A stretch of 64,000 nt of DNA from NCBI GenBank assembly GCA_963812945.1, contig CAWEXD010000003.1, forward strand, positions 124,001-188,000, read 5' to 3'. Source of the DNA: DASRDR01 sp963812945 [NCBI: uncultured Candidatus Rokubacteria bacterium] (GTDB lineage: Bacteria; Methylomirabilota; Methylomirabilia; Rokubacteriales). Both the position numbers and the translations under genes were made by a program. Each line of letters starts with the position of its first letter. The stretch's first letter is position 1. The notes beneath the pieces were generated by a model. That model was not told the DNA's origin and did not search any database. It was given only the letters and a program-made list of their open reading frames with translations. Shown here in pieces: positions 1-64,000 of this stretch.

Positions 1-146
1 CAACGGCGAACGGGACCCGGAACGCACCGGCTCTCCTTGCGGATACCGTGCTCATGCGCGACCGGCGCGTGCCGGACGGAGCTTCTGCGGGGCGTGCGCA
101 TGTCCAGGACGAAGGCCCGCCGACAGGTCTCGACGCACGATCGCGA

Positions 147-1118
147 TCAGCGGTACGCCTGCGTGACGCAGGGGCTGACCCGCGGATCGGCCAGGACGTC
201 CGCAGGGCCGCGTTCGAGCTCCTTCCACTTCGGATGACCGTGCTGCCGGAGCCAGGGTACGTTGTCAGCCACGAGACGGAACAGTCGCCCGATCGCGTCG
301 CAGGCGGCCGAGCCGACGGGCGCGCCGGCCGTCACCATGGCAGTCCGGATCTTCACGGTTTCCACCGGGCGATCCAGCCACGGATAGGCGTGAGCCTTGA
401 TCACGGTCGGCGTGTAGTGCTGCGCCAGCGGCGCGTCTTCGGTCTTGGGATTCAGCCGGATCGGCACCAGGACGAAGCCATAGGACGCCGAGATACTCTC
501 CCTCAGGTACTCTGCCGGAGTGCCGGCCACGCGGAAGAAGGCGTCGATCCGGCCCGCGCGGAGCGCCGTGATCACCTGTCGGGTCTCGAAGAGGTTCACC
601 ACCTCGCGCGGCTCCACCCCCGCGAGGTGCAGCAGGACGAGGGCGGTCACCGTCGTCCCGCTCCCCGGCGGACCGATGTCGACGCGCTTGCCGCTGAGAT
701 CGGCAAGCCCGTTGATGCCGGGCCGGGCGAAGAGGTAGACGTCCTCGTCGTACAGGCCGCCCGCGATCTGGAGCTCGCCGATGACTCTCCGCGCGTCCGG
801 GTCGCCGCGCGCGTAGATCTGGAGGTAGCTCAGCACGTCGCTCTGCGTGACGCCGAGCTGGACCGACTTGTAGCGGAACACGTCGATGACGTTCTGCAGG
901 GCGCCCTGCGAGGGCAGGATGGCCAGCTCGATGCCCACCTCCGGCGCGACCTCGTCCACGAGCCGCTTGATGTCGCGCCCCATCGCGAAGTACGCCCCCG
1001 ACTCGCCGCCGGTGATCATCATCAGCTCCGTGCGAGACGCGGCGCGGGGCGCCACCTGAGCGTCGGCGACGATCGCCACGCTCGCAACGGCCAGGACGAC
1101 CGACTGGAACCACTTCAT
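147..1118 (-). CDS. TAXI family TRAP transporter solute-binding protein
   Basis: Predicted periplasmic binding protein of a TAXI-type TRAP transporter, which captures a small carboxylate or similar substrate for a DctM-like permease. The 323-residue protein starts with a short basic signal peptide (MKWFQSVVLAVASVAIVADA), followed by the family signature ITGGESGAYFAMGRDI near residue 35. A second type-2 binding-protein lobe follows (DLSGKRVDIGPPGSGT near 150). The length is normal for the family. No permease gene is visible next to it, so its partner lies outside the window or elsewhere. The gene stands alone on the minus strand, with about 290 bp upstream before the DUF4238 gene. The family call is secure; the substrate is unknown. 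Confidence 0.88.
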   Translation of the reverse strand: MKWFQSVVLAVASVAIVADAQVAPRAASRTELMMITGGESGAYFAMGRDIKRLVDEVAPEVGIELAILPSQGALQNVIDVFRYKSVQLGVTQSDVLSYLQIYARGDPDARRVIGELQIAGGLYDEDVYLFARPGINGLADLSGKRVDIGPPGSGTTVTALVLLHLAGVEPREVVNLFETRQVITALRAGRIDAFFRVAGTPAEYLRESISASYGFVLVPIRLNPKTEDAPLAQHYTPTVIKAHAYPWLDRPVETVKIRTAMVTAGAPVGSAACDAIGRLFRLVADNVPWLRQHGHPKWKELERGPADVLADPRVSPCVTQAYR

Positions 1119-1404
1119 CTTTCGCTGCCTCCTCCTGGCTCATTCCCGGAGCGAGCCAATGGCACGCCGCAGCCCAATCTCGACCCTCCGCGATGACTGC
1201 CCGCGCCCACCTTCCTCCGCTCCGCGGTTGCGCTGGATACGGACAGGGCGCCGCGATCACCGCCACCTCGGATTGTGGACCGCCCGTTACGGTACCATCG
1301 ACCGCGAGCCCGGCAGTATGGGACCTTCGTCCAATCACTCGGATAGACGACCCGCAGCCGACGCGAAGCGCCGGACCTGGGGTCGGGGCTAGGCCGCATC
1401 CGCG

Positions 1405-2319
1405 TCACTCGGAGGCGACGGATGGCAGCTCGACCCCCTCGAGCGGGTCCGACTCCGGGTGGTAGTACATCCACTCGGCGGCCGCCTCGGCGACCGTGCG
1501 GTTCAGCGCGCGCGCGTGACGCTCGCCGAGATCGCGCGCGATCTCCCCCGCCGGCGCGTGGCGCGCGACGATGAGGGCGTGCCGGGGATCGAGCGGAACC
1601 CGGACCTCGGCCGAGGTCCCGAGGCCCACCTGGTACGGCTTCGCGGCATCCGACGGCGCCCAGAGCACGACGGGCGTGTCGGTCGTGAGGAGCACGCGGG
1701 CCGGGAAGCGGACCAGCTGCCACGTTCGGGCCGCGAGCTGACGCGCCAGCGCGGGGACCGGCGCCAGCGAGCGCGGAACCGGTGGCTGGCCCGGAAGGAT
1801 CACCGCCGGGCCAGCCAGGCCCGACGGCGGCCCCGGCGGCTCGTCGGCCGGCAGCCTGGAGTCCGCTTCGGCCGGGTCGCCCGGTTCCGCCTCCTCGGAC
1901 TCCTCGCTCGCCGCCGCCTCCCGCTCCTCGATCGTCGAGATGATCAGCTGACCCGCGAGGGCCGCCGCGCGCACGGCCGCCCCCCGGTGGAACCGCCCGA
2001 GGAGGAGCTGCACGGCGAGCACGAGGGCGAGGCTCGCCCGGTCGCCCTCCCGCGGCGGAAAGGCGCCCCCTGTGATCGCGAGGACGGCCTCCGCGGCCCG
2101 AGCCTCCGCCTCGGCGAACAGGCGCGCAAGCATCGGCGCGTCGGCACGATCGGCGACGAGCGAGTACCCTCCGAGCTCCGCGACGGTGGTGTCCACGGAC
2201 ACCAGCCGGCGGCGCGTTCGGTCCCGCCGCTCGGCCATGAGCTGGCCGTCGGTGCCGGCGAAGCCGGCGAGGAGGAAGCGTGGAACGAGAGGCCGCTCCA
2301 GCAGCGACGGCAGGCTCAC
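1405..2319 (-). CDS. DUF4238-like protein
   Basis: About 304 residues resembling DUF4238 proteins, whose function is unknown. The typical N-terminal block VPRFLLAGFAGTDGQL is present, with the following basic stretch, and near the C-terminus TDTPVVLWAPSD resembles the family's second conserved block. The middle is a low-complexity acidic and proline-rich insert (EEREAAASEESEEAEPGD). The frame is open further upstream, but that part reads as out-of-frame shadow of rnhB. I therefore chose the GTG at 2319, which has a GAGGCG Shine-Dalgarno-like element about 10 bases before it and keeps the conserved block. It lies about 70 bp downstream of rnhB and is probably co-transcribed. Family assignment is from motif memory only. 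Confidence 0.62.
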   Translation of the reverse strand: MSLPSLLERPLVPRFLLAGFAGTDGQLMAERRDRTRRRLVSVDTTVAELGGYSLVADRADAPMLARLFAEAEARAAEAVLAITGGAFPPREGDRASLALVLAVQLLLGRFHRGAAVRAAALAGQLIISTIEEREAAASEESEEAEPGDPAEADSRLPADEPPGPPSGLAGPAVILPGQPPVPRSLAPVPALARQLAARTWQLVRFPARVLLTTDTPVVLWAPSDAAKPYQVGLGTSAEVRVPLDPRHALIVARHAPAGEIARDLGERHARALNRTVAEAAAEWMYYHPESDPLEGVELPSVASE

Positions 2320-2389
2320 GCCGCTGACGCGCCTCGGGTCGCAGCGAGGACGGGGCACCCGAGCTGGCTGACGAGACCGGGGTCCGCCA

Positions 2390-3079
2390 TCACAGTGGGA
2401 GCTCCAGCGACGGGTCCTGGGGGTCGGCGTCGACGCCCCCGACGCCGTGAAACGAGCGCCGGTGGAGCGGGCACGGCCCGAGCCGGGCGAGCGCCTCGCG
2501 GTGGTCGGCGGTCGCATAGCCCTTGTGGCGCCGGAAGCCGTACTCGGGATAGCGGCGGTCGGCGCGCAGCATGAACAGGTCCCGGGCGACCTTCGCGAGG
2601 ATCGAGGCCGCGGCAACCGACGCCGAGCGCCGGTCGCCGCCGATGATGGCGCGCTGCGTGCACGTCACGCCCGGGATCCGGAGGTGGCCGTCGACGAGCA
2701 CGAGACCCGGCGCCACGCGGAGCCGGGCCAGGGCCGCGCGCATCGCGTACCACGTCGCCTGGAGCACGTTGACGGAATCGATCCGCCGCGGGCCGACGCG
2801 TCCCACGGCCCAGGCGAGCGCGTGGACCCGGATCTCACCCGCCAGCCGCCGGCGCTGCCGGGACGTGAGGAGCTTCGAGTCCCGGAGCCCGTCGACCGGC
2901 GCCGTCGGGTCGAGGATCACCGCCGCGGCCACGACCGGCCCGGCCAGGGGCCCACGCCCGACCTCGTCCACGCCCGCCACCCAGAGCCCTCGGGCCCACG
3001 CGCCTCGCTCCTGGGCGTAGAGATCCTCCGGAAGCTCGAACAGCCCTGCTTGCTCGGGACCAGCGCGGCGCCGGCGCAC
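2390..3079 (-). CDS. rnhB: Ribonuclease HII
   Basis: Removes RNA from RNA-DNA hybrids, including single ribonucleotides in DNA. The 229-residue protein carries the N-terminal catalytic signature GVDEVGRGPLAGPV near residue 37, supplying the first acidic metal ligands. It also has LVDGHLRIPG (third acid) and the SVAAASILAKVARD block. The first 25 or so residues are an unconserved extension. It lies about 60 bp downstream of rplS on the same strand, the common rplS-rnhB arrangement, so it is probably the end of the rpsP operon. Length is normal for the family and no lesions are seen. Confidence 0.95.
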   Translation of the reverse strand: MRRRRAGPEQAGLFELPEDLYAQERGAWARGLWVAGVDEVGRGPLAGPVVAAAVILDPTAPVDGLRDSKLLTSRQRRRLAGEIRVHALAWAVGRVGPRRIDSVNVLQATWYAMRAALARLRVAPGLVLVDGHLRIPGVTCTQRAIIGGDRRSASVAAASILAKVARDLFMLRADRRYPEYGFRRHKGYATADHREALARLGPCPLHRRSFHGVGGVDADPQDPSLELPL

Positions 3080-3142
3080 GCGGGAAATCGCCCTCGTAGC
3101 GCGCCGGCTTCGGGCCGGCGAGCCCGAGGGCTCGGCGGGCGG

Positions 3143-3538
3143 CTACTCGGCGCTCGCGGCGGGCGGCGGGCTGGCCGTGCCGGGCACGATCTGACGCTTC
3201 TCCCGGAGCCGCGCGGCCTTCCCCGTCCGGGCGCGCAGGTAGTAGAGCTTCGAGCGCCGGACGTGCCCGGACTTCACGACCTGGACCCGATCGACGCGCG
3301 GGGAGTGGAGCGGAAAGGTCCGCTCGACGCCCACTCCGTACGAGACGCGCCGAACCGTGAAGGTCGCGCGCGCGCCCTCCCCGCGCTTCCGGATGATGAT
3401 GCCCTCGAAGATCTGTACCCGTTCCTTCTCGCCCTCGATCACCTTCACGTGCACCCGCACGGTGTCACCGGGGACAAAGCCCCCCCGGTCCCGCTTGAGC
3501 ATGCTGGCCTCGACTACCGCGATCGCGTCCGTCCCCAT
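3143..3538 (-). CDS. rplS: 50S ribosomal protein L19
   Basis: Large-subunit protein at the 30S-50S interface. The 131-residue sequence has [13 protein letters not shown] near residue 21, [27 protein letters not shown] and [10 protein letters not shown], all hallmarks of L19. The N-terminus is a little shorter than usual before the PGDTV block. The C-terminus ends in an unconserved Pro/Ala-rich tail. It follows trmD by about 36 bp and precedes rnhB, the classic ribosomal and tRNA-modification cluster order. Confidence 0.96.
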
Positions 3539-3574
3539 GTTCGTCTCCTCGGTGCGCCAGTCATTCGCAGCGCG

Positions 3575-4324
3575 TTACTCGCCCGTTCGCGTCAGCTCCC
3601 CGCTGCGCGTCATTTCGTCCAGCCACTCGCGCTCCTCGCGCGTCGGTGGCACCGTCTCCAGGAGGTCCGGCCGCCGCGCGAGGGTGCGCCGAAGCGCCTC
3701 GCGGCGCCGCCACGAAGCGATCCGCCCGTGGTCCCCGGACAGGAGGACCTCCGGCACGGAGTGCCCGCGGAACTCGGCCGGTCGCGTGTACTGCGGGTAG
3801 TCGAGCCGCCCCGCCACGAACGACTCCCGCGCCGCGCCGTGGGGATCGCCGAGAGCGCCGGGCAGGAGCCGGACCACCGCGTCGAGCACGACCATCGCCG
3901 GCAGCTCGCCCCCGGTCACCACATAGTCGCCGATCGAGAGCTCCTCGTCGACCACGTGTGCCCGCACGCGCTCGTCAACCCCTTCGTAGTGCCCGCAGAG
4001 GAGGACCAGGTGCGCCGCGCGGGCCAGGCGCGCCGCCGTCGCCTGCGTGAACGTCGGCCCCTGGGGGCAGAGCAGCACGACGTGGCTCTCGGGGCCTCGC
4101 ACGGCCTCCACGGCGCCGAAGAGCGGCTCGGGCTTCAGCACCATGCCCCCGCCTCCGCCGAACGGGTAGTCGTCGGCCACGCGATGCCGCCCTTCGGTGT
4201 GGTCGCGGAGGTCGACCACGCGGACGTCGACGACCCCGCGCTCTCGCGCCATTCGGAGCATCGACTCGCCGAGGATGCCCCCGATCATCCCGGGGAAGAG
4301 CGTGACGACGTCGATCCGAGTCAC
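3575..4324 (-). CDS. trmD: tRNA (guanine-N1-)-methyltransferase
   Basis: Methylates G37 in tRNAs using S-adenosylmethionine, which prevents +1 frameshifting. The 249-residue SPOUT enzyme starts [13 protein letters not shown]. It contains [12 protein letters not shown] and [14 protein letters not shown], which form the trefoil-knot cofactor site. I chose the GTG at 4324 because it overlaps the rimM stop codon as GTGA and sits right at the conserved N-terminus. The frame is open upstream to 4525, but that part is antisense-like noise within rimM. Translational coupling to rimM is likely. Confidence 0.95.
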
Positions 4325-4887
4325 GCGTCGAGCTCCACCAGGCCCTCGGGGGGCCGCACCACCACGCGCCGGGCCGCGAGGTCCACGCGCTCCACGATCG
4401 CCGCCACCGCGGGCAAGGGCCACGCCCGCCCGCCCCGCTGCACGGTCCAGTAGTCGTGCTCGGGACCCGCCAGCACCTCGGCGATCGTCCCGAGGCTCGC
4501 GCCCTCCGGCGTCTCCACCGTGCACCCCACGAGATCGAACGCGTAGTAGCGGTCGGGCGGCAGTTGGCGCACCGCCGCGCGCGGGATCGTGACGAGCCGC
4601 CCGACGAGGGCCTGGGCGTCTCCCATCGTGTCGCTCCCGGCAAGCTTCAGCACCGGCACGCGCCCCTGGAACCAGACCGCCTCGATGTCATGCCGCTCCC
4701 CCGCTGCCGGCGGCACGAGCCAGCACTCACGGAGCTCGGCCAGCCGCTCCGGCGCGTCGGTCAGGGACTCGAGCCGAACCGCCCCCCGCCGCCCCTGGGA
4801 CCGGACGATGCGGCCCACCGCGACCAGCACCCCCTCGCCGGCAAGGGCACCCGGCTCGCGGGCCGTGGCGTCCACGGTCTCGCGCAT
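4321..4887 (-). CDS. rimM: Ribosome maturation factor RimM
   Basis: Assists 30S head assembly by binding ribosomal protein S19. The 188-residue protein has the RimM N-terminal beta-barrel signature [19 protein letters not shown] near residue 21. The C-terminal PRC-barrel-like domain contains [16 protein letters not shown]. Its stop overlaps the trmD GTG start. The rpsP gene is only 33 bases upstream. The small KH-domain gene khpA, often found between rpsP and rimM, is absent here because there is no room for it. Confidence 0.93.
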
Positions 4888-4920
4888 CCCCCGTTCCTCT
4901 CGCGACGCGCGCCGCGCGCG

Positions 4921-5169
4921 CTAGCGGGCCGGCAACCCCGCGCGGGCCAGCAGGTTCCGCACGGTGTTCGAGGGCAGCGCGCCCTTCCGGATCCACGCCG
5001 CGGCCTTGTCCGTGTCGATCCGGATCGTCGGGGGCTCCGTCAGCGGGTCGTAGAACCCGATCTGCTCGATGAAGCGACCGTCCCGCGCGGTCCGTCCGTC
5101 CGCCACCACCACCCGGTAGGACGGCTTCTTGGTGGTTCCCGTCCGTCGTAGCCGAATCCGTGCCGCCAT
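4921..5169 (-). CDS. rpsP: 30S ribosomal protein S16
   Basis: Small-subunit assembly protein, 82 residues. It begins MAARIRLRRTGTTKKPSYRV and continues VVADGRTARDGRFIEQIGFYDPL, matching S16 throughout its length. It lies 41 bases downstream of ffh and 33 bases upstream of rimM. The order ffh-rpsP-rimM-trmD-rplS is widely conserved in bacteria and supports one operon. Confidence 0.96.
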   Translation of the reverse strand: MAARIRLRRTGTTKKPSYRVVVADGRTARDGRFIEQIGFYDPLTEPPTIRIDTDKAAAWIRKGALPSNTVRNLLARAGLPAR

Positions 5170-5210
5170 GTCTCTGCGTCTCCTTCCGCCTGGCCTGTCC
5201 CTGGCCTGTC

Positions 5211-6560
<1,350 letters not shown>

Positions 6561-6619
6561 GGCTACGCTCGGTATCCCTCTGCGGGTGTCTATCGGGCGA
6601 AGACGCCAAAAAGCACTTC

Positions 6620-6648
6620 AGGTTACAGGACATCCACCCCAGCGTCAA
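6620..6648 (-). promoter_or_regulatory. Candidate sigma-70 promoter for ffh operon
   Basis: Reading the minus strand, TTGACG (6643-6648) is followed after exactly 17 bases by TAACCT (6620-6625), about 60 bases upstream of the ffh start. The -35 matches consensus at 5 of 6 positions, the -10 at 3 of 6. Position and spacing favour a promoter for ffh-rpsP-rimM-trmD-rplS-rnhB, but the -10 box is weak. Confidence 0.45.
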
Positions 6649-6713
6649 CGACCGCAGGCAGCGTGCCCGCGACTCGCCGGAGGCCGCCGCCGGGCGGGAT
6701 CGCTACCCGAGGA

Positions 6714-7583
6714 TCACTTCCGGCCGCCCTGGGCCTTTCGCTCGGTGCGCTCCGCCGCCGCGGGGGCGACTGCCCGGTCGATCTTGGCCCCCGGCTTCTT
6801 CCCCGGTGCCGACCGCCGGGCCAGGCTCTCCTTGAGCGCGTCCATGAGGTCGATCACCTGGGCGCGCTGGGCCTCGGGGCCGGCCGCCGTGACCTCCCGC
6901 CCCGCCACCTTTTCCTCGACCGCCGCGAGGACCCGCTGGCGGTGGTCGTCCTCGTACTGCCCCGGCGCGAACTCGTCGTGCGACAGCTCGTCGACGAGGC
7001 GCACGGCCAGGTCGAGCTCGCCCTCCTTGACCTTCGCGGTCTCACCCTTCTCGATCTCGCCGAAGTCACGGACCTCGTCCGCGAAGTACATCGTGTGGAG
7101 CATGAGCCCGCCCTGCGCCGGGCGGACCAGCACGAGGCTCTCTTTCCCGCGCATGACGAACTTGGCCAGGGCGACCCGGTCCGTCCGGGCCATCGCGTCG
7201 GACAGGAGCCGGTAGGCCTTCTCCCCGCCCTTGTCCGGGCCCAGGTAGTAGGTCTTCTCGAAGTAGATCGGGTCGACCTTCGCGAGCGGCACGAACTCGG
7301 CGATGTCGATCACCCGGGATGCCTCGCCCTCGAGGCCCTTCAGCTCGTCGTCGGAGAACCGGACGTACTCGTCCTTCTGGACCTCGTACCCCTTGACGAG
7401 GGCCGTCCGGTCGACGACCTCCTTGCACACCGGGCAGTAGGTCTGCTGGCGGATCCGGCTCCCGCACTTCGCGTGGAGCAGGTTGAAGCTGACGGCGGCG
7501 GACGAGGCCGCCGTGTACATCCGGATCGGGATCGACACCAGGCCGAAGGAAATCGTCCCCGACCCGATCGCGTGCGGTGGCAT
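6714..7583 (-). CDS. ku: Non-homologous end joining protein Ku
   Basis: Homodimeric ring that binds DNA double-strand ends and recruits LigD. The 289 residues begin MPPHAIGSGTISFGLVSIP, the standard bacterial Ku start, and include YEVQKDEYVRFSDDEL and the core barrel. The lysine-rich C-terminal tail is typical and may modulate DNA binding. The ATG at 7583 is chosen because AGGAGG lies just upstream; the open frame further upstream is not conserved. It is divergent from ligD, a common bacterial NHEJ arrangement. Confidence 0.95.
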   Translation of the reverse strand: MPPHAIGSGTISFGLVSIPIRMYTAASSAAVSFNLLHAKCGSRIRQQTYCPVCKEVVDRTALVKGYEVQKDEYVRFSDDELKGLEGEASRVIDIAEFVPLAKVDPIYFEKTYYLGPDKGGEKAYRLLSDAMARTDRVALAKFVMRGKESLVLVRPAQGGLMLHTMYFADEVRDFGEIEKGETAKVKEGELDLAVRLVDELSHDEFAPGQYEDDHRQRVLAAVEEKVAGREVTAAGPEAQRAQVIDLMDALKESLARRSAPGKKPGAKIDRAVAPAAAERTERKAQGGRK

Positions 7584-7626
7584 GACAGCTCCTCCTGCCC
7601 CGGAAAGCTCGACGTGGTGAAGCGTT

Positions 7627-7655
7627 TTGCACCGTACCACGGGGCCGTTTATGCT
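7627..7655 (+). promoter_or_regulatory. Possible promoter for ligD
   Basis: TTGCAC (7627-7632) and TATGCT (7650-7655) are separated by 17 bases, about 60 bases before the GTG start proposed for ligD. The -35 is a poor match (3 of 6) and the -10 moderate (4 of 6). The spacing and position in the divergent ku-ligD gap are suggestive only. Confidence 0.3.
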
Positions 7656-7716
7656 CAAAGAGCCCCGGCAGCGCCCTACCACTTGGGGTCGCCACGGGGC
7701 CGAGGGCCAGCCCCTA

Positions 7717-10452
7717 GTGATCGACGAGAGGCCACCCAGGCTCGACGCCTACCGGCGTAAGCGCGACCCCGACCGCACCCCGGAGCCCTTCGGGGGTCGG
7801 CGGCCGGGGACGGGGGCGCTCTTCGTGATCCAGCAGCACGCCGCCCGGCGCCTGCACTACGACGTCCGCCTGGAGATGGACGGCGTGCTGAAGAGCTGGG
7901 CGGTCCCCAAGGGGCCGTCGGTCCGGCCCGAGGTCAAGCGCCTGGCGGTCCACGTCGAGGACCACCCCCTCGAGTACGCCGACTTCGAAGGGGTGATCCC
8001 GAAGGACAACTACGGGGCCGGGGCCGTCATCGTGTGGGACCATGGGCGATACCGGTCGGCGAAAGCCGAGGACCTCCTGGCCCAGCTCAAGCGCGGGCTC
8101 GTCGAGGTCGAGCTCCAGGGCCACAAGCTCCGCGGCCGCTGGATCTTCACCCGGATGGGCACCCGGATGGGCGCCCGGACGGGCGGGCGGACGCGGGGCC
8201 GGGCCGGCGACACCGGGAAGGAGTGGCTCCTCATCCGGAAGGCCGGGGAGCCCGTTCCTCGGGAGGAAGCCACGGAGCGCTATCCCCGCTCGGTCCGGTC
8301 CGGGCTCGCGCTCGACGAGATGCGCGACATGGGCGCCGTGCGCGACGCGCTCCGCGCGCGGCTCCGGACCCTGGCCGCCCCGGTCCATGAGGTGCCCGCC
8401 CGGAGCCAGGAGTTCATGCTGGCGACCTTGGCCGACCGGCCGCCCGAGGGCCAGGAGTGGCTCTTCGAGATCAAGTACGACGGGGTGCGCGTGCTGGCCG
8501 AGCGCCGGGGCGACGCGGTGACGCTCCTTGGCCGGAGCGGCCAGGTCGTGACGGATCGCTATCCGGAGATCGTCGCCGCGCTCCGGGCACTCGTGTTCGA
8601 GCGCTTCCTCATCGACGGCGAGATCGTCGCTCTCGACGAGCGGGGCGTGCCGAGCTTCCAGCGGCTCCAGGCCCGCATGGGCCTCACCCGTCCCGGGGAC
8701 GTGGCCCAGGCGATGGGAGCGGTGCCCGTCGAGGCCGTGTTCTTCGACTGCCTCGCGCTCGAGGGGCACGACCTCCGGCGCCTGCCCCTGACCGCGCGCA
8801 AGGCCTGCCTCGAGCGTGTCCTCCCGCCGCAGGGCGTCACGCGCTACGGCGACCACGTGAAGGGGTCAGTGCCGGCCTTGCTCGAGGCGGCGGCCGAGGC
8901 CCGGCTCGAGGGCGTCGTGGCCAAGCGCGCGGCGAGCATCTACGCCGCCGGACGCTCGGACGCGTGGCGCAAGCTGAAGGTCCAGCGCCGGCAGGAGTTC
9001 GTGATCGGCGGCTACACCGATCCCCAGGGCAGCCGCGCCCGCTTCGGCGCGCTCCACATCGGGGTGTACGAGGGCGACCGGCTCGCCTACGTGTCGAAGG
9101 TCGGGACGGGCTTCGACGACGCCGAGCTCGAGCGGCTCTGGGGGCGGCTCGCGTCGCTCCGCCGGGACACGTCGCCGTTCGACGCCGGCACGCCCGGGGG
9201 ACGCGGGCACCACTGGGTCGAGCCCCGGCTCGTCTGCGAGGTGCGGTTCACCGAGTGGACGCGGGACGGCGGCCTTCGCCACCCCGCCTACCTCGGGCTT
9301 CGGGACGACAAACGCCCGGAGGAGTGCCGTCGCGAGACGCCGGACGCCGGCGACGGGCAGGACGACCCGGCCTCGGCGCCATCCGGTGTCGCATCCGGGC
9401 GGCGGGCCACGCGAAAGGGCCGCGCGCCGAAGCGGGCGGCTGCGAGGGAGGGCGCGCGGGCCGCCGGCAAGGCCCCCGCGCCTCCGGGGTCGCGTGTGCG
9501 CCTGACGAATCTCGACAAGGTCTTCTGGACCGCCGAGGGGTACACGAAGGGCGATCTGATCGCGTACTACGACACGATCGCGCCCAGGCTCCTCCCCTAC
9601 CTCCGCGACCGGCCCATCGTCCTCACGCGCTACCCCGACGGGATCGCTGGCAAGTCCTTCTACCAGAAGGACGCGCCGGACTTCGCGCCCGACTGGGTCC
9701 GCACGGAGCGGATCTACTCGAAGGACACCGACCGCGACATCGACTACTTCGTCGTGGACGACGCCGAGACGCTGCGGTACGTGGCGAACATGGGCACGAT
9801 CCCGATTCACGTCTGGAGCGCGCGGGTCACCGCGCTCGAGCGGCCCGACTGGCTCGTCATCGATCTGGACCCGAAGGGCGCGCCCTTCGGGGACGTCGTG
9901 CGCGTGGCGCAGGCTCTCCACCGCCTCTTGGACGACCTGGAGCTGGCCGGTTACCCGAAGACGTCCGGCGCCACCGGGCTCCACATCCTGGTGCCCCTCG
10001 GCGCGCGCTACACGCACGAGCAGACCCGGACGCTGGCGCGGCTCCTCGCCATGCTGGTCGTCCAGGCGGTGCCCGACATCGCGACCGTGGCCCGTCCGCT
10101 GGCCGCTCGTGGCGGCAAGGTGTACGTCGACTTCGGCCAGAACGGGCACGGCCAGACCATCGTCGCGCCGTTCTCGGTGCGGCCGCTGCCGGGCGCCCCC
10201 GTCTCCTGCCCGCTGGACTGGGAGGAGGTCACCGCGCGGCTCGATCCGGCCCGCTTCACGATCCGCACCGCGCCGCGCCGCTTCGCCAAGCGGACGGATC
10301 CCCTGGCGCCGGTGCTCGGGCCCGGGATCGACCTAGCCGTCGCGCTCTCGCGCATGGAGGGGCGGCTCGAGCCCAGCGCGCCGGCGGGACGCCGTAACGC
10401 ACGTCGGAGCCGGCGCCGTGGCTCGACGCCGCGGGCCTCGGGCGCATCGTAG
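7717..10452 (+). CDS. ligD: Multifunctional NHEJ DNA ligase LigD (PE-LIG-POL)
   Basis: ATP-dependent ligase and polymerase that processes and seals DNA ends with Ku. Domains run in the Pseudomonas-like order. The 3'-phosphoesterase (residues about 20-180) has QQHAARRLHYDVRLEMDG and HVEDHPLEYADFEG. The ligase (about 220-540) has adenylation lysine motif EIKYDGVR and VAKRAASIYAAGRSDAW. A basic linker follows, then the primase-like polymerase (about 600-890) with VIDLDPKGAPFGD, ATGLHILVPL and DFGQNGHGQT. The frame opens with a TTG at 7627, but I prefer GTG 7717, giving VIDERPPRLDAYRRKRD, close to usual LigD starts. About 911 residues. The start remains uncertain. Confidence 0.93.
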   Translation: MIDERPPRLDAYRRKRDPDRTPEPFGGRRPGTGALFVIQQHAARRLHYDVRLEMDGVLKSWAVPKGPSVRPEVKRLAVHVEDHPLEYADFEGVIPKDNYGAGAVIVWDHGRYRSAKAEDLLAQLKRGLVEVELQGHKLRGRWIFTRMGTRMGARTGGRTRGRAGDTGKEWLLIRKAGEPVPREEATERYPRSVRSGLALDEMRDMGAVRDALRARLRTLAAPVHEVPARSQEFMLATLADRPPEGQEWLFEIKYDGVRVLAERRGDAVTLLGRSGQVVTDRYPEIVAALRALVFERFLIDGEIVALDERGVPSFQRLQARMGLTRPGDVAQAMGAVPVEAVFFDCLALEGHDLRRLPLTARKACLERVLPPQGVTRYGDHVKGSVPALLEAAAEARLEGVVAKRAASIYAAGRSDAWRKLKVQRRQEFVIGGYTDPQGSRARFGALHIGVYEGDRLAYVSKVGTGFDDAELERLWGRLASLRRDTSPFDAGTPGGRGHHWVEPRLVCEVRFTEWTRDGGLRHPAYLGLRDDKRPEECRRETPDAGDGQDDPASAPSGVASGRRATRKGRAPKRAAAREGARAAGKAPAPPGSRVRLTNLDKVFWTAEGYTKGDLIAYYDTIAPRLLPYLRDRPIVLTRYPDGIAGKSFYQKDAPDFAPDWVRTERIYSKDTDRDIDYFVVDDAETLRYVANMGTIPIHVWSARVTALERPDWLVIDLDPKGAPFGDVVRVAQALHRLLDDLELAGYPKTSGATGLHILVPLGARYTHEQTRTLARLLAMLVVQAVPDIATVARPLAARGGKVYVDFGQNGHGQTIVAPFSVRPLPGAPVSCPLDWEEVTARLDPARFTIRTAPRRFAKRTDPLAPVLGPGIDLAVALSRMEGRLEPSAPAGRRNARRSRRRGSTPRASGAS

Positions 10453-10494
10453 CGGAGGCGCGCGGCCGGAGCCGGGCCGCGGAAGGGTGATCGG

Positions 10495-11013
10495 ATGACA
10501 CCGCAGAGCTGGCCACCGTCGCCGTCCGCTGGACCTCACCGGACTCCCGACGCGCCCGTCGGCTCATTCGAGTACGCGGGGTTCTGGGTGCGCGTTGCCG
10601 CCTCCCTCATCGACACGGTGCTCGTCCTGTGCGTCACGCTCCCTCTGCTCTTCGCCGTCTACGGATGGTCCTACCTGGAGGCCTCCCAGACGAGGTCCAT
10701 CGCGGGCAGCGTCGATTTCCTGCTCACGTGGGTCGCGCCGGCCGTGGCAGTGGTGGCCTTCTGGCTGTACAGGCAGGCCACGCCCGGCAAGATGGCGCTG
10801 TCGGTCAGAGTGGTAGACGCCGCCACCGGCAACACCCTGACCCTCGGACAATCCATTGGCCGCTATCTTGGCTACTTCGTCTCGACCATCCCTTTCGGGC
10901 TGGGCCTCATCTGGGTCGCCTTCGACCCCAGGAAGCAGGGGTGGCATGACAAGCTGGCCGGGACGGTCGTCATACGCTCCAGGAAGCGTGACCCCGAGCC
11001 TGCCAAGTCGTGA
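10495..11013 (+). CDS. RDD family membrane protein
   Basis: A 172-residue inner-membrane protein with the RDD signature: FEYAGFWVRVAASLIDTVLV near residue 24 provides the conserved Arg/Asp positions at the first membrane helix. Further hydrophobic helices follow (FLLTWVAPAVAVVAFWL), then ATPGKMALSVRVVDA and WHDKLAGTVVI, typical of the family's C-terminal half. Some RDD proteins act in ion transport, but no function is implied here. It follows ligD by about 40 bases on the same strand and could be co-transcribed. Confidence 0.85.
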   Translation: MTPQSWPPSPSAGPHRTPDAPVGSFEYAGFWVRVAASLIDTVLVLCVTLPLLFAVYGWSYLEASQTRSIAGSVDFLLTWVAPAVAVVAFWLYRQATPGKMALSVRVVDAATGNTLTLGQSIGRYLGYFVSTIPFGLGLIWVAFDPRKQGWHDKLAGTVVIRSRKRDPEPAKS

Positions 11014-11077
11014 TCCGTCGACCAGCAGTGGCCCGGGGAGCGCTAGGCTCGGTCTTCGCGGTGTCGAGACGCCGGGT

Positions 11078-11809
11078 TCACGGCGCCGCGCCTGGGACCG
11101 CGGAGTGGCCGCCCGCGGCAGCGAGGAGACCCACGAGCTCCCGCGCCAGCGCCGGGCCGGTCCCGGACTCCTCGTGCTTGAAGTAGACGAAGGCGTCCCG
11201 CCACTCGGCCCGCGCGGCGGTCGCCGCCCATCCCAGTAGCTCTTCGCGCGTGTACGCGCGGTCGCGGAGACGCAGGTAGCCGAAGTCGGCGGTCACGACG
11301 GCGGGCGTCGTGCTCTCCTCGGTGTCCGCGAGGCAGAGCGCCGTGTTCCGGGCGCGGAGGAGCGCGTACACCTCCTCGTCGAGCCACGAGGTGTGGCGGA
11401 ACTCGACCGCCATGCGAGCCGGCGGCGGCACGAGAGCAAGGCACGTGTCGAGGCGGTCCGTGTCCTTCCGGAAGTTCGGCGGCAGCTGAAGGAGCAGCGG
11501 TCCGAGCTTCGCCTCGAGCCCCCGGGCCGTGTCGAGGAAGTAGCGGAGCGGGTCGGCGATGTCACGCAGCCGGGCGAAGTGGCTGATCCGCTGCGGGACC
11601 TTGAGGGCGAAGACGAACCCCTCGGGCGTGTCCTGGTTCCAGCCGGCGATCGTCTTCCCGCTGGGCATCCGGTAGAACGTGTTGTTGAGCTCGACCGTGC
11701 GGAAGCGCTCCGCGTAGTACGGCAGCATGCCTGCGGGCGGGAAGCGCTCGGGATAGAAGGTCCCGCGCCATTCGGGATAGCTGTAGCCGGACGTGCCGAC
11801 GTGGATCAC
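11078..11809 (-). CDS. DUF72 domain protein (YecE-like)
   Basis: A 243-residue TIM-barrel-like protein of the DUF72 family, of unknown function. Motifs are VGTSGYSYPEWRGTFYPE at the start, VELNNTFYRMPS, FVFALKVPQRISH and VEFRHTSWLDEEV. The start is GTG, with GAGG a few bases upstream. It lies about 20 bases downstream of rpe and forms the end of the housekeeping run. Length matches the family. Confidence 0.9.
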   Translation of the reverse strand: MIHVGTSGYSYPEWRGTFYPERFPPAGMLPYYAERFRTVELNNTFYRMPSGKTIAGWNQDTPEGFVFALKVPQRISHFARLRDIADPLRYFLDTARGLEAKLGPLLLQLPPNFRKDTDRLDTCLALVPPPARMAVEFRHTSWLDEEVYALLRARNTALCLADTEESTTPAVVTADFGYLRLRDRAYTREELLGWAATAARAEWRDAFVYFKHEESGTGPALARELVGLLAAAGGHSAVPGAAP

Positions 11810-11830
11810 GCAACCTCGGGCAGGCGCGCG

Positions 11831-12490
11831 TCAGGCGGTGGCCTCGCGGGCCGCGGCGCGGAAGCGCCGCACCTCACCGGCGGGATCGGCCGCGGAGAAG
11901 ATGGCCGACCCGGCGACCAGCGTCGTGGCCCCGCGAAGGGCAAGGGGACGGCAGTGCTCGAGCTTGACGCCGCCGTCCACCGACACATCGAGCGGCCGCT
12001 CGCCGATCCGGTTCTTGAGGTCCACCAGCTTCGCGTACGTCGCCGGGATGAAGGCCTGACCGCCGAATCCCGGGTTCACCGACATGACCAGCACGAGGTC
12101 CGCCGCGTCCAGCACGTAGTCCAGGGCGGTGGTCGGAGTCCCGGGGTTCAACGCCACCCCCGCCCGCGCGCCGAGGTCCCGGATCCGGGCCAGCGTTCGA
12201 TGCAGGTGGGGGCACGCCTCCACGTGCACGGTGAGCGCGTTCCCGCCCGCCCGGACGTAGGTTTCGAGGTAGGCGTCGGCGTTCTCCACCATGAGGTGGA
12301 GGTCGAGCGGGAGCCGTGTGCGCTTGCGGATCGCCTCGATGACGGGCGGGCCGATCGTGAGGTTCGGCACGAAGTGGCCGTCCATCACGTCCACGTGGAT
12401 CTGGTCGGCGCCGCCCGCCTCGATGCGTGCGATCTCGTCGGCAAGCGCGGCGAAGTCGGCGGAGAGAATCGACGGGGCGATCTTGATCAT
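11831..12490 (-). CDS. rpe: Ribulose-phosphate 3-epimerase
   Basis: Interconverts ribulose-5-phosphate and xylulose-5-phosphate in the pentose phosphate pathway. The 219-residue TIM barrel begins MIKIAPSILSADFAALADE. It contains IHVDVMDGHFVPNLTIG, HLMVENADAYL, MSVNPGFGGQAFIP and VDGGVKLEHC, covering the metal and phosphate sites. Its ATG overlaps the rsmB stop codon (ATGA), so translation is probably coupled. Confidence 0.96.
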   Translation of the reverse strand: MIKIAPSILSADFAALADEIARIEAGGADQIHVDVMDGHFVPNLTIGPPVIEAIRKRTRLPLDLHLMVENADAYLETYVRAGGNALTVHVEACPHLHRTLARIRDLGARAGVALNPGTPTTALDYVLDAADLVLVMSVNPGFGGQAFIPATYAKLVDLKNRIGERPLDVSVDGGVKLEHCRPLALRGATTLVAGSAIFSAADPAGEVRRFRAAAREATA

Positions 12491-13902
12491 GCCCGCCTCC
12501 TGAGCCGATGGGCTGTGAAACCGTCGGAGCCGTGATGATGGGGCGTCATGCGGAGCACGTCGGGCGCCGCACGGCACGCCGCCGGGACCGCGGGTGGCAG
12601 CGCGTCCGGCACGAAGTCGGGACGGCGCGCCCGGAAGCCCGCGACGACCGCCTCGTTCTCCTCGGGCTCGAGCGAGCACGTCGCGTAGACGAGGACGCCG
12701 CCCGGCCGGACCAACTCCCCGGCGGCGTCGAGGATCGCGGCCTGGGCCGTGGCCAGCGTCACGAAGTCGTCCGGCCGCCGGCGCCACTTGGCGTCGGGGT
12801 TTCGCCGGAGCACGCCGAGGTTCGAGCACGGCGCGTCGACCAGGACCCGGTCGCACGTCGGCCCCAGGACGTCCGCGAGCGCGCGAGCGTCGGCGAGCCG
12901 CGGCTCCACGAGCGCGGCGCCGAGCCGCGCGCAGGCGGCCCGCACGAGGCCGAGCCGGCCCGCGTGGGGATCCGCGGCGACGACCCGGCCGCGGTTCGCC
13001 ATCAGCGCCGCCAGGTGCGTCGTCTTCGTGCCCGGCGCCGCGCAGACGTCGGCGACCGTCTCCCAGGGGAGCGGCCCGAGCGCGTGCCCCACCATGATGG
13101 CGGCCTCGTCCTGCACGGTGACGCTCCCGTCCCGGAGCGCTGCGAGCTCGCGCAGGTCCCCGGCCCGCTCGAGGAGAAGCCCCTCGGGGGCGAATCGCGT
13201 GGCCGTCGCGTCGACGCCCGAACGCCCGAGCGCCTCGGCCACCGCCGCCGCGGGCGCGCGCAGCGTGTTGACCCGGACGCAGAGCGGCGGCGCGGCGCTC
13301 ATCGCCAGGGCGAGGGCCTCGGCCTCGGCGGGCCCGTCTCGGACCCACCAGCGCCGGACGAGCCACGCCGGCTGCGAGGCGCGGAGCGCCAAGGCCTCCA
13401 CCGGGTCCTCCGCCGTGGGCGCGGGCCACGGGCGGGGCGCGGCGGCCAGCGTCCGGAGGACGCCGTTCAGGTAGGCGGCCGCGCCGGGCGACCGTCGCCG
13501 CTTGGCCAGCTCCACCGCCTCGTGGACCGCGGCCCATTGCGGGATCCGGTCGAGGAACCCGAGCTGATAGGCGGTGAGCCGGAGGAGCGCCCGGACCCAG
13601 GGCGTCAGCTCGGCGAGCGGCCGCCGCGACACGCGCGCGAGCGCCCAGTCGACCCGTGCCCGCCAGCGGAGCGTGCCGAGCACCAGCTCCGTCACGAGGG
13701 CTCGATCCCGCGCGTCGAGCCCGGCCCGGTCGGGAAGCGTCTCCAGCAGGCGGTCGGCGTACGCGTCCCGCGTCTCGACGCGCAGGAGGATCTCGAGGGC
13801 GACGCCGCGCGCCGAGCTCCCGCCTCGGGCCCCGGGCCGCGCGCCCGCGCCAGGCGGGGCCGGCGCGGCGACGGCCTCAGCGGCGCGGGGCCGGCGCGCC
13901 AA
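12487..13902 (-). CDS. rsmB: 16S rRNA (cytosine(967)-C5)-methyltransferase RsmB
   Basis: S-adenosylmethionine-dependent methyltransferase for C967 of 16S rRNA. The 471-residue protein has an NusB-like N-terminal helical domain (about 30-160) and a Rossmann methyltransferase domain. The latter carries VCAAPGTKTTHLAALM, VLVDAPCSNLGVLRRNPD with one catalytic cysteine, and YATCSLEPEENEAVV with the second. Both catalytic cysteines are intact. It overlaps fmt by 26 bases at its start and rpe by four bases at its end. Confidence 0.95.
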   Translation of the reverse strand: MARRPRAAEAVAAPAPPGAGARPGARGGSSARGVALEILLRVETRDAYADRLLETLPDRAGLDARDRALVTELVLGTLRWRARVDWALARVSRRPLAELTPWVRALLRLTAYQLGFLDRIPQWAAVHEAVELAKRRRSPGAAAYLNGVLRTLAAAPRPWPAPTAEDPVEALALRASQPAWLVRRWWVRDGPAEAEALALAMSAAPPLCVRVNTLRAPAAAVAEALGRSGVDATATRFAPEGLLLERAGDLRELAALRDGSVTVQDEAAIMVGHALGPLPWETVADVCAAPGTKTTHLAALMANRGRVVAADPHAGRLGLVRAACARLGAALVEPRLADARALADVLGPTCDRVLVDAPCSNLGVLRRNPDAKWRRRPDDFVTLATAQAAILDAAGELVRPGGVLVYATCSLEPEENEAVVAGFRARRPDFVPDALPPAVPAACRAAPDVLRMTPHHHGSDGFTAHRLRRRA

Positions 13903-14806
13903 GCGGCGCTCCAGGGCCGAGCCGCGAGCCCCTCAGGTAGGCGTCCCAGGCCATCACCCGGCGATTCTCGGGCTGGACCTCGACTGGCAGGAGGAGCTCC
14001 TGACCGGTCCCGATCGCGAGCCGCCCGGCCGCGTCCGTGAGCACGCCCGGCTCGCCCCGGCCCTCCAGCGCCGCCGCGCGCCAGATCAGGAGGCGCCCTC
14101 CCGGAGTGGAGGTGACCACCCCTGGCCAGGGGTTCAGTCCGCGGACCCGCGCCGCCAGGGCGGCCGCCGGCTCGGTCCAGTCGAGGAGCCCGTCCTCCTT
14201 GCGGAGCCGGGGCGCCAGCGTGGCCGCCTGGGAATCCTGCGGGCGCGGCGTGAGCGTCTCCAGGCGGTCGAGGGTCTCGAGGAGCACCTCGGCGCCGAGC
14301 ACGGCCAAGCGCTCGGCCAGCTCCCCGGCCGTCTCGTCGGGGCCGATCGCCGTCGCCCGCTGGAGGAGCACCGGCCCCGTGTCCATGCCCGCGTCCATCC
14401 GGAACGTCGTGATCCCGGTCTCGCGCTCTCCGCGGATGATCGCCCACGCGACGGGCGCCGCGCCCCGATAGCGGGGGAGCAGGGACGCATGGACGTTGAT
14501 GGACCCGCGCGGGGGCACGTCGAGCACCGCGCGCGGGAGGATCTGCCCGAACGCCACCACGACCGCGACGTCGGCGGCGGGCTCGGCAAGACGCTCGGGC
14601 CAGTCCGGATCGCGAAGGCGGGGCGGCTGGAGAACCGGGATCCCGTGCTCGATCGCCGCCGCCTTGACCGGCGAGGCTTGCGCCCGCTGGCCCCGACCGG
14701 CGGGCCGGTCCGGTTGCGTCACGGCGGCCACGACGTGGTGACGGGCACGGAGCGCGTGGAGCGTCGGGAGAGCGAAGACAGGAGTGCCGTAGAACAGCAC
14801 GCGCAT
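13877..14806 (-). CDS. fmt: Methionyl-tRNA formyltransferase
   Basis: Formylates initiator Met-tRNA using 10-formyltetrahydrofolate. The 309 residues start MRVLFYGTPVFALPTLHAL. They contain the catalytic block INVHASLLPRYRGAAPV and ITTFRMDAGMDTGPVLL, then an OB-like C-terminal domain with GLNPWPGV. It pairs with def upstream (83-base gap), the normal partnership because deformylase removes the group Fmt adds. It overlaps rsmB by 26 bases. Confidence 0.96.
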   Translation of the reverse strand: MRVLFYGTPVFALPTLHALRARHHVVAAVTQPDRPAGRGQRAQASPVKAAAIEHGIPVLQPPRLRDPDWPERLAEPAADVAVVVAFGQILPRAVLDVPPRGSINVHASLLPRYRGAAPVAWAIIRGERETGITTFRMDAGMDTGPVLLQRATAIGPDETAGELAERLAVLGAEVLLETLDRLETLTPRPQDSQAATLAPRLRKEDGLLDWTEPAAALAARVRGLNPWPGVVTSTPGGRLLIWRAAALEGRGEPGVLTDAAGRLAIGTGQELLLPVEVQPENRRVMAWDAYLRGSRLGPGAPLGAPAPRR

Positions 14807-14889
14807 GGGCTCCGGCCCGGTCTGCTAGACGGTTCCCCCCCGCGACCGGCCGGGTTCCGCGCTGCCCCGGCTGGGCCGATGCGCAGCGA

Positions 14890-15414
14890 TCACAACCTGA
14901 CCCCAGCCGCCGCGGCGGGCTCTGCCGGGAACCCCTCGCGCCTGATCTGCCGCTTGAGTCGGTCGCGCGTGACCTTGTCCAGCCGGTCGATGAAGAGGAT
15001 GCCGTCGAGGTGGTCGATCTCGTGCTGGAGCACTCGCGACAGGAGCCCCGACGCGCGGCGCCGGAACGACGCGCCCGTACGATCCATCGCCTCCACGACC
15101 ACCCACTCGGCGCGGCGGACGTCGCCGAAGACGCCCGGCAAGGACAGGCACCCTTCCTCGCCCATTTGCTCGCCGCCCTGCTCGACGATCACCGGATTGA
15201 GGTAGGTCCGGCCCGTGCCACGGCCCTCGTCGATCACGAGCATCCGGAGCTCGATGCCGACCTGGGTCGCGGCGAGCCCGATGCCCACCTCGGTGTGCAT
15301 CGTCTCGACCATGTCGTCGAGCCAGCCCTCGATCTCCGGCGTCACCTCGCGGACCGGCGCCGCCCGGCGCCGCAAGACCGGATCCCCGTAGAGCCGGACG
15401 TCCAGGATCGCCAT
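14890..15414 (-). CDS. def: Peptide deformylase
   Basis: Metalloenzyme removing N-formyl groups from nascent proteins. All three family motifs are present in the 174 residues: GIGLAATQVG near 44, EGCLSLPGV near 87, and LQHEIDHLDGILFIDR near 130, giving the Cys-His-His metal ligands. It sits between priA and fmt, as in many genomes. The C-terminal tail is short and alanine-rich. Confidence 0.96.
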   Translation of the reverse strand: MAILDVRLYGDPVLRRRAAPVREVTPEIEGWLDDMVETMHTEVGIGLAATQVGIELRMLVIDEGRGTGRTYLNPVIVEQGGEQMGEEGCLSLPGVFGDVRRAEWVVVEAMDRTGASFRRRASGLLSRVLQHEIDHLDGILFIDRLDKVTRDRLKRQIRREGFPAEPAAAAGVRL

Positions 15415-15450
15415 CGGTCTCCCCCCTTCCGGCTAGCATTGTACCGCTCC

Positions 15451-17292
15451 TCACGGGAGCTCGACCGGATCCATGTCGATCGCGAGCCGCGTCCCTCCGA
15501 GCCGGCGCCGGCCGCGCAGGGGCTCGACAATCGCGGCCACGGTCGCCGGAAGCTCCGGCCCGCCGAGGAGCACGACCTGGGCCCGCGCGCCCGCGAGCGT
15601 CGCCGGGCCCAGCACCGTGGCCTCTCTGGCGCGCCCGCGCTCGGCCAGATCCTCGCCGAGCCGGAGGGCGTCCCGACCCTCGGCGACGAGGCGGGCCATG
15701 CGGCGCGCCGGCGGATAGCCGAGCTCCTGGCGCTCCCTCCACTCCGGCTCGTAGAAGTGCTCCGGCTCGCCCCGGGCGACGGCCACCAGGGCCGGGTGCT
15801 CGGGCAGGAACGACTGGAGCCACACGCTCCCGCCGGGGGCGACGCTCTCGGTGAGACGCCAGGCCAGCTGAAACGTCCGTTCGGCGGCGCGAAAGTCGGG
15901 CAGATTGAGGGTTGCGTCGGCGAGGACGAGCGCGCCGACGGCGACCGGGGACTCCTCCGCCAGCCGGAGCGCCATGCTGGTGCCAACCAGGACTTGCGCC
16001 GCCCCCGAGCGGAACGCGGCCCGCGCGAGGTCGGCATCGCCCGGGGTGACGGTCGAGTCGTAGCGGACGACGCGCGCCTCGGGGAACGCGTGGCGAGCCT
16101 CGGCCTCGAGTCGCTCCGTGCCCCAGCCGAGGGGCTGAAGCCGACGGCCCCGGCACCGACCGCAGAGGCTCGCCGCCGGCCGCTCGAGGCCGCAGAGCCG
16201 GCACGCGAGCGCCCGCGTCTCGCGGTGGTACAGGAGCGCCAGCCGGCAGCGCGCACAGCGGCGCACGGCTCCGCACTCCGCGCAGACGAGCGTGCGCGCG
16301 AAGCCGAGCCGGTTGAGCACGAGCAGCACGGAGCCCCCGCGCCCGAGCGCCGCGCGCGCCGCGGCGCAGAGGCCGGGTGAGAGGCTCGCCTCCGTCGCGT
16401 GCTCGCCGCCGAGCGCCACGCGCTCGACGACAGGCCGGGGGGGCCGCGGGCCCCCGGGCGCGGGCTCGATCGTGAGCGCGCCCGTCCGGGTGCCCACCCA
16501 GCTCTCGAGGCTCGGCGCCGGGCTCGTGAGGAGACTCGCGCCTCCCTCGCGCTGGGTTCGCTGGAGGGCCAGGTCGCGCGCGTGCCAGCGCGGCGCGTCG
16601 GGGGCCTTGTGCGCCGGGTCCTCCTCGTCGAGGACCACGGTCAGCCCGAGGGGCGCGAGCGGGAGCCACACGGCCGCCCGGGTGCCGACGGCGACTCGCG
16701 CCTGACCGGTCCGGCACGCCCACCAGGCGGCCCAGCGCTGGCCGGGAGTGGCCGCGCTGGTGACGAGACACACCGGCTCGCCGAGCCGCGTCCCGAGCCG
16801 CGCCGCCCAGGCGCCCGCCTGCTCGATCTCGGGCGCGACGACCAGAACGGTCCCATCGCCAGCCAGCGCGTCCGCCACCAGCTGCTCGACGCGGCTGTGG
16901 CGAGCCGGGCCCGTCGCGAGGATCGCGGGGGACGAGGAGCGCGCCATCGGCGACGGCGGGGGCGGCAGCGTCTCCGGCGCCCGCGCGCGCATCCCCGGCG
17001 GGAGCGCTCGGAACGCGGCCTCGCCCCAGGCACTGACCGTCTCCGCGGCGGCCCAGCGCAGGAGGTCGAGCAAGGGCGGGGTCAGGGCGGGGACTGGGTC
17101 GAGCAGGCCGGCGACCGTCTCGAGGCCCTCCCCCGCCCCGTTCTCGACCGCGACCACGATCGCCGGGCGGGGGCGTCCGCGAAACGGGACACGCACACGC
17201 TGCCCGGGGGCCACGCGCCCCTCGAGCTCCTGCGGCAGCCGGTACGTGAAGACGCGGGGGACGGGGAGGTCGGTGACGACCTGGGCGAGCAG
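15451..17292 (-). CDS. priA: PriA-like primosomal protein with degenerate helicase motifs
   Basis: Homologue of the replication-restart protein PriA. The N-terminal DNA-binding domain is recognisable (VVTDLPVPRVFTYRLP), and the zinc-binding cysteine pairs are intact (CAECGAVRRCARC, CRLCG, CGRCRGRR near the middle). The helicase motifs are lost. Walker A reads ATGPARHSR with no lysine, the DEEH box reads DEED, SATPSLES reads SPAPSLES, and the QVAGRAGR motif is gone. Actinobacterial PriA shows similar loss. Sequence conserved with PriA extends upstream of GTG 17214, but no ATG, GTG or TTG exists before the frame closes at 17305. A CTG at 17292 is the likeliest start. Replication restart could still work by DNA and protein binding. 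Confidence 0.82.
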   Translation of the reverse strand: MLAQVVTDLPVPRVFTYRLPQELEGRVAPGQRVRVPFRGRPRPAIVVAVENGAGEGLETVAGLLDPVPALTPPLLDLLRWAAAETVSAWGEAAFRALPPGMRARAPETLPPPPSPMARSSSPAILATGPARHSRVEQLVADALAGDGTVLVVAPEIEQAGAWAARLGTRLGEPVCLVTSAATPGQRWAAWWACRTGQARVAVGTRAAVWLPLAPLGLTVVLDEEDPAHKAPDAPRWHARDLALQRTQREGGASLLTSPAPSLESWVGTRTGALTIEPAPGGPRPPRPVVERVALGGEHATEASLSPGLCAAARAALGRGGSVLLVLNRLGFARTLVCAECGAVRRCARCRLALLYHRETRALACRLCGLERPAASLCGRCRGRRLQPLGWGTERLEAEARHAFPEARVVRYDSTVTPGDADLARAAFRSGAAQVLVGTSMALRLAEESPVAVGALVLADATLNLPDFRAAERTFQLAWRLTESVAPGGSVWLQSFLPEHPALVAVARGEPEHFYEPEWRERQELGYPPARRMARLVAEGRDALRLGEDLAERGRAREATVLGPATLAGARAQVVLLGGPELPATVAAIVEPLRGRRRLGGTRLAIDMDPVELP

Positions 17293-17304
17293 AGGACTCG
17301 GGCC

Positions 17305-18003
17305 TCAGGCGCCGGTCGGCGCCTGGCCCCGGACCCGGTCGTACTCCCGACGGATCAGCTTGAGGTCGTCGTACGCCTGGCGCCGGTAGATCGGGCCGGG
17401 GTTCCGCAGGAGGAAGGCCGGATGAAACACCGGAATCACGACGGCCCCCCCCAGCGAGTGGACCTGGCCGCGCAGGCGGCTGATCGGCTCGCGCGTCCGG
17501 AGGATGTGCTGCGTGGCGAACGTGCCGAGCGTGCAGATCACGCCCGGCTGGATGGCGGCGAGCTGCCCGGCCAGGAACGGCGCGCAGGCCGCGATCTCCT
17601 CCGGCTCCGGGTTGCGGTTCCCCGGAGGCCGGCACTTCACGATGTTGCAGATGTAGACCTCCTCGCGCGTGACGCCCACCGAGTCGAGCATCTTCGTGAG
17701 GAGCTGGCCCGCGCGGCCCACGAAGGGCTTGCCCTGCCGGTCTTCCTCCTCACCCGGACCCTCGCCGATGATCACGAGCCGCGCCTCCGGGCTGCCGGAG
17801 CCGAAGACGATCGTCGACCGTCCCTGGGAGAGCTTGCAGCGAGTGCACCCGGCGCTCGCCGCCTCCACTCGCCGGAGCGCGGCGGCGGGGCCGCCCAGGG
17901 GCTCGCCCTGGAGGGGCAGGTCCCGGACGCCCAGAGCCTGATGGAAGCGGAGGTGCTCGGCGAGGGCGCGCGCGGCGTCCGCCAGGCCCGCGGGGTCGGT
18001 CAT
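17305..18003 (-). CDS. Family 4 uracil-DNA glycosylase (Fe-S type)
   Basis: Excises uracil from DNA. The 232 residues carry CTRCKL, then IIGEGPGEEEDRQGKPFVG (catalytic motif A), KCRPPGNRNPEPEEIAAC and HPAFLLRNP (motif B). Four cysteines suit the 4Fe-4S cluster of family 4. It lies 4 bases from coaBC and immediately before priA. This places a DNA repair function inside the housekeeping operon. Confidence 0.93.
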   Translation of the reverse strand: MTDPAGLADAARALAEHLRFHQALGVRDLPLQGEPLGGPAAALRRVEAASAGCTRCKLSQGRSTIVFGSGSPEARLVIIGEGPGEEEDRQGKPFVGRAGQLLTKMLDSVGVTREEVYICNIVKCRPPGNRNPEPEEIAACAPFLAGQLAAIQPGVICTLGTFATQHILRTREPISRLRGQVHSLGGAVVIPVFHPAFLLRNPGPIYRRQAYDDLKLIRREYDRVRGQAPTGA

Positions 18004-18007
18004 GACC

Positions 18008-19228
18008 TCAGGTCGCCTGGGGCTCGCGCACCGCGCGGCGTAGCTCCTGGACCCGGTCCAGGATGAGATCGGCCACCTCGGCCTTGGCGCGCCGCGGCAC
18101 CGCGACGGTGCCGCCCCAGCGGTCGAGCAGGACGACCTCGTTGTCGGCGACGTCGAAGCCGATGTCGGCCCGGCTCACGTCGTTCGCGACGATGAGGTCC
18201 ACGCCCTTGGCGAGGAGCTTGGCCCGGGCGTGCTCGCGGAGCTCGTGCGTCTCGGCGGCGAAGCCGACGAGGAACCGGGTGCCCTTCCGCAGGGAGAGCT
18301 CGCGCAGGATGTCCGGCGTCGGCGCGAGGTCGATCGCGAGCCCGTCCCGCTTGGAGGGAATCTTCTCGGTCGCAGGCCGGACCGCCTGGTAGTCCGCCAC
18401 GGCCGCCGCCTTGATCACGACCGTCGCGGCCTCGACCGCGTGGAAGACCGCGTCTCGCATCTCGAGCGCGGTCTGCACCGGGATCACGCGGACCCCGCTC
18501 GGCGGCGCCAGGTGGGTGGGTCCGGTGACGAGCGTCACCGCGGCGCCGCGGCGCGCCGCCTGCGTGGCGATCGCGTAGCCCATCCGGCCGGACGAGCGGT
18601 TGCTCAGGTACCGGACGGGGTCGAGGGCCTCGCGCGTGGGGCCGGCCGTGACCAGAACGTGGTCGCCCACCAGATCCCGCTGCGGCCACAGGAGGCGCTC
18701 GGCCGCCTCGACGATGTCCGTGACCTCCGGGAACCGGCCCTGGCCCCGGAGGCCGGAGGCGAGCTCCCCGTGATCCGGCTCCAGCACGGTCGCCCCCCGG
18801 CCCCGCAGGGTCGCCACGTGCGCCTGCACCGCGGGGTGCTCCCACATCCCCCCGTCCATGGCCGGGGCGAAGAGCACCGGCCCACGGACGGCGAGAAGCA
18901 GCGTGCCCAGAAAGTCGTCGGCGAGCCCGAGCGCCGCGCGCGCCAGCGCGTGAGCAGTGGCCGGCGCGACCAGCGTGAGATCGGCGCGCTCGGCCAGCGC
19001 CACGTGCTCCACCGCCGCCGGCTCCTGCGGGTCGAACAAATCGGTGAGGACGGGCCGGCCGGACAGCGTCCGGAACGTGAGCGGCGCGACGAACTCCTGC
19101 GCGTGCGCCGTCATCACCACGGTGACAGCGGCCTCCGCGCGACGGAGCTCCCGGAGGAGATAGGCGGCCTTGTACGCCGCGATGCTGCCCGTGACGGCGA
19201 GGATCAGCTCGCGGCCCGCTAGCGCCAT
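18008..19228 (-). CDS. coaBC: Bifunctional phosphopantothenoylcysteine decarboxylase/synthetase
   Basis: Two consecutive steps of coenzyme A synthesis: CoaB ligates cysteine to 4'-phosphopantothenate, CoaC decarboxylates the product. In 406 residues, the flavodoxin-like CoaC half (1-180) has LAVTGSIAAYKAAYLLREL and APATAHALARAALGLADD. The CoaB half has VTAGPTREALDPVRYLSNRS and KIPSKRDGLAIDLAPTPDIL. The complete two-domain length is normal. It sits between rpoZ and the glycosylase gene. Confidence 0.96.
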   Translation of the reverse strand: MALAGRELILAVTGSIAAYKAAYLLRELRRAEAAVTVVMTAHAQEFVAPLTFRTLSGRPVLTDLFDPQEPAAVEHVALAERADLTLVAPATAHALARAALGLADDFLGTLLLAVRGPVLFAPAMDGGMWEHPAVQAHVATLRGRGATVLEPDHGELASGLRGQGRFPEVTDIVEAAERLLWPQRDLVGDHVLVTAGPTREALDPVRYLSNRSSGRMGYAIATQAARRGAAVTLVTGPTHLAPPSGVRVIPVQTALEMRDAVFHAVEAATVVIKAAAVADYQAVRPATEKIPSKRDGLAIDLAPTPDILRELSLRKGTRFLVGFAAETHELREHARAKLLAKGVDLIVANDVSRADIGFDVADNEVVLLDRWGGTVAVPRRAKAEVADLILDRVQELRRAVREPQAT

Positions 19229-19256
19229 GGCCCGCCTCCGGGAGCGCCCGTCGCCG

Positions 19257-19484
19257 TCAGGCCACGGCAGGCGGGGGCGTCTCGACCTTCTCCTCCGGCT
19301 TCTTCAGCTGGATCTTGCCTCCGATGCACTCCTCGAGGGCGACCGAGGTCCACTTCTTGCGCTTCGTCTCGACCTGGGGCTGCGCGCCCCGGTTGAGCTG
19401 TCGGCTCCGCTTGGCGGCGAGCACGACGAGGACGTAGCGGTTCGAGATCTGCTCGAGACACTTCTCCAGCGGTGGGAAGGACAT
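19257..19484 (-). CDS. rpoZ: RNA polymerase omega subunit
   Basis: Small subunit aiding RNA polymerase assembly. From ATG 19484 it encodes 75 residues: MSFPPLEKCLEQISNRYVL, then VVLAAKRSRQLNRGAQP and SVALEECIGGKI, the omega signature blocks. The start overlaps the gmk stop as ATGA, fixing the start and rejecting the longer open frame. The order gmk-rpoZ-coaBC is widely conserved. Confidence 0.92.
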   Translation of the reverse strand: MSFPPLEKCLEQISNRYVLVVLAAKRSRQLNRGAQPQVETKRKKWTSVALEECIGGKIQLKKPEEKVETPPPAVA

Positions 19485-20140
19485 CAGGCAGCGCCTCCCG
19501 GGAGAGTCGCCTGGACTCCCCCGCCCACCGGGAGATCCGGCAGGGTCAGGGTGAGACGGGACGTGCGGCAACGCTCGGCTTCGATGATACACGCGAGCTG
19601 CCGCAGGGCCTCGTCGAGATGACGGTTGACGATCACGTAGTCATATTCACGCCAGGCGGCGATCTCGTCCACCGCCCGCGCGAGGCGGCGAGCGATCTCG
19701 CGGAGCGCGTCCGACTTGCGCTCCCGGAGCCGGCCTTCGAGCTCACGCATCGAGGGGGCCACGACGAAGACGTAGAGGCCCTGGGGGTAGCGGGCCCGGA
19801 GCTGCCGGGCCCCTTGGGTGTCGATGTCGAGAAGGATGTCCTCGCCCCGATCGAGCACCGTCTCCAGCGTCCGGGCCGCGGTGCCGTAGAGGTGGCCGTG
19901 CACCCGGGCCCACTCCGCGAGCTCGCCCCGGTCCACCATCTGCTGGAACACCGGCTCGGAGACGAAGTGATACGCCTGCCCCTCGATCTCGCCCGGTCGC
20001 GGGTTGCGGGTCGTGTAGGACACGGAGTAGGACAGGTTCGCCACCATCTTGCGAATCTCTCGGCAGAGGGTCGTCTTCCCGGCCCCGGACGGGGCCGACA
20101 CGACGATGAGCATGCCTCGACGCGACGACGCGGCAGTCAC
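19484..20140 (-). CDS. gmk: Guanylate kinase
   Basis: Phosphorylates GMP to GDP with ATP. From GTG 20140 it gives 218 residues with P-loop VVSAPSGAGKTTLCREI, the GMP-binding block VSYTTRNPRPGEIEGQAYHF and LDIDTQGARQLR. The GTG overlaps the yicC stop (GTGA) and the stop overlaps rpoZ (ATGA), so the three genes are tightly coupled. The same frame stays open into yicC only because yicC carries a frameshift. Confidence 0.95.
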   Translation of the reverse strand: MTAASSRRGMLIVVSAPSGAGKTTLCREIRKMVANLSYSVSYTTRNPRPGEIEGQAYHFVSEPVFQQMVDRGELAEWARVHGHLYGTAARTLETVLDRGEDILLDIDTQGARQLRARYPQGLYVFVVAPSMRELEGRLRERKSDALREIARRLARAVDEIAAWREYDYVIVNRHLDEALRQLACIIEAERCRTSRLTLTLPDLPVGGGVQATLPGGAA

Positions 20141-21022
20141 TCGACGTTCTGCACCTGCTCCCGGATGCGCTCGACCAGCGTCCGCGCCTCCAGGAGCCCC
20201 GCGGCCAGCTCGGTATCGTCCGCCTTCGACGCGATGGTGTTGACCTCCCGGTGGAGCTCCTGGGTCAGGAAGTCGAGCTGCCGGCCCACCGCGCCGCCGG
20301 CCGCGAGAAGGCTCTGGAACTGCGCGAGATGGGAGCGGAGCCGGGCCAGCTCCTCCGCGACGTCGCTCCGGGCCGCCCAGGTGGCCACCTCCTGGGCCAG
20401 ACGCCCAGGGTCCGCGGGCGTCTCGCCCAGGATCGCCTGGACGCGATCCCGGAGACGGCTCTGGATCCGCGCGAGCGCTGCCGGGAGCAGCGCTTCGGCG
20501 TCCGCGCACCCAGCGTCCGAGCGCATCGAGGTGGGCCCCGAGGTCTCGGGCCAGCGCCGCGCCTTCGGTCAGACGCATCCGGCCGAGCTCGTCGAGCGCC
20601 TCCGTCGCGGCGGTCTTCACGAGCACTGCGCTCTCGCCATCCTCGTCCTCGGCTTCCTCGACCGTCACGACGCCCGGCAGGCGGAGGAGATCGGCGACCG
20701 TCAGGTCGGGCGCCACCCCGACCGCGTCGCTCAACGCGCGCGCGCCCCGCGCGTACTCCAGGCCGAGCGCGACGTCCGTCCGCACGGCGGTGGCGCTTCC
20801 GCCGGTCCGACGCAGGGTGATGGTGAGGTCGACCCGACCACGGGCGATCCGCCCCTGGACCAGCCGGCGGACGTCGGGCTCGTGTGACGTGAGGCCCCGC
20901 GGGAGCTTGACGTTGGTCTCGAGAAACCGGTGGTTCAGGGAACGGGCCTCCGCGGTGAGGGCCGTCCGCGCACCCCGGACCTCGGCCCGCCCGTAACCCG
21001 TCATGCTGGCGACCAGGCCCAT
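20137..21022 (-). pseudogene. yicC: YicC family endoribonuclease-like gene, frameshifted
   Basis: YicC/YloC proteins are RNA-binding endoribonuclease-type proteins. The N-terminal part (from 21022 down to about 20520) reads SMTGYGRAEV and ARSLNHRFLETNVKLPRGL. It then loses homology after HLDALGRWV. The C-terminal part continues in another frame (about 20520 to 20137) with GRQLDFLTQELHREVNTI and VERIREQVQNVE, matching the family end exactly. One single-base indel near 20507-20520 explains it. The stop still couples to gmk. This is either a true lesion or an assembly error in a GC-rich run. Repairing one base would give a full-length protein of about 294 residues. Confidence 0.85.
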
Positions 21023-21035
21023 GGGACTGGCTACG

Positions 21036-21065
21036 ATGCTAGCCGAAGCGGTCGGCGAGTGTCAA
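21036..21065 (-). promoter_or_regulatory. Candidate promoter of yicC-gmk-rpoZ run
   Basis: On the minus strand a perfect TTGACA (21060-21065) is followed after 18 bases by TAGCAT (21036-21041), which matches the -10 at 4 of 6. Transcription would begin near 21029. That leaves almost no leader before ATG 21022 and about 25 bases before the in-frame ATG 21004 (MTGYGRAEV). The mRNA may be nearly leaderless or start at the second ATG. Confidence 0.5.
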
Positions 21066-21113
21066 ACCGGGCGTGGAGCCCCTCCGCCCCGACAAAATCG
21101 AAAAATGTCAATA

Positions 21114-21134
21114 TTAATACCGTGTTACGGTTAA
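21114..21134. promoter_or_regulatory. AT-rich inverted repeat, operator-like
   Basis: In the 255-bp divergent gap between yicC and the zinc-ribbon gene, the palindrome ACCGT-GTT-ACGGT (21119-21131) is bracketed by TTAA on both sides. The surrounding 21090-21140 is strikingly AT-rich for this genome. A perfect 12-bp palindrome GGCAAGCTTGCC follows at 21189-21200. These look like protein-binding or promoter elements, but no regulator can be named. Confidence 0.35.
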
Positions 21135-21277
21135 GCTTGGGCCGTGAAATCGAACCGCCTCCTGGCGAGCCGTCCGGGAGGCCCTTCCGGCAAGCTTGCC
21201 AGATCGGCGCATTCTACGTTATTAGGACGTATTGGTCGGCCTTACTAGACACGGGGGCCCGGACCCCGGGAGCGGGG

Positions 21278-21568
21278 ATGGGGAACGTGGCCGAGCGTCA
21301 GCCGATGCCGGAGAACCCAAGGCAGTACGTCTGCCCTTCCTGCCATCTCCACCTCCTCTCCTGGACCACGCACACCAAGACCATCGAGATGTTCCACAAG
21401 GTCGCGCTCTGGTCCGACTTCTGGACGGGCGATGTCCGACTGATCTGTCAGTACTGTCTCGGCGCGACGGAGATCCTCCCGACCGCCCTGGTGGACCTCC
21501 TGCGCCAGCGTTACGGGTTCCACATCCCGCAGGCGACGCCGACGCCGCCGGGCCCGCGCCGCGACTGA
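21278..21568 (+). CDS. Small zinc-ribbon protein of unknown function
   Basis: A 96-residue protein. Two CxxC pairs, YVCPSCHLHL near residue 17 and LICQYCLGATE near 55, suggest a structural zinc ribbon. The segment between them (TIEMFHKVALWSDFWTGDVR) is hydrophobic and aromatic, not an obvious DNA-binding motif. ATG 21278 lies after AGCGGGG, a possible ribosome site; an in-frame ATG (MPENPRQY) is 10 codons later. The open frame upstream contains no recognisable protein. It is divergent from yicC behind an unusually AT-rich gap. I do not recognise the family. Confidence 0.6.
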   Translation: MGNVAERQPMPENPRQYVCPSCHLHLLSWTTHTKTIEMFHKVALWSDFWTGDVRLICQYCLGATEILPTALVDLLRQRYGFHIPQATPTPPGPRRD

Positions 21569-21679
21569 CGCCGGCCCGCGCGCATCTTGCGCGTCGTCGC
21601 GTCATGGCGTGAACAGGCTCCGCACCCACTCGCGGTAGTCCCGACCGCCGATCGAGCGTCGGCGTCCCGAGAGAGACTC

Positions 21680-24337
21680 GTGGCCGAGACCCGAGGGCCC
21701 ACGTCCCGCGCGGGGCGCGTCCGGGAGAGCGTCCTGGTCGCCCTCCTCCTGACGGCGCTGGCCATCGTCCTGACGTGGCCGGCCGCGGCGTTCCTCGGCT
21801 CCACGGTCAGCGACCTCGGCGATCCCGTCCTCACGACCTACGTCCTCGCGTGGAACGTCCACGCGCTCGGCGCGACTCCGCTCCGGCTCTTCGACGCGAA
21901 CATGTTCCATCCGCACCGGGGGACGCTGGCCTACACGGACCATCATCTCGGTCTGGCGCTGCTCGCCTGGCCGGTGCGCCTCCTGGGCGCCGGGGCCGTC
22001 TTCGCCCACAACGTCGTCTGGCTCGCCTCGTTCCCGCTGACGGGCCTGACGCTCTTCTGGCTGGTTCGCCACCTCACCGGGCACGCGGGCGCCGCGACGG
22101 TCGCGGCCGTCCTCTACGCCTTCTCGCACTTCCGATTCGGCCAGCTGGGCCACATCCAGATGCTGAGCCACCAGTTTCTCCCGCTCATGCTCCTCGGGCT
22201 CCATCGGGCGGCGGAGAGCGGAGGGCGCTGGCGGGACGTGGCGCTCGCGGCCGGGGCCTTCGCGGTCCAGGCTCTGGTCACCGGGTACTACGGGTTCTTC
22301 GCGGCGATCGCGGGGGCGCTCTTCGTCGTCTGGCTCGCCGGGCCGAGCACGCGGCCACCCCTCGGCCGCCTGGCCGCCCGGGGCGTGCTGGCCGCCGCGC
22401 TGGTCGCGGTGCTCCTGCTGCCGTTCTTCCTCCCCTACCGGTTCGTCCGCGACGAGATCGGGCTTTCCCGGAGTCTCGAGGAGATCACGCATTTCTCGGC
22501 GCGGCCCGCGTCCTACCTGGCGGCGCCGGTGGTCAACCGATGGCTCGGGAAAGCCACGGCCGGGTTCCGGGGCGAGAAGGCCGTGCTGTTCCCCGGCCTG
22601 GTCGCGCTCGGGCTCGGGGTCCCGGGCTTCGTCCTCGCGTGGCGCGGACGGGGGGCGGCCTTGGGCGGGACGCCGGCAGAGGGCCGCCGCTGGCCGGCCG
22701 GGGTCGACGTGGCCTTGGCCGTGCTCCTCCTGGTGACGGTGGCCAACTGGATCCTGCTCGGCAGGGTCTTCCTCCGGATCGGGGCGTTCCGGCTGTCGCA
22801 GCAACACTTCGGCGCGCCGTTTCTCGGGCTCGCCCTGGCCTTCGCCGCGCGCCGTTTCGTCCAGGGCCGGCCCGTGCCCGTCCACGGGCTGGGCTGGCTC
22901 CGCCGGATCGGGTGGCCCAACAGCGCGGGGTACTACGTCGGGCTGACGCTCGTCGGCGTGATCGCCTCGTTCGGGCCCTGGCTGGAGCTCGGGCAAGGGC
23001 TCCGGCTCCGCCCCGTCTATCGCCAGCTCTGGGAGTTCGTCCCCGGCTTCGACGCGCTCCGGGTCCCGGCGCGCTTCGGCGTGCTGGTCACGACGGGGCT
23101 CGCGACCCTCGCCGGGTTCGGCGCGGCCGCCCTCGCGCGACGGCTTCCCCGTCCCGGGTGGCGCGCGGGCGCGCTGGGCGCGCTCGGCGCCCTCGCGGCC
23201 CTGGAAGCCTGGGCCGTGCCGCTCCCGCTCATGACCGTGCAGCCAGGTCCGGGGCCGACCGACCGGTGGCTCGCCGCCCGGCCCGGCGGCTCGGAGGCGG
23301 TCCTCGTCCTGCCGATGTACGAGCCCCACGCCGTGCACCTGGAGAGCCTTCGGCTGCTCGGCTCCACGGCGCACTGGCGCCCCCTGGTCAACGGCTACGC
23401 CGGCGTGTTCCCGGCCGACCATTCCGCGACCATCACCCTGCTGAACACCTTCCCCGCGCCGGCGGCGGTGGCGCGCCTCCGGGCGATCCACGTCCGCTAC
23501 GTGGTCGTGCATCTGGGGCAGTACCATTCGGAGCCACGGGCGCGCCTCGAGGCAGCTCTCGCGCTCCTGCCCCCCGGGGTCGCGCGAGTCGCGACCTTCG
23601 AGCACTCCCAGATCTTCGAGATCGGCCCGGAGGGCGCGCGGACGTCAGGCGAGACGGGTGGTGCGGACGAAGTCCCGCGCGCGCGCGAGCGTCGCGGGCT
23701 CGGCGAGGCCCGCCGCCCCGAGCGCGTCGAAGCACTGGGAGACGGTGAGCACGGCGTGCAGGCGGTAGCCCTTCGCGAGGAGGCGCTCGCGTCCGCCCTG
23801 CTCGCGGTCGATCAGGACCACGAGGTCCTCGACGACGAGGCCGGCGGCCTCGAGGGGCTCGATGGCCTCCAGCTTCGAGGCGCCGTCCGTCACGATGTCG
23901 TCGATGACGACGACCCGCTCCCCCGCCTGGAACGCCCCTTCGATGCGCCGCCGGGTGCCGTACTCCTTTGCCTCGCGCCGCGGGTAGACGAGCGGGAAGC
24001 CGCCGGCAAGGCTCGTGGCGACGGCGAGCGGGAGGCCCGCATACGGGATACCCGCGATGCGGTCAGCCCGGCAGCGCGACACCTCCGCCGCCATCAGCGC
24101 GCCCACCTGGGCCAGGACCGTCGGGTGGGAGATCACCACCCGCAGGTCGATGTAGAAGGGCGACGTGACGCCCGACTTGAGCACGAACTCGCCGAAGCGC
24201 AGCCCGCCGATCTCGTGGAGCCGCCGGACGAGCGGACCCTGGCCCGGCTCGCTCACGCGGGGATCTCGGAAAGGATCGCGATCGCGGCGGCGGCCGGGTC
24301 GGTGGCCCCCGTGATCGGACGGCCCACCACGAGGTAG
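21680..24337 (+). CDS. Polytopic membrane protein, glycosyltransferase/YfhO-like; frame overruns pyrE
   Basis: An integral membrane protein with a first helix ([20 protein letters not shown]) and about ten more hydrophobic helices up to roughly residue 540. A soluble C-terminal part follows (about 540-655), including [20 protein letters not shown] and [11 protein letters not shown]. The architecture resembles bacterial membrane glycosyltransferase or YfhO-like proteins acting on lipid-linked sugars, but no catalytic motif is certain. GTG 21680 follows a GAGAGAG stretch and is the likely start. The recognisable protein ends near 23640. No in-frame stop occurs until 24337, so the last 230 or so codons are antisense to pyrE and read as noise. 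A lost stop codon or an indel near 23640 is likely. Confidence 0.7.
23645..24256 (-). CDS. pyrE: Orotate phosphoribosyltransferase
   Basis: Converts orotate and PRPP to OMP. The 203 residues include [53 protein letters not shown] and the PRPP-binding loop [18 protein letters not shown]. The GTG start overlaps the pyrF stop (GTGA). It is the last gene of the pyr operon and converges with, and is overlapped by, the membrane-protein frame on the other strand. Confidence 0.95.
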
Positions 24338-24987
24338 TCCGCGCCCGCCCGGACGGCCAGAGCGGGCGTGGCGGTGCGCGCCTGATCGTCCACGGCGCCA
24401 CCGGTAGGACGGATGCCCGGGGTCACGATCAGGGCGTCACGCCCGAGGAGCCCCCGCAGGCGGGCCGCTTCGCGCGGCGAGGCCACGACGCCGTCACATC
24501 CCGCGTCTCGCGCGAGGCCGGCGAGGTGCACCGCGTGCCCCTCGACCGCGACCGGCACGCCGAGCTCCCGGTGGAGCGCCGCCCGGTCGAGGCTCGTGAG
24601 CACGGTCACCGCCAGGATCCGCGGGCGATCACGCCCGGCCGCGGCGGCGGCGTCGGCCGCCGCGCGCAGCATGGCCGTCCCGCCCGAGGCGTGAACGGTG
24701 AGGAGGCCGACACCGAGCCGCGCCGCGGACCGGACAGCTCCCGCCACCGCCGCGGGGATGTCGTGGTACTTGAGGTCGAGGAAGACGCGGCCGCCCCGGC
24801 GATGAACCATCTCGACCGCGGCCGGGCCGGCAGCCGTGAAGAGTGGGCTCCCCACCTTGAAGTGGGTGACCACCCCGGCGAGCCGCACGACGAGCGCCTC
24901 GGCCTCGGCCAGCCCCGGCATGTCGAGGGCGACGATCAGCCGGTCGCGGGCCGCCCCGGCCGTGGCCCGGGTTTGGGAAGCGGTCAC
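24253..24987 (-). CDS. pyrF: Orotidine 5'-phosphate decarboxylase
   Basis: Decarboxylates OMP to UMP. The 244-residue barrel contains [19 protein letters not shown], the catalytic Asp-Lys-Asp block. It also has [25 protein letters not shown] and [16 protein letters not shown] for phosphate binding. GTG start overlaps carB stop; stop overlaps pyrE start. Confidence 0.95.
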
Positions 24988-27900
24988 GCCTTCATGCTCT
25001 CGTAGTACGCCTGGAGCGGCCGGACCTCCGGCACGCCCGCCCGCTGCGCCTCGATCGCCTCCAGCGCGGCCTGGGCGCCGTCCATCGTCGTGTAGTAGGG
25101 AATGTTCTGCATGACCGCGGTCCGCCGGATCAGGTAGGAGTCCTTCCGGGCGCGCCCGTCCTCCGGCGTGTTGATGACGAGCGCGATCTCACCCTGCTTC
25201 ATGAGATCGACGGAGTTGGGCCGCCGGCCCTCCGCCACCTTGTGGATGACCTGCACGGGGAGCCCGTGTCGCTCGAGGACCTTCGCCGTGCCCTGCGTCG
25301 CCACGAGCTGGAACCCCATCTCGGCGAGGCTCCGGCCGATGTTGACGATCGCCCGCTTGTCGCGGTTCCGCACCGACAGGAAGACGCGGCCGCGCTGCGG
25401 GAGCGTCGATCCGGCGGCGAGCTGCGACTTCAGGTACGCCGTTCGGAACTCGCGGCCCACGCCCATCACCTCACCCGTGGAGCGCATCTCGGGGCCGAGG
25501 ATCACGTCGACGCCGGGGAACTTCACGAACGGGAACACCGCCTCCTTGACGGAGACGTGGGGCAGATCGGTGACCTCGCGCACGCCCAGCTCGGCGACCC
25601 GCGCGCCGAGCATCACCCGGGTCGCGAGCTTGGCGAGCGGCACCCCGATCGCCTTCGAGACGAACGGCACGGTGCGTGACGCGCGCGGGTTGACCTCCAG
25701 CACGTAGATCGTGTCGTTCTTGATCGCGAACTGGATGTTCATGAGGCCCACGACGCCAAGCTCGAGAGCCAGGGCTCGCGTCTGCGCCCGGAGCCGTTCG
25801 GCCTGGTCGTCGCCGATCGAGTAGGGTGGCAGCGCGCACGCCGAGTCGCCGGAGTGGATCCCCGCCTTCTCGATGTGCTCCATCACGCCGCCGACCAGGA
25901 CCTCCTGGCCGTCCGAGAGCGCGTCGACATCGATCTCGATCGCGTCCTCCAGGAACTTGTCGATGAGAACCGGGTGGTCGGGCGAGACGCGCGCCGCCTC
26001 CACCATCCAGTCACGGAGCCGCGCCTCCTCGTAGATGACCTCCATGGCCCGGCCACCGAGAACGTAGGACGGGCGCACCAGCACCGGATACCCGAGCCCG
26101 GCGGCGATCCTCACGGCCTCGTCGGCCGAGCGCGCCGAGCCATTGGGCGGCTGCTGGAGGCCGAGCTTCCGCAGGAGATCGGCGAAGCGCTCGCGGTCCT
26201 CCGCCCGGTCGATGGCGTCGGGCGACGTCCCCATGATCCGGACACCGGCGCGCTCGAGGGGGACCGCCAGCCGGAGCGGTGTCTGCCCGCCGAACTGCAC
26301 GATGACCCCGAGCGGCCGCTCCCGCTCGACGATGTTGAGCACGTCCTCCAGGGTCAAGGGCTCGAAGTAGAGGCGGTCCGACGTGTCGTAGTCGGTCGAG
26401 ACCGTCTCCGGATTGCAGTTCACCATGATCGCCTCCACGCCGGCCTCGCGGAGGGCGAAGGCGGCGTGGACGCACGCGTAGTCGAACTCGATCCCCTGGC
26501 CGATGCGGTTCGGCCCCGAGCCCAGGATCACCACCTTGGGGCGCGTGGTCGGCGGTGCCTCGTCCTCCTCCTCGTAGGTCGAGTAGAGGTAGGGCGTGTG
26601 GGCGACGAACTCCGCCGCGCACGTGTCCACCACCTTGAACGTGGCGCGGACGCCGTGAGCGAGCCGGGCCGCGCGGACCTCCGCCTCGGCGCGGCCCGCC
26701 AGATCGCCGAGACGCCGGTCGGAGAAGCCGAGGCGCTTCGCCTGGCGCAGCGTGTCGCGCGAGAAGTCGGAGGTGCGCCGGAAAGCCTCCTCGAACTCGA
26801 CGAGCTCCTCCATCTGGGCGAGGAACCACGGATCGATCCCGGTCAGCCCGGCGATCTCCTCGCGCTCGAGCCCGCACCGAATGGCCTCCGCGAGGTAGAA
26901 GAGGCGGTCGGGGTTCGGCACCCGGAGGCGGTCCCGGAGCCCCTCCGGGTCCAGGCCCGGCTGGCTCATCCCGAACCCGGCCCGGTCCTGCTCGAGCGAG
27001 CGGATGGCCTTCTGCAGCGCTTCCTTGAACGTCCGCCCGATCGCCATCACCTCGCCGACGGACTTCATCTGGGTCGTCAGCGTCTGGTCCGCCTCGGGGA
27101 ACTTCTCGAACGCCCAGCGCGGCACCTTCACGACGCAGTAGTCGATCGTCGGCTCGAACGACGCTGGCGTCTCGCGGGTGATGTCGTTCCGGAGCTCGTC
27201 GAGCGCGTACCCGGCGGCAAGCTTGGCCGCGATCTTGGCGATGGGGAAACCGGTCGCCTTCGACGCGAGCGCCGAGGAGCGGCTCACACGGGGGTTCATC
27301 TCGATGACCACGAGCCGGCCATCCGCGGGGTTGACGGCGAACTGGATGTTCGAGCCCCCTGTCTCGACGCCGATCTCGCGGATGATCGCGAGCGCGGCGT
27401 TCCGCATGAGCTGGTACTCCTTGTCGGTCAGGGTCTGGGCGGGCGCGACCGTGATGGAGTCGCCCGTGTGGACCCCCATCGGGTCGAAGTTCTCGATCGA
27501 GCAGACGATCACGACGTTGTCGCGGAGGTCGCGCATCACCTCCAGCTCGAACTCCTTCCAGCCGATGACCGACTCCTCGACGAGCACCTGGCCGACCGGG
27601 CTCTGCTGGAGGCCCCAGCGAATGGCGCCCTCGAGCTCGTCGGGGTTCCAGGCGACGGACCCCCCGGTGCCGCCGAGCGTGAACGAGGGGCGGATGATGG
27701 CGGGATAGCCGACCTCGCGGACGACGTCCCGCGCCTCCTCGAGGGTGCGCGCGAAACCGGAGCGCGGCAGCTCGAGACCGATCCGCTGCATCGCCACCTT
27801 GAAGAGCTCGCGGTCCTCGGCCTTCCGGATCGCCTCGAGCTTCGCGCCGATCAGCTCCACGCCATAGCGCTCGAGGACGCCGCGCTCTGCCAGGGCCACC

Positions 27901-28196
27901 GCGAGGTTCAGCCCGGTCTGCCCGCCGAGGGTCGGCAACAGCGCGTCCGGCCGCTCGGCGGCAATGATCTGCTCAAGCACCTCCGGGGTCAGCGGCTCGA
28001 CGTAGGTCCGGTCGGCCATCTCCGGATCGGTCATGATCGTGGCCGGGTTCGAGTTCACCAGCACGACCTCGAACCCCTCCTCGCGGAGTGCCTTGCAGGC
28101 CTGCGTGCCCGAGTAGTCGAACTCGCACGCCTGGCCGATGACGATCGGCCCCGAGCCGATCAGCAGGATCTTCCGGATGTCCGTCCGTTTAGGCAT
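24984..28196 (-). CDS. carB: Carbamoyl-phosphate synthase large subunit
   Basis: Makes carbamoyl phosphate from bicarbonate, ammonia (from CarA) and two ATP. The 1070-residue protein shows the internal duplication of two ATP-grasp halves. The first runs from [20 protein letters not shown] with [17 protein letters not shown]. The second starts at [19 protein letters not shown] with [20 protein letters not shown]-terminal MGS-like allosteric domain includes [20 protein letters not shown], where pyrimidine effectors bind in known enzymes. It is separated from carA by a small ORF and a perfect inverted repeat. Confidence 0.97.
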
Positions 28197-28200
28197 GGCC

Positions 28201-28274
28201 GGGGTCAGACTTTGACTTCTTAACAGTTTCCCGCCGGCCCTGTCCGAAGTGTTTAGAAGTCAAAGTCTGACCCC
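28201..28274. repeat. 74-bp palindromic element with perfect 20-bp inverted arms
   Basis: GGGGTCAGACTTTGACTTCT (28201-28220) and its exact reverse complement (28255-28274) flank a 34-base centre; AACAG..TTTC and GAAGTGTT extend the pairing imperfectly. It fills the gap between the carB start and the stop codon of the 87-residue ORF, touching that stop by one base. It lies inside an operon, so the transcript would carry a strong hairpin with no U-tract. Similar GGGGTCAG-type ends occur at repeats linked to Y1/REP-associated transposases; that link is from memory. No transposase gene is near. Confidence 0.8.
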
Positions 28275-28537
28275 TATTCCAGCAGCCCGTAGACGATGGA
28301 GACGCCGGGGGGCGCCTCTTCCCGGCGGACGAGGAACTCGACGAGGGGCGCCGAGCCGAGATACTGGACCTCGCCCGCGCCCGTCAGCCGCTCGCCGAAC
28401 AGCCCGAGCCGCTTCTCCACCCGCTCGCGGATGGCGTGCGCCTCGAGTGCCGCGGACGACTCGGTCGTGAAGGAGGCCCACTCGGGCTTCTGCCCGGCCT
28501 CCTCGGTCTTCCGATAGGCGACGAAGTACCGGGGCAT
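28274..28537 (-). CDS. Small protein of unknown function between carA and carB
   Basis: An 87-residue protein beginning MPRYFVAYRKTEEAGQKP and ending VSIVYGLLE. It is soluble, mixed alpha/beta by composition, with no cysteines and no known motif. It lies 3 bases from the carA stop, so it is translated as part of the pyr operon. I do not recognise it. Its stop codon abuts the palindromic element at 28201-28274. Confidence 0.6.
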   Translation of the reverse strand: MPRYFVAYRKTEEAGQKPEWASFTTESSAALEAHAIRERVEKRLGLFGERLTGAGEVQYLGSAPLVEFLVRREEAPPGVSIVYGLLE

Positions 28538-28540
28538 CGC

Positions 28541-29674
28541 TCACCTGCCTCTCGACTGCGTGAGGAGCTCGATGAACCGCCGGAACAGGTAGTGCGAGTC
28601 GTGCGGCCCGGGGGCCGCCTCCGGGTGGTACTGGACCGAGAAGACCGGAAGGCTCCGGTGGCGCATGCCCTCGCACGTGCCGTCGTTCAGATTCACGTGC
28701 GTGACCTCGAACCCGGCGGCGGCGCCCGAGTCCGGGTCCACGGCGAAGCCGTGGTTCTGGGAGGTGATCTCGACCCGGCCCGTGGCGAGATCCTTCACCG
28801 GATGGTTCGCACCATGGTGACCGAAGGGCAGCTTGAACGTCCGCGCCCCGAGGGCCAGCGCCAGGATCTGCTGGCCGAGACAGATCCCGAACGTCGGCAG
28901 GCGCTCGACGAGCCGCCGCACCGACTCGGCGAGGTAGGGCACGCCCTCCGGATCGCCCGGGCCGTTCGCGAGGAAGAGTCCATCCGGCCCCAGCGCCAGC
29001 ACCTCGTCCGCCGAGGCGAAGGCCGGCACCACCGTGACGCGGCAGCCTTCGGCCGTCAGCAGGCGCAGGATGTTCCGCTTGATTCCCGAATCGTACGCGA
29101 CCACGTGGAAGCGCGCGGGCGGAGCGGCCGCGTAGCCCTGGCCCAGCCGCCACACCGACTCGCGCCACTCGTAGGGCGCCGGGCAGGACACTTCCTTCAC
29201 GAGGTCCCGGCCGACGAGCCCCGGGGAGGCCTTCGCCTTGGCGACCAGCCGCCGGGGATCCTGGTCCCCGGTCGCGATGACGCCCTCCTGCGCGCCGCGG
29301 TCGCGCAGGTGCCGGGTGAGGGCGCGGGTGTCGATGCCCTGGATCCCCACGATTCCGTGGCGGCGGAGGTACTCGTCGAGCGTCGCGGTCGCCCGCCAGG
29401 AGGACGACACGGGCGACGCCTCGCGGACCACGAAGCCCTCGGCCCACGGCCGCCCGGACTCCGGGTCCTCCTCGTTCACCCCGGTGTTGCCGATGTGCGG
29501 GTACGTCATGCAGACGATCTGTCCCTTGTAGGAGGGGTCCGTGAGGATCTCCTGGTACCCGGTCATCGCCGTGTTGAACACGACCTCGCCCACGGTCTCG
29601 CCGCGGGCGCCGAGGGCCTCGCCCTCGAAGACCCGACCGTCGGCCAGCGCGAGGACCGCCCGCTCCGCGCGCAT
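28541..29674 (-). CDS. carA: Carbamoyl-phosphate synthase small subunit
   Basis: Glutaminase subunit supplying ammonia to CarB. The 377 residues begin [18 protein letters not shown]. They contain [36 protein letters not shown] and the class I amidotransferase site [15 protein letters not shown] with the catalytic cysteine, then [21 protein letters not shown] at 29677 and ATG at 29674 are adjacent; both overlap the pyrC stop, and ATG is preferred. Confidence 0.96.
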
Positions 29675-30978
29675 CACGCCCCGTGGTCCCCGGCCACGAC
29701 GCCGTCCTTCATCACGATGCGGCCGCCCACCACCGTCATCCAGGGCGCACCGACGCAGGCCCAGCCGCCGAACGGCGTGTTCCGCGCCTTCGAGCGGAAC
29801 CGGGCAGGCTCGATCACGTGCTCTTTGGCGAGGTCGAGGACCGTCACGTCACCCGGCGTCCCCGGGGCGAGGCTGCCGCCCGGCAGGCCGAGGACGCGCG
29901 CCGGGCCCGCCGTGAGCCGCGCGATCAGGGTCGAGAGGTCGACCACGCGCTCCCGCACGAGGTGTGTCAGGCAAAGGGCCACCGCGGTTTCCAGCCCGAG
30001 GATGCCGTTGGCCGCGTGATCGAGCTCGACCTCCTTGTCCGCGAGCGCATGGGGCGCGTGGTCGGTCGCGATCGCGTCGAGGGTCCCCTCCGCGAGGGCC
30101 TCCCGGCACGCCTCCACGTCGCGCTTCGACCGGAGCGGCGGCGCCATCTTGGCGTTCGCGTCGTAGGTGCGTAGCGCCTCGTCCGTGAGGAGCAGGTGGT
30201 GAGGAGTCACCTCGCCGGTGACCAGGACCCCGCGCGCCTTCGCGTCCCGGAGGAGCCGCACGGCCGCCGCCGTCGACACGTGCGCGATGTGGATCGGGGT
30301 CCCCGTCAGCTCGGCCAGCGCGATGTCGCGCGCGACCATGATCTCCTCGGCAGCCCCCGGGATGCCCCGGAGCCCCAGGTCCGTCGACACGAAGCCCTCG
30401 TGCATGACCCCACCCTCGGCGAGGGTGAGGTCCTCGGCGTGCGAGACGATCGGCCGGCCGAACGCCTGGGCGTACTCGAGCGCCCGGCGGAGAAGCACGG
30501 AGCTCATCACCGGCCGCCCGTCGTCGGAGTAGGCGACGCACCCGGCCTCGGCCAGCTCCCCCAGCTCCGCCATCTCCCGACCGCCCAGCCCCCGCGTGAC
30601 CGCGCCGATCGGGTACACGCGCACGACCCCCCGGGCCCGGGCCTCGGCCAGGATGTAATCCGTCACGGCGCGCGTGTCGTTGACCGGCTGGGTGTTGGCC
30701 ATGCACGCGACCGCGGTGAACCCGCCCGCGGCAGCGGCCCGGGTGCCCGTCGCGATCGTCTCCTTGTGCTCCTGACCGGGCTCGCGCAAGTGCACGTGGA
30801 TGTCGATGAAGCCGGGCGCGATGACTCGCCCCCCGGCGTCGAGGGTCTCGGCGCCCGCCGGCGCCTCGAGGCGCGGCCCGACCCGGGCGATGCGCCCGGC
30901 CTGGATCAGCACGTCCCCGGGCGCATCGAGGCCGTTGGCGGGGTCGACGACGCGGCCGTTCCGGATCAGGAGGTCCAT
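29674..30978 (-). CDS. pyrC: Dihydroorotase
   Basis: Cyclises carbamoyl aspartate to dihydroorotate. The 434-residue amidohydrolase has the metal motif [19 protein letters not shown] near 55, [37 protein letters not shown] and [14 protein letters not shown]. It overlaps carA by its stop codon and follows pyrB by 3 bases. A type I (PyrC/AllB-like) enzyme; context makes dihydroorotase secure. Confidence 0.95.
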
Positions 30979-30981
30979 CGC

Positions 30982-31914
30982 TCAGGCCTCCCCGCCCTTG
31001 CTGCCGATCAGGAGATAGAGGATGGCCATCCGCACCGCGACCCCGTTCGCGACCTGCTCGAGGATCACCGAGTACGGCCCGTCGGCCACCTCCGGCGCCA
31101 TCTCGATCCCGCGGTTGACGGGCCCCGGGTGCATGATCAGGACATCGTCGCGCGCCCCGCGCAGCTTTTCCAGCGAGAGCCCGTAGAGTCGCGAGTACTC
31201 GCGGAGCGAGGGGATGTAGTTCGCCGTCATGCGCTCCTGCTGAAGACGCAGCATCATGATCACGTCGACGTCACGCAGCGCGTCCTCGAGCCGGCGCGCG
31301 ACCTTGACGCCCAGCTCCTCGACCCCGGGCGGGATCAGGGTGGGCGGCCCGGCGACCGTCACGCTCATCCCCATCTTCCGCATCCCGGCGATGTTCGAGC
31401 GGGCGACGCGGCTGTGGGCGATGTCGCCCACGATCGCGACGGACAGCCCCTCGAGGTGTCCCCGCTTCTCGCGAATGGTCAGGAGGTCGAGGAGCGCCTG
31501 GGTCGGGTGCTCGTGCATCCCGTCCCCGGCGTTCACGACCGAGCACCGGAGGGCCCGCGCCAGCATGTGGGCCGAGCCCGACGCCGAATGACGGATGACC
31601 ACGCAGTTGGGGCTCATCGCCTCGATGTTCCGGGCGGTATCGATCAGCGTCTCGCCCTTCACGACGCTCGAGGACGACCCCGAGACGTTGACGACGTCGG
31701 CCGAGAGCCACTTGCCGGCGATCTCGAACGAGGTCCGGGTGCGGGTCGACGGCTCGAGGAACAGGTTGACCACCGTCTTCCCGCGAAGGGCCGGGACCTT
31801 CTTGATCTCGCGGGAGGCGATCTCCTTCATGGAGGCGGCGGTGTCGAGGATCGTCTGGATCTCGCCGGGCTCGAGGCTCCGGATCTCCAGCAGGTCCTTC
31901 CGCGTGAGGCCCAT
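30982..31914 (-). CDS. pyrB: Aspartate carbamoyltransferase catalytic subunit
   Basis: Joins carbamoyl phosphate and aspartate. The 310 residues contain the carbamoyl-phosphate loop [13 protein letters not shown] near 54, [32 protein letters not shown] and [15 protein letters not shown] 31917 precedes ATG 31914 directly; ATG ([11 protein letters not shown]) is preferred. No PyrI regulatory subunit is present, so control probably lies with PyrR. Confidence 0.95.
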
Positions 31915-31941
31915 CACGTCCTCCTCGGCGCTCGGCGTTGG

Positions 31942-32658
<717 letters not shown>

Positions 32659-32677
32659 TTACCGACCGACCGACCGG

Positions 32678-32706
32678 ACTTTACGGCCTGTGCTCTCCAC
32701 TGTCAA
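32678..32706 (-). promoter_or_regulatory. Promoter of the pyr operon
   Basis: Reading the minus strand, a perfect TTGACA (32701-32706), a 17-base spacer and TAAAGT (32678-32683, 4 of 6) form a good sigma-70-type promoter. Transcription should begin near 32671. The leader would start in the GGTC tetranucleotide repeats just before the PyrR hairpin. Confidence 0.75.
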
Positions 32707-32741
32707 GAGCGACGGGAGCGCAAGGCCTGGCCGCCGCGCCG

Positions 32742-33963
32742 TCAGCCCGCGCTCACCGTGACTCGTCCCCCCTTGATGACGAAAACCCGGGCCGGAAGGC
32801 CGCCGACCGCCTCGGCGAGGCTCGACGCCTCGAGCACGACCAGGTCGGCGCGGCAGCCGACCGCGACCCCGTGGTCTTGGCGGCCGAGGATGCGCGCCGG
32901 CGCAACCGTGACCATGTCGAGCGCCGCGGCCATGTCGGCGGCCGCGCCCATGTGCGCCGCCACGACCAGGAGGTAGGTCAACAGCAGCGGGTCCGCGTTG
33001 CCGGCAGGCGTGAAGGCGTTCTGCACGTTGTTCGTCGCGGCCGCGACCGTCACCCCGGCCGCCCGGAGCCGCTTGACCGGCGTGAGCCCCCGGCGCACGT
33101 TCCGCGTGTCCTCCCGTCCCATGAGGTAGAGGTCGGTGGCCGGCAGGGTGATCACCGCGATCCCGGCATCGTGAAGCCGCCTCGCGACGCGCGTCTGCTC
33201 GACCTCGCCGCACGCGGCCAGCTCGGTGAGGTGGCCGATCGCGACGCGCCCCTGCCAGCCGTGGCGCTCCGTCCGGTCGGCGATCACCTCCACGTGGCGG
33301 TGTACCGGCTCGTCCGCGAAGTCGGCATGGAAGTCCACGCCGCAGCCGAACTCGCGCGCGATGTCGAACACCCGGTCGATGTGGGCGACCCCGTCGGTGT
33401 CGTTGTACGGGCATCCGCCGACGAGGTCGACGCCGGCGCGGAGCGCGGCGCGCAGGAGCGCCTCCGTTCCCGGCGCGCGCAGGATCCCCTCCTGCGCGAA
33501 CGCGCAGAGCTCGAGATCCAGGCGGTCGGCATACTCGGCGCGCAGCGGCAGGATCGCGTCCACGCCCCGGAGGCCCACGATCGGGTCGACCTCGACGTGC
33601 CCGCGCATCGCGGTCGTGCCGAGCGCGACCGCGCGGTCCGAGCAGCCTCCGGGCCCGGGTCCGGATGTTCTCGACCGTGAACGTCTGCTTGGCCAGGGCG
33701 GTGACGCGGATGGCTTCCGCCAGCGTCCCCTCGTGGCTCGGCGCCCGGTCGAGGAGATAGGCCTTGTCCAAGTGGAGGTGGGCGTCGACGAAGCCCGGCA
33801 CGACCAGCCGGCCGGCAGCGTCGAGACGGCGCCGCGTCGCCGCCCCGGCGAGATCGCCGAGCGCGACGATACGCCCGCCGCGAATGCCGATGTCGCCCGG
33901 CGGCCCCCCGGACGCGAGCCGGCCCGCCGACAGCACGAGATCGAGCGGCTCCCCCGGGCCCAC
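32742..33963 (-). pseudogene. Cytosine deaminase-like amidohydrolase, frameshifted
   Basis: A metal-dependent hydrolase related to CodA/AtzF-type deaminases. The N-terminal frame (33963 to about 33640) gives VPGFVDAHLHLDKAYLLDR with metal-binding histidines. The rest (about 33640 to 32742) continues in another frame with THVEVDP-like MRGHVEVDPIVGL, VDFHADFADEP, AIGHLTELAACGEVE and NNVQNAFTPAGNADPL. A single-base indel near 33635-33645 separates them. Repaired, the protein would be about 406 residues with all expected blocks. It could be a real lesion or an assembly error. The substrate is unknown. Confidence 0.8.
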
Positions 33964-34063
33964 GCACTGAGGATACGCGAGCCTCGGCGGAGCGCCGAGT
34001 GCCGAGTCGCGCGGCAGCCTTGACAGGGCCCGCGGTGGCGTCTAGCGTGCCCACGAGGTTTCG

Positions 34064-36607
34064 ATGGACGCGGTCGTCACGACGCTCCGGACCGTAGCGC
34101 TGTTCGCCGAGCTCCCACGCGAGGTGCTCGCGCGCCTGGTCAGCGAGTTCGACGAGCTCGATCTTCCCGCCGGCCGGACGGTCTTCTCGCAGGGCGACCC
34201 TGGCGACGCCCTCTACGTGGTCGTGAGCGGGGCAGTGGAAGTGCGCGGAGAGCGCGACGGCCAAGGCGAGCGGGTGGCCGTGCTGGGGCCAGGGGACTGC
34301 CTGGGTGAGATGGCCCTGGTCACGGGGGATCCCCGCTCCGCGACGGTCGTGACACTGTCGGAGACGCAGCTCCTGCGCCTCGACAAGGAGCGCTTCCAGG
34401 CGCTTTCGGAGCGCCACCCGGTCTTCCTCCGCGAGCTCGCCCGCGTGCTCTGCCGGCGCATCGCGCGGACCTCCGAGGACGTCGCCCACGCCCGCCACGC
34501 GTACACGACGGTCTTCGACGCGGTGCTGGCGGGCTGCGAGCCGCCCGCGCGGCGCGTCCTGGACGTCCTGGCGGTGGCGGACCGGGCCGATCCCGGGATG
34601 CTCGCCGCGACGCTGGGCGAGGCGGGCCCCCGCCTCGCGGCCGAGGTGGCCGCTCGCCACCCGGCCTTGGTCGTCCGCGACGACACCGGCGGCTATAATC
34701 TCCACGGCGAGTTCCGGGAGCACGTCCGGCGGCGGCTCACGGAGGCGGGCGGCGCCGCGGAGACGGACCACCTCCACGCCACGCTCGCCACGGCCCACGA
34801 GACCGAGGAGGCCTGGACGGAGGCCGCGCGGCACTGGCTCGCAGCCCGACGGTGGCCCGAGGCCGCTCGGACGATCCGCCGCGCGTTGGCGTCCGCCGCC
34901 CCGCCGCCGGACGCCCTGCTCGAGGAGTGGCTCGACCGGCTTCCCGAGGGTGTGCTCCTCGAGGCCGAGCTCGGCCCGGCGAAGGCGAGTCTGCTGGTGC
35001 GGACCGGGCGGCCGGATGTGGCGGGCGCCCTTCTCGAGCGCGCCTTCTCCGGGCAGCGGCTCGACAGCGGGGCCCGCGACCGGCTGGTCCGGAGCCTGGG
35101 CGCGCTCTACGCCCAGCGTGGTCGTCCGGCGAGCAGACCTACCCGGGCCCCCGGTGAGCCCCCGACCACCCCGCGCGCGGGGCTTCGCACCTCGACGGCG
35201 GCTCTGGCGTCCGGGGGCGCGGCCTGGCGCTACGCGGGTCTCCTGCTCGCCCTTTTCGTGGTGACGTTCCTCCTCTGGCTCCCACCCGCGGGGCTCGAGC
35301 CTCGTGCGGCGCGGTTCCTGGCCGTCCTCGCGGGCGGCACCATCCTCTGGGCGTGGGGAAGCTTCCCCGACTACGTCGTCGCCCTCGGCATGGGCATCGC
35401 GTGGGTGCTGCTCCGCGTGGCCCCGACAGGCATCGCTTTCGGGGGCTTCGCCACGAGCACGTGGTTCCTGATGCTCGGCATCCTCGGACTGGCCGCGGCG
35501 CTCGCCCGCTCGGGCCTGCTCTACCGGATCACGCTCGTCGCGGTGCGTCGCTTCCCGCCCACGTTCGCCGGGCAGGTGTCCGCACTCCTCACGTCAGGCA
35601 TCGTGTCGACGGTGCTCATCCCCTCGGCCCAGGCGCGCGTGACCTTCCTGGGTCCCGCGGTCCTCGGGCTCGCCGACACGCTGAAGTACCCACCGCGGAG
35701 CCGCGGCAGCACGGGGCTCGCGCTGGCGGCGTTCACCGGCTTCTGTCTGGCCACGACGCTGTTCCTCACGGGCACGCCGACGTGCCTCCTCGCCTGGCGG
35801 GTTCTGCCGGAGGCGACGCGCGCCCAGGTGTCGTGGCTCGCGTGGCTCCAGGCGGTGCTGGTGCTGGAGGGCGTGAGCCTCGGGGTCGCGCTCGCGTGGA
35901 TCAGCTGGCACTACCGCCCGACGGAGCGGACCCCCGTGCGGGAGACTCTCCTCCATGCGCAGCTGGAGCTGCTCGGCCCGCCATCCCGCGACGAGCGCAT
36001 CACCGCGCTCGTCGCCCTGGTCGTCCTGGCCGGCTGGATCACGCAGCCGTGGCACGGCATCGATCCGGCCTGGCTCACGCTCGCGGGACTGTGTCTCCTG
36101 CTCGCGACGCAGGTGCTCGACCGCACGGCGCTCCAGGCGCAGGTCGACTGGTCGTTCCTCCTCTTCATGGGCATGGCCTTCAGCCTCGCGGACCTGGTGG
36201 CCCATGTCGGAGCCGACGCCTGGTTCGCGGCGCGGGCCCGGGAGCTGCTCGGCGGGCTCACGACGCCAGCCGCCGCGGTCACGGCCGCGGTCCTCATCAC
36301 CGTCGCCGTCCGGTTCGCCCTGCCGTGGCAGACGGCCGTGCCGCTCCTGACGGTCGCCCTGACACCCTTCGCGCAAGCGGCCGGCCTGAGCCCGTTCATC
36401 ATGGCGCTCGTGGCCTTGAAGGCGGGGAACGTCTTCCTCCTGCCCCAGCAGAGCCCCTACTACCTCACGCTCTACTACGGCACGGAGGAGCGCGCGTTCG
36501 GCCACCGCGAGGCGCGCCCGTTCGCCTGGGTCTACGCGGGGGCCGTGCTGGCGGGATTCCTGCTGAGTCTCCCGTACTGGCGCGCGCTGGGGCTGGTCAC
36601 CGGCTGA
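34064..36607 (+). CDS. Cyclic-nucleotide-binding/helical-repeat/SLC13-type transporter fusion
   Basis: An 847-residue three-part protein. Residues 1-125 form a CNMP-type domain (FSQGDPGDALYVVVSGAVEV, then CLGEMALVTGDPRSATVV with the phosphate-binding Glu and Arg). Residues about 150-365 are helical and resemble the MalT/LuxR-type signalling repeat region (YNLHGEFREHVRRRL, EEAWTEAARHWLAARRWPEA). From about 387 to the end is a polytopic transporter of the SLC13/DASS type, with STWFLMLGILGLAAALARSG and a late LLPQQSPYYLTLYYG. It probably moves anions or dicarboxylates, gated or tuned by a nucleotide ligand. ATG follows a short gap after the amidohydrolase on the opposite strand. The fusion is the notable point. 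Confidence 0.8.
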   Translation: MDAVVTTLRTVALFAELPREVLARLVSEFDELDLPAGRTVFSQGDPGDALYVVVSGAVEVRGERDGQGERVAVLGPGDCLGEMALVTGDPRSATVVTLSETQLLRLDKERFQALSERHPVFLRELARVLCRRIARTSEDVAHARHAYTTVFDAVLAGCEPPARRVLDVLAVADRADPGMLAATLGEAGPRLAAEVAARHPALVVRDDTGGYNLHGEFREHVRRRLTEAGGAAETDHLHATLATAHETEEAWTEAARHWLAARRWPEAARTIRRALASAAPPPDALLEEWLDRLPEGVLLEAELGPAKASLLVRTGRPDVAGALLERAFSGQRLDSGARDRLVRSLGALYAQRGRPASRPTRAPGEPPTTPRAGLRTSTAALASGGAAWRYAGLLLALFVVTFLLWLPPAGLEPRAARFLAVLAGGTILWAWGSFPDYVVALGMGIAWVLLRVAPTGIAFGGFATSTWFLMLGILGLAAALARSGLLYRITLVAVRRFPPTFAGQVSALLTSGIVSTVLIPSAQARVTFLGPAVLGLADTLKYPPRSRGSTGLALAAFTGFCLATTLFLTGTPTCLLAWRVLPEATRAQVSWLAWLQAVLVLEGVSLGVALAWISWHYRPTERTPVRETLLHAQLELLGPPSRDERITALVALVVLAGWITQPWHGIDPAWLTLAGLCLLLATQVLDRTALQAQVDWSFLLFMGMAFSLADLVAHVGADAWFAARARELLGGLTTPAAAVTAAVLITVAVRFALPWQTAVPLLTVALTPFAQAAGLSPFIMALVALKAGNVFLLPQQSPYYLTLYYGTEERAFGHREARPFAWVYAGAVLAGFLLSLPYWRALGLVTG

Positions 36608-36643
36608 CGCGCCGCCCGGCCGCCTGGCTGTCGCCGCGGCCCG

Positions 36644-37315
36644 TCAGTCCAGGATCGCGATGGCGCGCGCCGGGGCGCCGTCGCCGCCGTCGAGCCGGAG
36701 CGGGAGCGCGACGAAGCGCACCCGGTCGCGCCCCAGCTGGTCCAGGTTGACCAGGTACTCGATGACGCCGATCCCCGCGGGGAAGAACGTGTGGTGGGTG
36801 GCCCACTCCTCGTGGGCGATCCGGCGCGTCACGCCGGCGACGAGGTCGCGGATGGGGCGGTCCGGCGGGTAGTCGTACCCGACGGCCTTCACGCCGCGGG
36901 CGACCAGCCACCGGCACGCCTCGGCGCTCGTCCACGGCGCCTCCGACCAGAACGCGAGCGTCTCCCACGACCGCTTCCGGGGCCAGTCGGTCCGGAGGAG
37001 GGCGATGTCACCCGGGCGCACGTGTCGCCCGCGTGCCTCCAGGTCGGCGGCCTCGACCGCCGTGTTCGGGCCGACGTGAGTGAGATCGACCACCGCCGCC
37101 TCCCCGATCCAGGTCTCCAGCGGCATGCAGTCCACCGTCGTGCTCCCTGGGACGAAGTGACTGAAGCCGTCGCAGTGGGTGAAGCCGTGCCCGGGCATCG
37201 CCACACGGCTGGACCGGAACGGGTGGGACGGGTCCTCGAAGTTCGAGACGACGGTCACCTCCGTCTTCCAGCGCACGTGCGAGCGGATCGGCAGCGAGAG
37301 GTCGACGATCGTCAC
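36644..37315 (-). CDS. Cyclase family protein (kynurenine formamidase-like)
   Basis: A 223-residue metal-dependent hydrolase of the cyclase/KynB fold. VTIVDLSLPIRSHVRWK opens the protein. PGHGFTHCDGFSHFVPG near residue 38 is the metal-binding motif, in place of the commoner HTGTHIDAPSHF. LLRTDWPRKRSW and VKAVGYDYPPDRP follow. GTG 37315 overlaps the stop of the MOSC gene (GTGA), so they are coupled. The substrate is not predictable; the replaced first histidine-glycine block is a variation, not necessarily a loss. Confidence 0.82.
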   Translation of the reverse strand: MTIVDLSLPIRSHVRWKTEVTVVSNFEDPSHPFRSSRVAMPGHGFTHCDGFSHFVPGSTTVDCMPLETWIGEAAVVDLTHVGPNTAVEAADLEARGRHVRPGDIALLRTDWPRKRSWETLAFWSEAPWTSAEACRWLVARGVKAVGYDYPPDRPIRDLVAGVTRRIAHEEWATHHTFFPAGIGVIEYLVNLDQLGRDRVRFVALPLRLDGGDGAPARAIAILD

Positions 37316-37824
37316 GCCGAGCCTCCGAGGCCCACGGCCGGGTGGCGCGCCACGTCGGCCGGGGTCAGGCGCTCGACGGGGTCGCCGGCCGCGATCTCCC
37401 CCGGGACGAGGACTCGCGCGTACACGCGGCTCCACCCCGGGTGGCGCGTCTGGGACACGCGTGAGTACGCCCCGTCGAGGAACGCCGCCCGGACATTCAG
37501 GCACGGGCTCGTGAAGCGGGTGATCTCGACGAGCACCTCCTCACCGAGTCGAAAGACGTCGCCCGGCTGGACCGCCGCCCAGTCGAGTCCCGCGAGCGTC
37601 AGGTTCTCGCCCAGCGCGCCCGGCTCGACCGGATGGCCCTCGGCGTGGAGGGCCTCGATGTGCTCGACCGAGAAGAGGCAGAGCGCGCGGTCGGGACCGC
37701 CGTGATGCTCGGCGTTGCGGTGGCCGTCACCCTCGATCCCGAGCCGCGTGACCCGGGCCTCCGGCACGGAGCGCTTCGGCACGCCGCCGGACGAGACGTT
37801 GATCTGGACGATGCGGCCGGTCAT
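37312..37824 (-). CDS. MOSC domain protein
   Basis: A 170-residue single-domain MOSC protein, related to the C-terminus of molybdenum cofactor sulfurases and to YiiM-type proteins. VTRLGIEGDGHRNAEHHGG, ALCLFSVEHIEAL, GALGENLTLAGLDW and the conserved cysteine in TSPCLNVRA are visible. Members handle reactive sulfur or reduce N-hydroxylated compounds with molybdenum. It is coupled to the cyclase gene downstream. Confidence 0.88.
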   Translation of the reverse strand: MTGRIVQINVSSGGVPKRSVPEARVTRLGIEGDGHRNAEHHGGPDRALCLFSVEHIEALHAEGHPVEPGALGENLTLAGLDWAAVQPGDVFRLGEEVLVEITRFTSPCLNVRAAFLDGAYSRVSQTRHPGWSRVYARVLVPGEIAAGDPVERLTPADVARHPAVGLGGSA

Positions 37825-37830
37825 CGCCGC

Positions 37831-38886
37831 TCACTCGAAGACGAAGACGCCCTTGCCGGTCGTCTGCGTGTCGAAGAGCCGGTAGGCGTCGGCGGCCTCG
37901 GCGAGCCGGAACCGGTGGGTCAGCAGGCGCCTGAGGGGCACGCGGCGCTTGACGATGAAGCGCACGCACTCCTCCTGGATCAGCGTGCTGAACGTCCACG
38001 ACGCGTGGATCGTCAACTGGCGCCGCAGGAGGTCCGGGCTCACGTCGAAGGTCACCTGGTTGCCCTCCCCGACGAGCCCGACCCGCCCCCACGTCCGCGT
38101 CGCCCGCACGGCCGCGAGCCGGGCGTCCGGGTGGCCCGTGCAGTCGAGCGCCGCGTCCACGCCTTCGCCGTCGGTCAGGCCCTTGAGGGCCGCCACGACG
38201 TCGGTCGCGCCGGGATCGATGACCGCGTCGGCGCCGAGCTCCCGCCCGAGCTCGCGCCGCTCGCCGCCGACGTCGATCGCGATGACACGCGCGCCCATCG
38301 CCACCCCGAGCATCGTCGCCGAGACCCCCACCGGCCCCTGGCCAAAGACCGCCAGCGTGTCTCGCCCGGAGATCTCCAGCCGGCGCAGCGCCTGGTACGC
38401 GGTGCCCGTGCCGCACGAGACGGCGGCGCCCTCTTCGAACGAGACCTCCTCGGGCAACGGCACGAGCGTCGAGGCCGGCACGACCATGTACGGGGCGTGC
38501 CCGCCGTGGCCGGTCATGCCGTAGACCACGATGCCCCGGGGACAGAGCTGCGCCCACCCGGCGCGGCAGTGCTTGCAGTGCCCGCACCCCTTGTAGTGGT
38601 GGCACATGACGCGCGCCCCGGTCGGCGCGTCGGGCGGGAGGACACCAGGGCCCCGTTCGAGCACGACGCCGCACGGCTCGTGACCGGCAATGAACGGGCC
38701 GCCCGCGCCGCCCAGCCCGAGGCTCTTCGCCGCGCTTCCGCTCCGCGAGGCTCGGTAGGGATGAAGATCGCTCCCGCACATCCCGGACGCCTTCATGGCG
38801 AGCACCACCTCGCCGGGCCCTGGGCGGGGATCGGGAAACTCCCGGAGCTCCAGCTCGCGCTCACCGAGAAACACGACTCCGCGCAT
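37831..38886 (-). CDS. Zinc-dependent alcohol dehydrogenase family protein
   Basis: A 351-residue medium-chain dehydrogenase. The catalytic zinc region KASGMCGSDLHPYR and GHEPCGVV, and the structural zinc cysteines CGHCKHCRAGWAQLC, are intact. The NAD(P) Rossmann motif VFGQGPVGVSATMLG follows. It lies 6 bases upstream of the MOSC gene and forms a three-gene unit with it and the cyclase. The substrate is unknown; threonine dehydrogenase-like and polyol dehydrogenases look similar. Confidence 0.9.
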   Translation of the reverse strand: MRGVVFLGERELELREFPDPRPGPGEVVLAMKASGMCGSDLHPYRASRSGSAAKSLGLGGAGGPFIAGHEPCGVVLERGPGVLPPDAPTGARVMCHHYKGCGHCKHCRAGWAQLCPRGIVVYGMTGHGGHAPYMVVPASTLVPLPEEVSFEEGAAVSCGTGTAYQALRRLEISGRDTLAVFGQGPVGVSATMLGVAMGARVIAIDVGGERRELGRELGADAVIDPGATDVVAALKGLTDGEGVDAALDCTGHPDARLAAVRATRTWGRVGLVGEGNQVTFDVSPDLLRRQLTIHASWTFSTLIQEECVRFIVKRRVPLRRLLTHRFRLAEAADAYRLFDTQTTGKGVFVFE

Positions 38887-38915
38887 GGCGCTTCGCTACC
38901 TCCTTGGGCCGTGAC

Positions 38916-39452
38916 TCAGGCGCCGCGCCTCCCGGGGGGGCCGGGGCGGGCCAGGGGGGAGAGAAGCTGTACCTGCACGACGATGCCGACGACGACGAGG
39001 CTCACGAAGACCCAGGGACGGGCGATGGGCGGGACCGGGATCAGCGGCGCCAGCAGCCCGGCGCCGACCAGCGCCGAGAGGACGATCAGGACGGGGTCCC
39101 AGAGCCACAGGACGAGCGCCGCCGCGACGATCCCCACCGCCAGCGCGGCCAGCCAGAGCCACGGCGCATCGATCCCGAGCGCACTGGCGGCCCTGAGGCT
39201 CCCCTCGACTCCGACCGCGAAGCCCGCCAGGCCAACCGCGAGCCACTGGAAGACGATCGCCAGCACCGCGCCGAGGACACCCAGAACGAGGGCCAGGCTG
39301 ACGACCACCCACTCCGGCTGCTCGGCGAAGACCGCTCGGGCCACGTACAGCCCCACGGCGAAGCCGGCCGCGCCGACGAAGAGCCAGAAGAGCCGCCGCC
39401 CGAACAGGAGGACGGCGAGCCCGACGATGACGGTCGCCCACCAGCCAGCCAT
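38916..39452 (-). CDS. Multi-spanning membrane protein (DUF4203-like)
   Basis: A 178-residue hydrophobic protein with five to six predicted helices and glycine-rich repeats. FGRRLFWLFVGAAGFAVGL near residue 17 resembles the TMEM198/DUF4203 family, and LLAPLIPVPPIARPWV follows near the end. Its function is unknown. It lies 29 bases upstream of the dehydrogenase on the same strand. Confidence 0.72.
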   Translation of the reverse strand: MAGWWATVIVGLAVLLFGRRLFWLFVGAAGFAVGLYVARAVFAEQPEWVVVSLALVLGVLGAVLAIVFQWLAVGLAGFAVGVEGSLRAASALGIDAPWLWLAALAVGIVAAALVLWLWDPVLIVLSALVGAGLLAPLIPVPPIARPWVFVSLVVVGIVVQVQLLSPLARPGPPGRRGA

Positions 39453-39484
39453 CGTGCGAGCCTACTACGGGGTCGCGCCCGCCG

Positions 39485-40429
39485 TCATCTGGGCGCGACG
39501 CGCGTGCCGGCCCGGCCGTCGAGGGCCGCCCGGAGGGCGGGGAGCGACGTGATGATCGCCTCGCTGCCGGCCGCCTCCACGAACGCGATCGCCGCCTCGA
39601 CCTTGGGGCCCATCGACCCGGGCGGGAACTCTCCCGCCGCCAGGAGCGCCCGCGCCTCTGCGACCGAGAGCCGCTCGATCCCGATGGAGCGCGTGCGGTG
39701 CCCGACCTCCACGCGGTCGACACCGGTGACGAAGACGAGGTGGTCGGCCTCGACCGCGGTCGCGAGGAGCGCCGCCGTCGCGTCCTCCTGAAGCACGGCC
39801 TCGACGCCGCGATGCCCGAGCGGCGTTTCCACGACCGGGACACCGCCGCCGCCCGCGGCGATGACGACGACGCCCGCGTCCGCCAACCGCCGGATCGCGT
39901 CGGCCTCGAGGATGCGCCGGGGCCGGGGAGACGGCACGACCCGCCGGCGGCCGCGGGTGGCGCTCCCGGCGAAGGCCCAGCCGCGCTCGCGGGCGAGCCG
40001 CCGCGCCTCCGCGGCCGAGTGAGGCCGCCCGACCGGGCTGGTCGGCCGGCGGAACGCGGGATCGTCCGGGTCGACCCGCACGCGCGTGACGACGACGGCG
40101 ATCGGCGCCTCGACGTTCCGGTTCCGGCAGAGGTTGCCGAGGACCTGCTGGATCAGGTATCCGGCGGCGCCCTGGGCCTCGGCGCGCCGGACGTCGAGGG
40201 CGGACGGCGGGACCGGCCGGCGGGGCACTCCCCGGGCGGGGTCGTCTCCCGGCGGACCCTGGCCGTGGGTCAGGACGAGGCGGAATCCGTCCGCCACGAG
40301 GTCGGCGAGCGGCGGGAGGCTCCGCCCGAGCTCCCGGAGCCAGGCCTCCGGCCCGGCGGGGCGGCTCGCGCCCCGGAGCGCCCGGTCGCCGAGCGCAACC
40401 ACGAGGAGGCGGCGGTCGCGGGGGCTCAC
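39485..40429 (-). CDS. Carbamate kinase-like protein
   Basis: An amino-acid-kinase-fold protein matching carbamate kinase, which interconverts carbamate plus ATP with carbamoyl phosphate. From GTG 40429 it is 314 residues, the family length. Recognisable blocks are RRLLVVALGDRALRG, QGAAGYLIQQVLGN, VVIAAGGGGVPVV, LVFVTGVDRVEV and GSMGPKVEAAIAFVE. The usual HGNGPQVGN reads HGQGPPGDD, so the nucleotide/substrate loop is altered and activity is not assured. A GTG four codons upstream is an alternative start. No arginine deiminase genes are nearby. Confidence 0.8.
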   Translation of the reverse strand: MSPRDRRLLVVALGDRALRGASRPAGPEAWLRELGRSLPPLADLVADGFRLVLTHGQGPPGDDPARGVPRRPVPPSALDVRRAEAQGAAGYLIQQVLGNLCRNRNVEAPIAVVVTRVRVDPDDPAFRRPTSPVGRPHSAAEARRLARERGWAFAGSATRGRRRVVPSPRPRRILEADAIRRLADAGVVVIAAGGGGVPVVETPLGHRGVEAVLQEDATAALLATAVEADHLVFVTGVDRVEVGHRTRSIGIERLSVAEARALLAAGEFPPGSMGPKVEAAIAFVEAAGSEAIITSLPALRAALDGRAGTRVAPR

Positions 40430-40541
40430 GGCACGCCGCACGAACCGGTCTCGCGATCGTCCGCCGTGACGCCGGGTCGCCGCGCGCTCACGGGCGGCAT
40501 GATCCCGCCCGGTCGTCGTGCACGTCAATCGGGGATTTGGC

Positions 40542-40571
40542 GAGGATCTGGCGGGCGAGGATTTGGCGGGG
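40542..40571. repeat. Short 15-bp tandem repeat upstream of DNA ligase gene
   Basis: GAGGATCTGGCGGGC is followed at once by GAGGATTTGGCGGGG, with partial copies on both sides (GGGGATTTGGC before, GATTGGCGG after). It lies in the gap between the divergent carbamate kinase and ligase genes. It may be promoter-region microsatellite variation; no function is implied. Confidence 0.6.
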
Positions 40572-40626
40572 ATTGGCGGAGGGTGGCCAGGCGGGTGTAG
40601 CCTCCGATAGCTGGCTCGAGACACCG

Positions 40627-42309
40627 ATGTCCTCCGACGAGACGCCCGATTCCCTCGATGCCCTCGCCGACGTGCTGGAGGCGCTCCGCGCGACACGATC
40701 GCGCCTCGACAAGCGGCGGCGGCTGGTCGACTACCTCCGGACGCTGCCGGACGAGGCGCTCCCGCTGGCGGTGACCTATCTCGGCGGACGCCCGTTCCCT
40801 CGGGGAGACGGGCGCACCCTGTCGGTGGGCGGGGCCACGATCGAGGCGGCGCTGCGGGCGGCGCGGACGGAGCTGACCGACGAGGCCGTCGGCGCCGCCT
40901 GGCGCCGGCACGCCGACGCGAGCGACACCGCCGCCGAGCTGTGGGCGGGCGCCGTGCCGGCCGGGGGGCCGCCGATGCGGCTCGGCGACGTGGCCACGAT
41001 CTTCGAGGCCCTCCGCGCGGCCCGCGGGCCCCGGGCCAAGACGGCGCTGCTCGCCGATGCCTTCCGGCGGATGGGCGATCGCGCGATCCGGGCCTTCGTC
41101 AAGGCGATGCTCGGTGAGGCGCGGATCGGCGCCCAGGAGCAGACGCTGGAGGACGCCGTCGCCCACGCGACCGGCCAGCCGATCGAGGCCATCCGGGCCG
41201 CGAACCGCCACCGCGCGGACCTGGGCGCCGTCGCCGTCGAATCCCGCCACGGGCGTCTCGCGCCCGCGCAGTTCGCGTACTTCACGCCCGTCGATCCCAT
41301 GCTGGCCCAGGCAGCCGTCGATGCCTCGGACGCGGTCCGGCGACTGGGGACCCCGCTCTGGGTGGAAGACAAGTACGACGGCGTCCGCTGCCAGCTCCAC
41401 AAGCTCGACGGGGACGTCCGGCTCTTCTCGCGGGATCGGCGCGACCTCACCGTGCAGTTCCCGGAGGTCGTGGCCGCGTTCTCGGCCGCCGCCGGGCGGT
41501 ACGCCCTCGACGGCGAGGTGCTCGCAATGGAGGACGGCCGGGCCCTCCCCTTCCTCCGCCTCCAGCAGCGGCTGGGGCGGATCGCCCCCACGCCCGAGAT
41601 CGTGGCGGCGCACCCCGTCGCCTTCGTCGCGTTCGACTGCCTGGCTCGCGACGAGACGAGTCTCCTGGACGTCCCCCTCCGGGCACGGCGGGCTCTCCTC
41701 GAGGCGCTCACGCTGCCCGCCGGGCAGAGCCTCGCGCCCGTGTGGACAGCGGCGAGCGCCGGGGAGATCGAGACCCTGTTCCAGGCCGCGCAGGCCCGGG
41801 GCAACGAGGGGCTCATGGCCAAGCAGCCGGAGGCGCCGTACGCCTCGGGCCGCCGCGGCGCGCAGTGGCTCAAGCTCAAGCGCCCGCTCGACACCCTGGA
41901 CGTCGTCGTGGTGGGCGCCGAGTGGGGGCACGGCAAGCGCCGGGCCGTGCTCTCGGACCTCACCTTCGCGGTGCGCGACGAGGCGGCGGGCCGCCTGGTG
42001 ACGATCGGCAAGGCCTACAACGGGCTCACCGACGCCGAGATCCGCGCGATGACCGAGCGCCTGCTCGCCCTCACCATCGAGGACCGCGGCCACTACCGGA
42101 CGGTGGGGCCCGAGATCGTCCTCGAGGTGGCCTTCAACCACCTGCAGCGCTCCGCGCGCCACGCCTCCGGCTACGCGCTTCGCTTCCCCCGCATCGTGCG
42201 GATCCGTCCCGACCGGCAGCCGGAGAACGCGAGCACGCTCGCCGACGTGGCCCGGCTCGCCGCGGCCGCCGCCACGGGTCCCGGCTCAGGCACGGGCGGC
42301 GTGGTCTGA
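40627..42309 (+). CDS. lig: ATP-dependent DNA ligase (archaeal/LigB type)
   Basis: A 560-residue ATP-dependent ligase. The N-terminal DNA-binding domain (about 1-200) includes KAMLGEARIGAQEQTLEDAV. The adenylation domain has EDKYDGVRCQLHK with the lysine nucleophile, RYALDGEVLAMEDG, VAFDCLARDE and GLMAKQPEAPYASGRRG. An OB domain with LEVAFNHLQRSARHASGYAL follows. ATG 40627 is chosen over the open frame upstream, which contains the tandem repeat. It is separate from ligD and has no phosphoesterase or polymerase. Such ligases complement the NAD-dependent LigA in some bacteria. Confidence 0.93.
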   Translation: MSSDETPDSLDALADVLEALRATRSRLDKRRRLVDYLRTLPDEALPLAVTYLGGRPFPRGDGRTLSVGGATIEAALRAARTELTDEAVGAAWRRHADASDTAAELWAGAVPAGGPPMRLGDVATIFEALRAARGPRAKTALLADAFRRMGDRAIRAFVKAMLGEARIGAQEQTLEDAVAHATGQPIEAIRAANRHRADLGAVAVESRHGRLAPAQFAYFTPVDPMLAQAAVDASDAVRRLGTPLWVEDKYDGVRCQLHKLDGDVRLFSRDRRDLTVQFPEVVAAFSAAAGRYALDGEVLAMEDGRALPFLRLQQRLGRIAPTPEIVAAHPVAFVAFDCLARDETSLLDVPLRARRALLEALTLPAGQSLAPVWTAASAGEIETLFQAAQARGNEGLMAKQPEAPYASGRRGAQWLKLKRPLDTLDVVVVGAEWGHGKRRAVLSDLTFAVRDEAAGRLVTIGKAYNGLTDAEIRAMTERLLALTIEDRGHYRTVGPEIVLEVAFNHLQRSARHASGYALRFPRIVRIRPDRQPENASTLADVARLAAAAATGPGSGTGGVV

Positions 42310-42322
42310 GCGCGCCTCGGCG

Positions 42323-42985
42323 TCAGCGCCAGGCCCAGACCGGCTGCTCGAGATCGTGGACGCGGGTCGGGCGACCGTGCACGACGACCTCCCGCAGCTG
42401 GTACAGCACGGCGCCGGTCGGCGCGTGGATGAGGGTCGACAGGATCGGGATCTGGATCACCGGCCGGTCGCTTTCGGGGATGGTGATGAGGCGGGGGACT
42501 CCGGGCTCGTCGAGATCCCTGAGCGGGACCCGGTGGACGCTCGCCACCTCGCTCGTGTTCGGGGTCAGCTCGACGCGCGCCGCGCTCCACATCACGACCG
42601 GCGTGATCACGTAGCCGGAGCGCGTGGCGTAGTCGTCGAGGAGCCCCAGGACCGAGTCCGGGGCCAGTCGAAGGCCGACCTCTTCGTGGAGCTCGCGCAG
42701 CGCCGCGCGTTCCGGGGTTTCGCCCTGGTCGATCCGGCCCCCCGGCAAGGCCCACTGGGTCGCGTGGGCGCGGAGGGTCGCCGCCCGCCGCGTCAGGAGA
42801 AAGCAGGCGCGCCCCGCGTCGTCCGCCAGCAGCACCGCGGCCACGGCGGCCGCACGCCGGCCGTCGAGCGCAATGGCGCGGCGCTCGAAGGCGGCCAGAT
42901 GGCCGCGGGCTCGCGTCCGGAGCGCGTCGTCGAGCTGCTCCGGCGTCCCGCCCCCCGATCCCGGCGCCGCGAGCGCGCCGTCCAT
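42323..42985 (-). CDS. Nudix hydrolase, CoA pyrophosphatase-like
   Basis: A 220-residue pyrophosphohydrolase with a complete Nudix box: GGRIDQGETPERAALRELHE then EVG near residue 100. The upstream LLTRRAATLRAHATQWALPG resembles the NudL-type CoA pyrophosphatase signature. It converges with the ligase gene, 13 bases apart. It is probably a CoA or nucleotide-sugar housecleaning enzyme; the exact substrate is uncertain. Confidence 0.88.
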   Translation of the reverse strand: MDGALAAPGSGGGTPEQLDDALRTRARGHLAAFERRAIALDGRRAAAVAAVLLADDAGRACFLLTRRAATLRAHATQWALPGGRIDQGETPERAALRELHEEVGLRLAPDSVLGLLDDYATRSGYVITPVVMWSAARVELTPNTSEVASVHRVPLRDLDEPGVPRLITIPESDRPVIQIPILSTLIHAPTGAVLYQLREVVVHGRPTRVHDLEQPVWAWR

Positions 42986-43014
42986 GTCAGGCCGTCGGGC
43001 AGCCGCGGCGCGGA

Positions 43015-43347
43015 CTATTCGCGCTCGCCGCCCGCGGGACCGTAGAAGACCACCCAGGTGGCGAAGTCCTCGGAGAACTCTTCGAAGCGGTGCTCGACCT
43101 TGGCGCCCGCGAAGAGCACGTCGCCGGGCCCGAAGGCGACGCGCTGGCCCCCCACGAAGAAGGTGCCGCGGCCGCTCGCGACCACGTAGAGCTCGTCCTG
43201 GTCATGGGGCGTCTGGAGGTCGGGCCCGCGGGGCCTGTAGTACCGCAACGTCATGCTGCCGTGCTTCATCAGGAGTGACGAGCGGAATCCCGGGGGGATG
43301 GGCGCGACCTTCGCTTCTTCGATCGTGGCGCGGACCGGCTGGCTCAT
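43015..43347 (-). CDS. Cupin domain protein
   Basis: A 110-residue single-domain cupin. The first motif (TPHDQDELYVVASGRGTFFV) and the second (GPGDVLFAGAKVEHRFEEFS) carry the His/Glu metal-ligand pattern. No enzyme assignment is possible. It lies between the Nudix gene and the transferase gene on the same strand, about 30-37 bases from each. Confidence 0.82.
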   Translation of the reverse strand: MSQPVRATIEEAKVAPIPPGFRSSLLMKHGSMTLRYYRPRGPDLQTPHDQDELYVVASGRGTFFVGGQRVAFGPGDVLFAGAKVEHRFEEFSEDFATWVVFYGPAGGERE

Positions 43348-43383
43348 GCGCGGCCTCCCGTGACGGCTCGATGAGGCTCGATG

Positions 43384-45007
43384 CTAGCACCCGAGCGCGG
43401 GCCCGTCCGCGCGGGGGTCTCCGCCCCCGACGTAGAGCCCTCCCGGCCCGAGCCGGATCGCCTGGGCGTGGCCCACCGTGTCGCTCCAGGAGTCGAGGCG
43501 CCGCACGCCGTGGCCCCGCCGGGCGAGATCCTCGGCGACCGCATCGCCGAATCGCGCCTCGAGCGCGAGCGCCCGGGTGGGCGCGCCCCAGGTCCGGCCG
43601 TACACCCAGCGCGGCGCCTCGATGGCCGCCTGGGGCTCGAGCCCGAGGTCGACCACGCGCGTCGTGATCGCGACGAGCGTCTGGGGCTGGCCCTCCCCGC
43701 CCATCGTCCCCGCGACCAGGAAGGGCCTTCCGTCGCGGAGGTACATGAAGGGCGTGAGCGTGTGGAAGGGGCGCTTGCCCGGGGCGAGCGTGTTCGGGTG
43801 ATCCGCGGCGAGGGTGAAGCCCGCGCCCCGGTTCTGGAGCACGACCCCGGTCTCACCCGCCACCACGCCCGAGCCCCACTCGTGGTAGAGGCTCTGGATC
43901 AGCGACACGCAGTTGCCGGCCGCGTCGGCGGTCACGCACGCGATCGTGTCGCCCCGATCGACGCCCGAGTCCGCGGGGCCGGCCGCGGCGCGATCCATTC
44001 GGATGCGCCGGCCGCGGTCCGAGAGATAGGCCGGGTCGAGGAGCCGCCTGACGGGGACGGTCGCCCGCTCGGGGTCGGCCAGCCAGCGGTCGCGGTCGCC
44101 GAAGGCCAGCTTCGTCGCCTCGACGGCGAGGTGGACGTAGTCGGCGCGATCGCGCCCGACGGCGCTGACGTCGGTCCCCTCGAGCATCCCCAGGACCGCC
44201 AGCGCGACCAACCCCTGGCAGGGCGGCGGGACGGAGGCGGCGACGCCTCCCCGGTACGGCACGGTGACCGGCTCGACCCAGCGCGAATGGTGAGCGGCGA
44301 GGTCCGACGCCCGGAGCGGGCTCCCCACCGCGAGGCAGGCGCGCCCGATCTCGGCCGCGAGGTCACCCTCGTAGAAGGCCCGGCCCCCCTCGCGGGCGAG
44401 CCGGTCGAGCGTGCGCCCGAGCCGCGGCTGGACGAGCGGCGACCCGGGGGCCGGCACCGCGCCGCCGTCGAGGTACGTGGCGCGAAACGGGGCGAACGCC
44501 GGCTCGACCGCGGCGAGGAGATCGGCCGCCCCCCCCGTGACGCGCGCTTGGCATGGCGAGACGGGAATGCCGTCCGCCGCGTGCCGGATCGCGGCCTGGA
44601 GGAGGTCTCCCCAGGGGAGCGTCGACCCGAGCCGCTCGCGGCTGAACCGATGAGCCGTCCACAGTCCATCGACGGCGCCGGGCACCGTGAGCGCCGCCAG
44701 CGGCCCGCGAGCGGGGATCTCGGTGAGGCCGCGCTGGCGATAGAGGTCGGGCGTGGCGGCCGCCGCGGCCGCGCCCGCCGCCTGGAGCGCCCCGAGCCGA
44801 GCGGCCCGCGCGTCCCAGCAGAGCCAGAAGCTGTCCCCCCCGAGCCCGGTCATGTGCGGGTACACGACCGCCAGGGTCGCGCCGACGGCCACGGCGGCGT
44901 CGACCGCAGTGCCGCCGCGCTGGAGCACTTCGAGCCCGGCGACGGTGGCGAGGGGATGCGGAGAGGCGACGATCCCGCGGCGCCCGAGGGCGGCGGGCCA
45001 GCGGGTC

Positions 45008-45015
<8 letters not shown>
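43384..45015 (-). CDS. ggt: Gamma-glutamyltransferase family protein
   Basis: An Ntn-hydrolase precursor that self-cleaves and hydrolyses or transfers gamma-glutamyl groups. The 543 residues include HPLATVAGLEVLQRGGTAVD and the cleavage region RGDTIACVTADAAGN with the catalytic threonine. NTLAPGKRPFHTLTPFM and GTMGGEGQPQTLVAI follow. No signal peptide is seen, so it may be cytoplasmic. Related families include cephalosporin acylase. Its start overlaps the ntrX stop by 8 bases, so it may be co-regulated. Confidence 0.9.
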
Positions 45016-46399
<1,384 letters not shown>

Positions 46400-46414
46400 G
46401 GATCGTCCTCGGTC

Positions 46415-48781
46415 TCACGCCGGGCCCGGGTCCCTCGGCGCCCCGGCCACGTCCAGGGCGGACGCCGGAACCGCCGGGGCGCTCCCGCGGAGGATCGGCA
46501 GCTCGATGGAGAACTGGGTGCCGCGCGGTGCATGGTCCTCGACCCGGATCCGGCCGCCGTGGTCGGACACGATCTGGTGCACGATGGGGAGACCGAGTCC
46601 CATCCCCGTCGTCTTCGTCGAGAAGTACGGGAGGAAGACGCGATCGCGGAGGTCGGACGGAATCCCGGGCCCGTCGTCGGTGATCACGATCCGGATGTGC
46701 TCCCCGCCGTCCCATCCCGTCGCGATCATGACCTCGGTCGCCCCGGCCTCGACCGCATTGTCGACCAGGTTGAGGAGGGCCCGCTTGAGCTGGTCCCCGT
46801 CGGCCTCGATCGTCGGAAGGTCGCCGGCCAGATCCCCGCGGAGGCGCACCGTCGGGTGCGTCTCGCCGTAGAGCCCGACGACGCTCTCGACCAGGCGCTG
46901 GAGGTCCGTCGGCCTCGGCGTGAAGCTCGGCATGCGGGCGAAGCGCGAGAACTCGTCCACCAGGCGGCGGAGCCCCTCGACCTCGCCGATGATCGTCGCG
47001 GTGCACTCCTCCAGGAGCCCGCCGTCGTCGGGGAGGCGCCCGCTCAGGCGACGCCGGAGGCGCTGCGCCGACAGCTGGATCGGGGTGAGCGGGTTCTTGA
47101 TCTCGTGGGCGATCCGCTGGGCCACCTCCCGCCAGGCGGCGAGCCGCTGGGCGTCCAGGAGCTCCGTGAGATCGTCGAAGACGAGGACGATGCCGAGGTG
47201 CTCGCCCTCGGGTCCCCCGAGCGCAGTGAGGCTCGCGAGCAGCGTGAGGCTCTTCCCGTCGAGCGGGACCTGGAGCTCACGCTCCACCGTGCCGGCCCGG
47301 AGCCGCTCCATCCGCTGCATCAGGGTCACGAGATCCCGGTAAGGCGGGGCGCCGAACGCCACGGCGAAGTGCCGGCCGACGGTGGCCGTCGGCGCCAGGC
47401 CAAGCATGCGGCCGGCGGCGCGGTTCACCGTGGTCACGATCCCGTCCGCGTCCGTCGAGACGACGCCGGTCGCCACGGCCTCCAGCACGGTCTCGGTGTA
47501 CCGGCGCCGCTCGGTGAGCTCCGCATGCTTCGCCTGAAGGTCACCGTAGGCCTGCTCGAGCTGCGCCTTCGAGGACTTGAGGTCTTGCGTCATCTGGTTG
47601 AAGGACTCCACCAGGATGCCGACCTCGTCGTCCGCCTGCGCGGTGACGCGGAAGTCCAGGTTGCCGGCCGCGACCTCCCGCGTCCCCTGGGCGAGGAGCT
47701 GGATGGGCACCGTGATGCCGCGGGCGAGGTAGAGGCCGAACCACGTGACGGAGAACACGATGACGAGGGTCATCAGAAGGAACAGCAGGATGTAGATGCC
47801 CTTGATCGGCTGCCGGAGGAGCTTCAGCTGCTTGTACTCCTGGAAGGCCTGGGCGATGCTCCGCACCTGCGCCTCGAGGCGCTGCGGCACGTGGATCGCC
47901 ACGACGGCGGCGCCGACGACACGCGGGGGATCGCCGGGCGCCACCACGGGCACCATGCCCTGGATGAGGTCGCCGGTCGAGATCTCGCGTCGCGTGGACA
48001 GCTCGCGTCCCGCCAGGGCCATCCGGACCTGCTCGGAGTTGACCGCGGTCTCGAGCGAGGGGATCAGGACGGGGTCGTTCACGTGCACGACCTCGTGGCC
48101 CGAGACACCGTACACGGCAAGACCGGCCAGACCGTACTGCTCGGCCTGCTCCTGGAGGAACTCGATCAGGTCCTCGCGCCGATCCTCGGTCAGGAGCCCG
48201 TCCCGCATGACCGTGCGCGCGACGTACTGGCCGTGGCGGACCGCCTCGTCCTGGACGCGCTCGTAGAAGGTCTGCGCCACCCGCATCGACTCGTCCAGCG
48301 GGCGCTCGACCTGGATCTGGAACCACCCCTCGATCGACGTGTTGATGAGATTGGACGCGATCAGGAAGATCAGGATGGCCGGCGCCAGCGCGAGCGAGAG
48401 GAAGGCAACCACGAGCTTGGTCTTGAAGCGGGAGCCCAGGATCTTGTTGCGGCGCTCGAACCACAGCTTGACCAGGTTGCGGAACAGGAGGATCAGGAGC
48501 AGGAGGAAGACGATCAGGTTGAGGTTGAAGAGCGCGATGACGACGACGTTCGACGCCACCGGGATGTCGGGCATCCGGATGCCGACCTCGACCGCCGTCG
48601 CCACCACGAGCACGAAGAGGACGGCGGCGATGATGACGAGGTTGCGCTTGCGCTTCTCCCGGTCGTCGGGCGGCCGGACGACAGGCAGTGGCGGCGGCGG
48701 CAGCGGTGGCGACGAGGGAAGCGGGACCGGCGGGCTCATCGGGCCGCCTCCGGTGGCCGGGCCGGGCGCGGGCGCGCTCAT
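46415..48781 (-). CDS. ntrY: Sensor histidine kinase NtrY-like
   Basis: A membrane sensor kinase of 788 residues with a proline-rich N-terminus. Membrane helices near 45-65, 80-105 and 125-150 precede a periplasmic sensing region and a fourth helix (ILLFLLMTLVIVFSVTWFGL). A HAMP domain (ARGITVPIQLLAQGT), a PAS domain and the kinase core follow. The core has the H-box HEIKNPLTPIQLSAQRL, N-box NLVDNAVEAG and GMGLGLPIVHQIVSDHGG. ATG 48781 overlaps the DUF4390 stop (ATGA). It is the partner of NtrX downstream. Confidence 0.94.
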   Translation of the reverse strand: MSAPAPGPATGGGPMSPPVPLPSSPPLPPPPLPVVRPPDDREKRKRNLVIIAAVLFVLVVATAVEVGIRMPDIPVASNVVVIALFNLNLIVFLLLLILLFRNLVKLWFERRNKILGSRFKTKLVVAFLSLALAPAILIFLIASNLINTSIEGWFQIQVERPLDESMRVAQTFYERVQDEAVRHGQYVARTVMRDGLLTEDRREDLIEFLQEQAEQYGLAGLAVYGVSGHEVVHVNDPVLIPSLETAVNSEQVRMALAGRELSTRREISTGDLIQGMVPVVAPGDPPRVVGAAVVAIHVPQRLEAQVRSIAQAFQEYKQLKLLRQPIKGIYILLFLLMTLVIVFSVTWFGLYLARGITVPIQLLAQGTREVAAGNLDFRVTAQADDEVGILVESFNQMTQDLKSSKAQLEQAYGDLQAKHAELTERRRYTETVLEAVATGVVSTDADGIVTTVNRAAGRMLGLAPTATVGRHFAVAFGAPPYRDLVTLMQRMERLRAGTVERELQVPLDGKSLTLLASLTALGGPEGEHLGIVLVFDDLTELLDAQRLAAWREVAQRIAHEIKNPLTPIQLSAQRLRRRLSGRLPDDGGLLEECTATIIGEVEGLRRLVDEFSRFARMPSFTPRPTDLQRLVESVVGLYGETHPTVRLRGDLAGDLPTIEADGDQLKRALLNLVDNAVEAGATEVMIATGWDGGEHIRIVITDDGPGIPSDLRDRVFLPYFSTKTTGMGLGLPIVHQIVSDHGGRIRVEDHAPRGTQFSIELPILRGSAPAVPASALDVAGAPRDPGPA

Positions 48782-49368
48782 CGGGCCCGCCGGAGCGTCA
48801 GGAGCGGCGTCTGCTCCCACGGGGTCTCCGCCCTGGAGGAGACGAACGGCAGGATCCGGGAAACCGAGGAGTCCGGCGCCCCGGACCGGACCTCGGCCCG
48901 CACGCGGACGTAGTAGAGATCGTCGAGGTTGAGGTGGCCCATCGGGGTCAGCTTGAAGGCCCGGACCTCCGATAGCACGCGCTCGGCCTCCCAGACGTCA
49001 CGCGTGACGTAGGGCTCCCGCTCCTCGCCCTGGACGGGCGAGACGCGGAACTCCTTGGTCAGGACGTCGTAGACGACCTGGCGCTCCACCAGCTTCGCGA
49101 CGACCCGGCGGTCGACCCACCAGGAGCTGTACTGCCAGAGCTCGAGCTGGAAGCGCACGGCGGCCGGGATCCCGGTGCCGAGCCCCTCGACGATGCCGTT
49201 GGGCATGGCCCCCAGCAGGACCAGGTTGACCAAGAGGACGCTGTCGGAGTTCGTGACCACCAGATTCGAGATCCGGAAGGGCGCCCCAGCGCCCCCCGCC
49301 GTACCGGCCGCCAGCAGGAGCCCCAGCGCCACTGCCAGGATTCCGGCCGGCCAGCGCCCCCTGGACAT
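48778..49368 (-). CDS. DUF4390 domain protein
   Basis: A 196-residue protein of the DUF4390 family. An N-terminal signal peptide (GILAVALGLLLAAGTAGGAG) indicates export. The family pattern follows: ISNLVVTNSDSVLLVNLVL, FQLELWQYSSWWVDRRV, and a C-terminal YYVRVRAEVRSG block. Members usually sit upstream of ntrY-like kinases, as here, and are probably an envelope component of that sensory system. It is coupled to ntrY by an ATGA overlap. Confidence 0.88.
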   Translation of the reverse strand: MSRGRWPAGILAVALGLLLAAGTAGGAGAPFRISNLVVTNSDSVLLVNLVLLGAMPNGIVEGLGTGIPAAVRFQLELWQYSSWWVDRRVVAKLVERQVVYDVLTKEFRVSPVQGEEREPYVTRDVWEAERVLSEVRAFKLTPMGHLNLDDLYYVRVRAEVRSGAPDSSVSRILPFVSSRAETPWEQTPLLTLRRAR

Positions 49369-49452
49369 AGCAGAGCATTATAGCGCCTGGCTCCGGACGG
49401 GGCGCGCCGCGCGGCCGCGGCAGCAGAGGGGAACGAGGGGGAGGCGGTCGCC

Positions 49453-50382
49453 TCAGTGGGCGGCGACGCGCGGGCGCCGCCGGGTCGCGCCCTCCCAGGG
49501 CGCCTCCACCGCGAGGGGGCCGCGGCGCGGAGCCGCGTCTTCCCACCGTCGCGCGGCCTTCACGATCTCGCGGACCAGGAGATGGTTGAGGGCGTGGCCC
49601 GCATTCCGCGCCACGACGTGGCCCAGGACCGGACGCCCCACCAGGGCAAGATCCCCGATCACGTCCAGGATCTTGTGCCGGACGAACTCGTCGCGGAACC
49701 GCAGGGTCCCGTTCAGCACCCGCTCCTGCCCCACCACGACGGCATTGGACAGCGATCCCCCCAGGGCCAGGCCTTGCTGGCGGAGAAGCTCGAGGTCCTT
49801 CAGGAAGCCGTAGGTGCGCGCCGGCGCGAGCTCCTCGACGAACACGCGCTCGCTCGGCACGAAGGACGCGACCTGGACGCCGACCGCCGGGTGCTCGTGA
49901 TCCAGCGTGTAGCTGATGCGGAAGTCCGCCGCCGGCAGGATCTGGAGCCAGCGGTGCTCGTCGCCCACGCGGAGCGGCTCCGCCACCCTGAGTGGCGACC
50001 GTCGCACCGCAGCCTGGGCCTCGCGCCCCGCCGCATAGAGGAGCGACACGAACGGCGCCGCGCTCCCGTCCATCGCGGGAAGCTCGGGCCCGTCCAGCTC
50101 GATCAGGAGGTTGTCGATCCCGATCCCGCGGACCGCCGCGAGCAGGTGCTCGACGGTCTGGAGCTGGACCCCGTTGGCGCCGCCAACACCGATCGTGGTC
50201 GCGTAGTGACCGTTGAGCAGCGACTCCGGACACACCGGCACCGGCACGCGCTCGGGGCCGACGACGAAGACGAGGCCGTGATCAGGAGGGGCCGGGTGGA
50301 CCGTCATCGTGACCCGGACCCCGGTGTGCAGGCCGACGCCGTCGCAACTCACCGACTTCCGGATCGAGTGCTGGAGCTCCAT
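49453..50382 (-). CDS. lpxC: UDP-3-O-acyl-N-acetylglucosamine deacetylase
   Basis: Committed zinc-dependent step of lipid A synthesis. The 309 residues begin MELQHSIRKSVSCDGVGLH. The zinc ligand histidines appear in TVEHLLAAVRG and in FVRHKILDVIGDLAL with its aspartate; the catalytic histidine lies in NAGHALNHLLV. The C-terminal tail of about 25 residues is basic and unconserved. It indicates a lipid A-bearing Gram-negative organism. The upstream gap of about 200 bases holds a small uncertain ORF. Confidence 0.96.
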   Translation of the reverse strand: MELQHSIRKSVSCDGVGLHTGVRVTMTVHPAPPDHGLVFVVGPERVPVPVCPESLLNGHYATTIGVGGANGVQLQTVEHLLAAVRGIGIDNLLIELDGPELPAMDGSAAPFVSLLYAAGREAQAAVRRSPLRVAEPLRVGDEHRWLQILPAADFRISYTLDHEHPAVGVQVASFVPSERVFVEELAPARTYGFLKDLELLRQQGLALGGSLSNAVVVGQERVLNGTLRFRDEFVRHKILDVIGDLALVGRPVLGHVVARNAGHALNHLLVREIVKAARRWEDAAPRRGPLAVEAPWEGATRRRPRVAAH

Positions 50383-50385
50383 CGG

Positions 50386-50571
50386 TCAGGGACCCTCCAC
50401 GTCCCGGGCGGGGAAGGAACGCAAGTCCAGTGCCAGGACTGTCGGCTTCGATGGACGCTCGTAAGTGGCCAGAATCGAAAGGGTACCGTCCCAGGCTCCT
50501 CCGGGGCCGCCGGGATCTTCTCCCCAGTCGTTGCATGAGATCAGCATCCAAAGACCGCCAGTGTTTCTCAT
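50386..50571 (-). CDS. Possible small ORF just upstream of lpxC
   Basis: A 61-codon frame starting MRNTGGLWMLISCNDWGED and ending 4 bases before the lpxC ATG. It has no clear ribosome site (GGATGAGA precedes the ATG), no known motif and only weak aspect of a real protein. The 203-base gap may instead be untranslated leader or an unannotated promoter region for lpxC. A TTATACT-like element lies near 50600 on the minus strand. Confidence 0.22.
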   Translation of the reverse strand: MRNTGGLWMLISCNDWGEDPGGPGGAWDGTLSILATYERPSKPTVLALDLRSFPARDVEGP

Positions 50572-50585
50572 CCGTAATAGGCGCG

Positions 50586-51008
50586 TCAGATGTCGAGTAT
50601 AACCCGGGCACTGACCTGGCCCGGCGTCTCGATGACCTCGAGGCCGTGAAAGGTGGCGGCCTTCACGACCGTGCCGAGGGGGTGCCGCGCCGGGTCCACG
50701 GGCTCGCCGTGGAGGATTCCGTGCACGCTCGCGGCGGTGACCGCGGGCGACGTCACGTCCCTGATGACGAAGCCCTCGATGTCGTGGACGTAGAGGCACT
50801 CGTTGAGCCAGTTCACCAGGAGGACGTCGGCCGACGCGCCCCGCGCCGCAACCTCGCGGCTCTCCACCGCCCGGACGGCCTCGGTGGGCACGATCAGGTT
50901 GAAGACCCCGAGAGCGCACTGCCGGAGACACGCTCCGAGATCCTGCCCCCACGCGTGGACGCCGACGTCCGCGGCCACGTCGAAGTACTCGTAGCCCTCG
51001 CCCGTCAC
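50586..51008 (-). CDS. Archease
   Basis: A 140-residue archease-fold protein. VTGEGYEYFDVAADVGVHAW opens with the typical D-x-A-D-x-G block, followed by LIVPTEAVRAVESREV and LLVNWLNECLYVHDIEGF. PTVVKAATFHGLEV-type ending (VVKAATFHGLEVIE) matches the family. Archease activates the RNA ligase RtcB, but no rtcB gene is in the window. GTG 51008 overlaps the rsmE stop (GTGA), fixing the start. Confidence 0.9.
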   Translation of the reverse strand: MTGEGYEYFDVAADVGVHAWGQDLGACLRQCALGVFNLIVPTEAVRAVESREVAARGASADVLLVNWLNECLYVHDIEGFVIRDVTSPAVTAASVHGILHGEPVDPARHPLGTVVKAATFHGLEVIETPGQVSARVILDI

Positions 51009-51781
51009 GGCGCGCCGGCGGCCTGGGGGCTGGATCCGCGTCCCGGCCCCCCCAGATCCCCGAACAGGTACTGACAGAGCGCGACGGCGGCGAGCCCGGC
51101 GGACTCCGCCCGGAGGGTCCGGGGTCCCAGGCTCACGAGGCGAGCCCCCGCATCCTCGGCCAGCGCGACCTCTTCGGCCGTGAAGCCCCCCTCGGGGCCA
51201 ACCAGGAGGAGCGCGGTGGCCGGCCGGCCGGCCGCGGCCGCCGCCTCGGCCAGCGCCAGGCCGCCGCCTTCCCAGCAAACCCAAGCCACGTCGTGTGTCG
51301 GCACTTCGCGCACGACGTCGGCAAAGGTGCGCGGCCGGTCGATGGCCGGGACGACCACCCGCCCGCTCTGCTTCACCGCCTCCCGCGCGATCCGTTCCCA
51401 GCGCCCGAGGCGGGCCGCCGCCCCGCCGGCGGGCCGGGCCACCACGCGCGCGGTCTCCGTCGGGATGATTCGCGACACGCCCAGCTCCGTGGCCTTCTGG
51501 ACGAGCCAGCTCATCCGGTCGCCCTTCAAGATCGCCTGGGCCAGCGTGAGGGCGCACGGCGATTCGCGCCCGGGCTCCGCGCGCCCCTCGATCGTGCCCC
51601 ACGCGCCGGTCGCGTCGAGCGCGGCCAGGCGCACGGTGTAGAGGTGACCGGCCCCGTCCGTCGCGTCGACGAGGCCTCCGGGGCGGAGGCGCAGCACGCG
51701 TCCGAGATGGTGGGCCTCATCGGCATCGAATCGGACGCGGTCCGCGCCGACGGCCTCGGGGCGCACGAAGACCCTGGGCAC
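51005..51781 (-). CDS. rsmE: 16S rRNA (uracil(1498)-N3)-methyltransferase RsmE
   Basis: SPOUT-class methyltransferase for U1498 of 16S rRNA. VPRVFVRPEAVG begins the family N-terminus, followed by DEAHHLGRVLRLRPGG. The knot motifs are KATELGVSRIIPTET, LLLVGPEGGFTAEEV and SLGPRTLRAESAGLAAVAL. I placed the start at GTG 51781, where homology begins. A GTG at 51826, overlapping prmA, would add 15 residues. It sits directly after prmA, a common pairing. Confidence 0.93.
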   Translation of the reverse strand: MPRVFVRPEAVGADRVRFDADEAHHLGRVLRLRPGGLVDATDGAGHLYTVRLAALDATGAWGTIEGRAEPGRESPCALTLAQAILKGDRMSWLVQKATELGVSRIIPTETARVVARPAGGAAARLGRWERIAREAVKQSGRVVVPAIDRPRTFADVVREVPTHDVAWVCWEGGGLALAEAAAAAGRPATALLLVGPEGGFTAEEVALAEDAGARLVSLGPRTLRAESAGLAAVALCQYLFGDLGGPGRGSSPQAAGAP

Positions 51782-51815
51782 CGCCCGCTCACCCGGCCAC
51801 GCGCCGCACGTGCCC

Positions 51816-52724
51816 TCATCCTCCACGACGGAGGAGGAGCGTGCCCCATCCGTCGTGCTCGCCGACCTCGACGAGCCAGCACCCGGCCGCCGCGAAGGCG
51901 CCGGCCACCGCCGGAACCTCGTGGACGAGCAGACCCCCCGCGATCAGGGTCCCCCCGGGCGCGGTCAACTCGGTGAGGGTGGGCGCGAGCGTCAGGTGCG
52001 CGGCCCCGAGGAGGTTGGCCAGGACGAGCGGCGCCGGCGGCCCCGCCCATGCGTCGACGGCGGCCACCGCGGCGTGCACCCGATCCGCCACGGCATTGCG
52101 CTGGGCATTCTCCTCGGTCGCGGCCACCGCGTCCGGATCCATGTCGATCGCGTCGACCCGGGGAACCCCGAGCTGGGCCGCCGCGATGGCAAGGATGCCC
52201 GACCCGCAGCCGACGTCCAGAGCGCGGGACACCGCCACGCCGTCGAGCGCACGCTCCAGGAGCTCGAGGCAGCCGCGCGTCGACCCGTGACTGCCGGTAC
52301 CGAAGGCGCGCCCGGGCTCGATCAAGAGGACCCTGCGGCCGCTCGCCAGCACCGGGTCCGGCGCCTCCCACGGCGGGCAGACGAGGAGTCTCCGGCCCAC
52401 GGACACGGGCCGGAAGTGGGCGCGCCAGGCATCCGCCCACGGCTCGTCCGGAAGCGGGGCGACGGCGACGCGCGGCGCGACGCCGGGCAGCCCGAGCGCG
52501 GCCAGGTCGTCCAGGTAGTGGCGGAGACTCCCGGCCAGCGTCGCCGCCTCGGTACCCGGGGGAAAGAACGCGCGGAGCGCGGCCCCCTCCTCGATGACGC
52601 CGACGGCGCCCAGCTCCCACAGGCGATTCGTGACGGCCTCGGTCGTCTCGGGGGCATCGGTCCCGAGGGTCACGGTGAGATCCCAGTAGGCGGCGGCCGC
52701 CGGGTCGGCGGGCTTCGGCAGCAC
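51816..52724 (-). CDS. prmA: Ribosomal protein L11 methyltransferase
   Basis: Methylates ribosomal protein L11 on several amino groups. In 302 residues, the N-terminal substrate-recognition half (WDLTVTLGTDAPETTEAV) precedes the methyltransferase fold with GRAFGTGSHGSTRGCLELL, ALDVGCGSGILAIAAAQLG and LVLANLLGAAHL. It is the first gene of the prmA-rsmE-archease-lpxC-DUF4390-ntrYX run. Confidence 0.95.
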   Translation of the reverse strand: MLPKPADPAAAAYWDLTVTLGTDAPETTEAVTNRLWELGAVGVIEEGAALRAFFPPGTEAATLAGSLRHYLDDLAALGLPGVAPRVAVAPLPDEPWADAWRAHFRPVSVGRRLLVCPPWEAPDPVLASGRRVLLIEPGRAFGTGSHGSTRGCLELLERALDGVAVSRALDVGCGSGILAIAAAQLGVPRVDAIDMDPDAVAATEENAQRNAVADRVHAAVAAVDAWAGPPAPLVLANLLGAAHLTLAPTLTELTAPGGTLIAGGLLVHEVPAVAGAFAAAGCWLVEVGEHDGWGTLLLRRGG

Positions 52725-52768
52725 GCCCGTAGCCTACCGCCCGCTGGTGGCCTTGTCCCGCGGAATCG

Positions 52769-53021
52769 TCACTGGATCAGCGCATCGGCCCGCGCCAGCA
52801 CCGCCGGCGGGATGGTGGGCCGAGGGCCTTGGCGGTCCGGAGGTTGATCACCAGCTCGAACGTCGTGGGCTGCTCAACGGGCAGGTCGCCGGGCTTGGCG
52901 CCCTTGGGAACCTTGTCGACATACCGCGCGGTGAGTTGCGGGTATTGGGCGAACGCCGGCGCATCTGCGACTAGGCCGCCTGCCGGCGACGGCCAGGGGC
53001 AGGCGCAGATCGAATCGCCAT
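52769..53021 (-). pseudogene. Remnant of an ABC_sub_bind-type binding protein
   Basis: The last 65 or so residues of an ABC transporter substrate-binding protein (TrpX-like family). YVDKVPKGAKPGDLPVEQPT and FELVINLRTAKALG are unmistakable, but after ALG the frame shifts. The expected end TIPPAVLARADALIQ then stop is found one frame over, ending at 52769. Upstream, a start-like MAIRSAPAP (ATG 53021) joins directly to C-terminal sequence, suggesting a large internal deletion. The gene is clearly dead. Confidence 0.78.
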
Positions 53022-53095
53022 GATGCACCCTCGTCCAGTCGTCCGTCAGCCATCGGTCCCACGCAGACGCTCGCTGCGCGGCCGACCATGGTTCC

Positions 53096-53932
53096 TCACG
53101 CCTTGACGAATGTCATCAGGTCGGTGTTGATCACATCGTGGTGCGTCGTAGCCATGCCATGCGGCAGCCCTTTGTAGACCTTGAGCTGGGCGCTCCGCAC
53201 CATCTTGCTCGACAGCATTGCGCTCGCGCCGATGGGTACGACCTGGTCGTCGTCGCCGTGCATGACCAGCGTGGGGACGTCGATCCTCTTCAGATCCTCC
53301 GTGAAGTCGGTCTCGCTGAAGGCCTTGATACAGTCGTAGGCGGCCTTGATCCCGCACATCATCCCTTGCCGCCACCAGTTGTCGATGATCCCTTGGGAGA
53401 CCTTCGCGCCGGGCCGGTTGAAGCCATAGAACGGCCCCGCCGGGATGTCGCGGAAGAACTGCGCTCGATCGGCCAGCAGCGCGGCGCGGAACCCGTCAAA
53501 CACCTCGAGCGGCAGGCCGCCCGGATTGGCCGTCGTCTTGACCATGATCGGGGGCACGGCCCCAAGGAGAACCGCCTTGGCCACGCGGCCCTTGGCCCGG
53601 CCGGCTCCGTGGCGGCCAATGTACCGTGTCACCTCCCCGCCGCCCGTCGAGTGGCCGACGTGAATCGCACTCTTCAGGTCGAGCGTCTCGGTCAGCGTGA
53701 CGAGATCGTCGGCGTAGGTGTCCATCTCGTTGCCGTCCCACGTCTGGGTCGAGCGGCCGTGTCCGCGGCGATCATGCGCGATACACCGAAATCCCCGAGA
53801 CGCAAAAAAGATCATCTGCGCATCCCAGTCATCGGCGCTGAGCGGCCAGCCGTGGCTGAACACGACGGGCTGGCCGCTGCCCCAGTCCTTGTAGTAGATC
53901 TGCGCACCGTCCTTGGTCGCGATTGTCGGCAT
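53096..53932 (-). CDS. Alpha/beta hydrolase, non-heme chloroperoxidase-like
   Basis: A 278-residue cofactor-free haloperoxidase/esterase-type hydrolase. [16 protein letters not shown] forms the oxyanion region, [12 protein letters not shown] follows, and the nucleophile elbow is [26 protein letters not shown] carries the acid, and the late [10 protein letters not shown] the catalytic histidine. Length and motifs are complete. It is separated by a 200-base gap from the next hydrolase. The physiological substrate is unknown. Confidence 0.92.
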
Positions 53933-54133
53933 CGTTCACGCTCCTTGGTCAGTGTAGAGAAGCCGTCAACCGCAGGGCCGCGGAGATCGTTACCGCCTTC
54001 CCAACCAGTCGGGCCATCACGCTCCTCGCCCGAGCTCCGCGCCAAGCGGTTCCCGACATGCGGTCATGGCGTCTACGGTGTCCTGCCCCATGCATCTCCA
54101 TTGTGACGATGCCTGTCTCGGGCCAGGAGAGGA

Positions 54134-54841
54134 TCAACGGGCGGCGATGTTCGCACCCTGCGCGGCCGCCGCGATGAGCGCCGCCACCGCACCGGGCTGA
54201 GACACGTAGATTGCGTGGCTACCCCGCTCCTCGACGACGGTCGATCCAGCGCGCTTCGCCATGACGCGCTGGGCGAGCGGCGGGATCATCCGGTCCTCGG
54301 TGGCCACCAGGTACCAGCTCGGCTTGGTCTTCCACGCCGGCGCGCTGATCGCGCCGCTGAGGGCCTCGACGCCCCACGGAACCTGCGAGTCGGCCATGAA
54401 CGCCGCGCGGTCTGCATCCACGTCGGCCGCGAAGGATGCGCGGAACTTGGCCTTGTCAAGGAACAGATAGCCGTGCTGCGGAGGCAGAATCGGGGGCACG
54501 GGGGCCCCAGGTGGCGGATCCTTGATGAGTGAGGCAACGGACTCGCCCCGATCCGGAGCGAATGCGGCGATATACACGAGTCCGGCGACCTTGGGATCGG
54601 TGCCGGCCTCCGTGATCACCACGCCGCCGTAGGAGTGGCCAACCAGAATCACGGGCCGATCCTGTGCGGCCAGAACGAGCTTCGTGGCCGCCACGTCGCC
54701 TGCAAGCGAGAGAGTGGGGTTTTGGACGATGCGCACGGCGTAGCCGTCTTTTTGGAGGATCTTGTAGACCCCCTCCCACCCAGCCCCATCCACGAATCCG
54801 CCGTGGACAAGCACCACATTCACCTCACGTGCCGTGGCCAT
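54134..54841 (-). CDS. Alpha/beta hydrolase (EstC/MES-like)
   Basis: A 235-residue hydrolase. VVLVHGGFVDGAGWEGVY is the oxyanion region, LVGHSYGGVVITEAG the serine elbow, LVATEDRMIPP the acid and GSHAIYVSQP the catalytic histidine. It resembles plant-methylesterase-like or salicylate esterase-type bacterial enzymes often found in accessory regions. No partner genes define its substrate. Confidence 0.9.
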   Translation of the reverse strand: MATAREVNVVLVHGGFVDGAGWEGVYKILQKDGYAVRIVQNPTLSLAGDVAATKLVLAAQDRPVILVGHSYGGVVITEAGTDPKVAGLVYIAAFAPDRGESVASLIKDPPPGAPVPPILPPQHGYLFLDKAKFRASFAADVDADRAAFMADSQVPWGVEALSGAISAPAWKTKPSWYLVATEDRMIPPLAQRVMAKRAGSTVVEERGSHAIYVSQPGAVAALIAAAAQGANIAAR

Positions 54842-54925
54842 GATGAGCTCCTTCCTTCAACGCGTCGGTTGGATTTGTGCAAGTGTCGAGCGTACCGGCT
54901 GCTCGGCGGCGCGGTCGGGACCCTC

Positions 54926-55936
54926 TTAGGCCACCAGGACAGCGCGAAATCGGGCCTTGCCGGCCCGGGTGTGTTCCAGCGCGCGGTTGGCGTCGGTCAT
55001 CGCAAAGGTCTCGATGATCGGCGTGATCCCGTGCCGGGCCGTGAAGGCGAGCATCTCGGCCGTGTCGCTCACGGACCCGGTCTGGCCGCCGACGATCGAT
55101 CTCTCGCCACCGATCAGCCCGAACGCGTGGAACACGACCGGCTTGTCCGGGATGCCGATGAGGCACAGCTTCCCCTGCGGCCGCAGCGCCGCCATGTACT
55201 CGTCCCAGGGCAGGTCGCTCGGCACCGTACAGAAGATGACATCGAACGAGCGCGCCGCCTTCCGCAGCTCGTCCGTACCACGCGTGGCGATGTAATGGCT
55301 CGCCCCCAGCTGGCGCGCGTGCGCCTCCTTGTCCCGGGACGAGCTCACGGCGGTGACGTCGCACCCCCACTTCGCCAGGTACTGCACGGCCAGGTGGCCC
55401 AGTCCGCCCACGCCGACGACGGCGACCCGGTCGGTCGGCCGTACCCCGTACTGCAGGATGGGAGTGAACACGGTCGCCCCGGCGCACATCAGCGGGCCGG
55501 CGTGCTCCGAGTGAATCTCGTCGGGCAGCGGAAAGGCGAACTGCCAGTTGTCGACCCGTACGTGGGTGGCGAACCCGCCCTGGTGGCCGCCAACGATGGT
55601 CAACCGGACGTTCGGACAGAGGTGCTGAAGCCCGCCCTCGCACCACTCACACTGCATGCACGAGCCGCACATCGGTCCGACCCCGACCCGCTGGCCGACG
55701 CGGAGCCGATCGACCTCGGTCCCGGCGGCGGCGACGACGCCAACCGCCTCGTGCCCCGGCACCAGCGGGTACTGGGTGAAGCCGTAGTCGTTGTCGACCA
55801 TGGCCGAGTCGGTGTGGCAAATCCCGCAGTGGGTGACCCGAACATCCACCTGCTGGGGACCGAGCGGCCCCGGGTCGTATTCGAACGGCTCGAGCCTGCC
55901 CTTCGGGGATAACGCGGCGTGAGCCCGGACCTTCAT
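54926..55936 (-). CDS. Zinc-dependent alcohol/aldehyde dehydrogenase (YahK-like)
   Basis: A 336-residue medium-chain dehydrogenase of the cinnamyl-alcohol type. THCGICHTDSAMVDND and PLVPGHEAVGVV bind the catalytic zinc; CGSCMQCEWCEGGLQHLC binds the structural zinc. VVGVGGLGHLAVQYLAKWG is the nucleotide-binding motif. NADPH preference is likely by family. ATG 55934-55936 begins MKVRAHAALSPKG; the longer open frame upstream is not conserved. Confidence 0.92.
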   Translation of the reverse strand: MKVRAHAALSPKGRLEPFEYDPGPLGPQQVDVRVTHCGICHTDSAMVDNDYGFTQYPLVPGHEAVGVVAAAGTEVDRLRVGQRVGVGPMCGSCMQCEWCEGGLQHLCPNVRLTIVGGHQGGFATHVRVDNWQFAFPLPDEIHSEHAGPLMCAGATVFTPILQYGVRPTDRVAVVGVGGLGHLAVQYLAKWGCDVTAVSSSRDKEAHARQLGASHYIATRGTDELRKAARSFDVIFCTVPSDLPWDEYMAALRPQGKLCLIGIPDKPVVFHAFGLIGGERSIVGGQTGSVSDTAEMLAFTARHGITPIIETFAMTDANRALEHTRAGKARFRAVLVA

Positions 55937-55989
55937 CGTCGCACCTCGCGGGATTGGGGACGTCAACGCGGCCAATGCGCGAGCCACCG

Positions 55990-56772
55990 CTAGACGGTCG
56001 GCACGGTGCCTCCGTCGATCACGTATTCCGTGCCGGTGATGGATGCGGCGCGTGGTGAGGCGAGGAACGCGACCAGGTCCGCGACTTCCTTGGGCTTCGC
56101 GGGGCGGCCGATCGGAATGCCGCCGAGCGAGTCCATCACCATCTGGCGGGCGCCTTCGTAGTCGATCCGGTTCTTTCGAGCGATCTCCTCGACCAAGCCG
56201 ACGGCGCCGTCGGTCTCGACCCACCCGGGGGAGACGCGAACGACGCGCACGCCCCTCGGGCTGACCTCCTTGGACAGGGCCTTGCTGTAGTTCGAGAGCG
56301 CCGCTTTCGCCGCCGCGTAGGCAATCGTGGCGTCGGGCAGCGGCAACTGACGTTGAATGGACGTGATGTGGACGATCACCCCGGAGCCCTGCGCGATCAT
56401 CGAGGGCACAAGGGCGCGGTCGAGACGAACCGCCGCGAGCAGGTTCTGGTCCAGGGCCTTGTGCCATTCGTGGTCGTCGAGCACGGTGAAACCGCCGGCG
56501 GGCGCCGAGGAGCCCCCCACGACATGCACGATGATGTCGATCCCCCCGAGACGCTCACGGACAGCCTGGGCGACCACGGCACAGCCCTCTGCGGTCGAGA
56601 CGTCTGCGGCAACGAACTGATCCGCATGTTCGGCCACTTTGGGTTGTGACCGGGCGGTAGTAAGGACGGTCGCGCCGGCCTCGCGGAGGGCTGTCACGAC
56701 TGCCTGGCCGACGCCCTTCGTGCCGCCCGTGACCAGCGCGCGTTTCCCCGTGAGTTCCAGGTAGTCGCTCAT
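55990..56772 (-). CDS. SDR family oxidoreductase
   Basis: A 260-residue short-chain dehydrogenase. [17 protein letters not shown] is the cofactor motif, and [10 protein letters not shown] replaces NNAG. The catalytic Ser is in HITSIQRQL and Tyr/Lys in [10 protein letters not shown]. It ends [15 protein letters not shown]. Start ATG 56772 ([11 protein letters not shown]). It lies about 50 bases upstream of the dehydrogenase and may form an operon with it. Confidence 0.92.
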
Positions 56773-57154
56773 CAGGACATCTCCAGAACCGTCAACGGAC
56801 GTGCCCGACCGGCCTGATCGGATCAAGGCGTCTTCCGGCCAACACCTGCGCCTGCCGCCGCAGCATACACCCTCAACGTGACGCCGGTGTCTCGCGCACG
56901 GTCGACGATCCCGGCTTCCCCTCCCCGTATCGACCCGAGCCGCCGAGCAAGCCGTGAGCCCGCGTGATCGAGAGCCCAGTGCCTAGCATCCGCCGAACTA
57001 GGATTCGACCAGCCGAACTAGGATTCGACCAGTGGATAGGAGGACCCGCATGACAGCGTCATGCGAGTGCCGGCTCCGTCCCCCGATCCTGAAACACCCT
57101 GAGCATGTGTCATCTCCTCCGATCTGGGGAGGTCAGGGGACCCCGCCAGACGGC
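56773..57154. other. Gene-free 380-bp region with a tandem duplication
   Basis: No supported gene. It separates the SDR start from the end of the DedA-rhodanese gene. A 20-bp tandem duplication lies at 56993-57032. Immediately after it, on the plus strand, GGATAGGAGG precedes ATG 57050 (MTASCECRLRPP), a short start-like stretch that quickly becomes antisense of the rhodanese gene and may be the start of a lost gene. Confidence 0.5.
56993..57032. repeat. Perfect 20-bp tandem duplication
   Basis: CCGAACTAGGATTCGACCAG occurs twice without a gap (56993-57012 and 57013-57032). It lies upstream of the SDR gene and just before a plus-strand ribosome-site-like AGGAGG. Function is unknown; it may be a replication slippage scar or paired protein-binding sites. 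Confidence 0.85.
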
Positions 57155-58132
57155 TCAGCGCGACGACGGCCCGAGAGCGGGGATCGCGGGCGGCGCCAGT
57201 TCACCGACCGGGAAGCCCAAGGCCATCCACTTCGCCACGCCGCCTTCGAGCGGACGGACGCTGGTGATCCCCCGCCGCTTGAGCTGAAGCGCCACCCGGG
57301 CGCTCGTGGCTTCGTTGGGTCAGGAGCAGTAGAGGACCAGCTCGCGATCCCGGGGGATCTCCGCCAGGTGCTCGTCGAGCGCCTCGGCCGCGATCCATCG
57401 GCTGCTCGGAATGGCGTACGGGGCGGCGGCCACGTCCAGCGCCGTGCGGAGGTCAATGATCGCGACATCCTCTCCCGCCTCGAGCTTACGCTTGAGGTCC
57501 TCCGGCGAGATCCGGGCGATACGGAGCCGCCGGAGGAAGAGCTGACGGCGCAGATACTTCAGCAGGACGTAGCCGACAAGGATCCCCGCCACCAGAAGAC
57601 CCGCACCGCGTCCCATGGCGCTGACCCGTTGGACTACGACCTCGATGGCGTCACTGAAGACGTAGCCGATGCCGGCCCAGAGGCCCGCCCACAGCACGAT
57701 GCCCGCCAGGTCGTAGAGCACGAACCGGAGGCGCGAGATGCCGAAGATTCCCGCAAGCGGGGGCATGACCGTCGTCAACCCCGGCAGGAACTTCGACACC
57801 AGCAGCGCCCGGACGCCGTGGCGGAGAAAGAGGTTCTCGGTTCGACGCACGCAGACATCGGGCTCCAGCGTCAGGCGACACAGCCCCTGGAGCACGCGCA
57901 CCCCGCGTCGGCGGCCAATTTCGTGCCAGACGAGGTCGACTGGCAGAGCCGTTACCGCGATGGCGCCAATGACGAGCCAGAGACTGACGCGCCCCTGCGC
58001 CGCGAGGGCGCCGACGGCCAGAAGAGCCGGTACCGCCGGCAGCGGAATGCCCACCTGTTCGGCGACGACCAAGATGGGCAGGAGGACGACGCTGTACCGC
58101 TCGAGCCACTCGACGCCGCCCGGGAGGTCCAT
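57155..58132 (-). CDS. DedA-rhodanese fusion with in-frame TGA at catalytic Cys (candidate selenoprotein)
   Basis: Residues 1-200 are a DedA-type membrane protein (VSKFLPGLTTVMPPLAG, about five helices), followed by a rhodanese domain with VAIIDLRTALDVAAAPYAIP. At 57320-57322 a TGA follows LVLYCS. The same frame then continues PNEATSARVALQLKRRGI and VRPLEGGVAKWMALGFPV, the rest of a rhodanese domain, and stops at 57155. Related proteins read YCSCPNE or YCACPNE here, so TGA replaces the cysteine that aligns with the catalytic one of GlpE. A bSECIS-like hairpin lies downstream. Full product about 325 residues including one selenocysteine, if decoded; otherwise a truncated 270-residue protein or a sequencing error. 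Confidence 0.75.
57287..57305 (-). promoter_or_regulatory. bSECIS-like hairpin downstream of the TGA
   Basis: The minus-strand mRNA forms GCGCC-CGGGT-GGCGC, a perfect 5-bp stem extended by A-U and G-U to 7 bp. The 5-base loop has G at its second position. The 5-bp core stem begins 16 bases after the TGA and the apical loop 21 bases after, within the range described for bacterial selenocysteine insertion elements. Any GC-rich coding region can form such hairpins, so this supports the idea but does not prove it. Confidence 0.5.
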
Positions 58133-58237
58133 GCCCAGGGCCTATTCTCCGCTGAAGGTGGCCGGCCTTTCCACCACGGCCCAATGACCATGACGCCTTG
58201 CCGAAGCCAGCTCCAACTCGGTCCGTTGTCCGTACCC

Positions 58238-58620
58238 TCACACCGTGCGAAGTTGCGCCGGATCCACGGGCAGCTTGCGGAGCCGCTTTCCCGTTGCGGC
58301 GAAGATCGCATTGCACACCGCGGGGGCGACGGCCGACGTGCCGGGCTCGCCGATCCCGCCGGGCGCCTCCGTGCTCTGGACGAGATACACCTCGACCACC
58401 GGGGCCTCGTTGATTCGCAGCGTCCGATAGTTGTGGAAGTTGCTCTGCTCGACGCGGCCGTTCTTCAGGGTGATCTCGTTGAACAGGGCGGCGGAGATCC
58501 CGAAGACGATGCCGCCCTCCATTTGCGCCCGCACCGTGTCGGGGTTCACGATGATTCCGCAATCCACGGCGCAGACCACGCGCCGGACTCGGACCTCGCC
58601 CTCCTTCGAGGAGCCCGCAT
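58238..58620 (-). pseudogene. C-terminal remnant of a xanthine dehydrogenase-family molybdopterin subunit
   Basis: About 125 residues matching the end of an IorB/aldehyde oxidase-type molybdopterin-binding subunit: [55 protein letters not shown] and [20 protein letters not shown]. The remaining 600 or so residues of the family are missing, and upstream sequence in this frame is unrelated. The glutamate of GEPG is the catalytic base in the intact enzyme. It is a 5'-truncated relic. Confidence 0.82.
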
Positions 58621-58993
58621 GGCGCCCGCGGTCAGCCGGCGGCCCCCCACGCCAAAACTGGCGCCGGACGGCCGACATGTCCCTGGGTCGCAGGCACGGC
58701 CCAACCCTCGCACGGGAACCAGTCAGAACAACGGAAGGCCGTGTGGATGACGTGTGGATGAACACTTCCGCCTGCATTGCCCGGTGCAGCCATACTCGGA
58801 GGCGTCGGGTTCGATCGGGGGGGGTGCCGTCGGTGGCATCGGCACGAATCGTGCCGCGTGTCTAGCAGCTGGTCTGTGACGCTCGTCCAACACTCTCAAT
58901 CGGAGCGCATAGGAACGACTAGCGCCACCTCCGTGGGCGGGGCGGTCATACGCCTGCCGGGACGCTCCGACTGAACTCAAAGGAGACAGGACG
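58621..58993. other. Gene-free 370-bp region before the SnoaL gene
   Basis: No supported gene. It contains an 11-base duplication of GTGTGGATGA near 58740-58762 and the first copy of a 41-bp dispersed repeat at 58905-58945. Near its end, AAAGGAGACAGG is the ribosome site of the SnoaL-like gene. Confidence 0.5.
58905..58945 (+). repeat. Dispersed repeat copy A (41 bp)
   Basis: GCGCATAGGAACGACTAGCG followed by CCACCTCCGTGGGCGGGGCGG. A second copy at 59496-59537 differs by one inserted base and two or three substitutions. The two copies are in the same orientation and flank the SnoaL-like gene at 58994-59437. Confidence 0.85.
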
Positions 58994-59437
58994 ATGAGCA
59001 ACTCAACAGTGGGCGTCGCGGCGATCGCGGTAGTACGCCGGAACACCGAAGAGGTACAAGGCCAAGGCAACTGGGACCTGTACGAGGAACTGTTCGCCGA
59101 TGATTTTGTCGACCACACGCCACAGCCGGGCACGACACCCGACAAGGACGGGGTGCGGGTGCTGTACAAGCGCCTACGTGCGGCGTTCCCTGACTTCCGC
59201 CCCGAGATCCACTGGCAGGTGGCTGCCGGCGACCTCGTGACCACCTACAAGACCTATCACGGTACTCACCGGGGAGAGTTCCTCGGTATCCCGGCCACTG
59301 GGAAGAAGGTCAGTTTCTACACCGTCGACGCCATGCGGGTCGTCAACGGCAAGATCACCGAGCACTGGGGCGTCGCGACGCTGCTCGACCTGATGCAGCA
59401 GCTCGGTGTAGTCCCTCCGCTGGGAGGTCAGCGATAA
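58994..59437 (+). CDS. SnoaL-like ester cyclase family protein
   Basis: A 147-residue NTF2-fold protein of the ester-cyclase/SnoaL-like group. WDLYEELFADDFVDHTPQPG, AFPDFRPEIHWQVAAGDLV, TYHGTHRGEFLGIPATGKKV and VNGKITEHWGVATLLDLMQQ match the family closely. Such proteins act as small hydrolases or cyclases, or have no known role. A good AAAGGAG ribosome site precedes ATG. It is flanked by 41-bp direct repeats, so it may have moved as a unit. Confidence 0.9.
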   Translation: MSNSTVGVAAIAVVRRNTEEVQGQGNWDLYEELFADDFVDHTPQPGTTPDKDGVRVLYKRLRAAFPDFRPEIHWQVAAGDLVTTYKTYHGTHRGEFLGIPATGKKVSFYTVDAMRVVNGKITEHWGVATLLDLMQQLGVVPPLGGQR

Positions 59438-59495
59438 CAACGCCGATCGCTGAACGGGCCGCCCCGGGTGGGCGCTGAACTCGAGCAACCGTACC

Positions 59496-59537
59496 GCGCA
59501 TAGGAACGATTTAGCGCCACCTCTGTGGGCGGGGCGG
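59496..59537 (+). repeat. Dispersed repeat copy B (42 bp)
   Basis: GCGCATAGGAACGATTTAGC followed by GCCACCTCTGTGGGCGGGGCGG; same orientation as copy A at 58905-58945. It begins about 60 bp after the SnoaL-like stop. Confidence 0.85.
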
Positions 59538-59722
59538 GCGGAGCTGAGGTCCGGCCTCCTCCTGCCTCCCCGGCGGCCGGCCCCAGGCCCCGGGGTCCCG
59601 GTGCGAGGGACACCCCTCTCAGGTCTGGCGGAGCGGCACGGCGGGGGGGGGCGGGTCCCGGGCCTCATCTCACCGACCTCCCGTCGCCTGGCCGAGCCCC
59701 TCCGCCGCGCGCTACACTCCGC

Positions 59723-59764
59723 CCACCGTAATGACGCGACGCCCCACCGTGATGACGCGACGCC
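59723..59764. repeat. 21-bp tandem duplication
   Basis: CCACCGTAATGACGCGACGC plus C at 59723-59743 is repeated at 59744-59764 with one A-to-G difference. It sits in non-coding sequence downstream (on the minus strand) of the broken SnoaL-like gene. Confidence 0.8.
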
Positions 59765-59823
59765 TGGGCGGACATCAGGCCGTGTGGCGGGGGCAAGAAA
59801 GGGCGTTTTCACTGCCTACGCTC

Positions 59824-60261
59824 TTACTTCTTGAGCGAGGCCTCCAGGTTGCCCAGCACACCGATCTGGCCGAGCAGGATGGTTCCGGCGTAGTAGCAGT
59901 GGAACGCGCTCACCTTCCCGTCCTCAAGACGGAAGACATCGCAGCACGGGGCGTGGAACTCCTTACCCGTAGCGGGGATCGTTCCCAGGGCCGTGGGAAG
60001 GTCACCTTTGTGGGTTCCGTGCAGTGTCAGCTGAACGACGACGACGTCACCGTCGAATTAGAGGTCGTGGAGTTCGCGGTGCATGTCCGGAAATGCAACC
60101 GAGTAGATGTCGGCCGCACGAGCGACTTCGTCGCCGTGGTATTTGACTCCGGCAGGGACGTCCCACCAGTAGCCGTTCTCGGTGAACAGTGACCGAAACC
60201 TCTTGGGTTCCTTCTCTGCGACCGCGTACAGACTGCGGATAATCTCTTCGTTTGAAGGCAT
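59824..60261 (-). pseudogene. Second SnoaL-like gene with an internal TAA stop
   Basis: ATG 60261 follows AAAAGGAGACC and starts MPSNEEIIRSLYAVAEKEP. The frame reads to HRELHDL, meets TAA at 60058-60060, then continues in the same frame as FDGDVVVVQLTLHGTHKGD, IPATGKEFHAPCCDVF and FHCYYAGTILLGQIG to a stop at 59824. The two parts together make a normal 145-residue SnoaL-like protein, so one base change (probably a Tyr codon) has made a stop. It is homologous to, but clearly diverged from, the gene at 58994. Confidence 0.82.
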
Positions 60262-60370
60262 CGTGGTCTCCTTTTCATTATCATCGGCGAGTGCACTCGA
60301 CAAAGAATCAAATCTTGTGCAATTGGTGCGGTGACTACGAACATCACGATTCGCACAATTGCTTTCCATC

Positions 60371-60412
60371 GTCACGGGGACGGAACTGTTCGTCGACGGC
60401 GGCTTCGCGTAG
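60371..60412 (+). pseudogene. 3' tail of a lost SDR gene
   Basis: Plus-strand codons read VTGTELFVDGGFA then TAG, the standard C-terminal end of a short-chain dehydrogenase. Immediately upstream (about 60350) the sequence is unrelated, so only the tail survives. It lies between two minus-strand genes in a region of other remnants. Confidence 0.6.
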
Positions 60413-60429
60413 GTGTGGCGAACCGGGAC

Positions 60430-61353
60430 CTAGCGGCTGAAAAACTCCACCAGCTTCGGGATCACCTGCCCCGGCGCCTCGTCGATCAGCCAGTGTCCGG
60501 AGCCCTTAATGATCACGCCCTCGACGTTGGTCGCGACCATCTTGCCCTGCGTGATCAGGAAGTCCCCGCCGGATTTCTCGCCGCCCAGCACGATCATCGG
60601 CATCGTGAGTTGCGTCTTCTGGAAGGCGGCGTTGTCCTTGGCGTCTTGGTCGAAGTTGCGGAACACCTCCATGCCGGCCTTCATCGCACCCGGGAGCTTG
60701 TACTTCTTCGTGTAGAACTGCCGGTCGGCCTCGGAAACGGATTTCGTGCCGTCGGCGGCGAAGTCGTTCCAGAAGTGCTCGAAGTAGATGCGCTCGCGGC
60801 CCTCGACGAGGGCCAGCGGCGTCTTGCCGTAGAAGTGGAAGTGCCAGAGGTCCTTCAGCAGGAAGAGGTTCGTCGTATCGCCCACACCAGGAATGAAGGC
60901 GTCCAACAACGCGATGCGATCGACCTCGGCCGGATACTGCGCGGCGTACGCGTAGGCTACCATCAGGCCGATGTCGTGTCCGGCCACGCCAGCCTTTCTA
61001 ATGCCGAGTGATTGGGCGAGCGCATGGATGTCCTGCGCCATCGACTTCTTGTCGTAGCAGCACGCGGGCTTGGCGGAATCGCCGAAGCCGCGCAGGTCGG
61101 GCGCGATCACGAGCCGGGTCTTTCCAAGCTCGGCCATGAGCGGGCGCCACATGTGGCTGTTCTGCGCGTAGCCGTGGAGCAGGATCACCGGCTCGCCCTG
61201 TCCCGCCATGAGGTAGTGTAGCTTCACCCCGTTCACGGTGGCGTACTTGCCCTCGATATTCACCTTCGCATCGGCGCTGAGGGCGGCAGCGGCCAGCCCC
61301 ATCGTCGCGATGACCAGCAGCGGTCCCAGGATCCTGCGCAGCGCGGTTTTCAT
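60430..61353 (-). CDS. Exported alpha/beta hydrolase, epoxide hydrolase-like
   Basis: A 307-residue hydrolase with a signal peptide (RRILGPLLVIATMGLAAAAL). HGYAQNSHMWRPLM is the oxyanion motif. The nucleophile position is aspartate in VAGHDIGLMVAYAY, as in epoxide hydrolases and haloalkane dehalogenases. Two tyrosines in the cap region could be the epoxide-binding pair, and GSGHWLIDEAP carries the histidine. It probably acts in the periplasm. The substrate is unknown. Confidence 0.88.
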   Translation of the reverse strand: MKTALRRILGPLLVIATMGLAAAALSADAKVNIEGKYATVNGVKLHYLMAGQGEPVILLHGYAQNSHMWRPLMAELGKTRLVIAPDLRGFGDSAKPACCYDKKSMAQDIHALAQSLGIRKAGVAGHDIGLMVAYAYAAQYPAEVDRIALLDAFIPGVGDTTNLFLLKDLWHFHFYGKTPLALVEGRERIYFEHFWNDFAADGTKSVSEADRQFYTKKYKLPGAMKAGMEVFRNFDQDAKDNAAFQKTQLTMPMIVLGGEKSGGDFLITQGKMVATNVEGVIIKGSGHWLIDEAPGQVIPKLVEFFSR

Positions 61354-61623
61354 CGTTCTCTCCCCTCAAGGGCCATCATACGGCCGGTTCGACCATCCCG
61401 TGTCTCGCGGCGTAGCCTGCCCTGATCGAGGCCGCCAAGCGCCGCGGGCGGCCGCTGGCGCATGCGGATGTCATGCGCGAACAGTCGAGTTGGTTCGCGC
61501 ACACGTGACCCGCTCTGCGGGAGAATCCGCACGGGCCCGAATCACCGAGCGACGGCGAGAAAGGCTTCGAGTTGAATGTGCCGAGCTCTCTGCACAACCT
61601 CCAGGTTCTGGGCCGTTCCCCGT

Positions 61624-62193
61624 TCAGCGCTTCCCGTAGTCCGTGAAGACGTAGTCTCTTCCCTTCACGATCGTGTGGCACCCGAGCCCGCACTTGGCGT
61701 CGTTCCCCTGCGGCGGCATATCGGCCGTGGTGGCGGGCGTGAACTTACCGGACACGGCGTCGTACTTGAACGCGCCCCATCCCCATCCGCCGCTGTCCGC
61801 GAACCTCTGGCTGTCCTTCACCATGAAGTCGACGTCATGCAGCGTGCCCGGCACCGTCGCCGTGGGGAACGTCTCCAGCTTCTTCGGGACCCAATGGATT
61901 TTCGCCATCTTGGAGCCGTCGGGGAACGGCTTGCCGTTGCCGGGAATGCCGGCCTGGTAGGCGTCGATCATGAGGGGATTCGCCAGGATCACGGCCATCA
62001 CCTGTTCGCCGGTGTGGCTGATGGAGACGACCGGCCAGCGTTCGTATCCTCTGAACTCGGAGAACGCGAGCCCACCCGGCACCTGCACGGTGTACTTGTC
62101 CGGCCCGGTATCCTGCGCAGTGATGGCCCTGCCGCCCAAGACGGCGAGCACGACCGCAATGATCAGCGTCAGTAAGGACGGGATTCTCGTCAT
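61624..62193 (-). CDS. Cytochrome P460 family protein
   Basis: A 189-residue exported protein: signal peptide LLTLIIAVVLAVLGGRAITA, then FSEFRGYERWPVVSISHTGE, WVPKKLETFP and a single c-type haem site CGLGCHTIVKGRDYVFTDYG at the C-terminus. Cytochromes P460 oxidise hydroxylamine or related compounds in some bacteria. Many homologues have no known role. No hao or nitrification genes are nearby. Confidence 0.9.
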   Translation of the reverse strand: MTRIPSLLTLIIAVVLAVLGGRAITAQDTGPDKYTVQVPGGLAFSEFRGYERWPVVSISHTGEQVMAVILANPLMIDAYQAGIPGNGKPFPDGSKMAKIHWVPKKLETFPTATVPGTLHDVDFMVKDSQRFADSGGWGWGAFKYDAVSGKFTPATTADMPPQGNDAKCGLGCHTIVKGRDYVFTDYGKR

Positions 62194-62310
62194 GGTTCAC
62201 TCCTAGCTGCTGCCGTATGCTGTGGATCAGCTCTTCGCAGTGGGTCGCCGCCCGACCGGACGGCGACCCGCTGACCTTTTTCCGCGGCAGGACCCTTCGA
62301 GCCTTGACTC

Positions 62311-62772
62311 CTAGCGGACGGGATCCAACACGACCACCGGGATCTCGCGTGCGGTCTTGCGCTGATAGTCGGCATAGGGTGGCCAGAATTTGAGTGCCTC
62401 GTCCCAGAGCCGCGTCCTCTCCGCACCCGTGGCGGTCCGCGCCCGCGCCAGCATCTTCTTGGTCCCGACCTGAACCTCGACCACAGGGTCAGCCAGGATG
62501 TTGCGGTACCATCCGGGATGTTGCGGGGCTCCGCCTTTGGAGGCCACCACGAAATAGCTGTCGCCGGCCTTCCCATAGAACAGCGGAAATACGAACTTCT
62601 CTCCCGACTTCCGCCCCTTCGTCGTCAGCAGCATCGACGGAACGGTCATCTCCGGCCGACCAGGCTGCGTCATCGTGTACATGTGCCCGTCGGTGCCGCC
62701 GCTCGAACGGTAGCGGTTGGCGTGTTCCACCATCCAATCCGGAAGATTCGGGGCGAGCTTGGCTTCGGCCAT
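62311..62772 (-). CDS. Deazaflavin (F420)-dependent nitroreductase family protein
   Basis: A 153-residue split-barrel protein of the Ddn/Rv1558 type. MLLTTKGRKSGEKFVFPLFY, VVASKGGAPQHPGWYRNILA and VEVQVGTKKMLARAR are the family blocks that bind the deazaflavin cofactor. It suggests the organism may make F420, though no biosynthesis gene is present in the window. Some family members bind other flavins or haem. Confidence 0.9.
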   Translation of the reverse strand: MAEAKLAPNLPDWMVEHANRYRSSGGTDGHMYTMTQPGRPEMTVPSMLLTTKGRKSGEKFVFPLFYGKAGDSYFVVASKGGAPQHPGWYRNILADPVVEVQVGTKKMLARARTATGAERTRLWDEALKFWPPYADYQRKTAREIPVVVLDPVR

Positions 62773-62884
62773 GACCTGATCTCCTCCTCTCCATCACCAT
62801 GCCGTAGCAATGGCGCCTACTAGATCTATTACCACCTCCTCACGATTCAGACCACCGACACGAGTTCACTGACGGCGATGACGA

Positions 62885-62912
62885 CCGCCGCGAGCTCGAG
62901 CGAGCGCGGCGG
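62885..62912. repeat. GC-rich hairpin
   Basis: CCGCCGCG and CGCGGCGG flank a 12-base AGCTCGAGCGAG centre. It sits between divergent genes in non-coding sequence, with no U-tract, so it is not a typical terminator. Confidence 0.4.
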
Positions 62913-63062
62913 CGGGCCACAATGTGGATTCTGACGGATCTACGATGTCGCGGGGACGGAGTTCGCGAGCGTCGGAGAAAAGCCGCTTGACCCCCGGTAT
63001 CGGGAGGCGCATTGCTTAGAGTGTTCATGCGCCACCGGCAACTCGTCAGAAAGGAGTCCCCC

Positions 63063-63493
63063 ATGAGCCACCGAGAGCCAGTGAGGCGCACCGCCGCTAC
63101 CCACACCACCGCTGATCGCGACGGCGCCTTCCGCCGCGCCCGGCCCAGCGTTCTTGCCGCCTTGGCAGCCACCGGTGCCTTCGGCCTCATCCTGCTGGCG
63201 GCCCCCGGCTACGGCCAAACCCCACCCCCAATGAGAAGAACGAGGCTCAAGGCCAGACGACCACAGCCGGGTTTCCCATGGTTCTCCAGACGCTCACCGT
63301 GCGCAAGGAAGGGGCCGTTCTGTTCGCGGACATCGCGGCGCCACCCATGAATCTTTTGGGGCCCGAACTGGTCCGCGATCTCGTCTCCCTCATTCGGCGA
63401 GCCGAGGCCGACGACGCCGTCCAGGTGCTCGTGTTCAGGAGCACGGACCCCGACTACTTCATTTCACACGTGTTGACTCTGAGAGGCCGGTGA
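63063..63493 (+). pseudogene. Truncated and frameshifted enoyl-CoA hydratase-like gene
   Basis: ATG 63063 follows AGAAAGGAG and encodes a hydrophobic leader-like stretch (VLAALAATGAFGLILLAA). After GQTPPP the frame shifts in a C-run near 63225-63233 and continues NEKNEAQGQTTTAGFPMVLQ. A start of an enoyl-CoA hydratase/isomerase follows: LFADIAAPPMNLLGPELV and DDAVQVLVFRSTDPDYFISH. It stops at 63493, so about 200 residues of the family are missing. The oxyanion-hole half is lost, so it cannot be active. Confidence 0.72.
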
Positions 63494-63531
63494 AGAGGCC
63501 TGCGATGTCTCTTTCAGGAGAACAGCGAGTC

Positions 63532-64000
63532 ATGATCAGAATAGCAATAGTTCTCGGTAGTACCCGCCCTGGTCGCAAGGCCGATGCCGTCGGTCATTGG
63601 GTTCTCGATATTGCCAAGAAACGAAGCGACGCCGAGTTCGAGCTTGTCGATATCAAGGACTTCAATCTTCCGCTACTCGACGAGCCCGTGCCGCCCTCTC
63701 TGGGACAGTACAGCCAGCCGCATACGAAGGCCTGGGCGGAGAAAATCGACTCCTTCGATGCCTTCGTGTTCGTAACGCCTGAGTACAACCACGGAACGTC
63801 CGGTGCGCTAAAGAACGCGATCGACTATCTGTACCGCGAATGGAACAACAAGGCTGCCGGATTTGTCGGATACGGCAGCGCGGGCGGAGTGCGAGCGGTG
63901 GAGCACCTGCGGCTGGTGATGGGCGAGTTGCAGGTCGCGGATGTGCGCGCACAGGTCATGCTATCGCTCCATACCGACTTTGAGAGCTTTGCGACCTTCA
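63532..64000 (+). CDS. NADPH-dependent FMN reductase (partial, window edge)
   Basis: ATG 63532 follows CAGGAG and gives MIRIAIVLGSTRPGRKADAV, the flavodoxin-like FMN phosphate loop. FELVDIKDFNLPLLDEP and VFVTPEYNHGTSGALKNAID follow, a family signature. The frame is open to the end of the window, with 156 codons visible of roughly 185 expected. It reduces flavins or quinones with NADPH. It lies 38 bases after the broken hydratase. Confidence 0.92.
   Translation, partial: MIRIAIVLGSTRPGRKADAVGHWVLDIAKKRSDAEFELVDIKDFNLPLLDEPVPPSLGQYSQPHTKAWAEKIDSFDAFVFVTPEYNHGTSGALKNAIDYLYREWNNKAAGFVGYGSAGGVRAVEHLRLVMGELQVADVRAQVMLSLHTDFESFATF

Follow-up and report, generated by a model that had tools for sequence, protein, structure and literature searches.

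A predicted DedA–rhodanese membrane selenoprotein with a Cys-x-Sec motif in Rokubacteria-type genomes

Does the TGA inside a DedA–rhodanese reading frame end the protein, or is it read as selenocysteine (Sec)? The question is raised by the minus-strand frame 58132 to 57155 of the window, as we call the whole stretch of 64,000 nucleotides that was analysed. The frame has 326 codons, the last of which is a stop, and contains a single internal TGA at 57320-57322, directly behind LVLYCS; behind this codon the same frame continues with PNEATSARVALQLKRRGI up to the terminal TGA. An earlier note, made from the letters alone, had described the frame in this way and proposed that the TGA specifies the catalytic residue of a membrane-anchored rhodanese. 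Our analysis supports its selenocysteine interpretation and confirms its observations in part. The features discussed below are as follows.

57155-58132, minus strand: gene predicted to encode a DedA(VTT)–rhodanese selenoprotein of 325 residues including Sec271, from the ATG at 58132-58130 to the terminal TGA at 57157-57155
57662-58039, minus strand: VTT (DedA) membrane domain, residues 32-157 (Pfam PF09335)
57221-57508, minus strand: rhodanese domain, residues 209-304 (Pfam PF00581; fold matches to rhodaneses)
57878-57880, minus strand: codon of Cys85 in the VTT domain, Cys in 50/50 Sec rows
57851-57853, minus strand: codon of Cys94 in the VTT domain, Cys in 50/50 Sec rows
57326-57328, minus strand: codon of Cys269, the likely rhodanese nucleophile, Cys in 52/52 rows
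57320-57322, minus strand: TGA presumably read as selenocysteine 271 (CxU motif), conserved as TGA in relatives, with Cys in homologous fusions
57288-57304, minus strand: hairpin resembling a bSECIS element, AGCGCC-CGGGU-GGCGCU, which lies in the coding sequence and starts with the 16th base behind the TGA

Translated through the internal TGA, the protein reaches the Pfam gathering scores of both domains (43.1 bits for PF09335 VTT, cut-off 33.9; 40.5 bits for PF00581 rhodanese, cut-off 22.2). A comparison with PDB folds, in which the matches concern the rhodanese part and barely cover the VTT part, returned 3tp9 with Z 17.7 and an rmsd of 1.5 over 108 residues, and GlpE (1gmx) with Z 14.4.

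We looked at the codon in 95 genomes (G001-G095), which make up the sample of the class of the nearest relative's genome; a phylum search gave the same 95 genomes. The full-length set consists of all 51 matches at E<=1e-40 whose sequence includes residue 271, and these come from 33 genomes. TGA was found at codon 271 in 49 of these 51 DedA–rhodanese genes (33/95 class genomes), or in 50/52 rows when the window is included, the exceptions being L019 with TCA (Ser) and L082 with GAG (Glu). Five further matches with E<=1e-40 miss codon 271: L091 and L092 end at contig edges, L089 has only the start of the rhodanese, and L090 and L093 have no recognisable rhodanese. The nearest relative (L001/L014, from Candidatus Rokuibacteriota AR15, genome G001) is 81-82% identical and has TGA at the same codon. 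L001 was the one close relative in a genome-contig search that gave five loci; it differs from the window at 2 of the 96 bases that extend from 36 upstream to 57 downstream of the TGA. Window positions 24000-32000 are collinear with G001, with 75% identity over 7.3 kb, and since this is the best match in the class, the window belongs to the group of G001.

Outside the class, residue 271 is Cys in all nine Pseudomonadota fusions examined, which come from plasmid records; the motifs YCSCPNE and YCACPNE, which the earlier note had named, do exist among the homologues (L124, L125). The comparison of codons that it had recommended thus gave TGA or Cys in nearly all homologous fusions. Among the relatives, none of the findings that the note had listed against its own proposal turned up. 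Four distant rhodanese-only matches (L127, L002-L004) have Asp or Ala at the aligned position, not Cys. A UGA at a position where homologues have Cys is the classical mark of selenoproteins.

The sequence behind the TGA bears on whether the codon is an ordinary stop, in which case the frame downstream would be the relic of a gene that is truncated or decaying. The standard-code translation does end at residue 270, and a truncated molybdopterin-binding fragment adjoins the gene in the window; against this stand the same TGA in 49/51 relatives and the signs of purifying selection behind it. The pN/pS of the window against its eight nearest Sec relatives is 0.38 over residues 205-270 and 0.33 over residues 284-312, and against the nearest one alone (L014) it is 0.16 before the TGA and 0.33 behind. 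The low pN/pS behind the TGA indicates that the C-terminal part evolves as coding sequence; Gly288, Gly297, Gly298 and Trp302, all in this part, are invariant in a 44-row alignment.

The hairpin argues in the same direction. As the earlier note had stated, its first base is the 16th behind the TGA, its stem is a GC stem and G is the second base of its loop. Codon uniformity was counted in 51 rows, one of which (L082) has no internal TGA. Among 70 conserved four- or six-fold columns, the most codon-fixed are Ser277 (AGC 49/50), Ala278 (GCC 47/48) and Ala281 (GCG 48/51), all of them in the stem; one codon accounts for 98%, 98% and 94% of these columns, as compared to a mean of 57% over all columns. 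All six pairs are formed in 51 of 60 TGA rows, five in 8 and four in 1, while only 7.8% of codon-shuffled versions that encode the same peptides with the family's codon usage form all six. In 58 of the 60 TGA rows, 97.1% of the stem cells are paired and three pairs have two-sided (compensatory) changes; none of 500 shuffles paired as highly, and slid versions paired in 18-63% of cells. Pairs are also kept in the six rows without TGA (six in L019, which has TCA, and in L104, which has TGT; five in L082 and L102; four in L105; two in L103). These would fit losses of different age and do not form a clean control. Taken with the compensatory changes in the stem, the conservation described above leaves an ordinary stop with a very small chance.

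The machinery for Sec is widespread in the class. Over the cut-offs, SelA was found in 83, SelB in 84, SelD in 92 and tRNA-Sec in 79 of the 95 genomes, one of which (G033) counts for tRNA-Sec only through a divergent gene. The anticodon is UCA in all three canonical tRNA-Sec genes inspected, and most SelD genes of the class have a TGA of their own. The search for Sec genes suggested in the earlier note therefore succeeded for SelA, SelB, SelD and a UCA tRNA-Sec at the level of the class, and failed on one point: in the nearest genome, G001, where SelA and SelB are neighbours on contig C392 and SelD lies on C120, no tRNA-Sec over the cut-off was found. The contig of G001 starts just before selA, which begins 1363 bases into it, and as tRNA-Sec lies ~1.4 kb before selA in G064, its place in G001 presumably falls off the contig end.

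Four genomes (G036, G035, G033 and G027) contain divergent tRNA-Sec-like genes (L162-L165), whose anticodon loop is of the UCA type and whose variable arm is long. In three of the four genomes they stand alongside a canonical tRNA-Sec; none of them was called tRNA-Sec by ARAGORN. In G007, G057, G061 and G070, a second SelD-like match without TGA lies in a frame of 746-799 aa, beside the TGA-containing SelD, and is perhaps a SelD fusion.

Reading of the UGA as Cys, or as another standard residue, was also considered. A tRNA-Sec-like tRNA-Cys is referred to as the tRNA-ReC type, and the divergent tRNA genes of the four class genomes, together with the Cys of the Pseudomonadota fusions at this position, could speak for it. 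However, the anticodon loop of those four genes is CUUCAAA or UUUCAAA, i.e., it still has UCA as in tRNA-Sec, which makes them weak candidates for a Cys-inserting tRNA, and tRNA-Sec, SelA, SelB and SelD are widespread in the class; we consider read-through as Cys highly improbable. A base or assembly error at this one codon, conceivable as the window is a single assembled sequence, is the weakest of the alternatives and very unlikely because the identical TGA is present in 49 genes of 33 other genomes.

Two of the features by which bacterial selenoproteins are recognised, namely an in-frame UGA aligned with Cys in homologues with the frame conserved beyond it, and a conserved stem-loop downstream, are found here. 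We therefore predict with high confidence, from computation only, that UGA 271 is decoded as selenocysteine. Decoding would require SelB and Sec-tRNA(UCA), guided by the hairpin from the 16th base downstream. With confidence nearly as high, the gene can be taken as a Rokubacteria-type membrane selenoprotein, in which an N-terminal VTT (DedA) domain is followed by a rhodanese with the predicted loop Cys269-Ser-Sec271-Pro-Asn-Glu. Standard-code translation would cut dozens of such Rokubacteria-type proteins short at the Sec codon.

Which residue of this loop acts as the nucleophile is less settled. The earlier note had placed the TGA on the catalytic Cys by alignment to GlpE, and this assignment is doubtful: pairwise HMMER alignments to five solved rhodaneses are split. 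By our reading of them, the catalytic Cys corresponds to Cys269 in the alignments with 3tp9 and 6pfz, and to residue 271 in those with 3iwh, 1qxn and 6mxv. The AlphaFold model (mean pLDDT 82.5; 89 over residues 261-270 and 76 over 271-280) shows a strand over residues 264-268, followed by the loop Cys269-Ser-Sec-Pro-Asn-Glu274 and by a helix that starts at 275. The rhodanese nucleophile sits just after the strand, and Cys269, as the first residue after the strand in the model, occupies the usual place. Cys269 is also kept in 52/52 rows, whereas residue 271 is replaced by Ser in one row and by Glu in another.

On the model and this conservation, Sec271 is probably the partner two residues behind the nucleophile Cys269, which gives a Cys-x-Sec pair. 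Cys269 would then be the usual sulfur-accepting nucleophile that carries the persulfide, and Sec271 may act as a fast resolving or reducing partner in the CxU pair. The reverse, in which Sec271 is itself the nucleophile and Cys269 its helper, is favoured by three of the five HMMER alignments and disfavoured by the AlphaFold model and by the stricter conservation of Cys269; we regard it as unlikely, though it deserves some weight.

If Cys269 and Sec271 form such a pair, they might work with residues of the membrane domain. In that domain, Lys114 is present in 52/52 rows and position 120 is Ser, Asn or Thr in 52/52; these are presumably the first and the second basic place, both mapped tentatively to residues of YghB. 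Of the cysteines of the domain, Cys85 and Cys94 occur together in 50/50 Sec rows and in none of the five relatives without Sec, where the losses are C94W in L019, C85S and C94F in L082, C85G in L089, both to Arg in L090 and C85F in L093. On a tree of the VTT domain, the Sec state and the cysteine pair must each have changed at least four times, and 4/4 independent pairs agree; the sign test gives p 0.125, four pairs being too few for a significant result. If the Pseudomonadota rows are included, some pairings yield three agreements and one comparison without a difference. Two Paraburkholderia fusions keep Cys271 while the Cys85/Cys94 pair is absent.

With about an even chance, the link between Sec and Cys85/Cys94 reflects nothing more than relaxed constraint in paralogues that are decaying. 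In favour of this, the rhodanese domain too is incomplete or missing in three of the five rows without Sec, the independent losses are only four, and the pair occurs in DedA rows without a rhodanese. This reading is opposed by L019 and L082, which have open frames over the whole fusion and depart at only 3/43 highly conserved columns each, Cys94 (plus Cys85 in L082) being among these departures (P91A, C94W and E274D in L019; C85S, C94F and G106R in L082). Sec rows depart at a mean of 0.3 and a maximum of 3 of the 43 columns. The pair was also considered as a mark of the fusion as such, and this was rejected since it is present in 11 of 21 further DedA-like class rows without a complete rhodanese, two of which (L136, L152) run off their stretch.

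A functional coupling between Sec and Cys85/Cys94 is thus a tentative reading, for which the co-occurrence is a hint with counter-examples outside the Sec set, and its chances are somewhat short of even. By the positive-inside rule, the Arg-rich stretch around Cys85/Cys94 and the rhodanese would both face the cytosol, so that an exchange between the rhodanese loop and the two cysteines would be possible. The Cys85/Cys94 pair might then work with Sec271 and Cys269, with sulfane sulfur, selenium or electrons passing from the rhodanese loop to the membrane domain or back; this passage may gate or power lipid flipping. That a Sec relay controls lipid flipping is, on present evidence, a doubtful proposition. 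The wider idea of a one-chain selenium relay that gates or drives lipid transport, with a CxU module spread by the lineage onto other partners such as trypsin-like protease domains and tandem rhodaneses, is speculative and only slightly less doubtful; if true, the CxU module would be a portable Sec domain of Rokubacteria. Sec together with a distant Cys pair provides a testable clue to why DedA domains join rhodaneses.

The protein could alternatively serve selenium uptake or detoxification, where the DedA part would move selenite and the Sec rhodanese would receive the reduced selenium. DedA has been linked to selenite uptake or resistance (PMC8659212, PMC11422209); the link in Ralstonia metallidurans is cited in the text of PMC11422209, and both PMC10127716 and PMC8659212 list Ledgham 2005, whose title names it, among their references. 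We think this role improbable, as lipid flipping is the better-known role of DedA domains (PMC10127716), and no conserved operon was seen around the gene in 16 loci and the window, where there is only synteny among close relatives, with families that look generic.

Just upstream of the gene, the window has a minus-strand frame at 58238-58777 whose match to the molybdopterin cofactor-binding domain MoCoBD_2 is confined to the final 70 positions of the domain; the frame looks like a truncated xanthine-dehydrogenase-type gene. Downstream of the gene, in the intergenic positions 56992-57031, a 20-base unit (GCCGAACTAGGATTCGACCA) is seen by eye twice in tandem.

The CxU motif itself is known. PMC13188914 (2026) tabulates 119 prokaryotic selenoprotein (sub)families with five rhodanese forms, one of which, NF041203, is of the CxU type, in agreement with the earlier statement that Sec-containing rhodanese-related proteins exist. 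NF041203 (rhodanese_LYCAU, ‘rhodanese-related (seleno)protein’; ‘Rhodanese-like form 3’ in Table 1 of PMC13188914) shares CxU with the window and is its best NCBIfam match (E 1.1e-22, residues 204-309). However, the window scores 80 bits, below the curated cut-off of 115, and the model of 126 positions describes only the rhodanese, to which the window adds the N-terminal VTT domain. The motif reads CSU in the window, and Cys, one residue and TGA in the relatives with TGA.

Fusions of DedA (COG0586) with PF00581 are likewise on record, e.g., P. aeruginosa PA1209, with the same two domains in the same order as in the window, and in the relevant passages of PMC10127716 and PMC12893004 their purpose is unclear and Sec is not mentioned; PMC10127716 calls the connection of rhodanese to undecaprenyl phosphate unclear. 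The nine Pseudomonadota fusions, ~30-41% identical to the window, also have its domain order, but show C-x-C-P at the motif, with Cys where the window has Sec. TsoB (NF045694; Table 1 of PMC13188914) resembles the window as a fused rhodanese with Sec, but has a DsbD-like partner and a UxxxxU motif, and the window scores 17.1 bits against its cut-off of 805. The rhodanese domain of YgaP of E. coli (5hbl/5hbo/5hbq) is a fold match to the window. We take YgaP to be a membrane-anchored rhodanese without a VTT domain and without Sec.

The earlier suggestion that a membrane-anchored DedA–rhodanese selenoprotein is a new architecture agrees with these sources. A DedA/VTT fusion is absent from the table of 119 (sub)families in PMC13188914, and among the matches listed for the open-access literature, whose scope excludes PMC12013261 and Deng 2026, there was no record of a DedA/VTT selenoprotein. 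A term search in the text of PMC12013277 gave no mention of rhodanese, DedA, VTT or three phylum names. Deng 2026 (Cell Rep 45:116760) is described in PMC13188914 as a study in which 63 genes of a Methylomirabilota MAG were predicted to encode selenoproteins. The window and its relatives thus appear to carry a known Sec motif in an apparently undescribed membrane fusion, predicted in a third of the class genomes, which would add a membrane-transporter fusion to the selenoprotein architectures.

The module may also be present in other proteins, as many rhodanese-only matches in the class lie in longer frames. Among 14 rows with longer frames that were picked by hand, 10 have TGA at the aligned codon, and the others have TGT, AGT, GAA and AGC. 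L095:190-1686 and L101:208-1935 combine Trypsin_2 and rhodanese according to Pfam, with TGA at YC[STD]-TGA-PDE, and L096-L100 look alike by eye; Trypsin_2–rhodanese is therefore a candidate for a second selenoprotein architecture of the class. L103:3-1877 (minus strand) encodes a Trypsin_2–rhodanese–cNMP-binding protein (Pfam) with Ser for Sec, and L105 is a partial relative, also with Ser. The frame L032:1489-2796 is VTT–rhodanese–rhodanese with two in-frame TGA codons (YCT-TGA-PNE and YCA-TGA-PAE), and hence a candidate double selenoprotein; its second TGA rhodanese has a hairpin at the same place with a different sequence. In L106/L107, TGA rhodaneses lie near the start of longer frames, and the part that follows in L106, unscored by Pfam, looks by eye like a nucleotidyl cyclase.
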